A DNA stretch of 64,000 bases, taken from contig NZ_JACHIS010000001.1 in NCBI RefSeq assembly GCF_014203365.1, positions 5,146,001 to 5,210,000 of the forward strand, in the 5' to 3' direction. Source of the DNA: Actinoalloteichus hymeniacidonis. GTDB lineage: Bacteria; Actinomycetota; Actinomycetes; Mycobacteriales; Pseudonocardiaceae. The notes below the pieces were generated by a model, which saw only the letters and a list, made by a program, of their open reading frames with translations, ran no database searches and was not told the DNA's origin. Positions 1-64,000 of this stretch are shown piece after piece (position 1 is the stretch's first letter; each line of letters starts with the position of its first letter). Made by a program: the position numbers and the translations under genes.

Positions 1-1
1 A

Positions 2-538
<537 letters not shown>

Positions 539-572
539 GCCGTCCGGCTCGCTGAGCACCCGCCCCACCAAG

Positions 573-600
573 CCACCGGTGTCATGGGGGTCACCGGTGG
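573..600 (+). terminator. possible terminator hairpin after the aminotransferase gene
   Basis: Perfect 9-bp inverted repeat CCACCGGTG / CACCGGTGG with a 10-nt loop, 35 bp after the stop codon. There is no T-run, as is usual in high-GC actinobacteria. Its role is inferred from position. Confidence 0.4.
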
Positions 601-756
601 GGATGCCGCGCTGTCCCGGTGGTCGTCGACGATGCCGATCTCCGGGGCGGCCTGCGGCTTTCGCAGGCAGGCGCCCCGCCGAGGTACCCACCGGCTGCGA
701 CCCGACTGCGACATCGCTCGGACGCCATCACGATCCACGCCCGCCACCGTTGGGGC

Positions 757-1971
757 ATGACGCACGTTCACTCGGCCGAGCCTGCCGCGCGACCGCAGCG
801 CGACCGGCCCTATGTGCCCTCCTTGGACGGGTTGCGCGGAGTCGCGATCCTCGGGGTACTGCTGTTCCACACCGGTCACCTCTCCGGTGGTTTCCTCGGG
901 GTCGACCTGTTCTTCGTCCTGTCGGGTTACCTCATCACCGATCTACTGGTGCGGGAGGCCGAACGGTCGGGTCGTGTGTCGTTGACCCGGTTCTGGGGTC
1001 GCCGCTTGCGCCGACTACTGCCCGCGCTGGCCGTCATGCTCGGCTGCGTCACGGTGCTGGTCTGGGCATTCGAGGCACCGAGCCTGGTGCAGACCACGCT
1101 CTCCGATGGTCCGTGGGTACTGCTGAACGTCCTCAACTGGCATCTGCTCGCCGAGTCGGCAGGCTATTGGGACCGATTCGGGTCCGACCGGGTGTTCGAG
1201 CACCTGTGGAGCATCGCGGTCGAAGAGCAGTTCTACCTGGTGTGGCCGGTCGTCGTCCTGGTCCTCGCCCGGTGGCGGCACCGGGTTTCCCACCGGGTCG
1301 CGGTGGTCGCCGTGCTTGCGTCGGTCGGCTCGCTACTGCTGATGATGCTGCTGCACAACCCCGCCGATCCGAGTCGGGTGTACACCGGCACCGACACCCG
1401 GGCGTTCGCCCTGCTGCTCGGCGCGCTGGTCGCCTGCTACGGGGCACGCGCCGGAAAGGCCACGGTGGGCGGGCGCTGGGCGTCACCGCTATCGGCGCTG
1501 CTCGCGGTCGGTCTGGGTGCCTCCTGGTTCCTCGTCGATGGAGTGGGCACCGAATGGTTGTTCCCCGGCGGACTACTCCTACATTCGCTGGCCGCCGCGT
1601 TGCTGATCGGGTTATGTGTGCAGCTGCCGCAGACCTGGACCGCTCGGGCGTTGGCCTGGGGGCCGCTGCGCTGGCTCGGGACGATCTCCTACAGCCTCTA
1701 TCTGTGGCACTGGCCCGTCATCGTGTTGCTCTCGCCCACGCAGACCGGGCTCGACGGCTGGCCGCACACGGTGGTGGTGTGTGTGGTCTCGGTCGGGCTG
1801 GCCGCACTGTCGAAATACCTGGTGGAGGATCCGATCCGCTTCCACGCGCGGTGGGCGCGCGGCCGCAGCGGGCTCCTCGTCCTGGCCGCGCTGGTGGTGT
1901 CGCTGCTGCTCTTGTGGCTCGCGCTGCCCGCCCCGCCACCGATCGCCATCGACCTCACCGAACTGAGTTGA
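757..1971 (+). CDS. acyltransferase 3 family membrane protein (OafA/YrhL type)
   Basis: 404 residues. The family transfers acyl groups, often acetyl, to extracytoplasmic sugars or lipids. The N-terminus has the typical order SLDGLRGVAILGVLLFHTGH, then GGFLGVDLFFVLSGYLIT; the histidine of LLFHTGH is the family's candidate catalytic residue. About ten hydrophobic segments follow, and VEEQFYLVWPVV is another family hallmark. It lacks the C-terminal SGNH domain found in some members. I chose the ATG because the frame upstream of it is low-complexity and unlike the family. It stands alone, convergent with the kinase operon; the acceptor molecule is unknown. Confidence 0.85.
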   Translation: MTHVHSAEPAARPQRDRPYVPSLDGLRGVAILGVLLFHTGHLSGGFLGVDLFFVLSGYLITDLLVREAERSGRVSLTRFWGRRLRRLLPALAVMLGCVTVLVWAFEAPSLVQTTLSDGPWVLLNVLNWHLLAESAGYWDRFGSDRVFEHLWSIAVEEQFYLVWPVVVLVLARWRHRVSHRVAVVAVLASVGSLLLMMLLHNPADPSRVYTGTDTRAFALLLGALVACYGARAGKATVGGRWASPLSALLAVGLGASWFLVDGVGTEWLFPGGLLLHSLAAALLIGLCVQLPQTWTARALAWGPLRWLGTISYSLYLWHWPVIVLLSPTQTGLDGWPHTVVVCVVSVGLAALSKYLVEDPIRFHARWARGRSGLLVLAALVVSLLLLWLALPAPPPIAIDLTELS

Positions 1972-1996
1972 GTCGACCGACTGCGGATCTGCCCAT

Positions 1997-2470
1997 TCAG
2001 CCGTGCAGTGGGCAGGTCCGTAATTCCTCCGACTCCGGGGTGGACAGCGTGAAGCGGACCTGAACCTGCAGATCGGGTGCGCCGCCGCCCTGCACATGCA
2101 CGGCCAGCGCGGTGCACACGATCTGATCGATGCCCAGCGGCGTCACGTCATCGATCGTCAGGGGCACCATGATCTGCAGGACGCCGGGACGGGCGATCAT
2201 CATGACCCGAGTCGTGTCGGTCGCCGCGATCTCGGTGCGCAGCCCGGAATCGCCGGGTCCCGCGATCAGCAACGACATCGCCTCGGACACCGTCCCCAGC
2301 ACGCCGGTATCCCGCAGTTGTGGTGTGAGCGCTCCGTCATCGTCGACGAAATACAGCATCGGCCCGGGTGCCACCCCGGTCGGGGCCGGACCCGCATCGG
2401 TCACCGCCGAGGTCGAGATCCCGCAGCCCGTGAGCAACAGGACCAGTAACGCCAACCAGGTCCGTTTCAC
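1997..2470 (-). CDS. lipoprotein with a GerMN-like domain
   Basis: 157 residues. A lipoprotein signal peptide ends in LLLTGC, putting the acylated cysteine at residue 16 and anchoring it outside the membrane. Residues about 38-155 resemble the GerMN fold seen in LpqB and germination proteins (MLYFVDDDGALTP, later MVPLTIDDV). It is the last gene of a three-gene operon and its ATG overlaps the kinase stop codon by 4 nt. That makes it a likely accessory factor for the sensor kinase, comparable in layout to CseA with CseB/CseC. The GerMN match is by eye; the sensing role is inference. Confidence 0.7.
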   Translation of the reverse strand: MKRTWLALLVLLLTGCGISTSAVTDAGPAPTGVAPGPMLYFVDDDGALTPQLRDTGVLGTVSEAMSLLIAGPGDSGLRTEIAATDTTRVMMIARPGVLQIMVPLTIDDVTPLGIDQIVCTALAVHVQGGGAPDLQVQVRFTLSTPESEELRTCPLHG

Positions 2471-3879
2471 AGCTCCTCCTCCAGACGCGGTAGCCGCAAC
2501 AGGAATCGGGCACCACCGCCGTCGGCGTTGCCCGCGGTGAGGTCACCGCCATGCAGCCGGGCGTTCTCCAAGGCGATCGCGAGCCCGAGCCCGCTGCCCG
2601 GGGTCCGGGTTCGGGCGGCGTCGGCCTTGTAGAACCGGTCGAACACCTGGGGCAGAACCTGCTCCGGCAGGCCGGCACCACTGTCGACGACCTCGATCCA
2701 CACCTGGTCGGCACCTGCCCAGGCCCGTAGGCGCACCGGATCGGCGCCGTGCCGTAGGGCGTTGCCTGCCAGATTGGCCACGATGACATCGAGCCTGCGT
2801 CGATCCAGCCGCAGCCGGATTCCCGTCGGGATCTGGACGTCGATGCGATCCAGCCAATCGCGGGCGCGCAGGCAGTCCCGCACGACGACCGCCAGGTCGA
2901 CCTCCTCGGGATGCAACACGGCGGTTCCCGCGTCGAAGCGGGACACGGCCATCAGATCCTCGACGAGCCGCACCAGCCGGTGGGTCTCGGTGATCGCCAG
3001 CTGAGCCGACTCCCTGGCGTCGTCCTCCATCCCGTCGGCGGTGGTGGCCAGCACCTCCACCACCGCCGTCAAGGTGCTCAGCGGGGTGCGGAGTTCGTGG
3101 GAGACGTCGGCGGCGAATCGTCTGGCGTCGTCCTGCATCCGCTGCATCCGCGCCATGGAGGTCTGCACGGCCTCGGCCATCTCGTTGACGGTGGCCGTCA
3201 GCTCCGCCAGTTCATCGGTGCCCCTCGGCGCCGATCGCGCGTCGAGGTCGCCGGAGGCGAGGCGACGAGCGGTATCGCGCAACGTGCGCACCGGGCGCAG
3301 CACACTGCGGGCGGCCAGCAGGGCCAGCAGGGTCGCGGGCAGCAGCACCACGGCGGCGGTGCCTGCGGCCGATCCGGCCAGGGCGTGGATCTCCTGTTCG
3401 ACATCGCTCAGATCGCGTGCCGTGTACACCTCTATTCCCGAGGCCGTGCGCGTTCCGTCCGGGGAGGTGGTCATGACGGGCATGCCGACCAACAGCCAGG
3501 GTCGGTCGTCGGCGTCGACCCGCTGGGTGACGATCCGGTTCCCGGTGCGGACGGCGTTGCGGAGCTCTCCGGTGATCAGATCCGGGCCGCTGCCCGCCAT
3601 GGAAGCGAGGTCCTCGTGCCGCACCATCGTGTCGGCGCCGACGGCGAGACGCAGTCGATCGAGATCGGCCTGATCGGGCGGAAAGGTCAGGGTGGGTGCG
3701 ATGGCGGCGATCTGGCCCGCGATGTTCTCGGTGATCCGATCCTCGGTCGAGACGACCAGGGCGTTGCTCGCCGCTCCGGCGCTCGCCCACGCCGCCGCGG
3801 CCGCCCCCAAGACGGTCACCGTCACGAAGGCGATCAGCAGCCGGGCCCGCAGGCCCCGGGGCCACGGTCGCCAACTCAT
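2467..3879 (-). CDS. sensor histidine kinase (HAMP, HisKA, HATPase)
   Basis: 470 residues. A first membrane helix spans about 14-34, followed by an extracytoplasmic sensor region of about 130 residues and a second helix at about 170-192. HAMP covers 192-245. The phosphoacceptor histidine is 261 in SHELRTPLSTL. The ATPase domain has an N-box (LAGNALRHG), a G1 box (DSGAGLP) and a G2 box (GSGLGLAI). It should autophosphorylate and pass phosphate to the response regulator whose gene overlaps it by 4 nt upstream. The downstream lipoprotein gene also overlaps it. The lipoprotein partner suggests envelope sensing, but the signal is unknown. Confidence 0.92.
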   Translation of the reverse strand: MSWRPWPRGLRARLLIAFVTVTVLGAAAAAWASAGAASNALVVSTEDRITENIAGQIAAIAPTLTFPPDQADLDRLRLAVGADTMVRHEDLASMAGSGPDLITGELRNAVRTGNRIVTQRVDADDRPWLLVGMPVMTTSPDGTRTASGIEVYTARDLSDVEQEIHALAGSAAGTAAVVLLPATLLALLAARSVLRPVRTLRDTARRLASGDLDARSAPRGTDELAELTATVNEMAEAVQTSMARMQRMQDDARRFAADVSHELRTPLSTLTAVVEVLATTADGMEDDARESAQLAITETHRLVRLVEDLMAVSRFDAGTAVLHPEEVDLAVVVRDCLRARDWLDRIDVQIPTGIRLRLDRRRLDVIVANLAGNALRHGADPVRLRAWAGADQVWIEVVDSGAGLPEQVLPQVFDRFYKADAARTRTPGSGLGLAIALENARLHGGDLTAGNADGGGARFLLRLPRLEEEL

Positions 3880-4550
3880 ACCGGCCCGAACCGATAGCCG
3901 AAGCCCCGGACGGTCTGCACGTACTCGGGTCTCGCCGGGCTGATCTCGATCTTCGCGCGTAACCGCTGCACACAGTTGTCGACGAGCCGGGAATCACCGA
4001 GATAGTGGTGTTCCCAGACCTCTTCGAGCAGCTGTTGCCTGCCGAACACCCGGCCGGGCGCACGGGACAGCGTCAACAACAGCCGGAACTCGGTCGGGGT
4101 CAACGACACCGGGGCGCCCCGGAGCGAGACCGTCAGGGCCACGGTGTCGATGTGCAGGTCGCGGTGCGCTCGAACGCCGTCGTGCGGACCGTTGCTGCGG
4201 CGCAGCACCGCACGGATGCGGGCATCGAGCACGGTCGGCTGCACGGGTTTGACGACATAGTCGTCGGCTCCCGCAGCCAGGCCGCCGACCACGTCGAAAT
4301 CGTCGCCTCGGGCGGTCAGCATGATCACCGGCACCTCGCCCGCCGCTCGGATCCGGCGGCACACCTCGAATCCGTCGATTCCCGGCAGCATCAGATCGAG
4401 CACCACCAGATCCGGCGGCGTTGTGGCGAACTCGCGCAGCCCGGCCTCCCCGGTATCAGCGGTGCGCACGTCGTGACCGTGTCGCCGCAGCGCGAGCTGC
4501 ATGCCGCGTCGGACCAAGGGGTCGTCCTCGATGAGTAGAAGAGCCGCCAC
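3876..4550 (-). CDS. OmpR/PhoB-family response regulator
   Basis: 224 residues from a GTG start giving the usual receiver opening ALLLIEDDPLVRRG; the open frame further upstream has no receiver homology. The phosphoacceptor is D52 in VVLDLMLPG, with conserved K101 in YVVKPV. The winged-helix effector domain ends in VQTVRGFGYRFGPV, typical of the OmpR class. It is first in the operon with the kinase (4-nt overlap) and the lipoprotein. It is divergent from the SGNH lipoprotein gene across about 110 bp, so that gene is a natural candidate target. Confidence 0.92.
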   Translation of the reverse strand: MAALLLIEDDPLVRRGMQLALRRHGHDVRTADTGEAGLREFATTPPDLVVLDLMLPGIDGFEVCRRIRAAGEVPVIMLTARGDDFDVVGGLAAGADDYVVKPVQPTVLDARIRAVLRRSNGPHDGVRAHRDLHIDTVALTVSLRGAPVSLTPTEFRLLLTLSRAPGRVFGRQQLLEEVWEHHYLGDSRLVDNCVQRLRAKIEISPARPEYVQTVRGFGYRFGPV

Positions 4551-4662
4551 CGGGCCAGTATGAGCAGGCGGCTGGGCCGATCGAGGCAGAGCTGCGCGCC
4601 CGCGACACGACTGCGACACAGCGGCGGAGTTCCCGGGACTCGGCGCGGCCACAGTCGAGGCC

Positions 4663-5424
4663 ATGTCCAAGACACCCAGCCTCGTCCTCGTTCTGACCGG
4701 TCTGATCCTGTCGACCGCATCCTGTGCCGGTGAATCCACCGCGACCGATACCAGCGCCGACCTCGCCGAAGCGGACCCGTTCACCGTGTTGCTGATCGGC
4801 GACTCCATCGCGGAGGGCGCGGCATTGCCGTTGACCGAGGCCTTCGCCCAGGCGGGCGCCCGGTTCCAGTCGCTGGCCGCCGTGGGCGGCGGCAACGTCG
4901 TCGGCCCGTTCGCCGAGGAGAACTGGGCCGAGCTACCCACGGAGATCGCCGAAGCCGACGCGGACGTTGTCCTCTACCAACTCACCACCTACGACTGGGG
5001 AACCCGGGAAGAACAGGAAGCCGGTTACGAACGACTGTCGACCACGGTCACCGAGGCCGACGCGGAACTGATCTTCGTCACCGCGCCCCCGATTCGGCCC
5101 GATGACTTCTACGAGCCACACATGGCGGATCTCGAACGCGCCCCGGAGGCCGCACGAGCCGTCGCGCAACGGTCCGAGGGCCGGGCGATCGTGCTCGATG
5201 CGCAAGAGGTGTGGGGCGCCGAGTACTCGGAGGTCCGGGAGGGCAAGCCGGACCGCAATCCCGACGGAATCCACCTCTGCCCGCAGGGCGCCGCCCGGCA
5301 CGCGCAGTGGCTCCTGACCGAGTTGGCGGACCGGTACCCGACTTTCGCGCCGCCGCCCGCCGAGGAGTGGGCCAACAGCGGTTGGTCGGGCGACGACCAC
5401 TTCGGGGCGTGCGCAGGCGAGTAG
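4663..5424 (+). CDS. SGNH/GDSL-family hydrolase lipoprotein
   Basis: 253 residues. The signal peptide ends in STASC (C21), so this should be a surface lipoprotein. The SGNH block I motif LLIGDSIAEG carries the nucleophile serine 48, and NPDGIHLCPQG near residue 205 carries the block V Asp and His. These are expected for an esterase or acyl hydrolase acting on extracellular lipids or acylated glycans. The gene is divergent from the response regulator and followed by a long hairpin. The substrate cannot be read from sequence. Confidence 0.8.
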   Translation: MSKTPSLVLVLTGLILSTASCAGESTATDTSADLAEADPFTVLLIGDSIAEGAALPLTEAFAQAGARFQSLAAVGGGNVVGPFAEENWAELPTEIAEADADVVLYQLTTYDWGTREEQEAGYERLSTTVTEADAELIFVTAPPIRPDDFYEPHMADLERAPEAARAVAQRSEGRAIVLDAQEVWGAEYSEVREGKPDRNPDGIHLCPQGAARHAQWLLTELADRYPTFAPPPAEEWANSGWSGDDHFGACAGE

Positions 5425-5474
5425 GCGGATCTTCCGGGGCTGCCCCGCAGGTCACGGTCGGACCCAGACCGGCT

Positions 5475-5511
5475 GATCGCCTGCGGCGGCCACCCGCCGT
5501 CGCAGGTGATC
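5475..5511 (+). terminator. terminator hairpin after the SGNH hydrolase gene
   Basis: Sixteen consecutive pairs, two of them G-U, between GATCGCCTGCGGCGG and the complementary arm that ends in CGCAGGTGATC, around a 5-nt loop. It lies 50 bp after the stop codon. The two G-U pairs form only in plus-strand RNA, which fits termination of the upstream gene. Confidence 0.65.
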
Positions 5512-5591
5512 ATGATCCGAGTCACTTCCGCTCGAACATCCGCCGCTCGCCCTTGACTATGCCGCGACGGCAGGGTTTGGACTGGTCCTCG

Positions 5592-5625
5592 TCAACGTGG
5601 ACGCGTTGACGTCAACCGGTTCAAC
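5592..5625 (+). promoter_or_regulatory. cluster of TCAAC/GTTGA half-sites upstream of the merR gene
   Basis: TCAACG-N6-CGTTGA is followed without a break by the perfect palindrome GTTGACGTCAAC and a further TCAAC. This makes four half-sites within 34 bp, ending 14 bp before the start codon. MerR regulators commonly bind dyads overlapping their own promoter, so autoregulation is likely. A GAGGAG ribosome site follows at 5626-5631. Confidence 0.5.
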
Positions 5626-5639
5626 GAGGAGCGGCAGTC

Positions 5640-6383
5640 ATGGCGTGGAGCACTCGTCAGGTGGCGGAACTCGCCGGCACGACGGTGCGGGCGGTGCGGC
5701 ACTACCACCAGGTCGGTCTACTCGATGAGCCCGAACGCGCCGCCAACGGCTACAAGCAGTACGGCGCCGCCCACCTGGTACGCCTGTTGCGGATCAAGCG
5801 GCTGAGCGACCTCGGGTTCTCGCTGGCCGAGATCGCCGAGATGGGCGACACCGACCAGCATCCGGAAGCCGCGCTGCGCACGCTGGATCGCGAACTCGAG
5901 GCGACCATCGAAAGTCTGCGCCGCATTCGTGCCGAGCTGAGTCTGATCCTGCAACAGACCGCGCCGCTTGATCTGCCACCCGGGCTGGTGCCCGCCTCGG
6001 TCACCGCCACATTGTCCGAGACCGACCGCGCCATGTTCGTCGTGATGAGCAGAACGCTTCCGCCCGCACTGTTCGCGGCGTACGCCGAGGTGCTGCAACG
6101 CGATCCCGTGGACCCCATGGGCGAGGAATTCGCGCAGTTGCCCGCCGACGCCGACGAGCGCACCCGCCGCATGCTGGCCGAACGGATGAGCGCCGTGGCG
6201 GACGCGCTCGTGTCGCTGCACCCCGCGCTGGGGAATCGCAAGAAACTCGATGCGGACAACAGACCGCGCACGACGCAGACCATCGAGACCGCCGTCCGTG
6301 CCCTGTACAACCCGGCGCAGATCGACGTGTTGGAGCGCATCCGTCGAGGTGTCACGACCGCACCGCATCGAGCACCGGTCTGA
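5640..6383 (+). CDS. MerR-family transcriptional regulator (copy 1)
   Basis: 247 residues. The N-terminal MerR winged helix covers about 1-70 (STRQVAELAGTTVRAVRHYH, then the wing with GYKQYGAAHLVRLLRIKRL). A coiled dimerisation helix runs to about 115, and a roughly 130-residue C-terminal region is of the TipA-like or uncharacterised sensor kind. No metal-binding cysteines are visible, so a small-molecule ligand is more likely than a metal. It is followed after 55 bp by the GPP34 gene, probably in one transcript. A clear paralogue sits at 14693-15454, beginning with the same residues MAWSTRQ. Confidence 0.88.
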   Translation: MAWSTRQVAELAGTTVRAVRHYHQVGLLDEPERAANGYKQYGAAHLVRLLRIKRLSDLGFSLAEIAEMGDTDQHPEAALRTLDRELEATIESLRRIRAELSLILQQTAPLDLPPGLVPASVTATLSETDRAMFVVMSRTLPPALFAAYAEVLQRDPVDPMGEEFAQLPADADERTRRMLAERMSAVADALVSLHPALGNRKKLDADNRPRTTQTIETAVRALYNPAQIDVLERIRRGVTTAPHRAPV

Positions 6384-6438
6384 TCCGACCCGAAACCGGC
6401 ACATCGTGCCCTGCCCTGACCGAATCCGAGGAGTCGAC

Positions 6439-7077
6439 ATGACGTGGACCCTGCCCCAACGAATGTTCCTGTTGAGCTACGACCTGGACCGCAGCAAGCT
6501 CGATTCCGAGAGCGTGCTGGTTCGGGGTCAGCTGATGCGCGCCGCCGCCGTGGCCCAGCTGACCATCGACGGACTGCTCGTCGACGACGATGGCAAGGCC
6601 GTGCGCAACACCGTCGAACCGCCCGCCGACGCGTTCCTCGCCGAGGTGCTGGACCACGTCTCGGCGAAACCACGGAAGTGGTTCGCGCTGGTGGATCGCC
6701 ATTGGCACACCTCGGAGAACACGGTGCGGGACCAGTTGGCGGAGTCGGGGGCCATCACCATCCACCGCAGTCGGACGCTCGGGGTCTTCCCGACCACCCA
6801 GATCATCCTCGACAACACCGCGCCGGTCGCAGCGCTGCGCGAGACGGTGCGCAACGTGGTGTTGCTCGGACAAGACCCCACCACGGTCGCGCTGCCCGAG
6901 GTCGTGCTGGCGGTGCTCGCCGTCGAAGGCGACGTCTGCTGTGTGTTCACCCGCAAGGAGCGCCGGGAGCACAAGCGGACGATCGCGGGGCTGACCGAGT
7001 ACGTCGACGAGGTCCTGCCCGGTCTGCGTCGGGCGTTGGTGCTGTCCATGGCCGCGCGGCGAGCGGGCGCGGCCTGA
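6439..7077 (+). CDS. GPP34 (GOLPH3/Vps74-like) family protein
   Basis: 212 residues, preceded by a GAGGAG ribosome site. The family fold is known from eukaryotic Golgi phosphoprotein 3, which binds phosphoinositides and membranes. Many actinobacteria carry stand-alone homologues of unknown function. Visible family features are the opening LPQRMFLLSYDLDRSK, the RAAAVAQLTIDGLL segment and the basic C-terminal stretch FTRKERREHKRTIAG before a final amphipathic helix. It lies immediately after merR copy 1, so ligand-controlled expression is likely. Its cellular role is unknown. Confidence 0.8.
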   Translation: MTWTLPQRMFLLSYDLDRSKLDSESVLVRGQLMRAAAVAQLTIDGLLVDDDGKAVRNTVEPPADAFLAEVLDHVSAKPRKWFALVDRHWHTSENTVRDQLAESGAITIHRSRTLGVFPTTQIILDNTAPVAALRETVRNVVLLGQDPTTVALPEVVLAVLAVEGDVCCVFTRKERREHKRTIAGLTEYVDEVLPGLRRALVLSMAARRAGAA

Positions 7078-7100
7078 TCCTCGCGACCGGTTGCCGCGAA

Positions 7101-7703
7101 CTACAACCAGTTGTGGCTGCGCGCGTACCGGGCCGCCTCGTGTCGGGTCCTGGTCTGGGTCTTCTGCATCGCGTTGGACAGGTAGTTGCGCACGGTGCCC
7201 AGGGCCAGGTGCAGCTGTTTGGCGATGTCGGCGGCCGAATAGCCCTCCGAGGTCGCCCGCAGTACGTCGATCTCGCGTTCGGTCAGCGGGCAGTCGTCGA
7301 CCACGGCGAGCGCGGAGACGTCCGGGTCGATCCACCGTTTGCCCGCGTGCAACGCCTTGATGACCGAGGCGATATGCGCGGGCTCCGCCGACTTGCTGAC
7401 GAAGCCCTGGACTCCCAGTTTCAAGGCCTTTCGCAGCACGCCGGGCTTGGCATGTCGGGTGAGCATCAGGATCACCTGCTCTGGCCGGTCGCGGCGGATC
7501 TCCGCCACCGCGCCGAGTCCGTCCACATTGGGCATCTCCAGATCGATGACCAGGACGTCGGGGCGATGTTCCAGCGTGGCGGTCACGGCCTGGGCGCCGT
7601 CCTCGGCCTCCGCGAGCACGGTGATCTCGGCTTCCAGCGGCAACAGGGCGGCCATCGCCTTGCGGAGTAGGACCTCGTCGTCGGCCAACACCACGGTCGT
7701 CAT
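7101..7703 (-). CDS. NarL/LuxR-family response regulator
   Basis: 200 residues. The receiver domain opens with TTVVLADDEVLLRKA and has its phosphoacceptor at D54 in LVIDLEMPN. The LuxR helix-turn-helix lies at about 140-195 (LTEREIDVLRATSEGYSAADIAKQLHL). Its ATG overlaps the kinase stop by 4 nt, so the pair is co-translated. Such DesR/LiaR-like regulators usually control a nearby ABC exporter; the exporter at 9248-10902 is divergent from this operon. Phased GTCAT repeats between them are candidate binding sites. Confidence 0.92.
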   Translation of the reverse strand: MTTVVLADDEVLLRKAMAALLPLEAEITVLAEAEDGAQAVTATLEHRPDVLVIDLEMPNVDGLGAVAEIRRDRPEQVILMLTRHAKPGVLRKALKLGVQGFVSKSAEPAHIASVIKALHAGKRWIDPDVSALAVVDDCPLTEREIDVLRATSEGYSAADIAKQLHLALGTVRNYLSNAMQKTQTRTRHEAARYARSHNWL

Positions 7704-8860
7704 CGGCTGTTCTTCCCCGCTTCGGTCTCGGCGGTGCGGCGCAGGTTCGGGAACCGGGCAATGGTGTGGAAACTACCGTCCTGCTGTTGCACGTCCAGCT
7801 CGCCGCCGCTGCCCGCGAGCCGTTCGCGCAGCGTGGCAAGCCCGCGCAGATTCGGAAGTGGCTCGTCAGGCGCGCCGTCGTTGACGATGACGATGCCGCC
7901 TGCCGACAGCGTGATCCGGACCTGCTTGGCCTCGGCGTGGCGCAGGATGTTGGTGGTCGTCTCGCGGAGGACCTGGCCGAGCAGTTGACTCACACCCGGG
8001 TCGACCTCGGCCTGCCGGGTGACGCGCACCCGGATACCCGCCGCCTCGAAGAGGTTCTTCGCGTTCTCCAGCTCGGCGCTGAGATTCAGCTGCCGCTGCG
8101 CGTAGGCGAGTTCCTTGGTCTGTTTGATCGTGTCGCCCACCAGGGCGTGCACCTCCCGCAGTTCCTCCGCCGCGCGGTCGACGTCCACCCGCACCAGCTT
8201 CTCCGCCAAGGCGACCTTGAGCTTCACGACGTGCAGGGTGTGTCCCTGGATGTCGTGCAGGTCGCTGGCGAACCGGGCCCGTTCCCGGGCGACCGCGACC
8301 TCGCCCTCCCGCTCCCTGGCCTGCTCGACCTCCTCGAACAGCGCCATGAACGCGCGATTGGCCGCCATGAGTCCGGTGGTGATCGAGATGATCACAGCAG
8401 GAAGGAACGCGAAGAAGACCACGATCCTGACCGTGTCCCCCTCGGTGACCAGCAGTCTGCCCAGACCGATCAGGCCCGCGAAGGCCACGAACCCGACCGT
8501 GGCAATGACCCGATGGCGTGGCAGCGCCGAGATCACCAGGGGAGCCAGGATGGTGGTGCCGTAGGAGGCGCTCGGCGCATCCGCGATGAAGGCGCCCGCG
8601 ACCCACACCGACAAGGTGACGACCAGACACGGCACCGCGAAGCGCTCGAGATCGCCCATCGCCCATCGCTGAGCCGCGAGCAACCCGGCCGCCACACCCG
8701 CCGACAGGATCGCGGCGTGCACCCAGGTCTGGGATTCGACGGCGACCAGCAGGATGCCGGCCGGGCCGAGAGCCGCCAGCACGCTGATGACGTTCAGCCT
8801 GCGCAGCCGTCCGCGTGTCGACGAGGGGTTCTCCTGCTCGTCCTTGGGCAGCGCGATCAC
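7700..8860 (-). CDS. DesK/LiaS-type sensor histidine kinase
   Basis: 386 residues from a GTG start that overlaps the preceding stop (TAGTG). The first 175 residues are four to six hydrophobic segments with little extracellular loop, typical of intramembrane-sensing kinases. A short coiled segment leads to the HisKA_3 motif SDLHDIQGHTLH with phosphoacceptor H202. The ATPase domain retains an N-box-like ETTTNILRHA. It likely senses membrane state or membrane-active compounds. It is co-transcribed with the 74-aa membrane protein upstream and the response regulator downstream. Confidence 0.9.
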   Translation of the reverse strand: MIALPKDEQENPSSTRGRLRRLNVISVLAALGPAGILLVAVESQTWVHAAILSAGVAAGLLAAQRWAMGDLERFAVPCLVVTLSVWVAGAFIADAPSASYGTTILAPLVISALPRHRVIATVGFVAFAGLIGLGRLLVTEGDTVRIVVFFAFLPAVIISITTGLMAANRAFMALFEEVEQAREREGEVAVARERARFASDLHDIQGHTLHVVKLKVALAEKLVRVDVDRAAEELREVHALVGDTIKQTKELAYAQRQLNLSAELENAKNLFEAAGIRVRVTRQAEVDPGVSQLLGQVLRETTTNILRHAEAKQVRITLSAGGIVIVNDGAPDEPLPNLRGLATLRERLAGSGGELDVQQQDGSFHTIARFPNLRRTAETEAGKNSR

Positions 8861-9084
8861 TAGTCCTCATCCCGTTCGTTGAGACTGAGCAGCGAGACTC
8901 CCAGCCCACTGATCACGGCCACGGCGGCGGAGGTCCACATCGCCCACTCATTGCCCCCGAGCCAGGATCCGAGCCCGTCGGGCAACAACCCGGTGCCCAC
9001 GCGATTCAGGAAGAACAGCACGCACACCAGGACGAAGACCGTCGTCAGGACGGTCAGCAAGATGCGTAGTGGCCGGGTGTTCAT
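8860..9084 (-). CDS. small two-helix membrane protein
   Basis: 74 residues from an ATG preceded by a GGAG ribosome site. There are two predicted membrane helices (about 8-27 and 45-64) separated by a short glycine- and tryptophan-containing loop, and an acidic C-terminus NERDED. I do not recognise a family. It is the first gene of the kinase operon, with its stop codon overlapping the kinase start, so it may modulate the kinase or mark the membrane stress being sensed. That role is inference. Confidence 0.6.
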   Translation of the reverse strand: MNTRPLRILLTVLTTVFVLVCVLFFLNRVGTGLLPDGLGSWLGGNEWAMWTSAAVAVISGLGVSLLSLNERDED

Positions 9085-9160
9085 GATCGGGCTCCGAATC
9101 CGAGGAACAGCATCCGGCGAAGTATCGCCCCCGCCCCTGACCAGCCACCAGTGACACAGC

Positions 9161-9198
9161 GTCATACCTACCCGGGTGGAATGTCATGCCGCAGTCAT
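9161..9198 (+). promoter_or_regulatory. helically phased GTCAT repeats in a divergent promoter region
   Basis: GTCAT occurs at 9161, 9183 and 9194, spaced 22 and 11 bp (two and one helical turns). The last copy is part of the palindrome GTCATGAC. The repeats lie between the kinase operon and the divergent ABC operon. They are candidate binding sites for the LuxR-type response regulator. Confidence 0.4.
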
Positions 9199-9247
9199 GA
9201 CGCAGGCACACTGCCCGTGACGCGTCGAGAAGACTGGAATAGGTGCC

Positions 9248-10132
9248 ATGACCTCGACGCCAGTAATCGACGTAGAACGCCTGAATCTCAAGTACGGCGA
9301 TTTCCACGCGGTGAAGGACCTCTCCTTCCAGGTGAGCAGGGGCGAGCTGTACGCCCTGCTCGGCACCAACGGAGCGGGCAAGACCTCCACCCTGGAGATC
9401 ATCGAAGGCCACCGCAAGCCGACCTCGGGCACCGTGCGGGTCTTCGGGCAGAGCCCTCGGGACCGGGTGGCCGTGCGCCCCAAGATGGGCGTGATGCTGC
9501 AGGAGAGCGGCTTCTCCCCCGACCTGACGGTCAAGGAGTCCGTCGCGCTGATCGGCAAGCTCACCCAGCGCACCGACACCGTCGACCGGGTGCTGAGCAT
9601 CGTCGACCTCACCCGCAAGGCGAGCACCCAGGTCTCCCAGCTCTCCGGTGGTGAGAAGCGCAGGCTGGACTTCGCCACCGCCGTCTACGGCACCCCCGAG
9701 CTGATCTTCCTCGACGAGCCGACCACCGGCTTGGACATCCAGTCCCGAGACGACCTCTGGGAAGCCGTCGACAAGCTGCGGGAGGACGGCAGCACCATCG
9801 TCCTGACCACGCACTATCTGGAGGAGGCCCAGCAGCGTGCCGACCGGATCGGCCTGATGCACCGCGGCAGCTTCCACCAGGAGGGCACGGTCTCGGAGCT
9901 GACGCAGACGCTGCCCGCCGTCATCAGCTTCTTCCTGCCGCCGCACACGCCCGCGTTGCCGCTGCCCGCCGAACGCGAGAGCGATGGAAGGTTCCTCATC
10001 AAGACGACCGACCGGCAGCGAGACCTGTACGTCCTGCTGCGTTGGGCGCTGGAGAACTCCGTGCAGCTGCGGGACCTCGAAGCGGGGCCGACCCGGCTCG
10101 ACGACGTCTTCCGCTCCATCGGCAGCGACTGA
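9248..10132 (+). CDS. ABC transporter ATP-binding protein (ABC-2 exporter)
   Basis: 294 residues. Walker A is GTNGAGKTS (residues 39-47), the signature is LSGGEKRR, Walker B is LIFLDEPTTG, and the H-loop is TTHYLEEA. The roughly 70-residue C-terminal extension is typical of DrrA/NatA-type exporters for drugs, lipids or antibiotics. The cognate permease gene follows after 47 bp. The kinase/regulator operon on the opposite strand is the likely controller. The start has only a weak upstream ribosome site (ATAGGTGCC). Confidence 0.93.
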   Translation: MTSTPVIDVERLNLKYGDFHAVKDLSFQVSRGELYALLGTNGAGKTSTLEIIEGHRKPTSGTVRVFGQSPRDRVAVRPKMGVMLQESGFSPDLTVKESVALIGKLTQRTDTVDRVLSIVDLTRKASTQVSQLSGGEKRRLDFATAVYGTPELIFLDEPTTGLDIQSRDDLWEAVDKLREDGSTIVLTTHYLEEAQQRADRIGLMHRGSFHQEGTVSELTQTLPAVISFFLPPHTPALPLPAERESDGRFLIKTTDRQRDLYVLLRWALENSVQLRDLEAGPTRLDDVFRSIGSD

Positions 10133-10179
10133 CCACAGCCTTCTCCTCTTCCTTTCGCACGAGAACGGATCTCTTCACC

Positions 10180-10902
10180 ATGCTTTCGATCGCCCGCAGT
10201 GAGCTTGTCCAACTATTTCGGAACAAAGCCGTTCTGCTCACCATGTTCATCATTCCCGTCGCGATGGCGGGGTTCTTCATCTACCAGCATGAGCTCTTCG
10301 AATCGCTCGGCGGCGGCCTCGGCGCCATCGCCGCCATCATGATCTTCTATGTCGCAGGCCTCGGCCTTTACACCACCGCGGTGACCACGCTGGCCTCTCG
10401 CAGACAGAATCTCTTCCTCAAGCGGCTGCGGTCCACCGCAGCGAGTGATTCCACTATTCTCTTCGGCCTGATGCTTCCCGTGGTCGTCATCTCGGTGCTG
10501 CAGTCGGTCGTGATCCTCGGCGTGCTCGGTGTGGTCGCAGGCGCACCGGGCGACATCCTGATGCTGGTGCTGGCGGTGCTCTCGCTGTTCGTGATGATGG
10601 TCGGATTGGCCCTGGCCACGGCCGGTATCACCAACTCCCCGGAGCACGCCCAGGTGACCACGCTGCCCATCGGCGTCGGCACCGTCGCCCTGGCGAGCTG
10701 GATCGGCTTCGCAGGTGGCGGGGACCTGCAGATTCTGCAGCGGGTTCTGCCCGGCGGTTCGGCCGCCGAGCTGATCGTCGAGTCGTGGAACGGTGGCATC
10801 TCGCTCTCGGATTCGCTGCCGCTGTTGATTCCCACGGCGGCCTGGATCGTCGTTTCCGTGGTGTTGGCCATTCGGTACTTCCGGTGGGAGCCGCGCCGCT
10901 GA
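10180..10902 (+). CDS. ABC-2 type transporter permease
   Basis: 240 residues with six hydrophobic segments and the ABC-2 layout: a short cytoplasmic N-terminus (MLSIARSELVQLFRNKAVLL), then TM1 and a long loop to TM2 (TLASRRQNLFLKRLRSTA, the conserved coupling segment). It should pair with the ATPase upstream to export a hydrophobic compound or lipid. I chose this ATG because the upstream part of the frame overlaps the ATPase gene and is not membrane-like. Confidence 0.9.
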   Translation: MLSIARSELVQLFRNKAVLLTMFIIPVAMAGFFIYQHELFESLGGGLGAIAAIMIFYVAGLGLYTTAVTTLASRRQNLFLKRLRSTAASDSTILFGLMLPVVVISVLQSVVILGVLGVVAGAPGDILMLVLAVLSLFVMMVGLALATAGITNSPEHAQVTTLPIGVGTVALASWIGFAGGGDLQILQRVLPGGSAAELIVESWNGGISLSDSLPLLIPTAAWIVVSVVLAIRYFRWEPRR

Positions 10903-11331
10903 GCACGAAGGTCAGCGGCCGGTCTTTCGGGCCGGAGCACCACAGCTGTTTTATTGACACCGGCTGCCGCCGAACCCATTGCGGTGGCCGGTGGACGCCC
11001 TCGATATCCGAGCAGTGATATTCCGGTTTCGGATACCTCGAACGCCGGCGCACCAACCCGCTCAAGCGATTCACCTCCCGCGCTGATCCGCCGATTCCCG
11101 GCAACCGGCGAGAAATCGGCATTACGCGCCTGACATCCTCGAACATCCGATCACGGACAGAACACGAGGTCAGCGCGGTTTCGCATCGGGGTCGCGTTAC
11201 ACGACCAGTCACTATTCGTGTCTCACGTCACACGCTCTCAGCTTGAGTGTGCCCTTACGTCACCGTCTTTCCTTGATCCAGGCAAGCCACGACCACCCGG
11301 GTCGAGGCGAATCGGGAGTTGATCACAAACC
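10903..11331. other. 429-bp intergenic region
   Basis: No credible gene on either strand. The only structure I see is near its right end: two ACGTCAC repeats flanking a near-palindrome upstream of the DUF3159 gene, listed separately. Confidence 0.5.
11225..11263 (+). promoter_or_regulatory. ACGTCAC direct repeats around a near-palindrome
   Basis: ACGTCAC occurs at 11225 and 11257, 32 bp apart (three helical turns). Between them lies CACGCTC-N7-GAGTGTG, which matches in six of seven pairs. It ends about 70 bp before the DUF3159 start. The same ACGTCAC heptamer is found twice in a palindromic setting at 27529-27543, upstream of the TAP-like peptidase gene. Confidence 0.3.
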
Positions 11332-12039
11332 ATGTCTGAGAACCGCCACCCCCAGATGAGGCCCGAGCAGGACGCAACGGAGGTCCACCCCACGATCGCC
11401 CCGACGGAGGCCCCACCCGCGACGCCCACGCTCCTCGAACAGTCCGGGGGCGTGTCCGGCGCGATCTACGCCGGAATCCCGGTGGTGGTGTTCGTCGTCG
11501 CCAACAGTGCCTGGGGCCTCACGATGGCCATCTGGCTCTCGGTCGGCGCCGCCGTACTGATCACCCTGGTGCAGCTGTTGCGCAAGGTCCCCTTCAGTCA
11601 GGCCAGCTCCGGCCTGATCGGCGTGGGCATCTGTGTGCTCCTGGCGCAGCTGACCGGATCGGCCGATGGCTTCTTCCTGTTCGGCATCTGGTCGAGCCTG
11701 GTCTTCGCCGTGGTCAGCCTGCTCACCATGGTGCTGCGTTGGCCGCTGGCCGGTGTCATCGGTGGCCTGACCAACGGCAAGGGCAACGTCTGGCGCGAGG
11801 ACAAGCCGTCGATGCGCGCCTACAACATCGCCACCCTCGCCCTCGTCGCCATGTTCGCCTCCCGCTTCGTGGTCCAGCAGTGGCTCTTCGTCGAGGAGAG
11901 CACCGGTTGGCTGGCCGTCGCCGACATCGTCATGGGCTTCCCGTTGCTCGCCGTCGCAGGCTTGGTCGTGGTGTGGGCGGTCCGCTTCTCCACCAAGCGA
12001 CTCAAGGCGCTCGAAGAGCAGCCGGTCCAGAACGGCTGA
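11332..12039 (+). CDS. DUF3159 family membrane protein
   Basis: 235 residues. After a proline- and acid-rich cytoplasmic N-terminus, the family block GGVSGAIYAGIPVVVFVVAN begins the first of about five to six membrane helices. The central loop LTNGKGNVWREDKPSMRAYN is also characteristic. It is known only as a conserved actinobacterial membrane protein; no function can be given. It is transcribed alone; an ACGTCAC repeat pair lies upstream. Confidence 0.8.
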   Translation: MSENRHPQMRPEQDATEVHPTIAPTEAPPATPTLLEQSGGVSGAIYAGIPVVVFVVANSAWGLTMAIWLSVGAAVLITLVQLLRKVPFSQASSGLIGVGICVLLAQLTGSADGFFLFGIWSSLVFAVVSLLTMVLRWPLAGVIGGLTNGKGNVWREDKPSMRAYNIATLALVAMFASRFVVQQWLFVEESTGWLAVADIVMGFPLLAVAGLVVVWAVRFSTKRLKALEEQPVQNG

Positions 12040-12517
12040 AGCACCCGCACCGCCGCAGCACCCTCCCCCTGCAGCTAGGCCAGGCAAGGCACGCACGAGA
12101 CAGAGGATCGGCGCGATCATGGATCTGACGGAGCTCAAGCCGCTACCGGCGAGTCCTCCCTCCGCAGTCCGCTCGCTCGCCCATCGGTTCGCCGCCGATC
12201 CGCTGCCCGTGACCTGCACCCCTCGATACACCGACGCCGCAGCGCCGACCGCGTCCACCGAGTCGCGGTCGGAGACGACCGCTCCCCGCAGGCGCAACCT
12301 GATGCGGACGAGGTCCTACCCCGCTCGGCAGGCCCCCGATTCAGCGTGTGGAAGGAAAGTGGTCCCCGCCAGGTACCACCGCCCGCTCTCCCCCGCACCA
12401 CGACTGTCGACAATGCGATGGAGCATCGGAACGCAGCAACGCCCGAGCTCCACCGCGGCTGTCCACCTCGTCAATCCCCCGGCGCGGAATCTCCGGACGC
12501 GCGAGGCCTACAGCGGC
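12040..12517. other. 478-bp region with no supported gene
   Basis: A long plus-strand frame is open through this stretch, starting at an ATG at 12119, but its proline/arginine/serine-rich product matches nothing I know and then runs antisense through the S9 peptidase gene. I regard it as chance in GC-rich DNA. No convincing hairpin or operator was seen. Confidence 0.4.
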
Positions 12518-14410
12518 TCAGCCCTCGGCCTGCCGACCGCCCAGGTGTTGCGCGAGGAAACGCTCCACCCTTCGGAACATGTCGATCTGGTTCTCCGGGT
12601 TGACGAAGCCGTGTCCCTCGTTGTTCTTGACCAGGTATTCGACGTCGACGCCCCTGGCTCGCAACGCTTCGACGATGTTGTCGGACTCGGCCTTGACCAC
12701 CCGCACGTCGTTGGCGCCCTGCACCACCATCAGCGGCGTGCGGATCTGATCGACCCGGCTGATCGGCGAGCGGGCCAGCATGTCGGCGTACTGCTCCGGA
12801 TCGTCGGGATCCCCGACATAACGGAACCAGTTGTTGATCAACTGATACTTCACGAAGGACGGGAGAGTCTGCATGAAGGTGGCGAGGTTGGAGATGCCGA
12901 CGTAGTCGATGGCTGCGGCGAACAGGTCCGGGGTGAAGGTCACCCCGACCAGCGTCGCGTAGCCGCCGTAGGAACCGCCGAAGATCCCGAGTCGTTTCGG
13001 GTCTGCATAGCCCCGAGCAACCGCCCATTCGACAGCGTCGACCAGGTCGTGGTGCATCGCCCCGGCGAACTCGCCGATCGCGGCCTGCATATGGGCCTTG
13101 CCGTAGCCCACCGAGCCTCGGAAGTTCACCTGCAACACCGCATAACCACGGTTGGCCAGCAGTTGGACGTTCGCCTTGAAATTCCAGAAATCGCGCGCCC
13201 ACGGGCCACCGTGCGGCAGCAGCACCAGGGGCAGTCCGACCGGCTCGATGCCCACCGGCAGCGTCAGGTAGGAGGGCAGCGGCCTGCCGTCCCGCGCGGT
13301 GATCGTCACCGGGACCATCGGCGCCAGCGTCTCGGGATCGAGATTCGGGTACGCCGTGAACAGCAGTCGGCTCCGGCCGGTGGCATGGTCGTAGAACCAG
13401 GTCGCACCCGGCTGCCGGTCGTGGAGGAACGAGACGACCCACCGTTGTCCACTCCGGTCGGAGGACATCTCGCCGAGGTCGCCCTCCGAGAGGGCCGTCA
13501 GCCTCTCCAGGATCACCGCGAAATCCGGATCCACCGCCTGGATCACCTGCCGCTCCCCGAGATAGCGCACCCCGAGCAGTTCCCCGGTCCCTCGGCTACG
13601 GATCAGCGGCGAGGTGGTCTGCAGGACCGCTCGGCGGACCCCATCGAGTTCCAAGGTCGGGTGGCTGTCGACCTCCGTCTCCTCTCCGGTGGTCAGGTCG
13701 AGCCGGGCCAACCGGGTGAGATCGCGATCCCGGCTGGACCCGATCCACACCCCCGTGCCGTCGGCGGCGAGTTCGAAGGGGGCGACATCCAACGGGTAGT
13801 CGATGCCGTCGAACACCGCGATGGGTTCGGGTTGCCCGTCCGCGCCCTTCCAACGCGACACCACGATGTCGCCGTCGGCGGACAGGGTGCGGGCGAACAG
13901 CTCACCGTCGGGCGTGTGCAGCCAGCTGGTGACGTGCCCCGGGTTCTCCGCGAGCACCGTCAGCTCACCCGAGGCGATGTCCAGTTCGAGCAGGTCGAAT
14001 TCGGCGACGTCGCGGTTGTTGAGTTGCAGCAATGCCTTTCCCGGCCGACCGGGCGGCTGCTCGAAACCGACGACCCTTGCTTTGGGGAACGGCGTGAGAT
14101 CGACCGCCGGGGCCGCCGAGTCGGTCAGGTCGACGCGGAACACATGGTGGTTCTCATCGCCGCCGGTGTCCTGGAAGTACAGCAGCCAACGCTGATCACC
14201 GGCCCACTGGAAATTGGTGACGCTGCGGGTCTCGTCGGCGGTCACACACCGCGCCTCGGTATCGGAATCCAACGATTGGACCCAGACGTTCAACCGATTC
14301 TTCCACGGCGCCAGATAAGCGAGCAGCGTACCGTCCGGCGAGATCGAAGCACCCAATTTTCCGGGCGGGTTGAACAGTTCTTCGACGGGAATGATATCTG
14401 GCAGTGCCAT
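12518..14410 (-). CDS. S9 family serine peptidase (prolyl oligopeptidase type)
   Basis: 630 residues, cytoplasmic, with no signal peptide. The first 370 residues form a WD/PD40-like beta-propeller, and the C-terminal 260 the alpha/beta-hydrolase catalytic domain. The nucleophile is S480 in GGSYGGYA. The likely acid is D568 in QGANDVRV and the likely histidine H600 in NNEGHGF, all in family order and spacing. It should cleave short peptides, acyl-peptides or dipeptides. I chose the ATG that gives MALPDIIPVEELF, the usual family N-terminus. It is divergent from merR copy 2 across 282 bp containing two palindromes, so regulation by that protein is plausible. Confidence 0.9.
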   Translation of the reverse strand: MALPDIIPVEELFNPPGKLGASISPDGTLLAYLAPWKNRLNVWVQSLDSDTEARCVTADETRSVTNFQWAGDQRWLLYFQDTGGDENHHVFRVDLTDSAAPAVDLTPFPKARVVGFEQPPGRPGKALLQLNNRDVAEFDLLELDIASGELTVLAENPGHVTSWLHTPDGELFARTLSADGDIVVSRWKGADGQPEPIAVFDGIDYPLDVAPFELAADGTGVWIGSSRDRDLTRLARLDLTTGEETEVDSHPTLELDGVRRAVLQTTSPLIRSRGTGELLGVRYLGERQVIQAVDPDFAVILERLTALSEGDLGEMSSDRSGQRWVVSFLHDRQPGATWFYDHATGRSRLLFTAYPNLDPETLAPMVPVTITARDGRPLPSYLTLPVGIEPVGLPLVLLPHGGPWARDFWNFKANVQLLANRGYAVLQVNFRGSVGYGKAHMQAAIGEFAGAMHHDLVDAVEWAVARGYADPKRLGIFGGSYGGYATLVGVTFTPDLFAAAIDYVGISNLATFMQTLPSFVKYQLINNWFRYVGDPDDPEQYADMLARSPISRVDQIRTPLMVVQGANDVRVVKAESDNIVEALRARGVDVEYLVKNNEGHGFVNPENQIDMFRRVERFLAQHLGGRQAEG

Positions 14411-14530
14411 GCGGATTCCTTTGCTCTGGAACTGTCTCGGACTTGCCGCAGTGCGCCATCTCGGCTCACTGTCGCATTCGACGGCGATGACGGACTTCGA
14501 AGCACTTCGGCATTGCCACAAGGCAAAACG

Positions 14531-14581
14531 ATGCCGTCACGGCATACTCAAGACATTCGACGCAAATGTGAGGCGCCTCAC
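14531..14581. promoter_or_regulatory. two palindromes between the S9 peptidase and merR copy 2
   Basis: ATGCCG-TCA-CGGCAT (14531-14545) and the perfect 14-bp palindrome GTGAGGCGCCTCAC (14568-14581) lie in the divergent gap, 121 and 158 bp from the peptidase start. They do not resemble the TCAAC half-sites of merR copy 1. They are candidate operators for either gene. Confidence 0.4.
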
Positions 14582-14692
14582 CAGCCGCCCACTCGAGCAC
14601 GGCTTGACCCTGCCGCAAGGGCATGGTTTTCACTGGCCGTTGCCGGCGCAGTTATCTCGTCGGGATCCGGCGAAACCGAAGGAGCGGCAATC

Positions 14693-15454
14693 ATGGCGTG
14701 GAGCACTCGTCAGATCGCCGAGCTCACGAATACGACTGTGAAAACCATCCGACATTATCACAAGGTCGAGCTGCTGGCCGAGCCGGAACGCGGCTCCAAT
14801 GGTTACAAGCGATATACCGTCGCACATCTGACCCAAGTACTTCGGATCAAACGACTCGCCGAACTCGGCTTCTCGCTGGCGCAGATCGGCGAGATGGGTG
14901 ACACCGACGAACATCTCGGGCAGGCGTTGCGGGTACTGGATGCCGAGTTGGCCGAGACCATCGACCGACTCCAGCGGGTCCGGGCCGAACTCGCGGTGCT
15001 CCTCCACAACGCGGGACCAACCGACCTACCACTCGAACTGGGTGGCTTCATCGCCACCAAGAAGCTGCCCGAGGCGGACCGCTCATTGACCGTCGTCGTC
15101 AGCCGGGTCCTCGGGCCCGCCGCGCTCGACGCCTACCAGGAGATCCTGCGGGAGCACTGCGACGAGGCGCTCAGCACCGCGTTCGAGCAGTTGCACGCCG
15201 ACACCGACGAGTCGACCCGCCGGGAGTTGGCCGCGCGGCTCGTCGAGCACATCCAGGCTCTCGACGCCGAGCACCCCGGTCTGCTTCGACCGATCGTCGG
15301 CGCCGGTAATGACGCGCAGTTCACCTCGAACACCATCAGGCTGGCGATCAACGATCTCTACCACCCGGCTCAGACCGACGTCCTGGACCGCGTGCAGCGC
15401 GGATTGCGCTCCGCCGTGATCGCGCAGCAGGGGAACTCCCCGCTGGTCGGCTGA
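14693..15454 (+). CDS. MerR-family transcriptional regulator (copy 2)
   Basis: 253 residues, with a GGAG ribosome site before the ATG. The MerR winged helix (STRQIAELTNTTVKTIRHYH) is followed by a dimerisation helix and a C-terminal region collinear with copy 1 at 5640-6383. Long matching stretches include LGFSLA.I.EMGDTD and the tail LYHPAQTDVLDRVQRG against LYNPAQIDVLERIRRG. No cysteine cluster is present. It is divergent from the S9 peptidase gene and followed after 121 bp by the GMC oxidoreductase operon; either may be its target. Copies 1 and 2 look like a duplication that diverged in both target and promoter. Confidence 0.88.
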   Translation: MAWSTRQIAELTNTTVKTIRHYHKVELLAEPERGSNGYKRYTVAHLTQVLRIKRLAELGFSLAQIGEMGDTDEHLGQALRVLDAELAETIDRLQRVRAELAVLLHNAGPTDLPLELGGFIATKKLPEADRSLTVVVSRVLGPAALDAYQEILREHCDEALSTAFEQLHADTDESTRRELAARLVEHIQALDAEHPGLLRPIVGAGNDAQFTSNTIRLAINDLYHPAQTDVLDRVQRGLRSAVIAQQGNSPLVG

Positions 15455-15575
15455 TCGGCCTCCCGAATCTCGCCGCCTGCGGGCGCAACTCAGACACCAC
15501 CACCAGACCGAAGCACCGCTGAGCAGGCCAGTTCCACGCTCAGCACCTACCCACCAACGAGGGGTGAGGAGCTCC

Positions 15576-17120
15576 ATGTACGACACGATCATCATCGGCG
15601 CCGGATCCGCCGGGGCCGCGGTTGCGTCGCGGCTGACCGAGGACGAGCACCGACGCGTGCTGGTTCTCGAAGCGGGCTTGGACTACCGCTCCGCCGAGAC
15701 CGGTCCAGAACTGCAGAGCGTCGAACCCGGCAAGATCAAGGTCGCCATCGAGTTCGCCGAGACCCATACCTTCCCGAAGCTCCTGGCGCGGAGATCCGCC
15801 GCGCAGTCCGCACTGCCCTATGTGCGAGGCAAGGGAGTCGGCGGCAGCTCCGCCATCAACGGCCTGTTCGCAATCCGGGGGGACGCCTCGGACTTCGATG
15901 GCTGGGCGGCACAGGGCTGCACCGGCTGGGGCTACCAGGATGTCCTGCCGCTGCTGAACAAGCTGGAGAACGATCAGGACTTCCCCGACGCCGAGTACCA
16001 CGGCGCCGACGGCCCGATTCCCATCGTCCGACCCAAGCGGGAGAACTTCGCCACGGTCGAGACGGCCGTGGACCAGCTCACCCAGCGGCTCGGTCACCCA
16101 TGGGCCCCGGACCACAACGCGCCCAACTCCACCGGCGTGTCTCCCTACGCCTACAACAGTTTCGGCACCAAGCGGGTCTCGACCAACGACGCCTACCTCG
16201 AACCGGCGCGGGATCGCGCGAATCTGACCGTCATCGGCAATGCGCTGGTCGACCGCGTTCTGTTCGTGGGCAACCGCGTGGTCGGGGTGCGGGCGATCGT
16301 CGACGGGGAGCCGACCGACTTCCACGCGGGCGAGGTCGTGTTGTCGGCGGGTGCCATCCACTCGCCCGCACTGTTGCAGCGCTCCGGCGTCGGCATCGCC
16401 TCGGAACTTCGGGAACTGGGCATCGAGCCCATCGCGGACCTGCCGGTCGGACGCAACCTGCAGGACCACCCTGGCATCGGCCTCGTGCTGGGCATGAACG
16501 AACCGCCGGACTTCGGCGATCAGCCGGAACGCGGCCAGCTGTGTCTGCGTTTCACCACCGGCATCGGCGACGAGGTCAACGACGTCATGCTCGCCACTCC
16601 GGGTGCGCTGGGCATCGGCGTCCCCGCCGCCGCGATCCTCGGCTGGGTGAACCGGATGAGCGGCACCGGCCGCGTCCAGCTGGCAGGCACCGACCCGACC
16701 CTGGATCCGACGGTCGACTTCGACATGCTGTCGCATCCGGATGATCTGCGACGGTTCCGCGCGCTGGTCGACGAGCTGCGCACCTTCGCAGCGCAGCCAG
16801 AATTGCAGAAGATCACCGTCGCGATGGGACTCGGCTCCGCCATGGCCGACCCCACCGAGTCGATGTCGGACTCCGAGTTCGTCGAGTTCGCCCTCGCCAA
16901 TGTCCACGACACGGTGCACGCCGCAGGCAGCTGCCGGATGGGCTCGGCAAACGATCCGGCCACCGTGGTCGACCCGCAGGGCCGCGTGCTCGGCATCGAG
17001 GGCCTTCGGGTCGCCGACGCGAGCATCTTCCCGTGGGCGACTCGGGCGAACACCCACCTCACCTCGGTACTCGTCGGCGAGAAGATCGCCGACTCGATGC
17101 GAAACGGAAGTGTGGCATGA
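15576..17120 (+). CDS. GMC-family FAD oxidoreductase
   Basis: 514 residues. The ADP-binding motif IIIGAGSAGA lies at the N-terminus. The GMC signatures KGVGGSSAINGLFAIRG and LSAGAIHSPALLQRSGVG are present, and the C-terminal HAAGSCRMG and ANTHLTSVLVGEKIAD regions contain the active-site histidines. It oxidises an alcohol to an aldehyde. The aldehyde dehydrogenase gene follows with an ATGA overlap, so together they should convert an alcohol to an acid, as choline dehydrogenase plus betaine-aldehyde dehydrogenase do. Choline is only one possible substrate. GAGGAG precedes this start. Confidence 0.9.
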   Translation: MYDTIIIGAGSAGAAVASRLTEDEHRRVLVLEAGLDYRSAETGPELQSVEPGKIKVAIEFAETHTFPKLLARRSAAQSALPYVRGKGVGGSSAINGLFAIRGDASDFDGWAAQGCTGWGYQDVLPLLNKLENDQDFPDAEYHGADGPIPIVRPKRENFATVETAVDQLTQRLGHPWAPDHNAPNSTGVSPYAYNSFGTKRVSTNDAYLEPARDRANLTVIGNALVDRVLFVGNRVVGVRAIVDGEPTDFHAGEVVLSAGAIHSPALLQRSGVGIASELRELGIEPIADLPVGRNLQDHPGIGLVLGMNEPPDFGDQPERGQLCLRFTTGIGDEVNDVMLATPGALGIGVPAAAILGWVNRMSGTGRVQLAGTDPTLDPTVDFDMLSHPDDLRRFRALVDELRTFAAQPELQKITVAMGLGSAMADPTESMSDSEFVEFALANVHDTVHAAGSCRMGSANDPATVVDPQGRVLGIEGLRVADASIFPWATRANTHLTSVLVGEKIADSMRNGSVA

Positions 17121-18550
17121 GTGAATCCGACGCAGGCAGCATCCGCGAGCTGATCGGCGGCACCGCCGGTATCCCGGCGGGCGAGCTGACCCAGGTTCTG
17201 ACCGACCCCAACACCGGGGCGGCGCTGTATCCGCAGCGAGCGACGACTCCCGAGAACGTCGAGAAGGCGCTGGCCACGGCCTGGCGGGTACACACCGAGG
17301 GCGTGTGGGCGGAGCTGCCCAGGGCGGATCGCGCCGCCGCGCTACGCAGGCTGCAGGCCGAACTCACCGAGCGCGTCGACGAGCTGGCGAGGGCGGACAG
17401 CCTGGACAACGGCACCCCGACGACGTTCACCGCGATGTTCACCGGTGGGGTGATCGGTCTCTTAGAGCTGGCCGCGTCCCAGATCGAGGACGGGTTCGGG
17501 CACACCGAACAGGTCTCGGCGACCGCTGGGGTCTGCGATCAGTGGCGACTGCCCTGGGGCCCTGCCGCAGTGTTCCTGCCGTGGAACGCCCCCAGCTCCA
17601 TGGCCATCATGAAGACCGCGAGTGCACTGGTCGCCGGTGCGCCGATCGTGATCAAGCCCTCCGAATGGGCACCACACTTCTCCGGGGCGTTCGCCGAGGC
17701 GGTGCAGGCCGCACTTCCCGAAGGCGTGGTACAGATCGTGCACGGCGACCGCACCGTGGGTCAGACCATCGTCGCCGATGAACGCATCGCCGCCGTCTCC
17801 TACACCGGCGGTGTCCAGGGCGGCCGCGCGGTGGCCCAGACCTGCGCCCGCGACTTCAAGCCGATCGACATGGAGCTCTCCGGCAACAACCCGGTCATCG
17901 CGCTGCCGGACGCCGATCCGACATCGGTCGCCGAACAGCTCGCACCGGGGATGGTGATGCTCAACGGACAGTTCTGCATCGGGCCGCGCAGGCTCATCGT
18001 CCCCGAATCCCAGATCGAGGCGTACCTCGAAGCGCTGGCGGCCGTGCTGTCGGCGGTGCCGATCGGCGCCACCGACGACCCGGCGGCGCAATTGGGTCCG
18101 CTCGCACACGAACAACAGCGCAACCGGATCGAGGAGCAGCTCGAGCAGTTCGCCGCCTTGGGCTGTGAGGTGCGTCGATACGGGAAGCTGCCCGGCCTGA
18201 CCGGACACTTCTTCGCTCCGGCCGTGGTCCTCGCCGACCAGAGCGCGGATTTGAAGGACGAGATCTTCGGCCCGGTGATCCAGGTTCGGACCTACCGCGA
18301 TGTCGATGAGGCGGTCACCATCGCCAACGACCACGCCTACGGTCTGAGCGGCTACGTCTTCGGGGCCGACCGCGACACCGCCCGCGCGGTGGGCAAGCGG
18401 CTGCGTTCCGGTGTCGTCACCATCAACTCGGTGCTGGGCGCCCCCGCGGACGTTCCCCGGGTGGGAAGCATGTGGGGGATCAGCGGCCTCGGCGAGATCG
18501 GGGTCGGCCACGGCCCGAACTTCTTCGGCGGGCTCCGGTTCGTCGGCTGA
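17117..18550 (+). CDS. NAD(P)-dependent aldehyde dehydrogenase
   Basis: 477 residues, normal for the family. The general-base glutamate is in MELSGNNPVIAL and the nucleophile cysteine in NGQFCIGPRR. LPWNAPSSMAIMKTASAL and DEIFGPVIQVRTYRD are the usual cofactor and C-terminal blocks. It oxidises the aldehyde produced by the co-transcribed GMC enzyme (4-nt overlap) to a carboxylate. A strong hairpin follows the stop codon. Substrate is not evident. Confidence 0.92.
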   Translation: MSESDAGSIRELIGGTAGIPAGELTQVLTDPNTGAALYPQRATTPENVEKALATAWRVHTEGVWAELPRADRAAALRRLQAELTERVDELARADSLDNGTPTTFTAMFTGGVIGLLELAASQIEDGFGHTEQVSATAGVCDQWRLPWGPAAVFLPWNAPSSMAIMKTASALVAGAPIVIKPSEWAPHFSGAFAEAVQAALPEGVVQIVHGDRTVGQTIVADERIAAVSYTGGVQGGRAVAQTCARDFKPIDMELSGNNPVIALPDADPTSVAEQLAPGMVMLNGQFCIGPRRLIVPESQIEAYLEALAAVLSAVPIGATDDPAAQLGPLAHEQQRNRIEEQLEQFAALGCEVRRYGKLPGLTGHFFAPAVVLADQSADLKDEIFGPVIQVRTYRDVDEAVTIANDHAYGLSGYVFGADRDTARAVGKRLRSGVVTINSVLGAPADVPRVGSMWGISGLGEIGVGHGPNFFGGLRFVG

Positions 18551-18563
18551 GCCAGGCACAGAA

Positions 18564-18596
18564 GCGCCCGCCGACCATATCCGGGTCGGCGGGCGC
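18564..18596. terminator. bidirectional terminator hairpin
   Basis: Perfect 13-bp arms GCGCCCGCCGACC / GGTCGGCGGGCGC around a 7-nt loop. It lies between the convergent ends of the aldehyde dehydrogenase gene and the WXG100-like operon and can serve both. Confidence 0.8.
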
Positions 18597-18620
18597 ATTC
18601 GGTTCTCGAACTCCGATGAG

Positions 18621-20258
18621 TCAGAGGTCAGGCGGGTTCAGCCTGCCCTCGAAGTTACCGGTCTCCGCCTTGTTCTCCTCGCCCTCGTACGGGCTGTCCT
18701 CATTGGACTGCACCATGTGCGGCGGGTAGTCGGCCATGAAGTTCGCCACGTCCTCCCCGACGTCCTGCCAGCGGGCCGGTCCCTCGGTCTGTGGGTTACC
18801 CAGGCCATCCGACGGCGTGGGCCGCACCTCCGACGCCCACTCGGGCGCGCTGCTGTCGAAGCCGGGCGGAGTGGTCAGCGGCGGAGTGGGAGGCGGCGAG
18901 GTCTCCGTCTGCCAGGCGGAGGTACCGCCGTCGAGATCGTTGGGCATGGAGATGGGTTGTCCGCCGCCGGGTCTGATCTCCGATTCCCACGCCGGGCCGC
19001 TGTTCAGGACGTCGGAGTCGGACATGTTGCCGCCGCCACCCGATCGGTCGCCACCGCCGTTGCTGAAGTCGGAATCGATCGGCGGGGCGCCGTCCCACTC
19101 CACCCACGAGTTGGAGCCGTTGGACCCGCCACCCGGTCGGTCGCCACCGCCGTTGCTGAAGTCCGAGTCGATCGGCGGGGCGCCGTCCCACTCCACCCAT
19201 GCGTTGGAGCCACCGGATCCACCACCCGACTGGTTGCCACTCGAGCTGTCGGGTCCTACCAGCGAGGTGACATCGGTGTCCAACGGCGGGGCCCCGTCCC
19301 ACTCGGTCCACGCGTTGCCACCGGCGGCGTTATCCAGGTCGCCCTTGATGCCCTTGATGCCACCGCCCAGGCCGCCGATCGCGCCACCGACCGCACCCGA
19401 GATCAGCGACTGGTCCGTCTGGTCGTCGCCCTGGAACTCGTTGTTGAGCGAGGCGCCGATCACGCCGCCTGCTGCGCCGCCGCCGATGCCGGATCCGACG
19501 TTGATGCCGTAGGCACCCTTGCCGCCTGCGGCGAGGACGTCACCGAACTTGCCGCCGATGCCCTTGGTGACTCCACCGAAGACGCCACCGCCGATCGCGC
19601 CACCGAGGCCGCCTGCCACGCCGGAGAGCGCAGCGGCTCCGGTCTTGTCGGTGTCCCACTCGGTCCGGTGGCCCTCGGCGATCTGACCGACCTGGATCGC
19701 GGCGTCGACACCGAGGTTGATGCCGATGTTGAGGGCGAGCTGCATGGGCAGCTGCTTGATGATGCCGATGATCACCTGCTGCAGGATCGCCCACGCGGCG
19801 CGCAGAACGCCCTGCGTCGCGGCCTGCGCAATGGGAATCCCGGCCGTGCTGGCGCCGAAGGTGACCACGGCCAGTGCCAGCATCGCCGCGATCTGCGCGA
19901 ACAGGATGACCAGCGCGGCGATGATGCTGCCCTTGGCGTACTCGATCTCCAGGGCGACGTTGTCGCAGGCCTCGCCGAGTTGCGCACACAGGTTCTGCAA
20001 CTGCACGAGGGGCGCCTCGTCGCCGGTGGTGATGCCCTCGGCGTACTTCTGGAACGAATCGGCGGTCTCGCCGATCATCGTGCTCAGCGCGTCGGCGGCG
20101 GCGGCGTCGGTATCGCCGATGACGCCCTGCACCTCTTCGGCACAGGCCGTCCAGGCGTCGGCGAGGCGCCGAAGCGCGTCCTCGTCGCCCTCCGGGAAGT
20201 CGGCTCCCACAACGACCGACGCGAGGTCCTGCAAGCCCTGCGGCATCGTGAGAGTCAT
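18621..20258 (-). CDS. WXG100-like secretion-substrate protein with a tryptophan-repeat tail
   Basis: 545 residues. Residues 1-108 resemble the helical WXG100-like N-terminal domain found in CpnT/TNT-type type VII secretion substrates (LADAWTACAEEVQGV, W36). Hydrophobic helices occupy about 110-190, then a glycine-rich region 205-305 like other giant WXG proteins. From 310 on, a W-centred motif recurs: W317, W354 and W385 each begin W(T/V)EWDGAPP, and looser copies follow at W424, W449, W474 and W497. Copies 2 and 3 are almost identical over 31 residues. No toxin domain is present at the C-terminus, unlike most such proteins. It is last in a three-gene operon with 4-nt and 1-nt overlaps. Confidence 0.7.
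   Translation of the reverse strand: MTLTMPQGLQDLASVVVGADFPEGDEDALRRLADAWTACAEEVQGVIGDTDAAAADALSTMIGETADSFQKYAEGITTGDEAPLVQLQNLCAQLGEACDNVALEIEYAKGSIIAALVILFAQIAAMLALAVVTFGASTAGIPIAQAATQGVLRAAWAILQQVIIGIIKQLPMQLALNIGINLGVDAAIQVGQIAEGHRTEWDTDKTGAAALSGVAGGLGGAIGGGVFGGVTKGIGGKFGDVLAAGGKGAYGINVGSGIGGGAAGGVIGASLNNEFQGDDQTDQSLISGAVGGAIGGLGGGIKGIKGDLDNAAGGNAWTEWDGAPPLDTDVTSLVGPDSSSGNQSGGGSGGSNAWVEWDGAPPIDSDFSNGGGDRPGGGSNGSNSWVEWDGAPPIDSDFSNGGGDRSGGGGNMSDSDVLNSGPAWESEIRPGGGQPISMPNDLDGGTSAWQTETSPPPTPPLTTPPGFDSSAPEWASEVRPTPSDGLGNPQTEGPARWQDVGEDVANFMADYPPHMVQSNEDSPYEGEENKAETGNFEGRLNPPDL
19029..19310 (-). repeat. in-gene tandem repeats encoding the W(T/V)EWDGAPP motif
   Basis: Two DNA copies of about 82 nt with a 93-bp period (starting near 19035 and 19128 on the plus strand) differ at only a few bases. 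A third, shorter copy lies towards 19310. They encode residues 317-410 of the WXG100-like protein. The near identity suggests recent duplication or gene conversion and possible repeat-number variation. Confidence 0.8.
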
Positions 20259-20578
20259 AGCCCGCCCCCGGCGCTCTTGATGTTGTCAGCGTTGGTCTCG
20301 TCGTCGGATTCCCACTGGTCGGCGGTCTTGTCCAGACCGTCCTTCGTCGCGGTGAGACCCTCGACCAGGTAATCGCGTCCCTTGTCCGCCTCCTCGGAGG
20401 CGGTGATGTAGTCGGGCTCGAAGTTCTTGCCCGTCTCGTCGGCTCCCCAGCAGCCATGCTCGGCGTCGCGCACCGTCTGAAGTGTCTCGAAGGCGGCGGT
20501 CAGCCGGTCGGCGGCTTCCACGAACTTCGGGGACCTGGTGCGTAACGCGCCCGGATCGCTCTCAAACCCGTCGGCCAT
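20255..20578 (-). CDS. EspC/WXG100-like small secretion target
   Basis: 107 residues, nearly all helical and acidic. The motif HGCWGADETGKNF sits between two helices (W44), the position of WXG in ESX-type helical hairpins, and is followed by a Y-containing acidic C-terminal helix. Such proteins are secreted or act as partners of larger WXG substrates. It overlaps the following 545-aa gene (ATGA) and the preceding YbaB-like gene (TGATG), so the three are co-translated. No ESX membrane components lie in this window; secretion machinery would be elsewhere. Confidence 0.72.
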   Translation of the reverse strand: MADGFESDPGALRTRSPKFVEAADRLTAAFETLQTVRDAEHGCWGADETGKNFEPDYITASEEADKGRDYLVEGLTATKDGLDKTADQWESDDETNADNIKSAGGGL

Positions 20579-21093
20579 CAGCGGTACCTCTCTTCCCAGC
20601 GGGACGCCAACTCGTCGTCCTCGTCATCGTCGTCATCGGAGCGACCGCGATCGTCGTCGTCGACGACGCCCGTGTCGGGGATGTCCGGAACCTTCGGCGT
20701 CAGATCCTTGAACGAGGGCGCGCCCTCGAAGAGATCCGGCATGTCCGGCAGGTCCGCGAGCATCGGCGCGAGGACCTCATCCGCCTGGGCGCGCGCGTTG
20801 CGGGCGGCCTGCTGGATGGTGTGGACGATGGCTTGCGAGAGCTTCACGGCGGTGGTGGACCGGAAGGCCGCCGGGTTGATCTGGAGGTCGGTGACGATGC
20901 CTGCGGAGTTAACCCGGACGTTGACCAGTCCGTCCCGCGACGTCGCCTCACCGGTAGCGGAGGCTGCGTGCTCCTGCACCTGTTTGAGCTGTTCGGCCTG
21001 CCTGCTCACGCCTGCTAACAGCGAGGTCATCTTCTCTCGCATGGCAGCGTTACGGGCTTCGAGTTCGAGTCGCTGGTTCGAGGGATTGGTCAT
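20578..21093 (-). CDS. YbaB/EbfC-family protein
   Basis: 171 residues. The N-terminal helix (ARNAAMREKMTSLLAGVSRQ) and the following beta-hairpin (DGLVNVRVNSAGIVTDLQIN) form the YbaB/EbfC nucleoid-associated fold. A long helix and an unusual acidic tail rich in aspartate (DDDDRGRSDDDDDEDDE) follow. In actinobacteria, YbaB-like genes commonly head operons of EspC-like and WXG100-like proteins, where they probably act as chaperones or regulators rather than nucleoid proteins. It is first in this operon; no clear ribosome site precedes its ATG. Confidence 0.75.
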   Translation of the reverse strand: MTNPSNQRLELEARNAAMREKMTSLLAGVSRQAEQLKQVQEHAASATGEATSRDGLVNVRVNSAGIVTDLQINPAAFRSTTAVKLSQAIVHTIQQAARNARAQADEVLAPMLADLPDMPDLFEGAPSFKDLTPKVPDIPDTGVVDDDDRGRSDDDDDEDDELASRWEERYR

Positions 21094-21301
21094 ATACCCA
21101 ACTTGGAGTAAGGGGGGCGGATGTTATCGAACGCGTCGGCCATGGTCGTCTCCAAACCAGCCGGTCCCCACATTGGGGTACCCGATCGACTCGGGCACCC
21201 GACGCCCGACCGGTAAATCCGGGCGGAGGGACCGGAAGCAGTCCGCGTCTTGAGCTCTGGCGATCCTCAGTGAGACGCAGCCGCGACCGCAAGAGGAATC
21301 C

Positions 21302-21451
21302 GTGCAATTCACCAAGACTTTCGGGCAGAAGGACGCCAGGACGCTGCTGTTATGGGGCCTGCGGGCCGTCTCGTGTCAGATCGCCGTCAAGTCCGACGCG
21401 ACCGAGCGGTCGACTCGTTCGCGTCCCGTCGTGATGGCTGTTCGGGGGTGA
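21302..21451 (+). CDS. possible small protein, 49 aa
   Basis: A GTG start with AGAGGA about 6 nt upstream opens a 49-codon frame in which over 80 percent of third bases are G or C, as in the neighbouring genes. The product (VQFTKTFGQKDARTLLLWG at its start) is basic and has no known domain. It lies in a 456-bp gap between the WXG100-like operon and an alcohol dehydrogenase gene, and I see nothing else in that gap. It could be chance. Confidence 0.3.
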   Translation: MQFTKTFGQKDARTLLLWGLRAVSCQIAVKSDATERSTRSRPVVMAVRG

Positions 21452-21549
21452 ACGCGGGTACCCCACCGGCGCGAGCAGGTCTCGGATGCTCGGCGGCGAC
21501 GGCGCGGCAGGCCGTTGCTCGGCCGGACTGAGCGAAGGAGCACGACATC

Positions 21550-22572
21550 ATGCGCGGAGCTGTCATCCATGCCCCCGGGGACGTCCGTTTCGAGGAACGC
21601 GCCGACCCCGTCATCGAGGCGCCGACCGATGCGATCATCCGGCTGACGGCCACCTGCGTGTGCGGCTCGGATCTGTGGACCTACCGGGGCGTGGACCCGA
21701 TCACCGCCCCGACGCCGATGGGCCACGAGTACATCGGGGTCGTCGAGGAGGTCGGGAGCGCGGTCGGCACGATCCGTCCCGGTCAGTTCGTCGTCGGCTC
21801 CTTCTTCGCCTCCGATGACACCTGCGAGATCTGCCGGGCCGGGTTTCACACGTCCTGTGTGCACCGGATACCCATCGGGTCGATCGGTTCCCAGGCCGAG
21901 TACCTCCGGGTCCCCCTCGCCGATGGCACCCTGGTGGCCACCCACGAGCTGCCCAGCGCCGATCTCCTGCCGAGTCTGCTGGCGGCCTCCGACGTGTTGG
22001 GCACCGGTTGGTACGGCGCCGTCGCCGCCGAGGTCCGCCCCGGTTCGACGGTGGTGGTCGTCGGTGACGGCGCGGTCGGGTTGCTGGGCGTGCTGGCCGC
22101 CAAGCAGCTGGGTGCGGAGCGGATCATCGCGATGAGCCGACACGAGTCCCGCGCGAGGTTGGCGAGGGAGTTCGGGGCCACCGATGTCGTGGCCGAACGC
22201 GGCGACGACGGCGTGCAGGCGGTCAAGGACCGCACCGACGGCTTGGGCGCGCACTCGGTCATCGAGGCGGTCGGCACCCAGGAGTCGATGATGCAGGCCA
22301 TTCGCTCCGCCCGGCCCGGCGGCGCGGTCGGCTATGTCGGCGTCGCCCACGACGTCACCCTGCCGGGCGAGGAGCTGTTCTACTCCCACGTCCGGATCCT
22401 CGGCGGCCCCGCCCCGGTACGCCGCTTCCTTCCGGACCTTCTCGATCGGATCCAGGCCCGCGAGATCGACCCCGGCAAGGTCTTCGACCTCGAACTGCCC
22501 CTCGGCCAGGTCGCGGAGGGCTACCGCGCCATGGACGAGCGTCGATCGATCAAGGCACTGCTCTGGCCGTGA
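21550..22572 (+). CDS. zinc-dependent MDR alcohol dehydrogenase
   Basis: 340 residues. Catalytic zinc ligands are in CVCGSDLW and MGHEYIG. The structural-zinc lobe is reduced (CEICRAGFHTSC), so a structural zinc may be missing or incomplete. The Rossmann motif VVVVGDGAVGLLGV follows. It oxidises or reduces an alcohol/aldehyde with NAD(P). A cupin gene follows after 36 bp in the same direction, forming an operon; GAAGGAG precedes this start. Substrate unknown. Confidence 0.9.
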   Translation: MRGAVIHAPGDVRFEERADPVIEAPTDAIIRLTATCVCGSDLWTYRGVDPITAPTPMGHEYIGVVEEVGSAVGTIRPGQFVVGSFFASDDTCEICRAGFHTSCVHRIPIGSIGSQAEYLRVPLADGTLVATHELPSADLLPSLLAASDVLGTGWYGAVAAEVRPGSTVVVVGDGAVGLLGVLAAKQLGAERIIAMSRHESRARLAREFGATDVVAERGDDGVQAVKDRTDGLGAHSVIEAVGTQESMMQAIRSARPGGAVGYVGVAHDVTLPGEELFYSHVRILGGPAPVRRFLPDLLDRIQAREIDPGKVFDLELPLGQVAEGYRAMDERRSIKALLWP

Positions 22573-22608
22573 CCTCGCGCCGGTCGCTCGATCTCGAAAG
22601 GAACGCAT

Positions 22609-23010
22609 ATGCGTCTCATCCCCGTCCAGGACGCGGCCAAGGCACCCGAGACCAACTTCACCGGCGACGTCCATCTCACCCCGATCAAGCAGGCGCAGCC
22701 GCCATCACGGCTGGTGGTGGCCCTGGTCCGCTTCACTCCGGGGGCTCGCACCAACTGGCACTCGCACGCCAACGGCCAGACGCTGCACGTCACCGAGGGA
22801 GTCGGGCTGGTCGTCAACCGCGACGGCCAGGTGATCCGGATGCGTGCGGGCGACACCGTCTGGACCCCGCCAGGTGAGGAGCACTGGCACGGCGGCACCG
22901 ACAGCACCATGCTGTGTCACCTCGCGATGGTGGAGGGCACCGGGGACGGCGACGGCACCACGTGGCTGGAGGCCGTCACCGACGAGCAGTACGCCGACGC
23001 CCAGTTCTGA
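22609..23010 (+). CDS. cupin-domain protein
   Basis: 133 residues, a single conserved beta-barrel. Cupin motif 1 is NWHSHANGQTLHVTEG, with metal-binding histidines; motif 2 is WTPPGEEHWHGG. It resembles the small cupins related to bacterial hydroxynitrile lyases and carboxymuconolactone-associated proteins, which often accompany alcohol dehydrogenases. It is co-transcribed with the MDR dehydrogenase. Whether it is an enzyme or a metabolite-binding protein cannot be decided from sequence. Confidence 0.85.
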   Translation: MRLIPVQDAAKAPETNFTGDVHLTPIKQAQPPSRLVVALVRFTPGARTNWHSHANGQTLHVTEGVGLVVNRDGQVIRMRAGDTVWTPPGEEHWHGGTDSTMLCHLAMVEGTGDGDGTTWLEAVTDEQYADAQF

Positions 23011-23211
23011 CCGGGCCTTATTCCCGCGGGTCCGCAACGCTGAGGGGTCCTGACAGAACCTCCCCCGGCACGGCGATAGATGTTGAAGTGGATGACACAG
23101 GGCAGTCGCGCCGTGGAGCGCACCGCAGGCCGCGATCCGAGGCGGCCGCAGCGCCGATCCGGTGTCTGACCGCCCTGATCTTCGATGATCGTCATCAGGG
23201 AGTCATGCACT

Positions 23212-24261
23212 ATGTCTCAAGCCCGTGCCTACACAGCCACCTCGGCGACCGCCCCGCTGGAGCCGGGAACGATCGAACGCCGCGCGGTGGGTCCGAACGA
23301 CGTTCGGATCGACATCGTCTGGGCCGGTATCTGCCATTCCGACATCCACACCGTGCGCGGCGACTGGGGACCGGTGCCCTACCCGCTGACGGTGGGCCAC
23401 GAGATCGCCGGGGTGGTCGCCGCCGTGGGCGACCAGGTGACGCGGTACCAGGTGGGCGACCGCGTCGGGGTCGGCTGCATGGTCGACTCGTGTCGCGAAT
23501 GCTCGAACTGCCGTGCCGGGTTCGAGCAGTACTGCCGTAAGGGGATGGTGGACACCTACGGCGGCAACGACGGCAACGGCGGCGTCACCCAGGGTGGCTA
23601 CTCCAGTGAGATCGTGGTGGACGAGAACTACGTTCTCCGGATCCCCGACTCGCTGCCCTTCGAGAAGACCGCGCCGCTGTTGTGCGCGGGGATCACCACC
23701 TTCTCGCCGCTGCGCCGCTGGGGCGCGGGCCCCGGCAAGCGGGTCGCCGTGGTCGGAATGGGTGGCCTCGGACACATCGCGGTCAAGATCGCGCACGCGA
23801 TGGGCGCCGAGGTCACGGTCCTGTCGCAGAGCCTGAGCAAGCGCGAGGACGGCCTGCGGTTCGGCGCCGACCACTACTATGCAACCAGTGACCCGGCGAC
23901 GTTCGAGCAGCTGGCGGGGTCCTTCGACCTGATCCTCAACACGGTCAGCGCCTCGATCGATCTCGACGCCTACTTGGAACTGCTCGCACTGGACGGCACC
24001 ATCGTCAGTGTGGGCGCGCCTGCCGAGCCGGTGCCGGTGACCCTGTTCACGCTCTTCGACAACCGGCGTACGTTCGCGGGCTCGAAGATCGGTGGCATCC
24101 GCGAGACGCAGGAGATGCTCGACTTCTGCGCCGAGCACGGCATCGCCGCCGAGGTCGAGGTGATCCCCGCCGAGGGCATCAACGAGGCGTGGGAGCGCGT
24201 GCTGGCCTCGCAGGTCCGCTACCGGTACGTCATCGACATCGCCACGCTCGCCAACGCCTGA
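23212..24261 (+). CDS. NAD(P)-dependent zinc alcohol dehydrogenase (YahK/cinnamyl-alcohol type)
   Basis: 349 residues. Catalytic zinc site: [13 protein letters not shown] and [10 protein letters not shown] full four-cysteine structural site is present in [17 protein letters not shown], in contrast to the preceding dehydrogenase. The cofactor motif is [13 protein letters not shown]. YahK-like enzymes reduce a broad range of aldehydes with NADPH. The gene has a strong terminator and is followed by an MmyB-like regulator gene. The 200-bp upstream gap has no strong dyad. Confidence 0.92.
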
Positions 24262-24300
24262 GCGAGAGGGCGGGCGCGGCGCCCGACGAACACGCACTAG

Positions 24301-24346
24301 GGCCGGTGGGGAGCGTCAGGCACATCGCCTTCGCTCCCCGCCGGCC
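24301..24346 (+). terminator. terminator hairpin after the alcohol dehydrogenase gene
   Basis: Fifteen pairs (one G-U) between GGCCGGTGGGGAGCG and CGCTCCCCGCCGGCC. The loop itself contains an inner stem AGGC/GCCT. It ends 28 bp before the next start codon, so that gene must have its own promoter within or after the hairpin, or depend on read-through. Confidence 0.8.
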
Positions 24347-24374
24347 GTGATCTTTCGCACGGAAGGGTGGTTCG

Positions 24375-25271
24375 GTGCACGACAAGCACGCGGTCCGGGA
24401 TTTCCTCATGACCCGACGCGCCCGTCTTCGGCCCGCCCAGGTGGGCCTGCCCGACCTCGGTGATGCGCGACGTGTCCCCGGCCTGCGCCGCGAGGAGGTC
24501 GCCGTGCTCGCCGGGGTGAGCCTGGACTACTACACCCGACTGGAACGCGGGAACATCGCGGGCGCCTCGGACAGCGTGCTCGAAGCCGTCGCGGGCGCCC
24601 TGCTGTTGAACCAGACCGAGCGGACGCACCTGTTCGACCTGGCCCGCGCCGCCGCCTCGACCTCTCGGCGCCGGAAACCGACCCGTTCCCCGCACCACGT
24701 CCGGGGGTCCGTCCGGCGCATGATCGAGAGCATGGACACGGCCGCGGTCGTGCAGAACACGCGGCAGGACATCGTCGCCGCGAATGCGCTGGGTCGGGCC
24801 CTGTACGCGCCCATGTTCGACGCCGAGGACGAACCCAACACGGCGCGGTTCGCCTTCCTCGATCCGAGGGCGCAGAGCTTCTACGTGGACTGGGCGCAGG
24901 TGCGGCGCATGACGGCGGCGATGCTGCGCATGGAGGCGGGCCGGAATCCGCTGGATGCGGATCTGACCAGGCTGATCGGCGAGTTGTCCACCCGGAGCAG
25001 TGAGTTCCGCAAGGACTGGGCGGCCCACCATGTGCACGTGCACGAGACAGGCAAGAAGATCTTCTGCCATCCAGAGGTAGGCGAGATCGAGGTCGAGTTC
25101 GACGTCTTCGAGCTGGTGGGCGATCAGGGGCTTCGGCTGGCCACCTACGGCACCGAGCCAGGCACGCCGTCCGCCGATGCCTTCGCACTGCTGGCCTCGC
25201 TGACCATGACCGACCGGCAGGCCCGCACCCCGTCTCGGAGCAACATCCACGCATCGCACGAGGCCGATTAG
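24375..25271 (+). CDS. XRE-family regulator with MmyB-like ligand-binding domain (copy 1)
   Basis: 298 residues from a GTG start. The HTH at about 10-85 shows the family run VPGLRREEVAVLAGVSLDYY and TRLERGN. The C-terminal MmyB-like PAS domain (about 105-285) includes NALGRALYAPMF, FLDPRAQSFYVDW and HHVHVHETGKKIFCHPEVG. Such regulators bind fatty acids or similar ligands and control adjacent oxidoreductases. It follows the alcohol dehydrogenase in the same direction. Two more copies of the family are at 32365 and 37362. Confidence 0.9.
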   Translation: MHDKHAVRDFLMTRRARLRPAQVGLPDLGDARRVPGLRREEVAVLAGVSLDYYTRLERGNIAGASDSVLEAVAGALLLNQTERTHLFDLARAAASTSRRRKPTRSPHHVRGSVRRMIESMDTAAVVQNTRQDIVAANALGRALYAPMFDAEDEPNTARFAFLDPRAQSFYVDWAQVRRMTAAMLRMEAGRNPLDADLTRLIGELSTRSSEFRKDWAAHHVHVHETGKKIFCHPEVGEIEVEFDVFELVGDQGLRLATYGTEPGTPSADAFALLASLTMTDRQARTPSRSNIHASHEAD

Positions 25272-25306
25272 CGCCACCGAGGCACACCCTCCCACTCGTC
25301 AGGTAT

Positions 25307-25339
25307 TTGAACGATGGTACTAGTTGTACCATCGTTCAA
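25307..25339. promoter_or_regulatory. perfect 14-bp-arm operator upstream of the MFS gene
   Basis: TTGAACGATGGTAC and its exact reverse complement GTACCATCGTTCAA are separated by TAGTT. The dyad ends 24 bp before the MFS start, overlapping the expected promoter. The TetR-family gene immediately downstream of the MFS gene is the obvious binder. Confidence 0.85.
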
Positions 25340-25363
25340 TTAGTCGATCCTGGGAGGAGACCG

Positions 25364-26893
25364 ATGTCGGAGCTGGTCGCTAGGCGCGCGGGGATGCGCG
25401 AGTGGGCGGGCCTTGGCTTGTTAGCCCTGCCGACCGCACTGCTGGGCCTCGATGTCACGGTGCTGTACCTGGTACTGCCGAGCATGTCGGAGGCGCTGAC
25501 CCCCTCGGCCACCCAGACCCTGTGGATCATGGACGCCTACGGATTCCTCATCGCGGGTTTCCTCATCACGATGGGCACGCTGGGCGATCGAGTCGGTAGA
25601 CGTCGACTCCTCATGATCGGCATGGCTGCCTTCGCGGCGATCTCGATCTTCGCGGCCTTCGCGCCGAACGCCGAACTGCTTGTGCTGGCCCGCGCGCTGC
25701 TGGGCATCGCAGGCGCGACCCTGATGCCGTCGACCCTGTCGCTGATCTCGAACATGTTCCCCGATCCACGCAGTCGGGCGGTCGCGATCGGCGTCTGGGC
25801 CACGATGTTCGCCCTGGGCATGGCGGCCGGGCCGGTCGCGGGCGGCATGCTGGTCGACCGATTCTGGTGGGGCGCGGCATTCCTGCTCGCGGTGCCGGTC
25901 GCCGTAATCGTGCTGCTCGGCGCACGCACCCTACTGCCCGAGTACACCGCCCCCGACGCGGGCAGGCTGGACCCGGGCAGTGTCGTGCTGTCACTGCTGG
26001 CGATCCTGCCGGTGGTCTACGCGGTCAAGCACACCGCCGCCGACGGCCCCGACCTCGGTGCCGCGCTGTTGGTGGTGTTCGGGACGGCGGCGGGCTGGCT
26101 GTTCGTCCGCAGGCAGCGCAGCCTGGCCTCGCCGCTGTTGGACGTGACGCTGTTCGCCGACCGGGCTTTCTCCGCCGCACTGGCGGTGCTGCTGATCGGG
26201 CTGGTCGGAGTCGGCGGCACCATGTACCTGGTCACGCAGTACCTCCAGCTCGGGGAGGGGATGAGTCCGCTGACGGCCGGCCTGTGGATGGGGCCGCCCG
26301 CGCTGGCGATGTTCGCCGCCGCGGTCGGCGCACCGCTCATCGCGCGGCGGGTGCCACCCGGGCTGGTCATCGCCATCGCGCTGGGCCTCTCGGTTCTCGG
26401 CTACGCCCAGCTGACCTTCGTGGACACCGGGCAGGCGTCGAGCGTGGTCCTCGGCTTCGCGTTCGTCTACCTGGGACTCGGCGCCCTCGCCGCCTTGGGC
26501 ACCGACATGGTGGTCGGCGCAGCCCCGGCGACGAAATCCGGTTCGGCGGCCGCGCTCTCGGAGACCGTCCAGGAACTCGGTGTCGCCATCGGCGTCGCCA
26601 TCCTGGGCAGTCTCACCACCGCGGTCTACCGCGCGCGGATGGTCGTCCCCGCCGAGGTCGAGCCCGAGGTCGCGGATCGGATCACCGACAGCCTCTCCGG
26701 AGCACTCTCGGTGGCCGACCAGGTGCCTGCGGCCGTCCTGACCGATGCCGCGCAGGTCTTCACCAGCGGCGTGAATATCGCCTCGGCCGTGGCAGGCAGC
26801 GCGATCCTGGCGGCGACCGTGCTCTGTCTGGTGCTGCTGCGCCAGGTACGGCCCATCAGCGCCGATCACGGCGGTGCGTCGAGTCCGCACTGA
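25364..26893 (+). CDS. MFS multidrug exporter, DHA2 (14-helix) type
   Basis: 509 residues with about fourteen hydrophobic segments. Family motif A-like LGDRVGRRRLLMIGM lies in the loop after TM2, and the motif C region GMAAGPVAGGMLVD follows TM5. TLWIMDAYGFLIAGFLITMG is typical of the DHA2/QacA/EmrB group, which exports drugs by proton antiport. A GGGAGGAG ribosome site precedes the ATG. A strong operator overlaps the promoter, and the tetR gene follows after 38 bp, so this is a repressor-controlled resistance unit; the drug is unknown. Confidence 0.93.
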   Translation: MSELVARRAGMREWAGLGLLALPTALLGLDVTVLYLVLPSMSEALTPSATQTLWIMDAYGFLIAGFLITMGTLGDRVGRRRLLMIGMAAFAAISIFAAFAPNAELLVLARALLGIAGATLMPSTLSLISNMFPDPRSRAVAIGVWATMFALGMAAGPVAGGMLVDRFWWGAAFLLAVPVAVIVLLGARTLLPEYTAPDAGRLDPGSVVLSLLAILPVVYAVKHTAADGPDLGAALLVVFGTAAGWLFVRRQRSLASPLLDVTLFADRAFSAALAVLLIGLVGVGGTMYLVTQYLQLGEGMSPLTAGLWMGPPALAMFAAAVGAPLIARRVPPGLVIAIALGLSVLGYAQLTFVDTGQASSVVLGFAFVYLGLGALAALGTDMVVGAAPATKSGSAAALSETVQELGVAIGVAILGSLTTAVYRARMVVPAEVEPEVADRITDSLSGALSVADQVPAAVLTDAAQVFTSGVNIASAVAGSAILAATVLCLVLLRQVRPISADHGGASSPH

Positions 26894-26931
26894 CCCGCTC
26901 GACTACCCTCACGCCTGACGGGGAGGCAGGC

Positions 26932-27507
26932 GTGCAGGGGGACGAGAAGGAGAACGTCGACGGGCGAAAGGCTCGTGGGAATCGGCGGCGCACCGAGATC
27001 ATCGAGGCCACCCTCGCCGTCGTCACCCGGGACGGCGCAGCAGGCGTCACCCATCGCACCGTCGCCAAGCAGGCGGGCATCACCACCAGCCTGAGCACGT
27101 ATTACTTCGCCACGCTCGACGACCTGCTTGTCGCGGCCCTGACCAGCGTCGTCGACATCTACACCGAACGCATCCGGCAGATCATCGACGATCCGGGCGA
27201 CCGGCTGCGCGCGCTCGCCGAGCTGATCGTCGAATCCGGTGGGCCCGGCCGGGAACGGGCCCTGGTCGAACGAGAACTGTGCACGCTGGCCGCTCGTCGC
27301 CCGGCGCTGGCACCGGTCGCCCGGCGCTGGCGATCGGACATGGCCGAACTCGCGGCAACCCTCACCACCGACGAGGAGGCCATCGCCGAACTCGTCGCCG
27401 TCGCCGATGGACTGTGCACCGCGATCCTCATCGACAACATCCGTGCCGATACCGACTATGTACACGCGCTGCTGCTTCGCGCCCTGCGCCCCCACGACGC
27501 CGCATAG
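26932..27507 (+). CDS. TetR-family repressor
   Basis: 191 residues from a GTG with GGGAGG upstream; the frame further upstream overlaps the MFS gene and has no homology. The TetR HTH is RRTEIIEATLAVVTRDGAAG followed by THRTVAKQAGITTSLSTYYF. The C-terminal ligand domain is divergent. It follows the MFS exporter gene in the same direction and should repress it, and so its own operon, through the 33-bp dyad upstream of that gene. Confidence 0.9.
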   Translation: MQGDEKENVDGRKARGNRRRTEIIEATLAVVTRDGAAGVTHRTVAKQAGITTSLSTYYFATLDDLLVAALTSVVDIYTERIRQIIDDPGDRLRALAELIVESGGPGRERALVERELCTLAARRPALAPVARRWRSDMAELAATLTTDEEAIAELVAVADGLCTAILIDNIRADTDYVHALLLRALRPHDAA

Positions 27508-27528
27508 TTTGTTTCCCACCGATAGCCA

Positions 27529-27543
27529 GTGACGTCACGTCAC
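27529..27543. promoter_or_regulatory. GTGACGTCACGTCAC palindromic motif
   Basis: The perfect palindrome GTGACGTCAC with an extra overlapping ACGTCAC, 84 bp before the peptidase start. The ACGTCAC unit also flanks a dyad upstream of the DUF3159 gene. Confidence 0.35.
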
Positions 27544-27626
27544 ATTTCCGCCATGTCGAATGTCATCGACGAGCCATGACACAGGTCCACTACCCGGTCG
27601 GCGCTGCGGCGGGTGAGATCGAAGGC

Positions 27627-29243
27627 ATGTTGTCGACACGCGAAAGCAGAGACTCCCGAACCCGAAGCCGGGTGCTGCGGGCATCCGGAATAGCGGTCGC
27701 GCTGCTGGTCGTGGGCGCCTGCACCTCGGCCAACGAGGAGCCGGAGTCCGCGCAGGAGGCCACCCAGGAGATCGGCGAGAACGCACCGGCGCTCGCCCGG
27801 TTCTACGACCAGGACTTGGAATTCGGCTCCTGCGCGGACTACGCGGCCAATGAGACCGAAGAGATGATCTACGTCGACCCGTTCGAATGTGCTCGGTTGG
27901 AGGTGCCGTTGGACTATGCCGAGCCCGAGGGCGAGACCGCGCAGGTCGCCGTGCTGCGCATCGCGGCGAGCGGCGAGGACAAGATCGGCTCGCTGGTGAC
28001 CAACCCCGGCGGTCCGGGCGGTACCGGACTGACCGGCGTGGTGGTGGCGTTCGCGGGTCTGAAGGACACACCGCTGCCCGAGAAGTTCGATTTCATCGGC
28101 TTCGATCCCCGTGGTGTCGGGGCCTCGACGCCGGCGATCGATTGCTTCACCGATGAGGAGCACGATCGCGGCGAGGATATGACCACCCTGCTGGGTGTCT
28201 CCGGCGAGTGGAGCGAGGAGGACACCCGAGGACTGGTGGAGCGTTGCGCCGAGAACTCGGGCGGCGAGGACGTCCTCGCCAGTGTCGGAACCCGCAACAC
28301 GGCTCAGGACATGGATGTGTTGCGGGCGGCGCTCGGCGATGACCAGCTGACCTTCGCGGGCCAGAGCTACGGCACCCGGCTCGGCGCGGTCTACGGCGAG
28401 ATGTTCCCGGACAAGGTCCGCGCCATGTCCCTCGACGGCGCGGCCGACCCGACGCTGGGCAGTGCCGAACGCAGGTTGACCCAGCAGGAGGGCTTCCAGG
28501 GCGCGTTCGACGAGATGGCCGCGTTCTGCGCCGAGGATGCCGAGTGTCCGCTGGGCACCGACCCCGAACAGGCCACCGAGGCCTTCCAGGACATCGTGCA
28601 ACCCTTGCTGGACAACCCGGTTTCCACCGATAGCGGCCGGGAGTTGAGCTACAACCGCGCCACCGGCGGCGTCATCGCCGGGCTCTACACGGAGCAGCAG
28701 TGGCCCCGGATCATCGACGGTCTGGCCCAGGTCAAGAACGAGGGCCGAGGCGACGAACTCCTCGCCCTCTACGAGGAGTTCGGGGGCCGCAGTCCCGACG
28801 GGAAGTGGATCAACTTCTCCGAGGCCAACTACGCGATCAACTGTAATGACGAGGAGCGCCGCAGCCCCGAGGAGGAGGCCGAGCTGCGCGCCGAGGTGAT
28901 GAGCGTGTCCCCGTTCATGCAGACCGGCGAGCCCACCGAGGGCGTCACGCGCGACGCCTGCGAGTTCTGGCCCGTGGAACCGTCGCTCGGCCTGCCTTAC
29001 GCCCAGGACGTCGAAGGCCTGCCGGAGACGCTGGTCATCTCGATCACCGGTGACCCCTCCACCCCGTACGGCGCGGCCGAGAACCTCGCCGAATCCCTGG
29101 GCGGCACGGTGCTCACGGTCGAGGGCGAGCAGCACACCGTCGCCTTCAGCGGCGCCAACGCATGCGTGAACGAGGTCTTCGCCGACTACCTCATCGATCT
29201 GGAGATTCCTGCGGCAGACAAGACCTGCACGCTGGGCGAGTAG
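27627..29243 (+). CDS. secreted TAP-like alpha/beta-hydrolase lipoprotein (tripeptidyl aminopeptidase family)
   Basis: 538 residues. Basic N-terminus, hydrophobic core and lipobox LLVVGAC (C32) mark a surface lipoprotein. The oxyanion region is TNPGGPGGTG, the nucleophile is S247 in AGQSYGTRLG, the likely acid is in ITGDPSTPYG and the histidine in EGEQHTVAF. A cysteine-rich lid region and the C-terminal TAP-like domain match actinobacterial SlpD/SlpE-type tripeptidyl aminopeptidases, which trim peptides outside the cell. An alternative ATG at 27576 would lengthen the N-terminus by 17 residues. A perfect terminator follows. Confidence 0.88.
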   Translation: MLSTRESRDSRTRSRVLRASGIAVALLVVGACTSANEEPESAQEATQEIGENAPALARFYDQDLEFGSCADYAANETEEMIYVDPFECARLEVPLDYAEPEGETAQVAVLRIAASGEDKIGSLVTNPGGPGGTGLTGVVVAFAGLKDTPLPEKFDFIGFDPRGVGASTPAIDCFTDEEHDRGEDMTTLLGVSGEWSEEDTRGLVERCAENSGGEDVLASVGTRNTAQDMDVLRAALGDDQLTFAGQSYGTRLGAVYGEMFPDKVRAMSLDGAADPTLGSAERRLTQQEGFQGAFDEMAAFCAEDAECPLGTDPEQATEAFQDIVQPLLDNPVSTDSGRELSYNRATGGVIAGLYTEQQWPRIIDGLAQVKNEGRGDELLALYEEFGGRSPDGKWINFSEANYAINCNDEERRSPEEEAELRAEVMSVSPFMQTGEPTEGVTRDACEFWPVEPSLGLPYAQDVEGLPETLVISITGDPSTPYGAAENLAESLGGTVLTVEGEQHTVAFSGANACVNEVFADYLIDLEIPAADKTCTLGE

Positions 29244-29253
29244 ACGTCGTTAC

Positions 29254-29294
29254 GCGAAAGAGGGCGGTGCGTGCTCCGCACCGCCCTCTTTCGC
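29254..29294 (+). terminator. terminator hairpin after the TAP-like peptidase gene
   Basis: Perfect 18-bp arms, GCGAAAGAGGGCGGTGCG and its complement, around a 5-nt loop, 10 bp after the stop codon. The stem bottom is A/T-containing (AAAG/CTTT). Confidence 0.9.
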
Positions 29295-29323
29295 TTGCGC
29301 GCGCTCCGGAAGGCCCACCCCTT

Positions 29324-30992
<1,669 letters not shown>

Positions 30993-31034
30993 GGACGGCG
31001 GTCACGGAAGGGCTGACCGAACGACGGTCGCGAA

Positions 31035-31079
31035 GTCGGGTCTGGTGGCGAATCCCCTCTCTTCGTCACCAGACCCGAC
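31035..31079. terminator. bidirectional terminator hairpin
   Basis: Eighteen pairs (one mismatch/G-U) between GTCGGGTCTGGTGGCGAA and TTCGTCACCAGACCCGAC around a 9-nt loop. It lies between the convergent xylanase and MDR oxidoreductase genes. Confidence 0.85.
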
Positions 31080-31147
31080 GCCGTGGGGCGGTGCGTACCC
31101 GGTGTCGACCAAGATCGGCGACCGACCGTCGCCCCCGCGACCCTCGA

Positions 31148-32161
31148 TCAGCCGTGGTCGAGCCGGACGAGCATCTTGCCGACGTTCCGGCCACGCATCA
31201 TCGCCAGGAAGGCCTCGACGGTCTGATCGATGCCGTCGACGACGGTCTCCTCGGAGACCAGCGAGCCGTCGCCAAGCCAGCCTGCGGCCTTGGCCGCGTA
31301 GTCGGCCGCGAGATGCTCGTGGTCGATGACGTTCATCCCTCGCAGGTTGAGCCGGCTGTCGATGGCGACGCGAAGCGAGGACGGCCCGGGGATCGGTTCG
31401 GTGGCGTCGTAGACCGAGATGGCCCCCACCAGCGCGATCCGGCCCGCGATGTTCATGTTCAGGATGGCCGCGTCGAGGTGGTCGCCGCCGACGTTGTCGA
31501 CGTAGACGTCGATCCCCTCGGGTGCTGCGGCCGCGAGCTGGCCGGTGAGATCGCCCTGCCGGTAGTCCAGTGCGGCATCGAAGCCGAAACGCTCGGTGAC
31601 CAGGGCGGTCTTCGCGGGTCCACCCGCCGAACCGATGACCTTGGATGCGCCGAGTGTGCGGGCCAGCTGTCCGGCCACGGAGCCGACGCCGCCCGCAGCG
31701 GCGGAGACGAACACGACGTCGCCGTCCCGGACCGGCGCGACCTCGGTGAGGGCTGCCCAGGCGGTCAGGCCGGTGACGCCGAGCACGCTGAGATAAGCCT
31801 GCACCGGAACCGATTGCGGATCGACGATCCGAACCTCGGCCGCGTCCAGGAGCGCGTGCTCCCGCCAAGCCAGGAAATGGGTGACGGTCGACCCGACGGG
31901 AACGGCCGGGTCCGCAGAGGCCACGACTCGCCCCACCGCGTTGCCCGTCATGGTCTCGCCGAGCGCGAACGGGGCCATGAACGCCTTGTCCTCGCTCATC
32001 CGGCCGCGCATGTACGGATCGACCGAGATGTAGTCGTTGCGCACGATCACCTGGCCGGGGCCGGGATCGGGGACCGAGCTGGTGACGAGTGCGAAGTCCG
32101 ATGGCACGGCCGCGCCGACCGGACGACGGATCAGGTGCCATTCGCGGCTGGAAAAAGGCAT
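31148..32161 (-). CDS. NADP-dependent MDR oxidoreductase (CurA/leukotriene B4 dehydrogenase-like)
   Basis: 337 residues, no zinc ligands. The family features VDPYMRGRMSEDK, GETMTGNAVGRVV, SAAAGGVGSVAGQLAR (cofactor loop) and VDNVGGDHLDAAI are in order. Such enzymes reduce the C=C bond of enones with NADPH. The ATG giving MPFSSREW is preceded by GGAG. It is divergent from XRE copy 2, which probably controls it. Confidence 0.92.
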   Translation of the reverse strand: MPFSSREWHLIRRPVGAAVPSDFALVTSSVPDPGPGQVIVRNDYISVDPYMRGRMSEDKAFMAPFALGETMTGNAVGRVVASADPAVPVGSTVTHFLAWREHALLDAAEVRIVDPQSVPVQAYLSVLGVTGLTAWAALTEVAPVRDGDVVFVSAAAGGVGSVAGQLARTLGASKVIGSAGGPAKTALVTERFGFDAALDYRQGDLTGQLAAAAPEGIDVYVDNVGGDHLDAAILNMNIAGRIALVGAISVYDATEPIPGPSSLRVAIDSRLNLRGMNVIDHEHLAADYAAKAAGWLGDGSLVSEETVVDGIDQTVEAFLAMMRGRNVGKMLVRLDHG

Positions 32162-32364
32162 GACGAAACACTCCAAGGGCGGATGCTCAGGTCGGACGGG
32201 CACGGATCACGCCGGGGCCACTGACGCGGTGTGGTCCGCATCGACGCCTGCCGTTTCCGTTGCCACCCATCTCAATCGCGAGGACGGCCGCCAACCAGGG
32301 CCGCCCGCAACGGAGGGATTGGCAGTACCACCCTGGGAAGGGCGCAGGCGGCCATACTGGGTTC

Positions 32365-33225
32365 GTGGTCATCCAGGACAATCCGCTGGGCACGGCCCTG
32401 CGCCGCTGGCGGGATCGGGTCTCCCCGCTCGACGTGGGGCTACCCGTCGCCGGAAGACGCCGGGCCGCGGGCCTGCGCCGTGAAGAGCTCGCCACGCTCG
32501 CCGGACTGTCGGTGGACTACCTCGTGCGGTTGGAACAGGGTCGGGCCGTGCGGCCCTCCGAGCAGGTCGCCGGCGCGCTGGCTCGCGCGCTGCAATTGGA
32601 GACCTCGGAGCGGGATCACCTCTTCCGGCTGGCACACCTGCCGCTGCCGGGTCCCGAGCGGATCGCGACGCATATCCCGCCCAGCGTGCAACGATTGATC
32701 ATCGCGCTGGCAGATCAGGCCTTGGCGGTGTTCGCCGCAGACTGGACGCTGATCAGCTGGACTCCGCTGTGGGGTGCACTCATCGGCAATCCCGAGCGGG
32801 AGCCCGCGCGCCGCTACAACCTGGTTCGCGACACCTTCATCCACGATGAGTCCTTCGGCTGTGTGCCGTTCACGACCGCCCGAGGCGATGCCGCCAAGGA
32901 GGCCGCGCTCGTCGCCGACCTCCGTGCCACGCAGGGCGCTTTCCCGAACGACCCTCGGCTGCACGCGCTCATCGAGGAGTGTCGCGCCCGCAGCGACCGA
33001 TTCGCCGCGCTCTGGTCTCAGGACGCCACTGCTGGTGCGATGGGCCATGATCGGAAGACCTTCGCGCACCCCCTCGCGGGAGACATCACCCTCGACAGCG
33101 ACATCCTCACCGTTCCGGGCTCCGACCTGCGGATCATCGCCTTCACCACCGCCGCCGGGACCCGAGCCGCCGCACAGCTCGACTTCCTCCGGGTGGGCGC
33201 GGTGCACACATCGTTTGCGCCGTAA
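32365..33225 (+). CDS. XRE-family regulator with MmyB-like domain (copy 2)
   Basis: 286 residues from a GTG; the frame further upstream lacks homology. The HTH contains AAGLRREELATLAGLSVDYL and VRLEQGRAVRPS. The MmyB-like C-terminal domain contains DWTLISWTPLWGALIG, RYNLVRDTF and GHDRKTFAHPLAGDI. It is divergent from the MDR oxidoreductase across about 200 bp, with no obvious strong dyad in the gap. Compared with copies 1 and 3, the central domain is the most divergent, suggesting a different ligand. Confidence 0.9.
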   Translation: MVIQDNPLGTALRRWRDRVSPLDVGLPVAGRRRAAGLRREELATLAGLSVDYLVRLEQGRAVRPSEQVAGALARALQLETSERDHLFRLAHLPLPGPERIATHIPPSVQRLIIALADQALAVFAADWTLISWTPLWGALIGNPEREPARRYNLVRDTFIHDESFGCVPFTTARGDAAKEAALVADLRATQGAFPNDPRLHALIEECRARSDRFAALWSQDATAGAMGHDRKTFAHPLAGDITLDSDILTVPGSDLRIIAFTTAAGTRAAAQLDFLRVGAVHTSFAP

Positions 33226-33275
33226 CGCATTTCGCTTGAGCCGCTGATCCGACCACCGCGCGCCCCGCTTCCCGT

Positions 33276-34190
33276 CTACCCCGGCCGGTTCCACGATCTG
33301 AGTTCCTCGCCCAGGGCATCGACCATCGCGACCGCAGCCGGACTGGGATCCGGCCCCGTCACGGCCCATGCCGCGCGGCCGAGTCCGGCGCCGTGATCGT
33401 GGACGGGAATCCAGCGAACGCCCTGAGGCATCGCCTGCGCCGCGAGGCCGGGCACGAGCGCGATCCCAAGGCCTGCGGCGACGAGCCCCAGTCGGGTGGA
33501 CCAGTGGCGGGCAGCGAAGGCGATGATCGGCTCGGCGATGCCGGGCCAGGCGCCGAACTCGGGGGCTTCGCCCACCCGCGCGCCCACCACCCACGCCTGA
33601 TCGACGAGCTCCTCCGGTGCGACGGATTCGCGGTGGGCGAAGGGATGCGCGTCGGCGACGGCCACCCCGACGCGGCGTCCATTGCGCAGCTCGGTGAGTT
33701 GCAGCCCGGTCAGGTCGTAGTCAGGCAGGTCATCGCCGGTTCCGAGGACCGCGACCTCCAGCCTTCCGCGACGCAAGGCGCTGAGCTGCGCGGGCGTCGA
33801 CTCCTCCGCGAGCCGCACTCGGAGTCCCGGGTGGACCGTCGTCAGCCTCGCGATAGCGCGGGGCAACAGCACCGCAGCCGCCGTAGGGAAACCTCCGACC
33901 ACCAGGCGCCCCGCGAGACGATCACGCATGCCCGCCAGCTCCTGGGTCGCCGCCGCGATGCCATCGAGCACCCGGTTCGCATGCCGGACCAATGCCACGC
34001 CGGCCGCAGTCGGGCGAACGCCCCGTGCGTGGCGCTCGAAGAGCGGAGTCTCCGCGATCTTCTCGGCGACCGCCACCTGCCGCGAGACGGCCGACTGGGT
34101 GTAGCCCAGTTTCTCAGCGGCCGCGCTGAAAGAGCCGGTTCGCGCGACCTCGACGACGACGCGCAGCCCGATGAGTGTCCAGTCCGCCAC
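33276..34190 (-). CDS. LysR-family transcriptional regulator
   Basis: 304 residues. The winged HTH at 1-65 (TGSFSAAAEKLGYTQSAVSRQ) and the substrate-binding domain from about 90 (GRLVVGGFPTAAAVLLPRA) are typical and complete. It is divergent from the SnoaL-like gene. The 116-bp gap contains a T-N11-A dyad 21 bp upstream of the lysR start, so autoregulation and control of the divergent gene are expected. Confidence 0.92.
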   Translation of the reverse strand: MADWTLIGLRVVVEVARTGSFSAAAEKLGYTQSAVSRQVAVAEKIAETPLFERHARGVRPTAAGVALVRHANRVLDGIAAATQELAGMRDRLAGRLVVGGFPTAAAVLLPRAIARLTTVHPGLRVRLAEESTPAQLSALRRGRLEVAVLGTGDDLPDYDLTGLQLTELRNGRRVGVAVADAHPFAHRESVAPEELVDQAWVVGARVGEAPEFGAWPGIAEPIIAFAARHWSTRLGLVAAGLGIALVPGLAAQAMPQGVRWIPVHDHGAGLGRAAWAVTGPDPSPAAVAMVDALGEELRSWNRPG

Positions 34191-34211
34191 GACGGCAGCC
34201 TAACGAAAGGT

Positions 34212-34226
34212 ATGCGTCTGGCGCAT
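34212..34226. promoter_or_regulatory. LysR-type box ATGCG-N5-CGCAT
   Basis: A perfect 5-bp-arm dyad containing T-N11-A, between the lysR and SnoaL-like genes. This is the classical LysR recognition architecture. Confidence 0.55.
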
Positions 34227-34306
34227 GGATCACACCGAAAACAGTCGCTTGTGTGATACCTCGGCCGACCGCAAGCTGGCGGGGACACCATTGCGAAGGG
34301 AACGGC

Positions 34307-34753
34307 ATGACTCACAACTACCACCGAGACGAACTCGTCGCGCGCCTCGTCCGGGCAGGCGAACTCCTGGTCTCCGGCGAGAACCCGGAAGAGCTCGACT
34401 CGTACTTCGACACCGAGAACTTCGCTTTCCACGGCCCAGACGGTTTCGACACCGACCACACAGGGCTCACCGAGTACTTCCAGGCTCTGCGGTCCGCGCT
34501 CGACGACCGGAGCATCCGCCGAGGGATCGTCCTCGTGGAAGGCGGTCGGATCGCCTGTCAGACGTGGATCGATGGCACCTTCGTGCGTCCGTTCACTCAC
34601 TCGCCCGCCGGACGCCTCGAACCCACCGGCGATCGCGTGGTGATGGACCTCATCAACATCTTCAGGTTCGACGACCGGGGCAGGCTGATCGAGGAGTTCG
34701 TCAGGTTCGACAATCGCAGTTTCCTACGCCAACTAGGCGCGGAGGGCGCGTAA
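34307..34753 (+). CDS. SnoaL/NTF2-like fold protein
   Basis: 148 residues, preceded by GAAGGGAACGGC. The pattern of an N-terminal helix pair, FDTENFAFHGPDGFDTDHTG, then beta strands ending in FRFDDRGRLIEEFVRFD fits the NTF2-like superfamily, near SnoaL-type ester cyclases and ketosteroid-isomerase-like proteins. Members isomerise or cyclise small hydrophobic molecules or bind them; activity cannot be assigned. LysR control is likely given the divergent gene and box. Confidence 0.75.
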   Translation: MTHNYHRDELVARLVRAGELLVSGENPEELDSYFDTENFAFHGPDGFDTDHTGLTEYFQALRSALDDRSIRRGIVLVEGGRIACQTWIDGTFVRPFTHSPAGRLEPTGDRVVMDLINIFRFDDRGRLIEEFVRFDNRSFLRQLGAEGA

Positions 34754-34916
34754 CGCCCAGCGTGAACGAACACTCGGCCGGAGAGACCATTCTCGGCGCG
34801 ATACCCGACAGCTCCAGGCGTGTTCTGCGTTTCATTCCCGGGTGACGCGCCCATCGCCATGGCGACTCCGCACAGACGGGGCTGGCGGGCCTGCCACCAG
34901 GACCGCCGGCCAACTA

Positions 34917-34950
34917 GTCAGCATCTGCTGTATAGTCAGCACATGCTGAC
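34917..34950 (+). promoter_or_regulatory. tandem operators overlapping the start of the CmtR-like gene
   Basis: Two 16-bp dyads, GTCAGCA-TC-TGCTGTA and GTCAGCA-CA-TGCTGAC (the second perfect), are offset by 18 bp. A TATAGT hexamer (34931-34936) between them fits a -10 box whose start site would fall at about 34943, the A of the ATG. The second dyad covers the start codon itself. This predicts a leaderless, strongly repressed transcript. Confidence 0.65.
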
Positions 34951-35341
34951 CATAGCTTCGCAGGTGGATGCGATGAATCGGTTGGGGCGGGCGATGGCCG
35001 ACCCGACCAGGTCTCGAATCCTGTTGTCGCTGCTGGCCGGACCGGGATATCCGGCGCAGCTCGCCCGCGACCTGGAGTTGACCAGGACGAATGTGTCCAA
35101 CCATCTGTCCTGCCTGCGCGGCTGCGGGATCGTGGTCGCCGAGGCCGAGGGGCGGCAGACCCGGTACGAGATCGCCGATCCGCATCTGACGCGGGCGTTG
35201 GAGGCGTTGGTGACCGTGGTGCTCGCCGTCGACGACGGCACGCCCTGCACCGAGCAGGACTGCACTGTGCCCCTGTGCTGCGGCTCCGGTGCGAGGACCG
35301 CGATAGCCGAGCCCGGGCCGGGCGACAGCCCGGGGAGATGA
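34943..35341 (+). CDS. cmtR: ArsR/SmtB-family metal-sensing repressor, CmtR-like
   Basis: 132 residues. The winged HTH contains DPTRSRILLSLL and LTRTNVSNHLSCLRGCGIVV, matching mycobacterial CmtR, in which the cysteine of the SCLRGC segment helps bind Cd/Pb. Here the paired cysteines of that segment are conserved, and the tail carries more (TPCTEQDCTVPLCCGSG), a probable further metal site. The ATG lies inside an operator dyad and no ribosome site precedes it. The metal-pump gene overlaps its stop by 4 nt, so metal binding should relieve repression of the pump. Confidence 0.9.
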   Translation: MLTIASQVDAMNRLGRAMADPTRSRILLSLLAGPGYPAQLARDLELTRTNVSNHLSCLRGCGIVVAEAEGRQTRYEIADPHLTRALEALVTVVLAVDDGTPCTEQDCTVPLCCGSGARTAIAEPGPGDSPGR

Positions 35342-37329
35342 CGAAACCGATGGACGCGTGTTGCGGCACCGAGCCGACCAGCAGCAACGATCACGAACCG
35401 GATCCTGTGCGGAAGGCCGTCGAACCGTGGTGGCGTGATCGTGCCCTGCTCTTACCCGTGTTCGCAGGCATCGCCTGGACAAGCGGTCTCGTCCTCGACT
35501 GGGCCGGTCTCTCGATCGCCGCGTTGACCGTCCATTCCCTCGGCCTGATCGCAGGCGCCTGGACCTTCGTTCCCGGTGCGCTACGCCTGTTGGTCACCGG
35601 TCGGGGACGTGGTCGGCTGGGCGTGAGCCTGCTGATGACCATCGCCGCGGCCGGAGCCGTCATCCTCGGGCATGTCGGGGAGGCCGCCGCGCTGGCCTTC
35701 CTATTCTCGATCGCCGAGACCCTCGAGGACCGGGCGATGGACCGGGCCCGACGCAGTCTCCGCGCGCTGTTGTCCCTGGTGCCCGAGACCGCTCGCGTGT
35801 CCCACCCGACGGGTGCGGAGACGGTGCCCGCCGAGCGAATCCGGGCCTCGGACGTCCTTCTCGTGGGCGCAGGCGAACGGGTGGCCACCGATGGCGTGAT
35901 CACCAGCGGGCGTTCCTGGCTGGACACCGCCGCGATCACCGGTGAATCCATTCCCGTCGAGGTCGGTCCCGGCGACACGGTGTCGGCCGGATCGGTCAAC
36001 GGTTCCGGCACGCTGCGGGTGACGGCGACCGCCGATGGGCGGGACAACTCGCTGACGCAGATCGTCCGGTTGGTCGAGCAGGCCCACGCGGCCAAGGGCG
36101 AGCGGGCGCGGTTGGCCGACCGCATCGCCCGACCACTGGTACCGGTCGTCCTGATCGCGGCAGCGCTGATCGCGGTATTCGGCTTCATCGTCGGCGATCC
36201 GGCGACGTGGAGCGAACGGGCACTGGTCGTCCTGGTCGCCGCCTCGCCGTGCGCGCTGGCGATCGCCGTGCCGGTGACGGTGATCTCGGCAATCGGCTCG
36301 GCCAGTGGATTCGGCGTGATCATCAAGTCCGGGGCCGCCTTCGAACAGCTCGGCACGATCCGTCGGGTGGCCTTCGACAAGACCGGCACGCTGACCCGCA
36401 ATCGTCCCGAGGTGGTCGGCGTGCACACCGCAGCCGAACACACCGAGGACGAGGTACTCGCGATGGCGGCGGCGGTGGAGGCCACGAGCAACCATCCGTT
36501 GGGCCAAGCCGTGACGGCGGCGGCGACGCAGCGACTCGAGGCGACCGAGGTGCAGGAGCATCCCGGCCACGGCCTGACCGGTGTCGTGCGCGCGAGACGA
36601 GTCCGGGTGGGCAGTCCTCGCTGGATCGACCCGCAGGCGTTGAGCGAGGCTGCGGCTGCGATGGCAGGCGAGGGAATGAGCATCGTCGTCGTCGAGATCG
36701 ACGAGCAGGTGGCCGGAGTGATCGGGGTGCGCGATCAGCTGCGGCCCGAAGCGCCCGAGGCCGTCGCCGCCCTGCACGGTCAGGGCATCGCCACGGTCAT
36801 GCTGACCGGCGACAACACCCGGACGGCACAGGCGATCGCGGCGCAGGCCGGAATCGACGAGGTACGGGCCGAGCAGCTGCCGCCGGACAAAGCCGAGTAC
36901 GTCCGCGATTCGGCTGCACGGACAGCGACGGCGATGATCGGCGACGGCATCAACGATGCGCCTGCGCTGGCATCGGCCATCGTCGGGATCGCGATGGGTG
37001 CCACCGGATCGGCGGCGGCAGTGGAATCCGCCGATGTCGCCTTCACCGGCACGGACCTGCGGCTGATCCCCGACGCACTCGCACACGCCCGTCGTGGGCG
37101 CCGCATCATGACCGGCAACATCGCACTGGCGTTGTCGATCATCGTGGTCCTGTTCCCCCTGGCGCTGTTCGGTGTGCTGGGGCTGGCCGCAGTCGTGTTG
37201 GTGCACGAGGTCGCCGAGGTAGTCGTGATCGTCAACGGTCTGCGAGCCGCTCGCATCCGACGTCCGGCCGTCCGCGCCTCCCCCGGTCCTACCTCGGCGG
37301 TGCCGGATGAGCGCAGCGAACTCGGATAG
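35338..37329 (+). CDS. heavy-metal P1B-type ATPase (CtpG/CadA-like exporter)
   Basis: 663 residues. No N-terminal HMA domain is present; instead a short cytosolic start with paired cysteines (MDACCG). TM region, actuator TGES (201-204), transmembrane metal motif SPC (303-305), phosphorylation site D347 in FDKTGTLT, and hinge GDGINDAPAL are all intact. The last helices carry VLVHEVAEVVVI. SPC rather than CPC, with the CmtR-like partner, favours a CtpG-like Cd/Pb/Zn or Co exporter over a copper pump. It overlaps the repressor gene (ATGA) and ends convergent with XRE copy 3. Confidence 0.93.
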   Translation: MTKPMDACCGTEPTSSNDHEPDPVRKAVEPWWRDRALLLPVFAGIAWTSGLVLDWAGLSIAALTVHSLGLIAGAWTFVPGALRLLVTGRGRGRLGVSLLMTIAAAGAVILGHVGEAAALAFLFSIAETLEDRAMDRARRSLRALLSLVPETARVSHPTGAETVPAERIRASDVLLVGAGERVATDGVITSGRSWLDTAAITGESIPVEVGPGDTVSAGSVNGSGTLRVTATADGRDNSLTQIVRLVEQAHAAKGERARLADRIARPLVPVVLIAAALIAVFGFIVGDPATWSERALVVLVAASPCALAIAVPVTVISAIGSASGFGVIIKSGAAFEQLGTIRRVAFDKTGTLTRNRPEVVGVHTAAEHTEDEVLAMAAAVEATSNHPLGQAVTAAATQRLEATEVQEHPGHGLTGVVRARRVRVGSPRWIDPQALSEAAAAMAGEGMSIVVVEIDEQVAGVIGVRDQLRPEAPEAVAALHGQGIATVMLTGDNTRTAQAIAAQAGIDEVRAEQLPPDKAEYVRDSAARTATAMIGDGINDAPALASAIVGIAMGATGSAAAVESADVAFTGTDLRLIPDALAHARRGRRIMTGNIALALSIIVVLFPLALFGVLGLAAVVLVHEVAEVVVIVNGLRAARIRRPAVRASPGPTSAVPDERSELG

Positions 37330-37361
37330 TCGCGCGCACTCCATGCCGTCGGCCGGGCTGG

Positions 37362-38201
37362 TCAGTGCGATACCTGGCTGCCGATCACGGACAGCACCTG
37401 AAGTCGGTCGTAGCTCTCGGTACCGGGAACGGCCGTGTAGACCAGCAGCGCGTGCGATTGGCCAGGGTCGATCAACCGCTGACAATGCAGTTCCAGGGCA
37501 CCGACGTCGGGATGGACGTAGTGTTTGACCTCGTGCGGGCGCACCCCGATCTCGTGGCCGTTCCACAACCGCCGGAACTCCTCGCTCTGCGCCAGGAGCA
37601 GTTCGGCGAGGTGCGCGGCACGGGAATCGGGGCCGCGCAGGGTGACGATCTCGCGGAGCCCCGAGGCGTACATCCGGGAGAGGAATTCGTGTTCCTCCGG
37701 CGCGTGGATCAGCCGCGAGGCCGGATCGGTGAACCACCGGTAGCCCGTGCTCCGGGCCGGCCCGGTGAAGTTGGTGGTGTCCCCGGTCAAGGCAACGCCC
37801 ATCGGGGTCTGCCGCAGGGTCTCGCCGAGTTCGGTGACGATCTCCGCCGGTGTGTCGCTCAGCCGGTCGAGAATGCGAAGCAGGCCGGGGCTGATGTGTT
37901 CGCTGAAGGCTCCCCGCGCCGGCGGGTTGTGCCCGGCAAGCCGGAACAGGTGGTCGCGTTCGTCGAGGGACAGGTGTAGTCCCAACGCGATCGCGGTGAG
38001 CATCTGGGGCGAGGGCTGCGGTCCGCGTTCCCGTTCGAGGCGCGCGTAGTAGTCGGTCGACATGTGGCACAACAGGGCGACCTCCTCCCGGCGCAGCCCA
38101 TTGGTCCTGCGCCGACGGCCACGCGGCAGACCGACGTCCTCGGGTTGCAGCGCTTCCCGCCGGGTGCGGAGGAATTCCGCCAGCCCGATGCGATCGATCA
38201 C
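37362..38201 (-). CDS. XRE-family regulator with MmyB-like domain (copy 3)
   Basis: 279 residues from a GTG with AAGGAG six nt upstream. The HTH contains TNGLRREEVALLCHMSTDYY and ARLERERGP. The MmyB-like domain contains GYRWFTDPASRLIH, WNGHEIGVRPHEVKHYVH and LVYTAVPGTESYDRL. It is divergent from the SDR gene. The gap holds two outward-facing copies of a roughly 30-bp element, one in front of each gene. A third copy precedes the mpaB-like gene at 47042-48223, so all three may answer to this regulator. Confidence 0.9.
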   Translation of the reverse strand: MIDRIGLAEFLRTRREALQPEDVGLPRGRRRRTNGLRREEVALLCHMSTDYYARLERERGPQPSPQMLTAIALGLHLSLDERDHLFRLAGHNPPARGAFSEHISPGLLRILDRLSDTPAEIVTELGETLRQTPMGVALTGDTTNFTGPARSTGYRWFTDPASRLIHAPEEHEFLSRMYASGLREIVTLRGPDSRAAHLAELLLAQSEEFRRLWNGHEIGVRPHEVKHYVHPDVGALELHCQRLIDPGQSHALLVYTAVPGTESYDRLQVLSVIGSQVSH

Positions 38202-38246
38202 TCGCTTCTCCTTCTCGAGTACTGCCCTCGTTGCTACCGCGTGCGC

Positions 38247-38276
38247 GCCGAGATAACCACGGACCGCCGATCCCCC
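38247..38276 (-). promoter_or_regulatory. shared GGGGATC-N6-CCGTGGTT element, copy A (before XRE copy 3)
   Basis: Reading on the minus strand, it contains GGGGATC, six bases, CCGTGGTT, then ATCTCGGC, and ends 45 bp before the regulator's GTG. It matches copy C at 26 of 30 positions and copy B at 23 of 30. Confidence 0.6.
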
Positions 38277-38306
38277 CATGTCCTGCGCAGGGACGACCTC
38301 GGGAGC

Positions 38307-38336
38307 CGGGGATCAGCAGGCCGTGGTTAGCGCCGC
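38307..38336 (+). promoter_or_regulatory. shared GGGGATC-N6-CCGTGGTT element, copy B (before the SDR gene)
   Basis: Plus-strand copy, 30 bp from copy A and facing the opposite way, towards the SDR gene whose start is 148 bp on. The fifteen core bases are identical to the other copies and the six-base gap length is conserved. Confidence 0.55.
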
Positions 38337-38484
38337 GCAGCCCGCCGAAGATCGATGGCGGGGTCGGACCGCGAACACCTCGTCGACGGGTCGACCGGCT
38401 CTCGGAGTCCGGTTCCCCGCGATTGGGTCCAGGCGCTGCCGGCAAACCCCGACACAGCGAATCGTCATGACAAGGAGCAGCACC

Positions 38485-39429
38485 ATGGCACGCCGAACCA
38501 TCGACATCACGATCCCCGATCTGACCGGGAAACGCGCGCTCGTCACCGGTGCCAGCGACGGGATGGGACTGGGAATCGCCGCCCGCCTGGCCGAGGCAGG
38601 CGCGGAGGTGATCATGCCGGTTCGCAACCGGGGCAAGGGCGAGCGGGCGATCAACCGCATCCGCAAGACCGCTCCGGACGCGAAGCTCGAACTGGCCAGC
38701 CTCGACCTGTCCTCGCTGGACTCGGTCGCCGCACTCGGCGAGGGGCTGCGCGCCGCCGGTCGGCCCATCCACCTACTGATCAACAACGCGGGTGTGATGC
38801 AACCGCCTGACCGGCAGACCACGGCCGACGGCTTCGAGATTCAATTCGGTACCAACCACCTGGGTCACGTCGCCCTCGTCGGCGCGCTGCTGCCCCTGCT
38901 GCGGGCGGGCCGGGCGCGGGTGACCTCGCAGATCAGCATCGCGGCCCGCAGCGGCCGCATCAACTGGGACGACCTGAACTGGGAGCAGGGCTACCACGGA
39001 CAACGCGCCTACAGTCAGTCCAAGATCGCCTTCGGACTCTTCGGCCTGGAACTCGACCGCCGCAGCAGGACCCACGGCTGGGGCATCACCAGCAACCTCT
39101 CCCATCCCGGGGTGGCCCCGACCAGCCTGCTCGCCGCCCGCCCCGAACTCGGCCGCAGCGAGGACACCCCACAGATCCGGATGATTCGCAGGCTCTCGGA
39201 ACGCGGCATCCTGCTGGGCACCGTCGAGACCGCGAAACTGCCCGCGCTGCTGGCGGCGACCAGCCCCGATGCCCAGGGCGGCACCCTCTACGGGCCCAGC
39301 GGCATCGGCAACCTCGGTGGTCCGCCCGCGCAGCATCGGCTGTACGCGCCGCTGCGCAGCGTCGAGGAGGCCGCCCGGGTCTGGGACGTCTCCGTGCAGC
39401 TCGCCAACTGCACGTTCCCCGTCGCCTGA
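38485..39429 (+). CDS. short-chain dehydrogenase/reductase (retinol-dehydrogenase-like)
   Basis: 314 residues. The cofactor motif [10 protein letters not shown] lies at 21-30, NNAGVMQPP follows, and the catalytic residues are in [10 protein letters not shown] and YSQSKIA. The long C-terminal region ([21 protein letters not shown] onward) matches the SDR subgroup related to WW-domain oxidoreductase/retinol dehydrogenase. I chose the second ATG because AAGGAG sits seven nt before it; an upstream ATG at 38467 is the alternative. It is divergent from XRE copy 3 and probably controlled by it. Confidence 0.92.
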
Positions 39430-39528
39430 CCCCGGCGCTTCGGCCAACCCGTAGGACGACGCCCAGCACCGGAGTCCCGAAGATCGCGGCCGTCGACTCC
39501 GAGAGGGCGTCGCATCGGCAGGCTTCCG

Positions 39529-42054
39529 CTAGCCGAGTGGGCCGGGATCCGTCGTCAACAGCGGCAACCCTGCGGCATGGCGACGCAGGAACGTCGCGGT
39601 CGCCGTGTCGGCCTTCGCGACGGTATCGACGGTGCCCGCCGCGACGACTGCGCCACCGTTGGGCCCGGCGCCCGGTCCCAGGTCGATCACCCAGTCCGCC
39701 GAGGCCACGACGGGGATGTCGTGTTCGGCCACCACGACGGTGTTGCCCGAGTCGAGCAGCATGTCGAGCGCGTTCACCACCCGTTGGACGTCGGAGGGAT
39801 GCAGGCCGGCGGTGGGCTCGTCCAGGATGACCAGACCGGCCTGACGACTCGCCGCACCGCGTTGGATGGCGGCCGCCAGTTTCAACCGCTGCGCCTCGCC
39901 ACCGGACAGTTCGGTGGCGCTCTGGCCGAGTCGGAGGTAACCCAGCCCGACTCGGTACAGCGCGTCGAGGGTCTCCGCGAGCTGGTGCGGTGTCGGAAAA
40001 CGTTCGACGGCCTCGGCGACGGTCAGCTCCAACACCTGGTCGATGGTCATCCCCCGGTACTGGATGCGCAGCGCCTCCGGTGCGTAGCGCCGCCCATCGC
40101 AGGTATCGCAGACCACCCACACATCCGGCAGGAAGTGCATGTCGACCAACTTTCGACCGTGGCCCGAGCATGTCGCGCACCGGCCGCCGTCGGCGGTGTT
40201 GAAGCTGAACCAGGACGCCGTCACTCCGAGTTCGCGGGCCGCATCCGTCTCGGCGAATAACCGGCGGATGCTGTCGAAGGCCTTGCTGTAGGTGGCTGGA
40301 TTGGACCGAGGGGTTCGGCCCAACGGTTCTTGATCGGCCACCGCGACCCAGCCGAAGGCCTCGATTCCGGTCACTTCGCGCACGACATCGGTCGCCGTTT
40401 CGGCCAGCGCTGCCTGCACGCCGGTCGCCAACGCCCCGAGCAGGCTGCTCTTGCCGCTGCCGCTCACCCCGGTGAGGCAGGTGAGCCTGTTGACGGGCAG
40501 CCGCACCAGATCCGAGGTCACGTTGTGCGACCGCAGGCCGTGCAACCCCAACCAGCCGGTGGCGGTGTCGATCGATCTGTGGACGCGGCGCAGTCGAGGT
40601 CCCGCACCGGACAGATACCGGCCGGTCACCGACTCCGGGTGGTCGACTACGGCGGCGGGCGGCCCCGACACCAGGACCTCGCCGCCGTGGCTGCCCGCCC
40701 CCGGGCCGAGATCGATCACCCAGTCGGCCTTGGCGATCAGCTCGGGATCATGCTCGACCAACAGCACCGTGTTGCCCGCCGCGCGCAACTCCAGGGCGAT
40801 GTCGAGCAGCTGTGCCTTGTCCGCCGGGTGCAGGCCGGTTCCCGGCTCGTCCAGCACGAAGGTGAGGTCGCTGAGTTCGGTGCTCAGCTGCGCGGCGAGT
40901 CTGCTGCGTTGCAGTTCGCCGCCCGACAAGGATGCCGCGTTCCTGGACAGCTGCAGATGGGCCAGCCCAAGCCGATCGAGGACGCCGAGTCGTCGATCGA
41001 GGTCCTGCAACAGCGGTTCGCCGACCTCGCGATGTCGAAGGTCGAGCTCGTCGGTCACCTGTGCCGTCCAGTCCCGCACCCGCCGGACCTCCACCGCCAA
41101 CAGTTCGGGATAGCTCAACCCGCCCAGCCGCACCGATCGGGCCGCCTGGTCGTACCCGCTGCCCCCGCAGGTCACGCAGGGCTGCTTGCGCAGGTACGGC
41201 AGGTATCGCTGCTTGGCGTTGGCGGTCTGCGCGTTGACGAACACCCGCTCCACCTCGGCCAGCGCGCCGCGCAGCGGTTGGCTGGAGGTGTAGGTCATGT
41301 GGGCCGTCTCGTTGCGGTTCGGCAGCGCGACCGTCGCCTCGATGCTCTCCGACCCGGTGCCGTACAGCACGCAGTTGCGGAACTCCGCAGGCAAGGACTG
41401 CCACGGCAGGCTCAGATCCACCCCCCGCTGCTGAGCGAGCGCCGGGATGAACGCGTGCTCGCCGGACCGCCATTTCGCGTACCAGGGCGAGGCGCCCTCG
41501 AAGAGCGGTAACGCGGGCTGCGTAATGATCAGATCTTCCTGAGCCTGCCAGCGTCCGCCGACCCCGTGGCAGTCCGCGCAACCGCCTTCCGGTGTGCCGC
41601 GGTCGAAGTGCGCGGTGGTCAGCAGGCCCGATGCTTCGGGACCTGCGTCGATGGCGGGTAGCCGCGAGTACAGCAGTCCCAGGTGTCCGTCGATGCCGGT
41701 CATCGTCGCGACCGTGGACCTCGGGTTGCGGTTCAGCCGCCGTTGGTCCACCGCGAGGGTGGCGCCGAGGCCGAGGACACGATCGACCCTGGGCCGGTTC
41801 CGCTGGGTGATGTACTGGCGCACGAACGGCGAGAGGCCCTCCAGATACCGCAGTTGGGCCTCGTTGTGCAGGGTGTCGATGGCCAGCGAGGTCTTGCCGC
41901 TGCCACTGACCCCGGTGAAGGCGACGAGTCGTCCCTTCGGGATGCGCACCGACACGTCGCGCAGGTTGTTGGTCCGCGCGCCCACCACCTCGATGAGGCC
42001 GCGCTCGCCCTGCGCGGCCGAAACCTCGGCCTGGGCGGTGATCGACCCGGTCAT
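39529..42054 (-). CDS. UvrA-like excinuclease ATPase (UvrA2 class)
   Basis: 841 residues, shorter than the roughly 950 of housekeeping UvrA. It carries two ATPase modules, with Walker [10 protein letters not shown] (48-56) and later GVSGSGKSS, and signatures [12 protein letters not shown] and [12 protein letters not shown]. Zinc-type cysteine pairs are at [27 protein letters not shown] and CDTCDGRRY. The reduced length fits UvrA2 proteins, which lack the UvrB-binding region and are associated with resistance to DNA-damaging compounds. Its ATG overlaps the stop of the pyridoxamine-oxidase-fold gene, so the two form an operon under a strong upstream dyad. Confidence 0.88.
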
Positions 42055-42587
42055 GCCCACGCGCCCTGGTCGGCCACCAGCTTGGTGATGTCGGGTGCGT
42101 ACGCGGTCATCCAGTGCGGATCCAACCGGTAGTAGACGACTTCCGACTCCCAATCGAAGGCGTCCGACCCGTAGAACTCCTGGAGGTACGCGCGCAGGTA
42201 CGGCCAATCGGCAGCCGGTTCGCCGCCTGCCGGGTTGAGGACCTGCACGGTGCCGTGGGTGAACACGCCCAGTTCCTCACCCCGCAGATGCGCGGCGCTG
42301 ACGGCGGGCCGCGCGGCCAGATGGCGGGCCTTGGCGGCGGTGGGCGCGGTGCCGAAGTACCACTTCCCGTGCAGGAAATGCCCGTCCACCGCACTGATCC
42401 TCGGCTCGCCCTTCGCCGTCACCGTGGACAGCGCCAAGGTGCACATGCCGGTGAGCACCTCGGTGAGCTGCACGGCGGTCGGGGTGCTGTCGGTGTTGAT
42501 GATCGAACGCAGGTGTGCGGTGGACCGGGACAGCGAGGCGTCCAGCAGTCCTTGCAGCTCATCGAGGTCCCGTGTTGTCTCGCGCAT
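42051..42587 (-). CDS. pyridoxamine 5'-phosphate oxidase-fold (flavin/F420-binding type) protein
   Basis: 178 residues from the ATG preceded by GAAGG; earlier ATGs at 42605 and 42668 lack such a site. The split-barrel core is visible in CTLALSTVTAKGEPRISAVD and GKWYFGTAPTAAKARHLAA. Such proteins bind FMN, F420 or haem and reduce or degrade small molecules; the cofactor cannot be fixed here. It is first in an operon with the UvrA-like gene (ATGA overlap). That pairing suggests a detoxifying enzyme working alongside damage recognition, as inference. Confidence 0.8.
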   Translation of the reverse strand: MRETTRDLDELQGLLDASLSRSTAHLRSIINTDSTPTAVQLTEVLTGMCTLALSTVTAKGEPRISAVDGHFLHGKWYFGTAPTAAKARHLAARPAVSAAHLRGEELGVFTHGTVQVLNPAGGEPAADWPYLRAYLQEFYGSDAFDWESEVVYYRLDPHWMTAYAPDITKLVADQGAWA

Positions 42588-42659
42588 CGAACACCCTTCG
42601 TCCATCGGTAGGTCCGCGGCCGACGGCAGGCGTCGACCACCGGTCATCCTCGACGCGAG

Positions 42660-42680
42660 ACCTGACATCTACTGTCAGGT
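42660..42680. promoter_or_regulatory. ACCTGACA-N5-TGTCAGGT operator before the PNPOx/uvrA2 operon
   Basis: Perfect 8-bp arms, 73 bp upstream of the chosen start of the first gene. It looks like a site for a dimeric repressor such as TetR or MarR. No such regulator gene is adjacent, so the binder is unknown. Confidence 0.6.
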
Positions 42681-42768
42681 TTCCCGACGTGTTTTCTCGG
42701 CCGTCCTCATCACCCTGGGCCTGCTCGCCCCGACCCGCGAATCCCGACGAACGCCGCAGCCGGCGCGT

Positions 42769-43806
42769 TTACCCCGCCGCGCGATCGGCCGGGACGCGAC
42801 GACGTAGCCAGGCCGCCCGCAGACTCGGCGGCACGAAGGCGACATCGACCGGCCCGAGATCGGTGCCGGGCGGCACGATCTCATCGATGCGATCGAGTAG
42901 GTCGTCGTCCAGCGAGGTGCCGACGCCCGCCAGCAGGTCGTCCAGCTGGGTCATCGTGCGCGGTCCGATGATCGCCGAGGTGACCGCCGGATGGGCGATG
43001 ACGAAGGCCAGTGCGAGGTGTGGCAGCGGCACCCCGGCCTGCTCGGCGACCGGGATGAGCGCTTCGACGGCATCGAGTTTGCGCTCGTCGGTCATGTGCT
43101 TGGGCGCCCATCGCAGGCGCGAGGCCGAGGCAGCCTCGCCGCCCTGCTTGCGAAAGCGGCCGGTGAGCAACCCCATCGACAACGGACTCCACACCAGCGT
43201 GCCGAGGCCGTAGCGTTCGCAGATCGGCAGGATCTCGCGTTCGATGCCTCGGTTGAGGATCGAGTAGTGCGGCTGTTCGCTGCGGTATCGAGCCAGCCCG
43301 CGCCGCTGAGACACCCATTGAGCCTCGACGATCTCCGAGGCGACCAGGTTGGAGTGCCCGATGGCCCGCACCTTGCCCGAACGGAGCAGGTCGGTCAGCG
43401 CGCCGAGCGTCTCCTCGTGGTCGGTGTCCGGATCGGGGTGGTGGAGTTGGTAGAGGTCGAGGTGATCGACCCCGAGTCGGCGCAGCGAGCCCTCGACGGC
43501 CTCGACGATCCACCGACGTGAACCGCCCTGCTGGTTGGCGCCCGGCCCCATCGGGCCGCTGAACTTGGTGGCGAGGACGACGTCGTCGCGTCGGCCCCGC
43601 AGCGCCTTACCGACGATCTCCTCGGATTCCCCGTCGCCGCCGTAGACGTCGGCGGTGTCGATGGTGTTGATCCCGGCGTCGAGCGCGCGGTGGATGATCC
43701 GCACGCAGTCGTCGTGGTCGGTGTTGCCCGCCCGGCCGAACATCATGGTGCCCAGCGCGTAGGGGGTGACCTGGATGCCGGTCCGTCCGAGTGGTCGAGT
43801 GCGCAC
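42769..43806 (-). CDS. aldo/keto reductase
   Basis: 345 residues, a TIM-barrel NADPH reductase. The catalytic tetrad is visible: D50 and Y55 in NTIDTADVYGG, K81 in LATKFSG, and H122 in LYQLHHPDP. The cofactor region IPVAEQAGVPLPHLALAFVI and IIGPRTMTQLDD matches the YhdN/L-glyceraldehyde reductase-like group. It lies 69 bp downstream of the WYL regulator gene at 43876, on the same strand. They may be co-transcribed. Substrate unknown. Confidence 0.93.
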   Translation of the reverse strand: MRTRPLGRTGIQVTPYALGTMMFGRAGNTDHDDCVRIIHRALDAGINTIDTADVYGGDGESEEIVGKALRGRRDDVVLATKFSGPMGPGANQQGGSRRWIVEAVEGSLRRLGVDHLDLYQLHHPDPDTDHEETLGALTDLLRSGKVRAIGHSNLVASEIVEAQWVSQRRGLARYRSEQPHYSILNRGIEREILPICERYGLGTLVWSPLSMGLLTGRFRKQGGEAASASRLRWAPKHMTDERKLDAVEALIPVAEQAGVPLPHLALAFVIAHPAVTSAIIGPRTMTQLDDLLAGVGTSLDDDLLDRIDEIVPPGTDLGPVDVAFVPPSLRAAWLRRRVPADRAAG

Positions 43807-43875
43807 GAGGTTTCTCCTCCGATGGCTTCGCGGTTCTCGCGCACTCTGTCGGCGGTACCGGTCATCTGACGTCCG

Positions 43876-44853
43876 CTACCGACGGTGTCTTTCCGCCGCA
43901 TCGGCGAAGCGCTGCGCGAGCAATCGGAAGGCGTCGGCGAGTTCGACGGGCGCCACCTCGGTGATGGCGACCTCGAAACGACCGATCGAAGCGGCCAGGG
44001 CCTGCCAGGACCACGACCCGGTGATCAGCCTGCACCGGTCGGGTCCGAGTTCCTCGACAATGCCGTCCGGTACGAAGGGCGCGACCCGATCCGCAGGCAG
44101 CTCCAGGACGACCTCGCCCGTGCAGGGCCACCTGTTGCCCCGATCCGAGCCCTTGAAGCGAGCGGCGAGGAATTCGCGCACGTCACCACCCGGCACGGTG
44201 CGCGGGGTGAAACGCGGACCGGTGGGGACCCGGGGCGTCAACCGGTCCAGCCGATACACCCGCCAATCCTCGGCGTCGAGGTCCCAGGCGACGAGGTACC
44301 AGCGTCCGGCACCGAGCACGACGTGATGCGGCTCGACCCGCCGCCGAGCCGGTGCGGCCGACGCATCGCGCCCGACCGAGACGTAGTCGAACCGCAGGAT
44401 CTCGCGCGCCCGGACCGCCGTGCTCACGGCGATGAGCACCTCGGCGTCGACCGAGGTCCCGGCGTCGGCGGGCAGGGTCGTGAAGGTCATCGCGTCGATC
44501 CGGTGCCGCAGTCTGGCCGGCATCACCTGCCGCACGGTCTGCAATGCACGCAGCGCCGTCTCGCCGTCGGCCGCGCCCGAGGCAGCGGCGGCCTGCAGGG
44601 CGACGGCGAGCGCGACCGCCTGGTCGTCGTCGAACAACAACGGCGGCAGCTCCGAACCCGCATCGAGTCGATAGCCGCCGTCCGGGCCCTTGATCGCCAC
44701 GATCCGATAGCCGAGTTCGCGCAGCTGGTCGATATCGCGGCGCATCGTGCGGTCGCTGATCTTCAACCGCTCGGACAGCACCCGGCCCGGCCAGTCACGC
44801 CGAGTCTGCAACAGCGACAGCAGCTTCAGCATCCGCGACGGTGATCCGGCCAT
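43876..44853 (-). CDS. YafY-type HTH/WYL-domain transcriptional regulator (copy 1)
   Basis: 325 residues from the ATG giving MAGSPSRMLKLLSLLQ; the open frame further upstream belongs to no family. The N-terminal HTH11 is RVLSERLKISDRTMRRDIDQ, the middle WYL domain contains RRRVEPHHVVLGAGRWYLVAWD, and a WCX domain lies at the C-terminus. WYL domains bind ligands, including nucleotides. It is divergent from the VOC protein gene and followed by the aldo/keto reductase. No strong dyad was found in the 114-bp gap. Confidence 0.9.
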   Translation of the reverse strand: MAGSPSRMLKLLSLLQTRRDWPGRVLSERLKISDRTMRRDIDQLRELGYRIVAIKGPDGGYRLDAGSELPPLLFDDDQAVALAVALQAAAASGAADGETALRALQTVRQVMPARLRHRIDAMTFTTLPADAGTSVDAEVLIAVSTAVRAREILRFDYVSVGRDASAAPARRRVEPHHVVLGAGRWYLVAWDLDAEDWRVYRLDRLTPRVPTGPRFTPRTVPGGDVREFLAARFKGSDRGNRWPCTGEVVLELPADRVAPFVPDGIVEELGPDRCRLITGSWSWQALAASIGRFEVAITEVAPVELADAFRLLAQRFADAAERHRR

Positions 44854-44967
44854 GTCACCGATTCTGGCAGAGAAGCGGACGCGATATGACCGGTACTGGT
44901 GTGAAGCTGCTCGGCGAGCGGGGAAGACCACCGGCTCGCAGACCCGAGAACAAGGAAGAAATCCGAC

Positions 44968-45387
44968 ATGAGCGTCAACGTCACACCGCACCTGAACTTC
45001 CGAGGCGACGCCCGGAAGGCGCTGGAGTTCTACCAGTCCGTGTTCGGCGGCAAGCTGGTGATCGCGGCCTACTCCGACATGGGCAACACCGACCCCGCCA
45101 CCGCCGACCACGTCAGCTTCGGCCAGCTCACCGCCGAGAACGGCTTCAGCGTCATGGCCTACGACGTCTACCCACACCTGGAGTGGGACCAGGGCAAGGA
45201 CCCGTTCTTCGTGTCCGTTCGAGGCACCGACACGGCCGAGTTGCAGGGCTACTGGGACAAGCTCGTCGACGGCGCCGAGGTGAAGCAGCCCCTCGGCCCC
45301 TCGGAGTGGGCGCCGCTCTACGGCCAGCTCACCGACCGCTTCGGCATCACCTGGGTGTTGGACATCGCGGTCGCCTACCCCGCCTGA
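44968..45387 (+). CDS. VOC/PhnB-family protein (glyoxalase fold)
   Basis: 139 residues. The opening VTPHLNFRGDARKALEFYQSVFGGKLV is diagnostic of PhnB-like VOC proteins; a second beta-alpha-beta unit ends with YGQLTDRFGITWVLDI. Most members bind metal and act on, or bind, small toxic metabolites; no precise reaction can be assigned. AAGGAAG precedes the start. It is divergent from WYL regulator copy 1 and closed by a strong hairpin. Confidence 0.88.
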   Translation: MSVNVTPHLNFRGDARKALEFYQSVFGGKLVIAAYSDMGNTDPATADHVSFGQLTAENGFSVMAYDVYPHLEWDQGKDPFFVSVRGTDTAELQGYWDKLVDGAEVKQPLGPSEWAPLYGQLTDRFGITWVLDIAVAYPA

Positions 45388-45403
45388 TCGGCGTCGACAA
45401 CTG

Positions 45404-45436
45404 CGGCCGCCGCGACCAACTTGGTCGCGGCGGCCG
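45404..45436. terminator. bidirectional terminator hairpin
   Basis: Perfect 16-bp complementary arms CGGCCGCCGCGACCAA / TTGGTCGCGGCGGCCG separated by one base; the central AACTT region would form the loop. It lies between the convergent VOC and WYL regulator genes. Confidence 0.8.
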
Positions 45437-45479
45437 TTCGCGCGAAGATCCCAGCGGAGGCGACGTTCAAATCTCGAGA

Positions 45480-46457
45480 TCAGTGGCTCGGCCCGTAGCG
45501 GGTGGCGATCCCCTCGGCGCGACCGTGCAGCGTGGTGCGCAGCCACTGCGGGGTCAAGGCTTCCGCGTCCGTGGCAAGCGTCCATAACGCCCATTCCGCG
45601 TGTCGCGAATCCTGGAAATCGGCCTCCAGCCGCAGCCAGCCGTCCGCGTCGGCTTCCTCGGCGCGGACGGCGAGCGCGGTCCGCGCCAGCTCAGCCCGCC
45701 GCGCCGGATGCAACCGCAGCAGCACGGTGACCTGCTCGCCGCCAGACCGAAAGCTCGTGCTGCGTGCCCGCCAGGTGTGGTCCAGGTCGATACGGTCGGG
45801 TCGTTGAGCAGGCTCCGTCAACTCCTCGGCGGCCAGGATCCGAGCCAGCCGGTAGGTGCGGTCCGCACCGGACCGAGTGGCGAGTAGGTAGCCCTGTCCG
45901 CGTGCCGTGACCAGCCCGATCGGGTCCACCGTCCGCCACTTCGGATCCTGGTTCACGGCTGTGTAATGGATGCGTAGTCGATGGCCCGCGAGCACCGCGC
46001 GCCGAACCTCGGTCATCACGGCGTCGGGGACCTCCTCCTCGGCGCCTCGGGCGCGGGAGAGCAGATCGGCCGCTGGTTCGACGAGCAATCGGCGAGCCGC
46101 ATCGGCCGAGGTAGATCGATAGCTGTCGGGCAATGCATCGACCACCTTGCGCATCGCCGAGGCCAGCGCGGAACCGAGACCGAAGGCCTGCGCACCGCTG
46201 CGAGACCCGGCGACCAACAGGGCTAGCGCCTCGTCGTGGTTCAGCCCGGTGAGATCGGTCCGGAAATCGGACAACAATACGAAACCGCCGTGCCGACCGC
46301 GCTCCGCGTAGACCGGCACGCCTGCAGCAGACAGCGCCTCGATGTCGCGCAGCACGGTGCGGGTCGAGACCTCCAGCTCGCCTGCTATCGCCGCCGCGGA
46401 CAACCGCCCGCGCTGGCGGAGCAGCAACACCAACGAGATCAGCCGGTCGGCGCGCAT
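45480..46457 (-). CDS. YafY-type HTH/WYL-domain transcriptional regulator (copy 2)
   Basis: 325 residues. The HTH contains SAAAIAGELEVSTRTVLRDIE, and the WYL region contains WRTVDPIGLVTARGQGYLLATRSG followed by RTYRLARILAAEE. A WCX domain closes the protein. It is divergent from the Rid-family gene across an 83-bp gap occupied by a 35-bp perfect dyad that begins 12 bp upstream of its own ATG, so it should repress both genes through that site. Confidence 0.92.
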   Translation of the reverse strand: MRADRLISLVLLLRQRGRLSAAAIAGELEVSTRTVLRDIEALSAAGVPVYAERGRHGGFVLLSDFRTDLTGLNHDEALALLVAGSRSGAQAFGLGSALASAMRKVVDALPDSYRSTSADAARRLLVEPAADLLSRARGAEEEVPDAVMTEVRRAVLAGHRLRIHYTAVNQDPKWRTVDPIGLVTARGQGYLLATRSGADRTYRLARILAAEELTEPAQRPDRIDLDHTWRARSTSFRSGGEQVTVLLRLHPARRAELARTALAVRAEEADADGWLRLEADFQDSRHAEWALWTLATDAEALTPQWLRTTLHGRAEGIATRYGPSH

Positions 46458-46469
46458 TCGAAGAAGTTA

Positions 46470-46504
46470 CCGGAATACACGACACAGGATGTCGTGTATT
46501 CCGG
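46470..46504. promoter_or_regulatory. perfect 15-bp-arm operator between wyl and rid genes
   Basis: CCGGAATACACGACA and its exact complement TGTCGTGTATTCCGG flank CAGGA. It lies 12 bp before the WYL regulator start and 36 bp before the Rid start, covering both expected promoters. Confidence 0.88.
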
Positions 46505-46540
46505 GAAGGCTCGCCTCATCACAACCGAGAGGAAGCCCCC

Positions 46541-46942
46541 ATGGCACACACCATCGTCAACCCCGCCGGTCTACACAATCCGGTTCCGCGTGGTTACAGC
46601 CACACCGCCGCTATCTCCGCGGATACGGGTCTGGTGTTGATCGCGGGTCAGTACGGATCGACCCCGGATGGCGAGATCGTCTCGTCCGACTTCACCGAGC
46701 AGGTCGAGCAGACCTTCCGCAACATCGGTGTCGCCTTGGCCGCGCACGGGCTCGATCTCGGCCACGTCGTCCAACTCCGGACCTATGTGGTGAACCACGA
46801 CGTCGGCAAGCTCGGGCCGATCGCCGCAGCTGTACGGAAGAACTGGGGCGAGAATCCGCCCACGCAGACCCTCATCGGAGTCGCAGGCCTGGCCACGCCC
46901 GACGTGCTGTTCGAGGTCGAGGCGTTGGCCGCCCGCCCCTGA
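46541..46942 (+). CDS. Rid-family (YjgF/YER057c/UK114) protein
   Basis: 133 residues, with GAGAGGAAG before the ATG. Family features are HTAAISADTGLVLIAGQYG, the QVEQTFRNIGVALAAHGLDL helix and DVLFEVEALA at the end. RidA proper hydrolyses reactive imines using an arginine in the PARSxVEV segment; here the aligned stretch reads PTQTLIGV, so that arginine seems to be replaced and imine deaminase activity is doubtful. It probably belongs to another Rid subgroup. Control by the divergent WYL regulator is indicated by the shared dyad. Confidence 0.85.
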   Translation: MAHTIVNPAGLHNPVPRGYSHTAAISADTGLVLIAGQYGSTPDGEIVSSDFTEQVEQTFRNIGVALAAHGLDLGHVVQLRTYVVNHDVGKLGPIAAAVRKNWGENPPTQTLIGVAGLATPDVLFEVEALAARP

Positions 46943-46962
46943 CCCGCAACCGACGGCGGACA

Positions 46963-46987
46963 CCCGCCGAGCAGTGAGCTCGGCGGG
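46963..46987. terminator. bidirectional terminator hairpin
   Basis: Perfect 10-bp arms CCCGCCGAGC / GCTCGGCGGG with a 5-nt loop, 20 bp after the Rid stop codon and 55 bp from the convergent mpaB-like stop. Confidence 0.7.
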
Positions 46988-47041
46988 CGTCTCCCGTTGG
47001 TCGGGCGATCCAGGCGCCATGCCTAACGATCGGCATCGGTC

Positions 47042-48223
47042 TCACGCTGCGGCGGCGTGCTCCTGGTACGCGGTCGGGTCGGGGAGGGCCGCGATGAGAC
47101 CGTTGAAGGCGCGGATGCCCGCTTCCTCGGCCGTCTGCAAAGCACCCGGAAGCTGCAACTGGTGGCTGCGCGCTTTCGCCTCGCCTGCGGCAAGCAGGGG
47201 CAGCACCGCCGTGACGGGCGATTCGGGAATGCCCAGTGCATCGGCGGTGGCCGCGCCGTGGAAAGACCGGGTCACCGCATGGACCAGATCGCGCCAACCC
47301 GTAGCGTCCATCGGTGACTGCGGTTGGGCGGCAAGCGTGGTGATCGCGGCGTCGAGCAGCGCCCCAACCAGCGCCCTGCTGTCGTCGTCCGGCGGGGCGG
47401 TCGTCGAGTCGAGCAAATCCAGCAGTTCCGCCGCCTGCTCGTGGTTCTCGATGCCGAGGAAGAATCGTTCGTCGAGCCCGAGTAGCCGCGCCACGTACCA
47501 CCAGTACCGGTAGAGACGGGACTGTTCCTCCTGAGTCAGCGAGTAGCCGATGCCCGCCAGGAAGTTGAAGGGCACCACGGTGAAGTCGAGCCAGGTGCGC
47601 GCGATATCGGCCTGGTTGATCGGCACTCCCCACCGGCCTGCTTCCCACCCATGCGCGGTGGCCGTGGCTCGAACCCGCGCATGCAGCAACCGGACCTGCA
47701 CCGTCTGCACATAGCCCGGGGCGCCACGCAGCAGACCGCCGGGCAGGATCGCCGACGCATTCCACAGCCCGGTCTCGGCGAGCCGACGCGGCGCGGTCGA
47801 GGTCAACCGACCGGTGCCGACCAGCAATCTCGCAATCGACGGAGAACTATAGGTGTGGACCAACGATCCGCAGGAGAACGCCAGATTGCTCCAGTGAAAC
47901 GGCACCGCGAGCGAGGTCCGATCGCCGTCCGCCAGCTGCATCGTGGAAACCCACTCGGGCAAGGTCTCCACCTGGGCGAGCAGCGCGTCGACGGCGGGCG
48001 GCGCATCCGACACAGCCGCTCGCCCCTCGGCGAGACCGCGCTGTAGTGCAACGCGAGCGGATCGACCCAACTCGTCGAACTCGACGATGACGGCATCGGC
48101 CAGCGGATCCCCCACCTGCAGCATCCGCAGGATGAAGTCGAACCGATCCCCGTGGCGGGCCCGGGCGGCAGCGGGATCCACGATCCGCTCCGGCATCGGC
48201 GAGACGTCGTTCAAGATGGTCAT
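47042..48223 (-). CDS. MpaB/DUF2236-family oxygenase-like protein
   Basis: 393 residues, largely helical. The family core HARVRATATAHGWEAGRWGV then PINQADIARTWLDFT is clear; related proteins include fungal MpaB and bacterial latex-clearing protein, which are haem or metal oxygenases that cleave hydrocarbon chains. Histidine and aspartate of this core are the probable metal/haem ligands. No ribosome site is visible before the chosen ATG. Copy C of the shared GGGGATC-N6-CCGTGGTT element ends 23 bp upstream, linking it to XRE copy 3 and the SDR gene 10 kb away. Substrate unknown. Confidence 0.82.
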   Translation of the reverse strand: MTILNDVSPMPERIVDPAAARARHGDRFDFILRMLQVGDPLADAVIVEFDELGRSARVALQRGLAEGRAAVSDAPPAVDALLAQVETLPEWVSTMQLADGDRTSLAVPFHWSNLAFSCGSLVHTYSSPSIARLLVGTGRLTSTAPRRLAETGLWNASAILPGGLLRGAPGYVQTVQVRLLHARVRATATAHGWEAGRWGVPINQADIARTWLDFTVVPFNFLAGIGYSLTQEEQSRLYRYWWYVARLLGLDERFFLGIENHEQAAELLDLLDSTTAPPDDDSRALVGALLDAAITTLAAQPQSPMDATGWRDLVHAVTRSFHGAATADALGIPESPVTAVLPLLAAGEAKARSHQLQLPGALQTAEEAGIRAFNGLIAALPDPTAYQEHAAAA

Positions 48224-48246
48224 GAGGTCGTTTCTATTCGCCCCGA

Positions 48247-48276
48247 GCCGGGACAACCACGGACTTCCGATCCCCC
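48247..48276 (-). promoter_or_regulatory. shared GGGGATC-N6-CCGTGGTT element, copy C (before the mpaB-like gene)
   Basis: Minus-strand copy facing the mpaB-like gene and ending 23 bp before its ATG. It differs from copy A at four of 30 positions. The rest of the 294-bp gap to the ABC gene on the other side shows no other clear site. Confidence 0.6.
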
Positions 48277-48517
48277 TCTCGGCACGAACCTCCGGCACGG
48301 TCGTGGATCTTCGGAGGCGTTGCAGGGCACCGCGCCACACGATTGCCGCCGGGTCCGCTCAAGCGCCGACCTCGGCGATCGGTCGCGGAACAGATTTAGC
48401 GGTGCCGATTCACCGAGCAGTCTGCTGTCGCGCGAACCAGCGGAGTACCGTCTCGATCGGTGCGCCGGGAAGTCTGGTCGGCATGGTGTGATCGTTGTCG
48501 TCGAGAGGAACGAGCCC

Positions 48518-49438
48518 ATGGCCGCTTCATCGGACGCTGCCTGCCCAGCAGATCCACCTGCGATAGATCTGCGGGGACTCACCAAACGCTTCGGGCGTAC
48601 AACGGCTGTCGAGGACCTCTCGCTCACCGTCGGACGCGGCGAGGTCTTCGGCTTCCTAGGACCCAATGGCGCGGGCAAATCGACGACGATTCGGATCCTG
48701 CTGGGCCTGGTCCGGGCCTCCGCAGGCAGCGCCACGTTGTTCGGCGACGATGTCCGAGACGTCCGGCGGGCGCATCGCCATGTCGCCTACGTGCCCGCCG
48801 ATGTGTCGCTGTGGCCCTCGCTGACCGGCGCCGAGATCCTCCGGTTACTCGAACGGACCGGTTCCGCGGTCGATCACGAGTATCGAGGCCTACTGGTCGA
48901 GCGGTTCGCTCTCGACCTCGACCGCGCGGCCAAGACCTACTCCACGGGCAACCGTCAGAAGGTCGCGCTGATCGCCGCGTTCGCCACTCGAGCGCCGCTA
49001 CTCATCCTCGACGAACCGACCAGCGGTCTCGATCCGCTGATGGATCGCGAGTTCCGTCGGTGTGTCATCGAGGCTCGGGACCGAGGTCAGACGGTGTTTC
49101 TCAGTTCGCATCTGCTCGACGAGGTGGAGGCGCTGTGTGACCGCGTCGCGATCCTGCGGTCCGGCCGCTTGGTGGAGGTCGCTCGGATCGCGGAGCTGCG
49201 GCGACTCCGTCGGACGGAGGTCGAGGTGTCCTTCACGGGCCAGCCACCAGACCTGACCCGGACGCCCGGCGTCCTGGAGACGCAGGACCTCGGCGACTCG
49301 CGGCTCCGCTTCACGTTGTCGGGGGCGGCCGCCCCAGCGTTACGCACGCTCGCTTCCTCCGAGATCCAGACGATCGAGGTCCGAGTTCCGACGCTGGAGG
49401 AGATCTTCCTCGAGTACTACGGCGGGCAGGACCGATGA
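48518..49438 (+). CDS. ABC exporter ATP-binding protein
   Basis: 306 residues. Walker A is GPNGAGKST (48-56) and Walker B LLILDEPTSGLD; the H-loop is SSHLLDEVE. The signature is degenerate (YSTGNRQKV instead of LSGGQ), common in the exporter subgroup that includes antibiotic and polyketide efflux ATPases. The C-terminal extension ends in TLEEIFLEYY. The permease gene overlaps its stop (ATGA). GAGAGG lies upstream of the chosen ATG; an in-frame open region further upstream has no homology. Confidence 0.9.
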   Translation: MAASSDAACPADPPAIDLRGLTKRFGRTTAVEDLSLTVGRGEVFGFLGPNGAGKSTTIRILLGLVRASAGSATLFGDDVRDVRRAHRHVAYVPADVSLWPSLTGAEILRLLERTGSAVDHEYRGLLVERFALDLDRAAKTYSTGNRQKVALIAAFATRAPLLILDEPTSGLDPLMDREFRRCVIEARDRGQTVFLSSHLLDEVEALCDRVAILRSGRLVEVARIAELRRLRRTEVEVSFTGQPPDLTRTPGVLETQDLGDSRLRFTLSGAAAPALRTLASSEIQTIEVRVPTLEEIFLEYYGGQDR

Positions 49439-51072
49439 TTCTGGAGGAGTCGACCGCAAGGCGACCGTCGGCGCAGACGAATCGGCTGACACCGCTACGC
49501 GCTATCGCCGCCCTGTACTTCCGGCAATCGCGCCGTAGTGCGGTCGCGGTCTTGGCCGTCGTGGCCGGGCTCTCCGGCCTGGTGGCAGCTCAGTTCGAGA
49601 CCATGTTCGCTGGCGCACTCGACGCCCGGGCGCTGGTGGAACTGACGGGGAATCCGGCGATTCGCATCATCTTCGGTACGCCGCTGGCTCTGGACGATCC
49701 TGGCGGATTCACGGTCTGGCGGACGGGCATACCCGTCACAGTGCTGGTGGGAGTGTGGGCCTGCCTGATCGCGATTCGTCTCACCCGAGGGGAAGAAGAG
49801 GCCGGGCGTTCAGACCTTCTTCTAGCTGGGCGAACGACCCGCGCCGAGGCGGTGGCGCTATCCCTCCTGGTGCTCGTCTGCTGTCTTCTCGCCATCGGCG
49901 TGGTGCTCGCTGGAACGCTCGTTCTCACCGGGACAGCCGTGGTCGGGTCGGTATTGCATGCCGCCGGATTGTTCGGTGTCGGCATGGGCTTCGCCGCTCT
50001 CGGCACGTTGTGCGCGCAGATCCTTCCCTCGCGAGCAGGCGCGACAGGACTGAGCATCGGACTGTTGGTGGCTGCGATGTTGGCGAGGATGGTCGCCGAC
50101 GGGATCGAGAACGTGGACTGGCTGCGATGGCTAACGCCCTTCGGAGTCGTGGGCGAAGTGGGTCCGTACTGGCACGATCGGTCCGCCCCGCTCATCGTCC
50201 TGTTTCTATTACCTGTGTTGTTCGCCGGGGCCGCGCTCGCCATCGCTCGGGAACGTGACATCGGCACCGGGGTCCTATCGCCTACTGCGCGACGGCCATC
50301 GCGGATGATGTTCCTCGGGTCGCTCGGTGCTTTCGCGATCCGACGAGCGCTGCCAGCGCTGGCGGGTTGGGCGATCGGGCTCGCGGCGTTCGCTGGGCTG
50401 CTTGGCATGCTGGCCATCTCGATCGTCGACTTCCTCGCCGGTAGTGCCCGGTTCACCGAGTTGGCCGCCGCTGCCGGGTTCGGTCTGTTGAACGCCACCA
50501 GCGGTTACGCCGCGACGATGTTCGTGCTGCTCTCGATTCCGGTGAGCTGCTTCGCGGCGACACGCATTGCCGCCATGCGGGAGGACGAACACAGCGGCCG
50601 ATCGATTCCGCTGTTCGCGACGGCGGTGTCCCGGCAATGGCTCGTGGCCGTCGAGTTCGTGATCAGTCTGTTCGGTGCGATTTTCCTGTTCTGTGTGATC
50701 GGTGCCGCGATGTGGTGGGGAACCCGCGTCATCCAGGCACCGCTGAGTCTGGGGCAGGCTCTCACGGGGGCTTTCAATCTGCTGCCGATCGCGCTGTTGT
50801 GCCTCGGAGCTGCGACCGCCGCGCTCGGTTGGCTCCCTCGACATGTCTTGGCGATCGGCTGTCTACCGGTGACCGCGGGTTTCCTGCTCGACGTCCTCGC
50901 CGAGAGCACCGGCGCTCCGGCGTGGGTGCGTGATCTCTCCCCGTTCGCCCATCTTGCGGCGGTTCCGCACTCCCCGCCGGATGGGGCGGGGTTCGCCGCC
51001 CTGTCGGTGATCGCCCTACTCCTGGCGATTCTCGGTGGTGTCGGTCATGCACGTAGAGACCTCGGTGGCTGA
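49435..51072 (+). CDS. large ABC exporter permease (about 12 helices)
   Basis: 545 residues with roughly twelve hydrophobic segments in two similar halves, as in fused permeases of actinobacterial polyketide and ionophore exporters. FRQSRRSAVAVLAVVAGLSG starts the first half, and a second N-terminal-like cytoplasmic loop (RMMFLGSLGAFAIRRALPAL) starts the second. TRGEEEAGRSDLLLAGRTTR is the probable coupling loop. It pairs with the overlapping ATPase gene. It ends 15 bp from the convergent GbsR/MarR gene. Cargo is not evident. Confidence 0.88.
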   Translation: MILEESTARRPSAQTNRLTPLRAIAALYFRQSRRSAVAVLAVVAGLSGLVAAQFETMFAGALDARALVELTGNPAIRIIFGTPLALDDPGGFTVWRTGIPVTVLVGVWACLIAIRLTRGEEEAGRSDLLLAGRTTRAEAVALSLLVLVCCLLAIGVVLAGTLVLTGTAVVGSVLHAAGLFGVGMGFAALGTLCAQILPSRAGATGLSIGLLVAAMLARMVADGIENVDWLRWLTPFGVVGEVGPYWHDRSAPLIVLFLLPVLFAGAALAIARERDIGTGVLSPTARRPSRMMFLGSLGAFAIRRALPALAGWAIGLAAFAGLLGMLAISIVDFLAGSARFTELAAAAGFGLLNATSGYAATMFVLLSIPVSCFAATRIAAMREDEHSGRSIPLFATAVSRQWLVAVEFVISLFGAIFLFCVIGAAMWWGTRVIQAPLSLGQALTGAFNLLPIALLCLGAATAALGWLPRHVLAIGCLPVTAGFLLDVLAESTGAPAWVRDLSPFAHLAAVPHSPPDGAGFAALSVIALLLAILGGVGHARRDLGG

Positions 51073-51087
51073 TCCGCTCCCCTGTCG

Positions 51088-51555
51088 TCAGTCTCCTCCG
51101 GCACGCTCGATTCGCTCGGCGTTCCATCGGTCGATGACCTTCGGAAGTTCGACCATGAGGTAGCCGTAGAAGTCACGCATCGCGATGAGCCGACGACCGG
51201 AGATGCTGTCCTCGCCTGCCGCGTCGATTCCGTGCTGTGCCGCGTCCTGCATGACCTTGAGAGTCGAGTTCTTGCTGGACATCAGGGTTGTCCATGCGTC
51301 ATCGCGGAAACGGAAGTGTTCTCGACGACTCCCGGGAGCAGGTACCCGCTCGATGAGCCCCACGGTGACCAGATTCTTGATGGCGGTCGACACCGTGCCG
51401 GGGCTGATCTGCAGCCAGTCCGCCAGTTCACCTGCGGTGACCGTCTCCTGGTCGGCGAATAGCAATGCACTCATCACCCGGGCGGTCATCCGCTGCATTC
51501 CGCCTTGGGTGAGCGTCAGCGCGAGCCGTTCGGCGGCCTGCATCGGGTCGTTCAT
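51088..51555 (-). CDS. GbsR/MarR-family transcriptional regulator
   Basis: 155 residues with AAGGAG four nt before the ATG. The winged HTH is VTAGELADWLQISPGTVSTA followed by LVTVGLIERVPAPGSRREHF; the C-terminal helices form the dimer interface. It is divergent from the three-gene ABC operon at 51633 across only 77 bp, so it should control that operon, probably in response to the exported compound. A 13-bp dyad AGGTT-TTG-AACCT lies in the gap. Confidence 0.9.
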   Translation of the reverse strand: MNDPMQAAERLALTLTQGGMQRMTARVMSALLFADQETVTAGELADWLQISPGTVSTAIKNLVTVGLIERVPAPGSRREHFRFRDDAWTTLMSSKNSTLKVMQDAAQHGIDAAGEDSISGRRLIAMRDFYGYLMVELPKVIDRWNAERIERAGGD

Positions 51556-51585
51556 CACTCTCCTTCGATGTCCGCCACATCGTAT

Positions 51586-51598
51586 AGGTTTTGAACCT
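51586..51598. promoter_or_regulatory. AGGTT-N3-AACCT dyad in the gbsR/ABC gap
   Basis: Perfect 5-bp arms located 31 bp from the regulator start and 35 bp from the ABC start. A candidate binding site for the GbsR/MarR protein; a TTGAAC hexamer overlaps it on the ABC side. Confidence 0.4.
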
Positions 51599-51632
51599 TC
51601 GCAAAAGTGCAAACATTGAGTACGGTGTAGGC

Positions 51633-52496
51633 ATGGCTGTGATCGAGGTCGACGACCTCACCTTCACCTACCCCGGCGCAACGGAAGCAGCGGTGCGAGG
51701 AATGGACTTCACCGTTGACGCCGGTGAGATCTTCGGATTCCTCGGACCGAGTGGGGCCGGGAAATCGACGACCCAGAAGATCCTGATAGGCCTGCTGACC
51801 GGACATGGCGGTTCGGTCTCGGTATGGGGCCGTGAGCCGGAAGCCTGGGGTCAGGACTACTACCAACGCGTCGGCGTGTCCTTCGAACTGCCCAACCACT
51901 ATCAGAAGCTCACGGCGCTGGAGAACCTGTCGTTCTTCGCCTCGCTCTACGACCGGCCCACGCGGGACCCGCTGGAACTACTCGACGCCGTGGGCCTCGC
52001 AGCCGATGCGAATACCCGGGTCTCGCGTTTCTCCAAGGGCATGCAGATGCGTCTCGTCCTCGTGCGTTCGCTGCTGCATGACGCCGACCTGTTGTTCCTC
52101 GACGAGCCGACATCCGGGCTCGACCCGGTCAACGCACGCAATGTCAGAGACATCGTCCTCGCCGAGAGAGCACGCGGAAAGACGATCTTCTTGACCACCC
52201 ACGACATGGCGACCGCAGACCAACTCTGTGACCGAGTCGCCTTCGTCGTCGACGGCAAGATCATGGTGCTCGACTCGCCTCGGCAACTGAAGGTCCAGCG
52301 CAGTCAACGCCAAGTGCGGGTGGAGTACCGGGATGCAGCACAGACGCTGCATTCCCGCGTCTTCCCGCTCGACTCGCTGGCTGACGATGCGGACTTCCAC
52401 ACGCTATTGCGCACCAAGCAGGTCGAGACCATCCACAGTGGCGAAGCCACCCTCGATGACGTCTTCGTGGAGGCCACCGGCCGGAGCGTGGCATGA
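51633..52496 (+). CDS. ABC exporter ATP-binding protein (Rv2688c-like layout)
   Basis: 287 residues. Walker A is GPSGAGKST (38-46), signature FSKGMQMRL, Walker B LLFLDEPTSGLD and H-loop TTHDMATA. It heads an operon with two separate permease genes, a layout like the mycobacterial Rv2686c-Rv2688c fluoroquinolone exporter. The following permease gene overlaps by 4 nt. Control by the divergent GbsR/MarR regulator is likely. Confidence 0.9.
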   Translation: MAVIEVDDLTFTYPGATEAAVRGMDFTVDAGEIFGFLGPSGAGKSTTQKILIGLLTGHGGSVSVWGREPEAWGQDYYQRVGVSFELPNHYQKLTALENLSFFASLYDRPTRDPLELLDAVGLAADANTRVSRFSKGMQMRLVLVRSLLHDADLLFLDEPTSGLDPVNARNVRDIVLAERARGKTIFLTTHDMATADQLCDRVAFVVDGKIMVLDSPRQLKVQRSQRQVRVEYRDAAQTLHSRVFPLDSLADDADFHTLLRTKQVETIHSGEATLDDVFVEATGRSVA

Positions 52497-53203
52497 AACG
52501 ACTCGGGACCGCGCTGCGCTTAGAGCTCACCCTCCAGATCCGGTACCGATTCCTACACGCGGCAGTGTTCTCCGGCGTGCTCTGGCTGGCGCTGCTCCTG
52601 CCGATGTCCGACGAACTGCGGTCCGTGGTCAGTCCGTATGTGATCTTCGGTGACCTACTGATCGTCGGGTTCTTCTTCGTCGCAGGTGCCGTCTTCTTCG
52701 AGAAGGGCGAACGGACGTTGAACGCCGTGGTGAGCACGCCGTTGCGGTTCCACGAATACCTTGCTTCGAAGGTGATCGTGTTGACCGGACTCTCCGCCCT
52801 CTTGGCGGTGTTCATCACGACGGTGACACACGGGGTCGACTATCACCTGCCACTGCTGCTCGTGGGTACGACGCTGGGCACCGTGCTGATGTTGCTGGTC
52901 GGCTTCCTCACGGTCCTGCCGTTCCGATCGATCAGTGACTGGTTCATGCCCGCCGTCATCCCGATCGCGGTCTTCAACCTGCCGCTCCTCGGCTACGCCG
53001 GGCTGTGGGAAACACCGTGGCTCTATCCGCTTCCGACCTACGGCCCGTTGCTGTTCCTCGGCGCGGCCTTCGAACAGACGACGTTGACCGGCTGGCAGAT
53101 CGGTTACGGCCTGGTTTACCCGATCCTTTTCACCTTCGGGCTATCGCTCGTGGCCAGAAGACTCTTCGACCGGTATCTCGTCGCCAGAACAGGTGGCTCG
53201 TGA
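52493..53203 (+). CDS. ABC exporter permease 1
   Basis: 236 residues, six hydrophobic segments, with the amphipathic start KRLGTALRLELTLQIRYRFL typical of this family and the coupling region FEKGERTLNAVVSTPLRFHE. Its ATG overlaps the ATPase stop, and the second permease gene starts one base after its stop. It should form a heterodimeric channel with permease 2. Confidence 0.88.
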   Translation: MKRLGTALRLELTLQIRYRFLHAAVFSGVLWLALLLPMSDELRSVVSPYVIFGDLLIVGFFFVAGAVFFEKGERTLNAVVSTPLRFHEYLASKVIVLTGLSALLAVFITTVTHGVDYHLPLLLVGTTLGTVLMLLVGFLTVLPFRSISDWFMPAVIPIAVFNLPLLGYAGLWETPWLYPLPTYGPLLFLGAAFEQTTLTGWQIGYGLVYPILFTFGLSLVARRLFDRYLVARTGGS

Positions 53204-53204
53204 C

Positions 53205-53936
53205 ATGGCAAGGGCTCTGACGGTCTTCGCCCGCAACGACCTTCGCGGAGCGCGGCGCGACCCGCTCATCATCGGGATGATCCTCGCGCCCTTGGTGTGG
53301 ATCGCCACCGTTCGGTTCGGCACTCCACCGGTAACGCGCATGCTCGCGGAGAACACCGGATTCGACCTCACGTCGTACTACCCGCTGATACTGGTCGGGT
53401 TCCTCCTGCTCACCAGCCCGATCGTGATCGGAGGTGTTACCGCGCTGCTGCTGCTCGACGAGCGGGACGCAGGCACACTCACGGCCATGCGGGTCACCCC
53501 CGTTTCGCCGGGGGACTACCTGGCCTACCGATCGATTACCGCAGTCGGCGTCACGCTGATATTCGTTCTCGGCACGATGTCGGCGAGCGGCATCCTCCCA
53601 CTCGCGCTGCTGCCGTCGCTCGTTCCGATCGGTGTACTGACCGGCCAGTCCACCCTGGTGATCGCATTGGCCATCCTGCAGATGGCCAAGAACAAGGTCG
53701 AAGGCCTCGCCGCGCTGCGCGGGATGGGCATCGTGATCGCGGGCTTACCGCTGCTGCCCGCCTTCATCGAAGCACCCTGGAGCCTCGTCTTCGGAATCGT
53801 GCCCACCTACTGGCCTGCCCAGGCGTTCATCGCCGCGAGTGACGGGACCACCTGGTGGCCGTATCTCGTCGGCGGCATCGTCTACCAGACGCTGCTGCTC
53901 TGGCCGCTGTATCGGCGGTTCGGACAGAGCATGTAG
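53205..53936 (+). CDS. ABC exporter permease 2
   Basis: 243 residues, six hydrophobic segments; DERDAGTLTAMRVTPVSPGD is the coupling loop and aligns in position with the one in permease 1. I chose the ATG one base after the preceding stop; a GTG at 53193 would add four residues and overlap that gene. Last gene of the exporter operon. No convincing terminator follows. Confidence 0.88.
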   Translation: MARALTVFARNDLRGARRDPLIIGMILAPLVWIATVRFGTPPVTRMLAENTGFDLTSYYPLILVGFLLLTSPIVIGGVTALLLLDERDAGTLTAMRVTPVSPGDYLAYRSITAVGVTLIFVLGTMSASGILPLALLPSLVPIGVLTGQSTLVIALAILQMAKNKVEGLAALRGMGIVIAGLPLLPAFIEAPWSLVFGIVPTYWPAQAFIAASDGTTWWPYLVGGIVYQTLLLWPLYRRFGQSM

Positions 53937-54099
53937 TCGGTCATCTCGATTACCCGGGCCGACCCTGCCCGATCCCGGCCACCGGCCCGACATGCCCTGA
54001 TGCAGGCCGATCGGGATCGCCGATGCTGCTGGTACCGACCATTTCGAAATCGCCATGTGCATATGAGGGTTCCGCTCGGCTAGCGTCGTCGACGACATC

Positions 54100-54126
54100 C
54101 GAGATATCTCGATTCAGGAATCGAGA
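54100..54126. promoter_or_regulatory. two overlapping palindromes upstream of the FAD oxidoreductase gene
   Basis: The perfect 12-bp palindrome CGAGATATCTCG (54100-54111) overlaps TCTCGATTC-AG-GAATCGAGA (54107-54126, perfect 9-bp arms). They share the CTCG half-site, as for two dimers competing or co-operating. They end 71 bp before the start codon. Confidence 0.55.
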
Positions 54127-54197
54127 CGGGCGCGCTCACCCACCGGGTAATGACCGCGCCCGACTTAGCGATGCCCTTCTACGCTTTGGAGTGTGAC

Positions 54198-55415
54198 ATG
54201 GCCGATCGTGCCGAGGTCGTCGTTGTCGGTGGTGGGGTGATGGGCTGCGCCATGGCCCTGCACCTGCTGAAAGCCGGCGTGCGAGACGTCCGGTTGATCG
54301 AACGGGATGAGGTCGGTCAGGGGACCACTGCGGCGGGCGGCGGATTTCTCGCGGATTGGGCACCACAGGAGCCGGAGATCCAGGCGTCGCGTTATGGCCG
54401 CGAGTTCTATTCCGCGCTGCACGACAATGGACACGATATCTCCTATCGCGCGAACTCGACGCTGTATATCGCGGCAGGCGAGGCCGCCTGGCGCGCTTTA
54501 AGCGATGGCGGGAATGCGGCGGATGAATCGGTACTGAGTCCAGCGGAGGTCGAGGCACGGACCGGCGGCGCCGTACCCGCCTCCGGTGTCCACGCCGGAC
54601 TTCTGGACGAGGACGGGGCTCAGGTCCACGCGCCGAAGGTGGTATCGGTACTCGCCGACCGTGTCCGCGCGGCGGGTGGCGTGATCGACAGCAGACGACC
54701 GGTCACGGGGATCACCGTCCAAGGCGGCCGAGTACGCGAGGTGCAGACCGTGCGCGGTTCCGTCGGCTGTGAAGCGGTGGTGCTCGCTGCGGGCGCGTGG
54801 AACAACACCATGGCGAACTGGCTCGGGTTCCTCCTACCCCAGGTACCGCAGGTGACCTCGCGGGTCCACACCGGGCCACTCGGTATCCCGGACACGATGC
54901 CTGCCCTCTTCCTGACCGGTCTCGCACCCGAGGAGCCGGCTGGCGGCACGATGCTGTGGGTCCGGGGCCAGGACGGCGGTCTGCTGTGGGGTGGCACCTA
55001 TGAGGTCTGGCCACGCGATGTCCTGGTCGGGGAACCGGTACCCGACCGACTGGACCAACTGCCGATCGATGGCGTGCTGGAGATCCTGCGGATCGCGGAG
55101 CGTGGCAGGGCGACACTGCCTGCGCTGGCGAGCCGGGAACACCTGCGGATCAGCCACGGCGCTCCCTGTTACACACCGGACATGCGGGCCCTGGTCGGTG
55201 CGGTGCCCGGTGTCACCGGGGCCTACATCCTCGCCGGGGACAACGAGTCGGGCATAACCTACGGACCCGGTTATGCGCGAGCGTTGACGCGCCAGATCAC
55301 CGAGGGGACCGGCGGATCGGCAGGCCCGGACGAATGGCGGCCGGACCGGTTCGCCGACCGATTCACCGACCCGCAGCAGATCCGCGAGGCGTTGCGCGAG
55401 CATTCCTGGACGTGA
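54198..55415 (+). CDS. FAD-dependent oxidoreductase of the DAO/glycine-sarcosine oxidase family
   Basis: 405 residues. The FAD-binding motif VVVVGGGVMGCAMALHLL and RDEVGQGTTAAGGG are typical of D-amino-acid/sarcosine oxidase-like enzymes. A second FAD-contact region is VVLAAGAWNN and the C-terminal block is AYILAGDNESGITYGPGYA. It probably oxidises an amine or amino acid. I chose the ATG giving MADRAEVVV, which has GGAG upstream. Palindromes upstream indicate regulation; regulator genes of XRE and AraC type lie downstream on the opposite strand. Confidence 0.9.
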   Translation: MADRAEVVVVGGGVMGCAMALHLLKAGVRDVRLIERDEVGQGTTAAGGGFLADWAPQEPEIQASRYGREFYSALHDNGHDISYRANSTLYIAAGEAAWRALSDGGNAADESVLSPAEVEARTGGAVPASGVHAGLLDEDGAQVHAPKVVSVLADRVRAAGGVIDSRRPVTGITVQGGRVREVQTVRGSVGCEAVVLAAGAWNNTMANWLGFLLPQVPQVTSRVHTGPLGIPDTMPALFLTGLAPEEPAGGTMLWVRGQDGGLLWGGTYEVWPRDVLVGEPVPDRLDQLPIDGVLEILRIAERGRATLPALASREHLRISHGAPCYTPDMRALVGAVPGVTGAYILAGDNESGITYGPGYARALTRQITEGTGGSAGPDEWRPDRFADRFTDPQQIREALREHSWT

Positions 55416-55473
55416 CCGGATGGGCGTGGGACGACGATTCCGCGTCTCCCGAGCGGCGGCTCCGACCCGTCCC

Positions 55474-55812
55474 TCACCCGCGGGCGGGATCTCGGCGCGG
55501 ACGTCCCGCGCCGAGGTCCCGACCCCGCGCAGCGGCGCCGCGTAGTCGCTGAACCTCGACATCGGACAATCCCAGTGCCCAGATGAGCCTGCGTACGGTG
55601 TCGGACCTCGGTCCCAGAACGCGATGCTGTTCGATGTCGCGCACCCCTGCGACGCTCATCCCGGTGATGTCCGCCAATTCCTGCTGCGTCAAGCCCGCAC
55701 GTTGGCGGAACTCAGCGAGGAGCCCGCCGAGATCGTCGACACCCGTCGAGGCTGCCGCACCGATCCTCCCCCTGTGGACCCGCCCGCTTGCTATTGCTTC
55801 CCCCCGGAGCAT
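55474..55812 (-). CDS. short stand-alone XRE-type HTH protein
   Basis: 112 residues. The HTH (LLAEFRQRAGLTQQELADIT, then DTVRRLIWALGLSDVEVQRL) is the kind found at the N-terminus of large actinobacterial regulators with ATPase and TPR parts. Here the protein stops about 20 residues after the HTH with a basic, arginine-rich end. It may be a truncated remnant or a small regulator in its own right. No ribosome site precedes its ATG. It is 83 bp downstream of the AraC gene on the same strand. Confidence 0.6.
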   Translation of the reverse strand: MLRGEAIASGRVHRGRIGAAASTGVDDLGGLLAEFRQRAGLTQQELADITGMSVAGVRDIEQHRVLGPRSDTVRRLIWALGLSDVEVQRLRGAAARGRDLGAGRPRRDPARG

Positions 55813-55895
55813 GTGATCAATCTAGGACCCGGTGCCCGCCGGCTGCTTGCGCTGACACGAACGGTCATTGCTCCGATACGCTTTCTCGGCCTCGG

Positions 55896-56903
55896 CTACG
55901 GCTCCCCGGTGGGCGCTGCTCCGGAGTGCGGTGGGCGCAGGTCGCGGGGTGTGTTGCCGAAACGCTGCCGGAAGGTCGTGCTGAACGCGCTGTGCGAGGC
56001 GAAGCCCGCGGCATGCGCGATGTTCGAGATGGACAGGTGTCGGTGAGCGGGGCTCATCAGTAGCTCTCGGGCCAGCCGAAGCCGCTCCTCACGGATCAAC
56101 TCGCGGGGCGTGGTGCCGGACCGTCGCAGAACGAGTTGGACATAGCGCAACGACCAGCCGAGGGCGTGCGCGATGCTCTCGCCCGTCAGGTGTGGATCGC
56201 GTGCATGGTTGCGAACATGGCGGCGAATCGAGGTCGCCACCGTGTCGGCGTGCGACGCGACACCGGGCCGATCGTCACCGACCACGGCCATACACAGCAT
56301 CTCGACCATGCGATCGCAGATCGCGTTGAACTGGTCCGCGTTCAGGACCTCGGCTTCGGCCATCAGCCCGGTCACGATGTCGCGGACGATCCGGCCGACG
56401 CCCGTGGACAGGTCGATCGCGCCGAAGAGGTCGCAACGATCGAGCCGGGCATCGATCTCGCGGCTGGGGATGGCCAGCACGGCGGCATGCAGGCCCGCCG
56501 CGCCCAGTACGTCGATCGGCTCGTTCACGGTGAGCAAGACGCCTGTCTGCGGAAACAGTTCGGCTTCGGCATCGTTGGCCGTGACCCCCAGCGAAGCCCG
56601 AAAGGGCAGGACGAAGAGGTAGTTCTCATACGGATCCCGAGAGATCTGCCGCTTGCCGCGTAAGAGCCTGCATTCGTCGCGCTGCCGCCAGTCCAAGATC
56701 TGGTAGAGGCCGGAGGTCTGTCGGAATCCGTGTGCCACGAAGTCCTCGTGCTGGGAGAACCGGATGTCCATCTCGCAGTGGTATCGATGCACCAGGTCGG
56801 CGAAGAAGTCACCGCGTTCGCCCGCCCGAACATCGGGGGTTGCCCAGCGTTCCATGAGGTAGCCGCCCGCAGGTGCCGACGATATGTCACGCACCGTGCT
56901 CAT
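55896..56903 (-). CDS. AraC-family transcriptional regulator
   Basis: 335 residues. The N-terminal half is an AraC_binding_2-like sensor domain (ENYLFVLPFRASLGV region), and the C-terminal two-HTH domain covers about 225-325 (ESIAHALGWSLRYVQLVLRR, then ISNIAHAAGFASHSAFSTTF followed by FGNTPRDLRP). It is divergent from the SDR gene across 186 bp and followed on its own strand by the small HTH gene. The SDR is the most likely target; the FAD oxidoreductase beyond is another. Confidence 0.9.
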   Translation of the reverse strand: MSTVRDISSAPAGGYLMERWATPDVRAGERGDFFADLVHRYHCEMDIRFSQHEDFVAHGFRQTSGLYQILDWRQRDECRLLRGKRQISRDPYENYLFVLPFRASLGVTANDAEAELFPQTGVLLTVNEPIDVLGAAGLHAAVLAIPSREIDARLDRCDLFGAIDLSTGVGRIVRDIVTGLMAEAEVLNADQFNAICDRMVEMLCMAVVGDDRPGVASHADTVATSIRRHVRNHARDPHLTGESIAHALGWSLRYVQLVLRRSGTTPRELIREERLRLARELLMSPAHRHLSISNIAHAAGFASHSAFSTTFRQRFGNTPRDLRPPHSGAAPTGEP

Positions 56904-57089
56904 AACAGTCGAGTGTAGTGATCAATAGTCTGCGCAGGAGCCGCCCCGTGGGTCGACCAACCGGACAGACGGCGGACGTCCATGGCGCCGCGACACTCTA
57001 GAGGCGGTGCCCGAGTTCTCCCAGGGTGCGCGGCAGCCTGGAAAGCAGGGGCCTTCCTCCTCGGCCCGGCGCCGTGGAGCGTGGCGTCC

Positions 57090-57830
57090 ATGACCACCGA
57101 TAACGAACAACCACGAGTGATCCTGGTGACGGGCGCCTCCAGCGGTATCGGCGAGGCCACGGCGCGACATCTCGCGGCCGAAGGCCACCACGTCGTGTTG
57201 ACCGCGCGGCGCACCGACCGTCTCGACGCGATCGTCGCGGATATCGAGCAGGCCGGGCACAGTGCCGAAGCACGCGCTCTGGACGTGACCGACCGGACGG
57301 CGTTCCAGGCTCTTGTCGAGGACGTCGTCACGACCAGAGGGCGACTCGATGTCCTGGTCGGCAACGCCGGCGTCATGCTGCTGTCGCGTCTCGATGTGCT
57401 GCTCGTCGAGGAGTGGGACCGCATGTTCGAGGTCAACGTCCGAGGGCTGTACAACGGGATCGCCGCCGTGTTGCCGCACTTTCAGCGGCAGCGGAGCGGA
57501 CACGTCATCACCATGGCCTCGACCGGCGCCCACGAGGTGCCACCGACGTCGGCGATCTACTCGGCAACCAAGTACGCGGCCTGGGCGCTCACCGAAGGAC
57601 TGCGAATCGAATCCGATCCCGCCATCCGTGTCACGACCATCTCCCCCGGCGTGACCCAGTCGGAGCTGGCCGACCACATCACCGACGCCCATGCGGCCGG
57701 CTTCATGGTCGATTACCGCAGGAGCGCCATCCCGGCCGATGCGATCGCCAGGGCCGTCGGCTTCGCCATCGCCCAACCCGCCGACATCGACGTCAGCGAG
57801 ATCATCGTCCGTCCGACCGCCCAACGCTGA
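57090..57830 (+). CDS. short-chain dehydrogenase/reductase (classical)
   Basis: 246 residues. The NAD(P) motif is TGASSGIG (14-21), the structural motif VGNAGVM replaces the usual NNAG, and the catalytic Ser-Tyr-Lys are in ITMASTGA and IYSATKYAA. The basic residues of TARRTDRLD after the second strand suggest NADP(H). It is divergent from the AraC gene and ends in a strong hairpin. Substrate unknown. Confidence 0.92.
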   Translation: MTTDNEQPRVILVTGASSGIGEATARHLAAEGHHVVLTARRTDRLDAIVADIEQAGHSAEARALDVTDRTAFQALVEDVVTTRGRLDVLVGNAGVMLLSRLDVLLVEEWDRMFEVNVRGLYNGIAAVLPHFQRQRSGHVITMASTGAHEVPPTSAIYSATKYAAWALTEGLRIESDPAIRVTTISPGVTQSELADHITDAHAAGFMVDYRRSAIPADAIARAVGFAIAQPADIDVSEIIVRPTAQR

Positions 57831-57860
57831 CACGGATCCGTCCGGGCCGATCAACGAGAG

Positions 57861-57892
57861 GTCCCTCCCACCCGGTGCCGGGTGGGAGGGAC
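57861..57892. terminator. bidirectional terminator hairpin
   Basis: Perfect 15-bp arms GTCCCTCCCACCCGG / CCGGGTGGGAGGGAC with a 2-nt centre, 30 bp after the SDR stop and 34 bp from the convergent DUF21-CBS stop. Confidence 0.85.
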
Positions 57893-57925
57893 ACCGTCGT
57901 TCACGACACCGTGTCTGCGCCGCGA

Positions 57926-58969
57926 TTACCCGGTGGGACTCAACGAACTCGAACCCTTCCTGGCGCCGTCACGCGGCATGATCCGACGCAGGATGTCCGT
58001 CACCGTGAGCACGCCGACCACCTCGCCCTCCCGGGCGACGAGTGCGAGCTGCTCGCTGCTGGCCCGCATCTGCGCGAGCGCCTCGTAGACGGCGGTGGCC
58101 GCATCGAGGGTCAGCACCGACCTGGCGATGCTCTCGGCCGGGCGGTCGGGTGCCTCCAGTAGACAGTCCCGGACGTGGATCAGCCGGGATGGCGAACCCT
58201 GCTCGTCGGTCATGAGGATGCGCAGGTGACCGGACTCCGCGGCCGCGCGCCGGACGTCGTCCACCGACGCATCCAGGCCCACGCTGGTGAGCAGGCCCCG
58301 GCTTCGAATCAGATCGCCGACGGTCAACCGCTCCAATTCGAGCACGTCCGACAGCTGCCTGCGGAAGGGCGCCTCGAGCGTCCCCACCGAGGCGGAATGC
58401 TCCACCAGCGCACGGATGGTGTCGACATCCTGCCCGCCGACCGCCGCCCGATCCACCGGCGTGATGCCGCTTGCGGCGACGAGCCGGTTCGCCATGGCGT
58501 TGATCCACAACAGCAACGGTCGGAACACCCAGGCGAAGGCCCGGGAGGGCACGCCGATGATCTTCGCCGCCGTCTCCGGATGCGCGATGGCCCAGGACTT
58601 GGGAGCCATCTCCCCCACCACGAGATGCAGGAAGGTGACGAACACCAAGGAGATCGCGAAGGCGCCGCCGTCGGCGAGCCACGCGGGCAGTCCCCACTCC
58701 GCGAACAGCGGAGACAGCGCATAGTCGACGGCTGGCTTGGTGACCGCGCCGAGCGCGAAGGTGCACGCGGTGATCCCCAGCTGTGCCACGGCCAGCATGA
58801 TGGTGAGTTCGTGCGCGCCGCGCAGCGCGGCACGAGCAGACCGGCTGGTGGTGGCCTCGGCCTCCAGGCGATGCCTGCGCGCACCGAGCAACGCGAACTC
58901 GATGACCACGAAGAACGCGCTCAGCACGATGAGGAGAACCGTGATCACGATGACGGAGAATGCGCTCAT
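57926..58969 (-). CDS. DUF21-CBS (CNNM/HlyC-like) membrane protein, short form
   Basis: 347 residues. The DUF21/CNNM transmembrane domain (about 1-190) includes FVVIEFALLGARRHRLEAEA and LVVGEMAPKSWAIAHPE. A CBS pair follows (about 200-335), with LRILMTDEQGSPSRLIHVRD and a final VTDILRRIMP. The C-terminal CorC_HlyC domain found in the partner is missing. Family members affect Mg/Co homeostasis. It overlaps the longer paralogue upstream by 4 nt, so the two may form a hetero-oligomer. Confidence 0.9.
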   Translation of the reverse strand: MSAFSVIVITVLLIVLSAFFVVIEFALLGARRHRLEAEATTSRSARAALRGAHELTIMLAVAQLGITACTFALGAVTKPAVDYALSPLFAEWGLPAWLADGGAFAISLVFVTFLHLVVGEMAPKSWAIAHPETAAKIIGVPSRAFAWVFRPLLLWINAMANRLVAASGITPVDRAAVGGQDVDTIRALVEHSASVGTLEAPFRRQLSDVLELERLTVGDLIRSRGLLTSVGLDASVDDVRRAAAESGHLRILMTDEQGSPSRLIHVRDCLLEAPDRPAESIARSVLTLDAATAVYEALAQMRASSEQLALVAREGEVVGVLTVTDILRRIMPRDGARKGSSSLSPTG

Positions 58970-60354
58970 CGTCCGTTCCCTTCCTCGTCGTCGATCTCGG
59001 TGCCGCGTTCCTCGACGAGTCGAGCTCGCAGCTCGCCGGGGACATGTCCGGACAGCTCGATGACCTCGATGCGCAGCGCCCTACGGACCGGTTCGGTGTC
59101 GACCAGGTCGCCCGGATCCTCCGGCAACGCCACCTCGATCGACTCACCGGCCGTGGGCAACGCACCGTGGTAGGCGATGAACAGACCCGCGAAGGTCTCG
59201 TAGTCGCCCGTCGGCAACACATGTCCGATGGCCCGTTCGATCTCGTCGATGTGCACATCCCCGCCGACCCGCCACACGCCGGACTCCTCGACGAGGATGT
59301 CGGGCGCGGTCGTCGCGTCGTGTTCGTCCGTGAGCTCCCCGACCAGTTCCTCCGCGAGATCCTCGACCGTCAGAATGCCCGCGAAGCCGCCGTACTCGTC
59401 GATCGCACAGGCCAGCTCACCGCGCTCCCGGGTGAGCTGATCCAGTGCGTTGGGCAACGGCATCAGGGTCGAGACGACCACCGGTGGCCGCATGATCGTC
59501 GTCACCGACGCGCCGTCGGAGGCATCGCTGCGCAACAGGTCGACCAATTGCACCGTTCCGACGGGTTGTTCCGACTCGTCCAGCACCGGATAGCGGGTAT
59601 GGGCACCTGCCATCAGGCTGCGCAGCTCGCCGATCGTCGTATCGGCATTGACCACTCCGACCTGCGAACGCGGCACCATCGCGTGTGCCACGTCCTGATC
59701 CGGGAAGTCGAGTACTCGATCGATGAGCATCGACAGCTCGGGCGGCAGATCGCCGCTCGCCCGCGAGTCGGCCACCGCGCGCTTGAGGTCCTCGGCGTTC
59801 ATCGTGATGTCGACATCGTGTACCGGCTCCACCCGGACGATGCGCAGCAGCAGATTCGCGGCGTGATCGAAGAACGTGATCAACCACCCGAACACCGCCA
59901 GGTAGATCAAGGTGGAACGGGACAGACCACGGGCCAAGCGCTCCGGTGCGGCGATCGCCAGGTTCTTCGGATAGAGTTCACCGAAGATCATCTGGACGAG
60001 CGAGGCCACCACGAGCGCGCCGACGGTTCCGATGGAGATGGCGACCGCAGCCGATAGGCCGGTGTCGCCGAGGAGTACGGCCAGGGACTCCCCTACCAGC
60101 GGCTCCGCGACATAACCGACCAGCAGGCCGGTGACCGTGATGCCGAGTTGGGCGCCCGAGAGCATGAACGAGGTTCGGCCGGTGACCTGCAAGGCACGGC
60201 GGGCTGCCGCGTCGCCCTCGGCTGCCCGGGCCCGCAACCTGGCTCGGTCGACGGACATGTAGGCGAATTCCTGGGCGACGAAGTACCCGTTCGCTGCGAT
60301 GATCACGAGAATTACGACGACGCCGAGCAGAAGGGTAAGCGCTGCGGCGATCAT
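58966..60354 (-). CDS. DUF21-CBS-CorC_HlyC (CNNM-like) membrane protein, long form
   Basis: 462 residues. The DUF21 domain carries the family run AANGYFVAQEFAYMSVDRAR and FGELYPKNLAIAAPERLA. A CBS pair lies at about 210-335 (DKDQDV-type DFPDQDVAHAMVPRSQVGVV). The CorC_HlyC domain occupies 350-445 (DILVEESGVWRVGGDVHIDE). Known relatives transport or regulate Mg2+. It is the upstream gene of a two-gene operon. A 491-bp region with a degraded tetR fragment lies upstream. Confidence 0.92.
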   Translation of the reverse strand: MIAAALTLLLGVVVILVIIAANGYFVAQEFAYMSVDRARLRARAAEGDAAARRALQVTGRTSFMLSGAQLGITVTGLLVGYVAEPLVGESLAVLLGDTGLSAAVAISIGTVGALVVASLVQMIFGELYPKNLAIAAPERLARGLSRSTLIYLAVFGWLITFFDHAANLLLRIVRVEPVHDVDITMNAEDLKRAVADSRASGDLPPELSMLIDRVLDFPDQDVAHAMVPRSQVGVVNADTTIGELRSLMAGAHTRYPVLDESEQPVGTVQLVDLLRSDASDGASVTTIMRPPVVVSTLMPLPNALDQLTRERGELACAIDEYGGFAGILTVEDLAEELVGELTDEHDATTAPDILVEESGVWRVGGDVHIDEIERAIGHVLPTGDYETFAGLFIAYHGALPTAGESIEVALPEDPGDLVDTEPVRRALRIEVIELSGHVPGELRARLVEERGTEIDDEEGNGR

Positions 60355-60555
60355 GAGAGCACCTCGCTGCTGCGGTCACGACAGGCAGACGCCTGGGCCG
60401 CGGAACGAGGCGACGGACTATGACTGGGGTCGTCGGCTGACGACCCTGGGCTCGCGGACGAGTCCATAAAGGGTTTCACTCTCCAGTGATGACAGGGCCG
60501 CGCGGAGGGGTCTGGCGACCCACGGTACGACCGCCCCCGATGATACGTATGAGCA
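60355..60555. other. upstream region of the DUF21-CBS operon
   Basis: No gene seen. This part of the 492-bp gap should hold the operon's minus-strand promoter. I could not pick out clear -35/-10 boxes, an M-box or another riboswitch by eye. Confidence 0.35.
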
Positions 60556-60830
60556 CTATGTCGCTTTTACGAGGCCGTTTGCGGTGGTGAGGCGTCGACC
60601 GCCGAGGCGCGTCGGGCGTTCGAGGCCAGCTTCACACGAGACGTCCGCGCGGGGCGCGCACCGACCCTCACGGCGCGTCGCGGCGCGCACGGCGTGCGCG
60701 GTCAGCGGGTCGCCCGCGCAACCCAACGAGATCGCGTTGGCCAGGTCGACGAGTTCCCGGGGCGGCACCTCGGTGCGCAGCTCCGAATGGGCCCGCACGG
60801 CGTTCTGATCCGCTCCTCCCCGGCGAACAG
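60556..60830 (-). pseudogene. degraded C-terminal fragment of a TetR-family regulator
   Basis: The frame reads ADQNAVRAHSELRTEVPPRE then LVDLANAISLGCAGDP, which resembles the ligand-domain end of TetR proteins (AHADGTLR.DV.P.DLV.LANAI). After that the sequence becomes arginine-rich and unlike the family, indicating a frameshift. No HTH is found upstream: a TAG closes the frame near 60830 and the neighbouring oxidoreductase gene begins its coding end at 60847. It is likely the leftover of a regulator that once served one of the flanking genes. Confidence 0.4.
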
Positions 60831-60846
60831 CGGTCTATCGGCGGTT

Positions 60847-61869
60847 TCAATGCTCGTCGGTGGTGAGGACGATCTTCTCGCCGGGATCGCCTGCCTCGGC
60901 GGCGGCCATCGCGCCGGCGTAGTCGCTCAGCGCGAACAACCTCGGACCGGGTGCGATCAACCGCCCTGCGGCGACCCCGGCCAACAGCTCGGCCAGTAGC
61001 CGCCGACAGCGGTCGCGACGAGTCATGAGCAGCATCGGAACCGAGCAGAGGCGTTCGTCGGGACGCGCATAGCGACGCAGTTGGGTGGCCAGGGATCCGG
61101 CTGCGGTTGCAGCGCACTGCGTGCCGGGGCTGCCGCCGAAAGCGATGCGGACGATGCGGCCGGACGGTCGGACGGCCCGACGCAAGGCCCGGCTTCCGGT
61201 GTGGTCGATCGCTGCGGAGACTCCGCCGCCGGTGATGGCGCGCAGCTCGTCGATCCAGCCGAAATCGCCGTAGTCGAGCACCGTGGCCCCGAACCTCTCG
61301 GCATGCTCCCGCGATCGTCGTGATGCCGTGCCGTAGACGGTCCGACCACCCGCCGAGGCCAGTTGGACCGCCCAGGAGCCGACGGCCCCGCCTGCGCCCT
61401 GCACCAGGATGGGGCGGCCGTCCGGCCGCAGGGCCTCCAGCGCACAGCCTGCGGTCACGGCGTCCAGCGGCACGGTCGCGGCGATCGCACTGTCGAGTCC
61501 GTCGGGGATCGGGACAAGCAGTGAGGTGGGAACGTCGATCACCGTGGCGTGCGCGCCCATCCGGGGCAGCACGGCCGCCACCCGCTGTCCGATGCGCAGG
61601 CCACGGGCATCCCCCGACGGCAGGTACTCGATGATGCCGACGAGGTCGTAACCGGGCACGAAACCCCGTCTCGGTTGAAGCAGGTAGTCCCCGCGCGCCG
61701 CCATCACATCGGTCACGCCCACCGAGGCATGGGTGATCCGGACCAGTGCCCGAGGACCCCTCGGCGCTCGCGTCTCGGCCTGGCGACTCGGGCCGGCGGG
61801 GATGGTGCCGAAACGCTCGATCCGGACGGCGGACCGCTCGACCCCGGACGAGTTTAGGTAACGTGTCAT
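60847..61869 (-). CDS. zinc-independent MDR oxidoreductase (quinone oxidoreductase-like)
   Basis: 340 residues. It opens with a quinone-reductase-like N-terminus (IERFGTIPAG), then SVGVTDVMAARGDYLLQ, VPGYDLVGIIEYL and the cofactor loop VQGAGGAVGSWAVQLASAGG. No zinc ligands. It reduces quinones or activated alkenes with NADPH. The chosen ATG lies in one half of a 52-bp inverted repeat shared with the divergent marR gene; an upstream start at 61905 would overlap that gene. The MarR protein should repress both. Confidence 0.88.
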   Translation of the reverse strand: MTRYLNSSGVERSAVRIERFGTIPAGPSRQAETRAPRGPRALVRITHASVGVTDVMAARGDYLLQPRRGFVPGYDLVGIIEYLPSGDARGLRIGQRVAAVLPRMGAHATVIDVPTSLLVPIPDGLDSAIAATVPLDAVTAGCALEALRPDGRPILVQGAGGAVGSWAVQLASAGGRTVYGTASRRSREHAERFGATVLDYGDFGWIDELRAITGGGVSAAIDHTGSRALRRAVRPSGRIVRIAFGGSPGTQCAATAAGSLATQLRRYARPDERLCSVPMLLMTRRDRCRRLLAELLAGVAAGRLIAPGPRLFALSDYAGAMAAAEAGDPGEKIVLTTDEH

Positions 61870-61907
61870 GTAATTCAGCCTAGCCAGAAATAGATGACAT
61901 GTCACCT
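61856..61907. promoter_or_regulatory. divergent operator covering both start codons
   Basis: AGGTAACGTGTCAT (61856-61869) and ATGACATGTCACCT (61894-61907) form an inverted repeat matching at 12 of 14 positions. The right half includes the palindrome TGACATGTCA. The oxidoreductase ATG lies in the left half and the marR ATG in the right half. On the minus strand TAGGCT sits seven bases before the ATG, fitting a leaderless transcript. Confidence 0.6.
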
Positions 61908-62360
61908 GAATCTGACGAGAACGCCGTCCTGAGGTTCGCCTTCGCGGTCCGGAAGCTCACCACCGAACTCAATGCCGCATTGGCCACGCGGTTTCGGCCG
62001 CTCGGCCTGACCTGCGTGCAGGCCGAGGCCCTGATGGCCCTGGACGCCCTCGGTCCGGTGACGTTGAAGCAGCTCGCCGAGCACCTGGTCGCCGAGTCCG
62101 GACATCCCAGTCGGCTGATCTCCCGACTGGTCGACGACGGGCTCGTCACCCGCGCCGCCTCCGAATCGGACGGACGTGCCGTCACCCTGCTGTTGACCGA
62201 GCGGGGGCGTGACCTGGCCGCCCAGGCTCGCGCCGCCCGCGCCCCACTGGTCGCCGAGTTCGCCCGTCGCCACGGCGATCGACTCGATGCGACGACCGAT
62301 CTGATGCGCGAACTATGGACCGCAATGGCCGAACAGCAGGACTCTTCCCGCACTATGTGA
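61899..62360 (+). CDS. MarR-family transcriptional regulator
   Basis: 153 residues. The winged HTH contains VTLKQLAEHLVAESGHPSRL and ISRLVDDGLVTRAASESDGR, with flanking dimerisation helices. No ribosome site is visible and the ATG is inside the operator dyad. It is divergent from the MDR oxidoreductase by 29 bp. MarR repressors of this arrangement usually sense electrophiles or quinones that the enzyme removes; that is an inference here. Confidence 0.9.
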   Translation: MSPESDENAVLRFAFAVRKLTTELNAALATRFRPLGLTCVQAEALMALDALGPVTLKQLAEHLVAESGHPSRLISRLVDDGLVTRAASESDGRAVTLLLTERGRDLAAQARAARAPLVAEFARRHGDRLDATTDLMRELWTAMAEQQDSSRTM

Positions 62361-62370
62361 TGGGTCCGCG

Positions 62371-63264
62371 CTACGTGATGGGACTGCCGCCAAGCCAGCC
62401 GTTGCGTTGCGCGCAGCGGCGAGCGGTGTCCAGGACGGCTGCGAGGGCGGGTGCGAGATCGTTGGTGGGCCACAGGATCGAGAGGTCGGCCCGAATCGAC
62501 GGATCGACGACCTCGCGGACGACGATGCTGGTGTTGGACTTCGCGACATGTTCGGCGAGCGAGGTGGGTGCCAGGCCGATCTCGCCTCGGCTGGCGAGCC
62601 GGGCGAGCATGGCGCTCAACGGCGGGTCCTCGAAGGCCCGCACCTCCGGCTCGAAACCGGCTTGACGACACGCGGCGATGATGCCGTCGTAGTACATCGG
62701 GGCGAGGCGCCTCGGGAACAGCAGCAGCGTCTCGTCACGCAGTTCCGCCACCGGGATCTTCGGTGCTTCGGCGAGGCGCTGGCTATCGCACAGCAGCGCG
62801 GAAATGGGCTCCCGGCGGAGAATCTCGCCTGCTACCCCGTCGACCGGTGGCGGCGAGAGCGCGAGGCCGAGATCCAGATCGCCATCGCAGAGACGGCCGG
62901 GAATCTCGGCGCTGAATAACTCCTGCGGGTTGACCGTGACGTCGGGGTGCTCCTCTTGGAGCGCGGTCAGCAGCGTTTTAAGTGTGTCGAAACCCGTGAC
63001 CGGGGTGTAGCCCAGCCGAATCGTCGTCACGATCCCCGACCCGACCCGTCGGGTGAGCTGCACGGCCTGCTCCAGCGCGGCCAGCGCGATCGGTGCCTCC
63101 TTGGCCAAGGTGCGACCTGCGGCGGTGAGCTGCACCCGACGGCTCGAACGCACGAAGAGCGGCGTTTCGAGCGTTTCCTCCAGCTTGCGGATCTGATGGC
63201 TCAACGACGGCTGGGAGATGTAGAGCCGCATCGCCGCGCGGCCGAAGTGGAGCTCCTCGGCCAC
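62371..63264 (-). CDS. LysR-family transcriptional regulator, start uncertain
   Basis: 297 residues from the only canonical start, a GTG giving MAEELHFGRAAMRLYISQPS. That start cuts off the usual first helix. Upstream in the same frame the DNA encodes IDISPRVLRYFIAV, an excellent LysR N-terminus, but the codon where Met should be is ATC (63303-63301) and a TAG lies three codons further upstream. Either a non-canonical start is used, the start codon has mutated, or the protein is truncated. The rest (RRVQLTAAGRTLAKEA, ligand domain) is complete. It is divergent from the isochorismatase-family gene. Confidence 0.85.
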   Translation of the reverse strand: MAEELHFGRAAMRLYISQPSLSHQIRKLEETLETPLFVRSSRRVQLTAAGRTLAKEAPIALAALEQAVQLTRRVGSGIVTTIRLGYTPVTGFDTLKTLLTALQEEHPDVTVNPQELFSAEIPGRLCDGDLDLGLALSPPPVDGVAGEILRREPISALLCDSQRLAEAPKIPVAELRDETLLLFPRRLAPMYYDGIIAACRQAGFEPEVRAFEDPPLSAMLARLASRGEIGLAPTSLAEHVAKSNTSIVVREVVDPSIRADLSILWPTNDLAPALAAVLDTARRCAQRNGWLGGSPIT

Positions 63265-63299
63265 GGCTATGAAATAGCGCAGTACGCGGGGACTGATAT

Positions 63300-63318
63300 C
63301 GATAGCCGAATTCTATCG
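63300..63318. promoter_or_regulatory. LysR-type box CGATAG-N7-CTATCG
   Basis: A perfect 6-bp-arm dyad with T-N11-A spacing, overlapping the extended lysR N-terminus and 227 bp from the divergent hydrolase start. On the minus strand it contains TAGAAT, a good -10 box. A transcript from there would start at about 63303. Confidence 0.5.
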
Positions 63319-63544
63319 CTGCGTGCTCGGACAAGTCTTGGACGCCGAACGATCATCGACGTAGCGTCGTCCACGACACGGAGAACACCGCAAGCGTTCC
63401 CGTTGTCGCTGGTCAAGCTAGTTCTGTCCCGATCTTCCCGATCGTGCGGACCTCGCTGAAACCTGCCGGTCCACCGGGTGGCGCCGCCCGCGCACTTCTG
63501 ACTCGCACCATCGAACGTCGCACCCATTCACGCAGGAGAAGAAC

Positions 63545-64000
63545 GTGACGCGTACCGCAAAGGCCGGGCTCGAAGCACTGCTCACCCCCGAGGACAGCAT
63601 TCTGGTCCTCATCGACCACCAGCCCTTCCAGTTCGCGAACCTCAACAGCCACGACCCGGCCACGATCGTCAACAACGTGACCGGTCTGGCCAAGGCCGCG
63701 AAGGCGTTCGACGTCCCCACCGTGCTGACCACGGTCCTGGAGGAACGCGGCGGCAACATCATCAAGCAGATCCAGGACGTCTTCCCGGAGCAGACGCCGA
63801 TCAACCGGACGTGGGTCAACACCTGGCAGGACCGCAACGTCGTCGACGTGGTGGAGAAGACCGGCCGCAAGCAGCTGATCATCGCAGGCCTGTGGACCGA
63901 GGTCTGCGTCGCGATGCCCGCACTCCAGGCGTTGGGCGAGGGCTACGACGTCTTCGTCGTCACGGACGCCAGCGGTGGAGCCAGCGCGGAGTCGCACGAC
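63545..64000 (+). CDS. isochorismatase-family hydrolase (YcaC-like), cut by the window end
   Basis: 152 codons visible from a GTG with AGGAG upstream. The expected cysteine-hydrolase residues are D24 in VLIDHQPFQF and C120 in GLWTEVCVAMPA; INRTWVNTWQD between them matches the YcaC subgroup, whose substrates are unknown. VTDASGGASAESHD near the cut is also typical of that group. About 50-60 residues should be missing. The divergent LysR gene is its probable regulator. Confidence 0.88.
   Translation, partial: MTRTAKAGLEALLTPEDSILVLIDHQPFQFANLNSHDPATIVNNVTGLAKAAKAFDVPTVLTTVLEERGGNIIKQIQDVFPEQTPINRTWVNTWQDRNVVDVVEKTGRKQLIIAGLWTEVCVAMPALQALGEGYDVFVVTDASGGASAESHD

Follow-up and report, generated by a model that had tools for sequence, protein, structure and literature searches.

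A predicted operator-promoter unit shared by a MmyB-like regulator gene, its divergent SDR gene and a distant mpaB-like gene in Actinoalloteichus hymeniacidonis

Regulators of the MltR/MmyB family (MltR is Caur_2278, PDB 3pxp) combine an XRE helix-turn-helix with a PF17765 domain, as does the A. hymeniacidonis regulator considered here. According to PMC3406030, MmyB, the namesake of the family, turns its target genes on and recognises pseudo-palindromic 'B-boxes', myristic acid is modelled in MltR, and the divergent arrangement of a MmyB-type regulator gene and an SDR gene is already published.

We analysed a 64,000-nucleotide stretch of the A. hymeniacidonis genome (hereafter, the window), in which the gene of a MmyB-like regulator is divergent from an SDR gene on the opposite strand, as expected of MmyB/MltR regulators. 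Three copies of a short element lie in the window, and on the sequence evidence they are very probably the operators of this regulator, through which it would control itself, the SDR gene and an mpaB-like gene; this conclusion does not depend on the sign of the regulation. The genes and copies are the following.

37362-38201, minus strand: MmyB-like XRE regulator gene (helix-turn-helix plus PF17765, GTG start), the proposed binder
38485-39429, plus strand: divergent SDR oxidoreductase gene, PRK05854 subfamily (NCBIfam NF004513, 537.7 bits against a cut-off of 282; Pfam PF00106)
47042-48223, minus strand: MpaB/Lcp-type oxygenase-like gene (Pfam PF09995, MPAB_Lcp_cat, 71.8 bits against a cut-off of 23)
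38247-38276, minus strand: copy A of the element, 30 bp
38307-38336, plus strand: copy B of the element, 30 bp
48247-48276, minus strand: copy C of the element, 30 bp

Three copies of the element and the proposed binder

A preliminary description of the window had placed the three copies at these positions, and the sequence confirms all of them. The identities it gave, 26/30 for A against C and 23/30 for A against B, are reproduced, and B and C agree at 22/30. All 15 fixed bases of the shared pattern, GGGGATC-N6-CCGTGGTT, are exact in A, B and C. Across the 6.3-Mb genome, the pattern has three exact matches, all at A, B and C, no match with one mismatch, and 44 matches with two mismatches; the control, the pattern read backwards, has 10 genome matches in total at up to two mismatches. 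None of 100 dinucleotide shuffles of the window yields an exact match. Once three mismatches are allowed, the window by itself no longer stands out (5 matches against 3.6 expected), so the signal sits in the exact copies.

The genomic context is also as described: A and B lie back to back between the XRE regulator gene and the SDR gene, and C ends 23 bp ahead of the ATG of the mpaB-like gene at 48223. Site A was said to be non-coding, which is correct provided that the regulator starts at the GTG at 38201; this GTG is preceded by an RBS-like GAAGGAG, and it gives a VIDR/MIDR start as in the eight orthologues displayed. On the far side of the SDR gene, and convergent with it, a frame on the minus strand (39529-42207) was judged from its sequence to encode a UvrA-like double ABC ATPase.

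The copies lie within 10 kb and the mpaB-like gene is patchily distributed, as might be expected of a small repeat, a mobile element or a chance sharing of bases. We reject these readings, to which we assign a negligible probability, on the uniqueness of the pattern in the genome, the empty shuffles and the conservation of the element in many genera, at fixed promoter positions with diverging flanks (see below).

The proposed binder has clear Pfam matches to MLTR_LBD (PF17765; 132.3 bits against a cut-off of 26.3) and HTH_31 (38.9 bits, above cut-off). The top Foldseek match of its predicted structure, a moderate model with a mean pLDDT of 69.4, is MltR (3pxp_A; E=6.2e-6), although the TM-score is as low as 0.26. 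A PDB search with the single regulator sequence gave no match at E<=0.01, and a PDB profile search gave three matches, all of helix-turn-helix type, with 3pxp not among them.

Operator anatomy and promoter layout

The element is kept upstream of orthologues of the regulator, and of the divergent SDR gene, across actinomycete genera. Our sample comprised the best 80 of at least 548 confirmed relatives of the regulator, at 73-84% identity. A matrix was iterated from GGGGATC-N6-CCGTGGTT over the upstream regions of 81 loci, one of them the window (all 380 bp long but for one of 229 bp), and produced a sharp motif with weak flanks. At a PWM score of at least 20, the element is present upstream of the regulator in 78 of the 81 loci, window included, and has no site in three (L061, L075 and L086); it faces the regulator in 68 loci, faces away from it in 58, and does both in 48. 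Over ten random splits, 92.5-100% of the 40 loci held out had the element, as did 1 of 395 control stretches drawn from the same loci as the orthologues; these splits test the weights of the matrix, not the alignment, because the register of the sites had been fixed on all loci beforehand.

The aligned sites define a 25-bp pseudo-palindrome that reads, by their counts, about AnSSnnGGATCGRCRRKCCSTGGHT. The 'N6' of the original pattern turns out to be a simplification: these six positions are constrained across relatives and form the middle of the pseudo-palindrome. The matrix is most like its own reverse complement at the centre of the element (r=0.54, next best 0.32). The two-fold symmetry of the DNA target is thus present at the level of the PWM and imperfect in single sites, with 6, 5 and 4 of the 12 palindrome pairs matched in A, B and C, respectively. 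A perfect palindrome was rejected: in a cross-site shuffle the observed mean pairing was reached in 692 of 1000 cases, and the co-variation between the arms is no greater than the column preferences.

The operators and the predicted −10 elements of the window are as follows, with PWM scores from a matrix retrained without the window on 126 sites at the loci of the 80 orthologues.

38253-38280, minus strand: operator A, facing the regulator; centre of the pseudo-palindrome at 38267; PWM 33.2; R1 E=2.9e-4 genome-wide
38303-38330, plus strand: operator B, facing the SDR gene; centre at 38316, 49-50 bp from that of A; PWM 32.2; R1 E=1.8e-4
48253-48280, minus strand: operator C, at the distant target; centre at 48267, 44 bp before the ATG; PWM 28.8; R1 E=1.9e-3
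38231-38236, minus strand: predicted −10 of the regulator promoter, TAGCAA, downstream of the 28-bp unit of A at a spacing of 16 bp
38347-38352, plus strand: predicted −10 of the SDR promoter, GAAGAT, which fits nAnnnT
48231-48236, minus strand: predicted −10 of the mpaB-like gene, TAGAAA, downstream of the 28-bp unit of C at a spacing of 16 bp, with the ATG 7 nt further on

Over the 64 kb, this window-free matrix finds nothing besides A, B and C at a score of 12 or more. Of the 48 loci with paired operators, 22 have a distance of 45-52 bp between the two centres (49-50 bp in the window); in the others it ranges from 1 to 238 bp. At three loci (L093, L201 and L204), one near-palindrome seems to serve both divergent promoters.

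The promoter layout is nearly fixed. The downstream, promoter-proximal arm of the operator (CCGTGGTTR) overlaps the −35 region, and 92 of 126 promoters carry, at the −35 distance, the hexamer TGG(A/C/T)T(A/G), which is part of this arm; the −35 consensus is TTGACA. Among the promoters that face the regulator, 61 of 68 have a TAGAAA-like −10 (at least 5 of 6 bases) 16-17 bp after the 28-bp unit, and the remaining 7 have no TAGAAA-like hexamer at that distance. The −10 of the promoters that face the SDR gene reads nAnnnT: of these 58 promoters, 50 have A at position 2 of the hexamer and 49 have T at position 6. Each copy had been said to point at its gene, and this layout accounts for it: the −35 region is overlapped by the downstream arm, and the −10 lies beyond. 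Since a constrained 25-bp pseudo-palindrome overlaps the −35 and the −10 usually follows 16-17 bp on, the element appears to be an operator-promoter unit for autoregulation, for the divergent SDR gene and for a distant target.

Specifically, we propose that the 25-bp pseudo-palindrome, whose centre lies about 43-44 bp from the presumed transcription start, would be the site of a regulator dimer. Each operator would be built into the promoter that it controls, with one arm in the place of the −35 and a weak −10 16-17 bp on, and the targets would be the regulator itself, the divergent SDR gene and the mpaB-like oxygenase gene 10 kb off. Binding would lead to class II activation, in the manner of lambda cI on PRM, perhaps in response to a ligand, which by analogy with the myristic acid of MltR may be amphipathic.

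We favour an activator, with moderate confidence, because the spacing is rigid, the −35 is poor and the −10s are weak. A repressor acting at the same operators would cover the −35, block RNA polymerase and be released by ligand, so that the regulon would be the same and the sign opposite. The sites do overlap the −35 distance, and a precedent exists in the XRE regulator MsrR, which represses itself and divergent genes according to PMC7532634. A repressor has no need for a fixed distance to the −10, yet this distance is fixed in the 61 of 68 promoters above; moreover, the predominant hexamer at the −35 distance is not TTGACA, the −10s are without consensus bases, and MmyB is portrayed as switching its targets on in PMC3406030. 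On balance, repression is the less probable reading of the operators, and we retain activation as the working model.

A second alternative concerns the identity of the binder, which could be another protein, such as a paralogue of the regulator or a special sigma factor that reads the element. A. hymeniacidonis has 13 PF17765 matches. One of these (L037/L265, G000:C1:3255230-3256057) is a paralogue that is 58% identical to the regulator and resembles it in the recognition helix, and in relatives, related elements also accompany regulator homologues of 51-60% identity; the unusual −10 sequences would suit a sigma factor. However, the element accompanies orthologues of the regulator at 37362-38201 and not the 12 other PF17765 genes: in their 3.5-kb loci, nothing reaches a score of 12 at 11 of the 12, the 58%-identical paralogue included, and the twelfth (L031) shows a weak match, scoring 18.2, at a distance of about 850 bp from the open frame. 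Moreover, a sigma factor would have to read the same element with different −10s on its two sides, and the single palindromes that seem to serve both directions suit a dimeric regulator. We therefore regard another binder as quite unlikely, and the regulator at 37362-38201 most likely binds all three sites.

Further PF17765-type genes were observed in passing. Two more MmyB-like regulators are encoded in the window (24699-25193 and 32260-33225), neither with an operator nearby, and a PF17765 regulator match elsewhere in the genome (G000:C1:5510928-5511422, minus strand) contains an in-frame TAG.

Targets within and beyond the window

A genome-search model built from 33 sites, none from the window, was run on the A. 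hymeniacidonis genome, with 150 of 7420 first-look candidates scored. Its only matches at E<=0.1 are A, B and C, with E-values from 1.8e-4 to 1.9e-3. Site C, the lowest-scoring of the three, is the third-best match, and the next is a weak one at E=0.15 (G000:C1:4850239, the same place as the match at L031). Many matches inside coding regions or a lack of promoter bias, either of which would by the preliminary description have spoken against the proposal, did not turn up in the whole-genome searches.

We extended the search, under stricter filters, to 100 genomes: that of A. hymeniacidonis, two of the same genus and 97 more distant ones; at least one of the 100, G034, had also supplied training sites (L047). 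It gave 33 matches at E<=0.01 in 26 genomes, three of them being A-C; the other 74 genomes, in a few of which the presence of the regulator was checked, have no match at this threshold under these filters. The 28 matches from other genomes that were given a locus were inspected, and two others without a locus were left out. Fifteen of the 28 precede a regulator homologue (51-83% identity) and seven an SDR homologue (68-79%). What follows the remaining six is in one case a DUF3159 gene, in another a sulfatase gene (identified from the same site in L047), and otherwise a weak methyltransferase match, the end of a contig and, twice, no recognised gene. A search of 31 genomes reached via a regulator locus gave 55 matches, and 2 of these genomes have none at E<=0.02.

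Within the orthologue loci, away from the regulator, there are 26 extra matches scoring at least 20. These precede 9 SDR copies, 2 regulator copies, 7 molybdenum-hydroxylase subunits and 1 sulfatase, and the remaining seven comprise one sub-cut-off SDR match, three without a Pfam match, one contig end and two left out of the search. The molybdenum-hydroxylase sites, on the sequence evidence, likely widen the regulon. The genes behind them are listed below.

L049:5568-6305: molybdenum-hydroxylase gene behind an operator
L050:7491-8135: molybdenum-hydroxylase gene behind an operator
L078:7633-8307: molybdenum-hydroxylase gene behind an operator
L069:11131-11757: molybdenum-hydroxylase gene behind an operator
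L079:11173-11853: molybdenum-hydroxylase gene behind an operator
L100:1341-2012: molybdenum-hydroxylase gene behind an operator
L073:13128-14855: gene of a molybdenum-hydroxylase FAD subunit behind an operator, Pseudonocardia

The first six are genes of the small [2Fe-2S] subunit, in Promicromonospora, Micromonospora, Plantactinospora and Streptomyces. On a Pseudonocardia plasmid (L174:5370-7131), the gene opposite the regulator encodes a DUF3159 protein, not an SDR, and a DUF3159 gene is likewise behind the site in L180.

The two genomes of the same genus differ from the window. G002 has the regulator-SDR pair, with no third site at E<=0.1, and its sole mpaB match is a relative at 32% identity. 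G001 has no regulator closer than 60%, and the site model matches there only at E=0.013-0.062.

The mpaB-like protein shares its PF09995 domain with the latex-clearing protein Lcp/MpaB oxygenases, and its phmmer match to the rubber oxygenase 5o1m is remote (E=8.9e-5, 25 bits). An R-x2-H-x3-R stretch aligns with 5o1m and is invariant in the five sequences compared; its histidine presumably binds haem. Close homologues are rare: at E<=1e-60 they occur in 7 out of 397 genomes from the order and in 11 out of 394 from the class (A. hymeniacidonis included in both); at E<=1e-90, homologues are found in 15 of 341 genomes of the family of G804. No relatives were found in viral contigs.

Six close mpaB sequences, 64-100% identical, were compared: that of the window, those of G804 (76%), G771 (74%) and G900 (77%), and two Pseudonocardia plasmid copies (65%). 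The operator precedes the gene in all six, a count that includes the window and two near-identical plasmids, with the −10 at 16-17 bp and the ATG 6-7 nt beyond the −10 in each, and the mRNAs are apparently leaderless. The G900 locus, retrieved last in order to test the prediction, bore it out. The distance between the mpaB site and a regulator varies: about 1.15 Mb in G804, where the regulator has its own operator pair; 157 kb in G771, where the regulator also has a site; and 1.7 kb on the Pseudonocardia plasmid, whose regulator is 72% identical.

More distant mpaB homologues, at up to 54% identity, do not share the operator: none of 51 fetched loci scores 15 or more, a set that leaves out 15 of 45 matches of one homologue search, 18 of 20 plasmid records and weaker matches without a locus. 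The second mpaB homologue of G900 (50%) has no site, nor does the 52% homologue of G785, even though that genome has a 79%-identical regulator, nor the 52% homologue of G671, which has no regulator closer than 36%.

Taken together, the conservation at regulator orthologues, the divergent SDR gene and the six close mpaB genes support the original suggestion that the element is the site of the regulator, with the SDR and mpaB-like genes as targets. The small regulon of an SDR and an oxygenase-like protein proposed with it stands in that both are linked to the element, and falls short in that the regulator, itself probably also a target, had been overlooked. The mpaB-like gene seems to have spread together with its operator. 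We tentatively suggest that the operator is a portable 'plug', an idea that is plausible without being firmly favoured: the rare mpaB-like gene would move between distant actinomycetes with a regulator-type promoter and a leaderless ATG, coming at once under the control of a regulator that many actinomycetes already have. Genes for molybdenum hydroxylases, a sulfatase and DUF3159 proteins would have been brought under the same operator elsewhere, so that it would act as a common control point of oxidative or carbonyl metabolism under a class II activator.

Comparison with known systems

The proposed regulon is unusually clear. The divergent arrangement of regulator and SDR is known, and an operator sequence for this MmyB-like clade was not found in searches of open-licence papers; the available parts of PMC3406030, PMC7532634, PMC12565409 and PMC10717218 contain no such operator. 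MmyB-like regulators are numerous, as the 13 PF17765 matches of A. hymeniacidonis illustrate. Because the operator is precise and the promoter layout nearly fixed, regulons in actinomycetes can be predicted by sequence search and DNA for binding tests is at hand, and the regulated genes, encoding an SDR, molybdenum hydroxylases and an MpaB-like oxygenase, are clues to the ligand of the regulator.

MsrR of Corynebacterium glutamicum resembles the regulator in acting on its own and a divergent promoter via a shared intergenic site, and differs from it as a thiol-based repressor of 240 residues whose divergent target is an MFS gene, as reported in PMC7532634. With respect to mechanism, the proposed operator geometry resembles lambda cI at PRM, an analogy of mechanism alone and not of kinship.

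At PRM, cI is a dimeric helix-turn-helix protein centred near −42 at a promoter with a poor −35.
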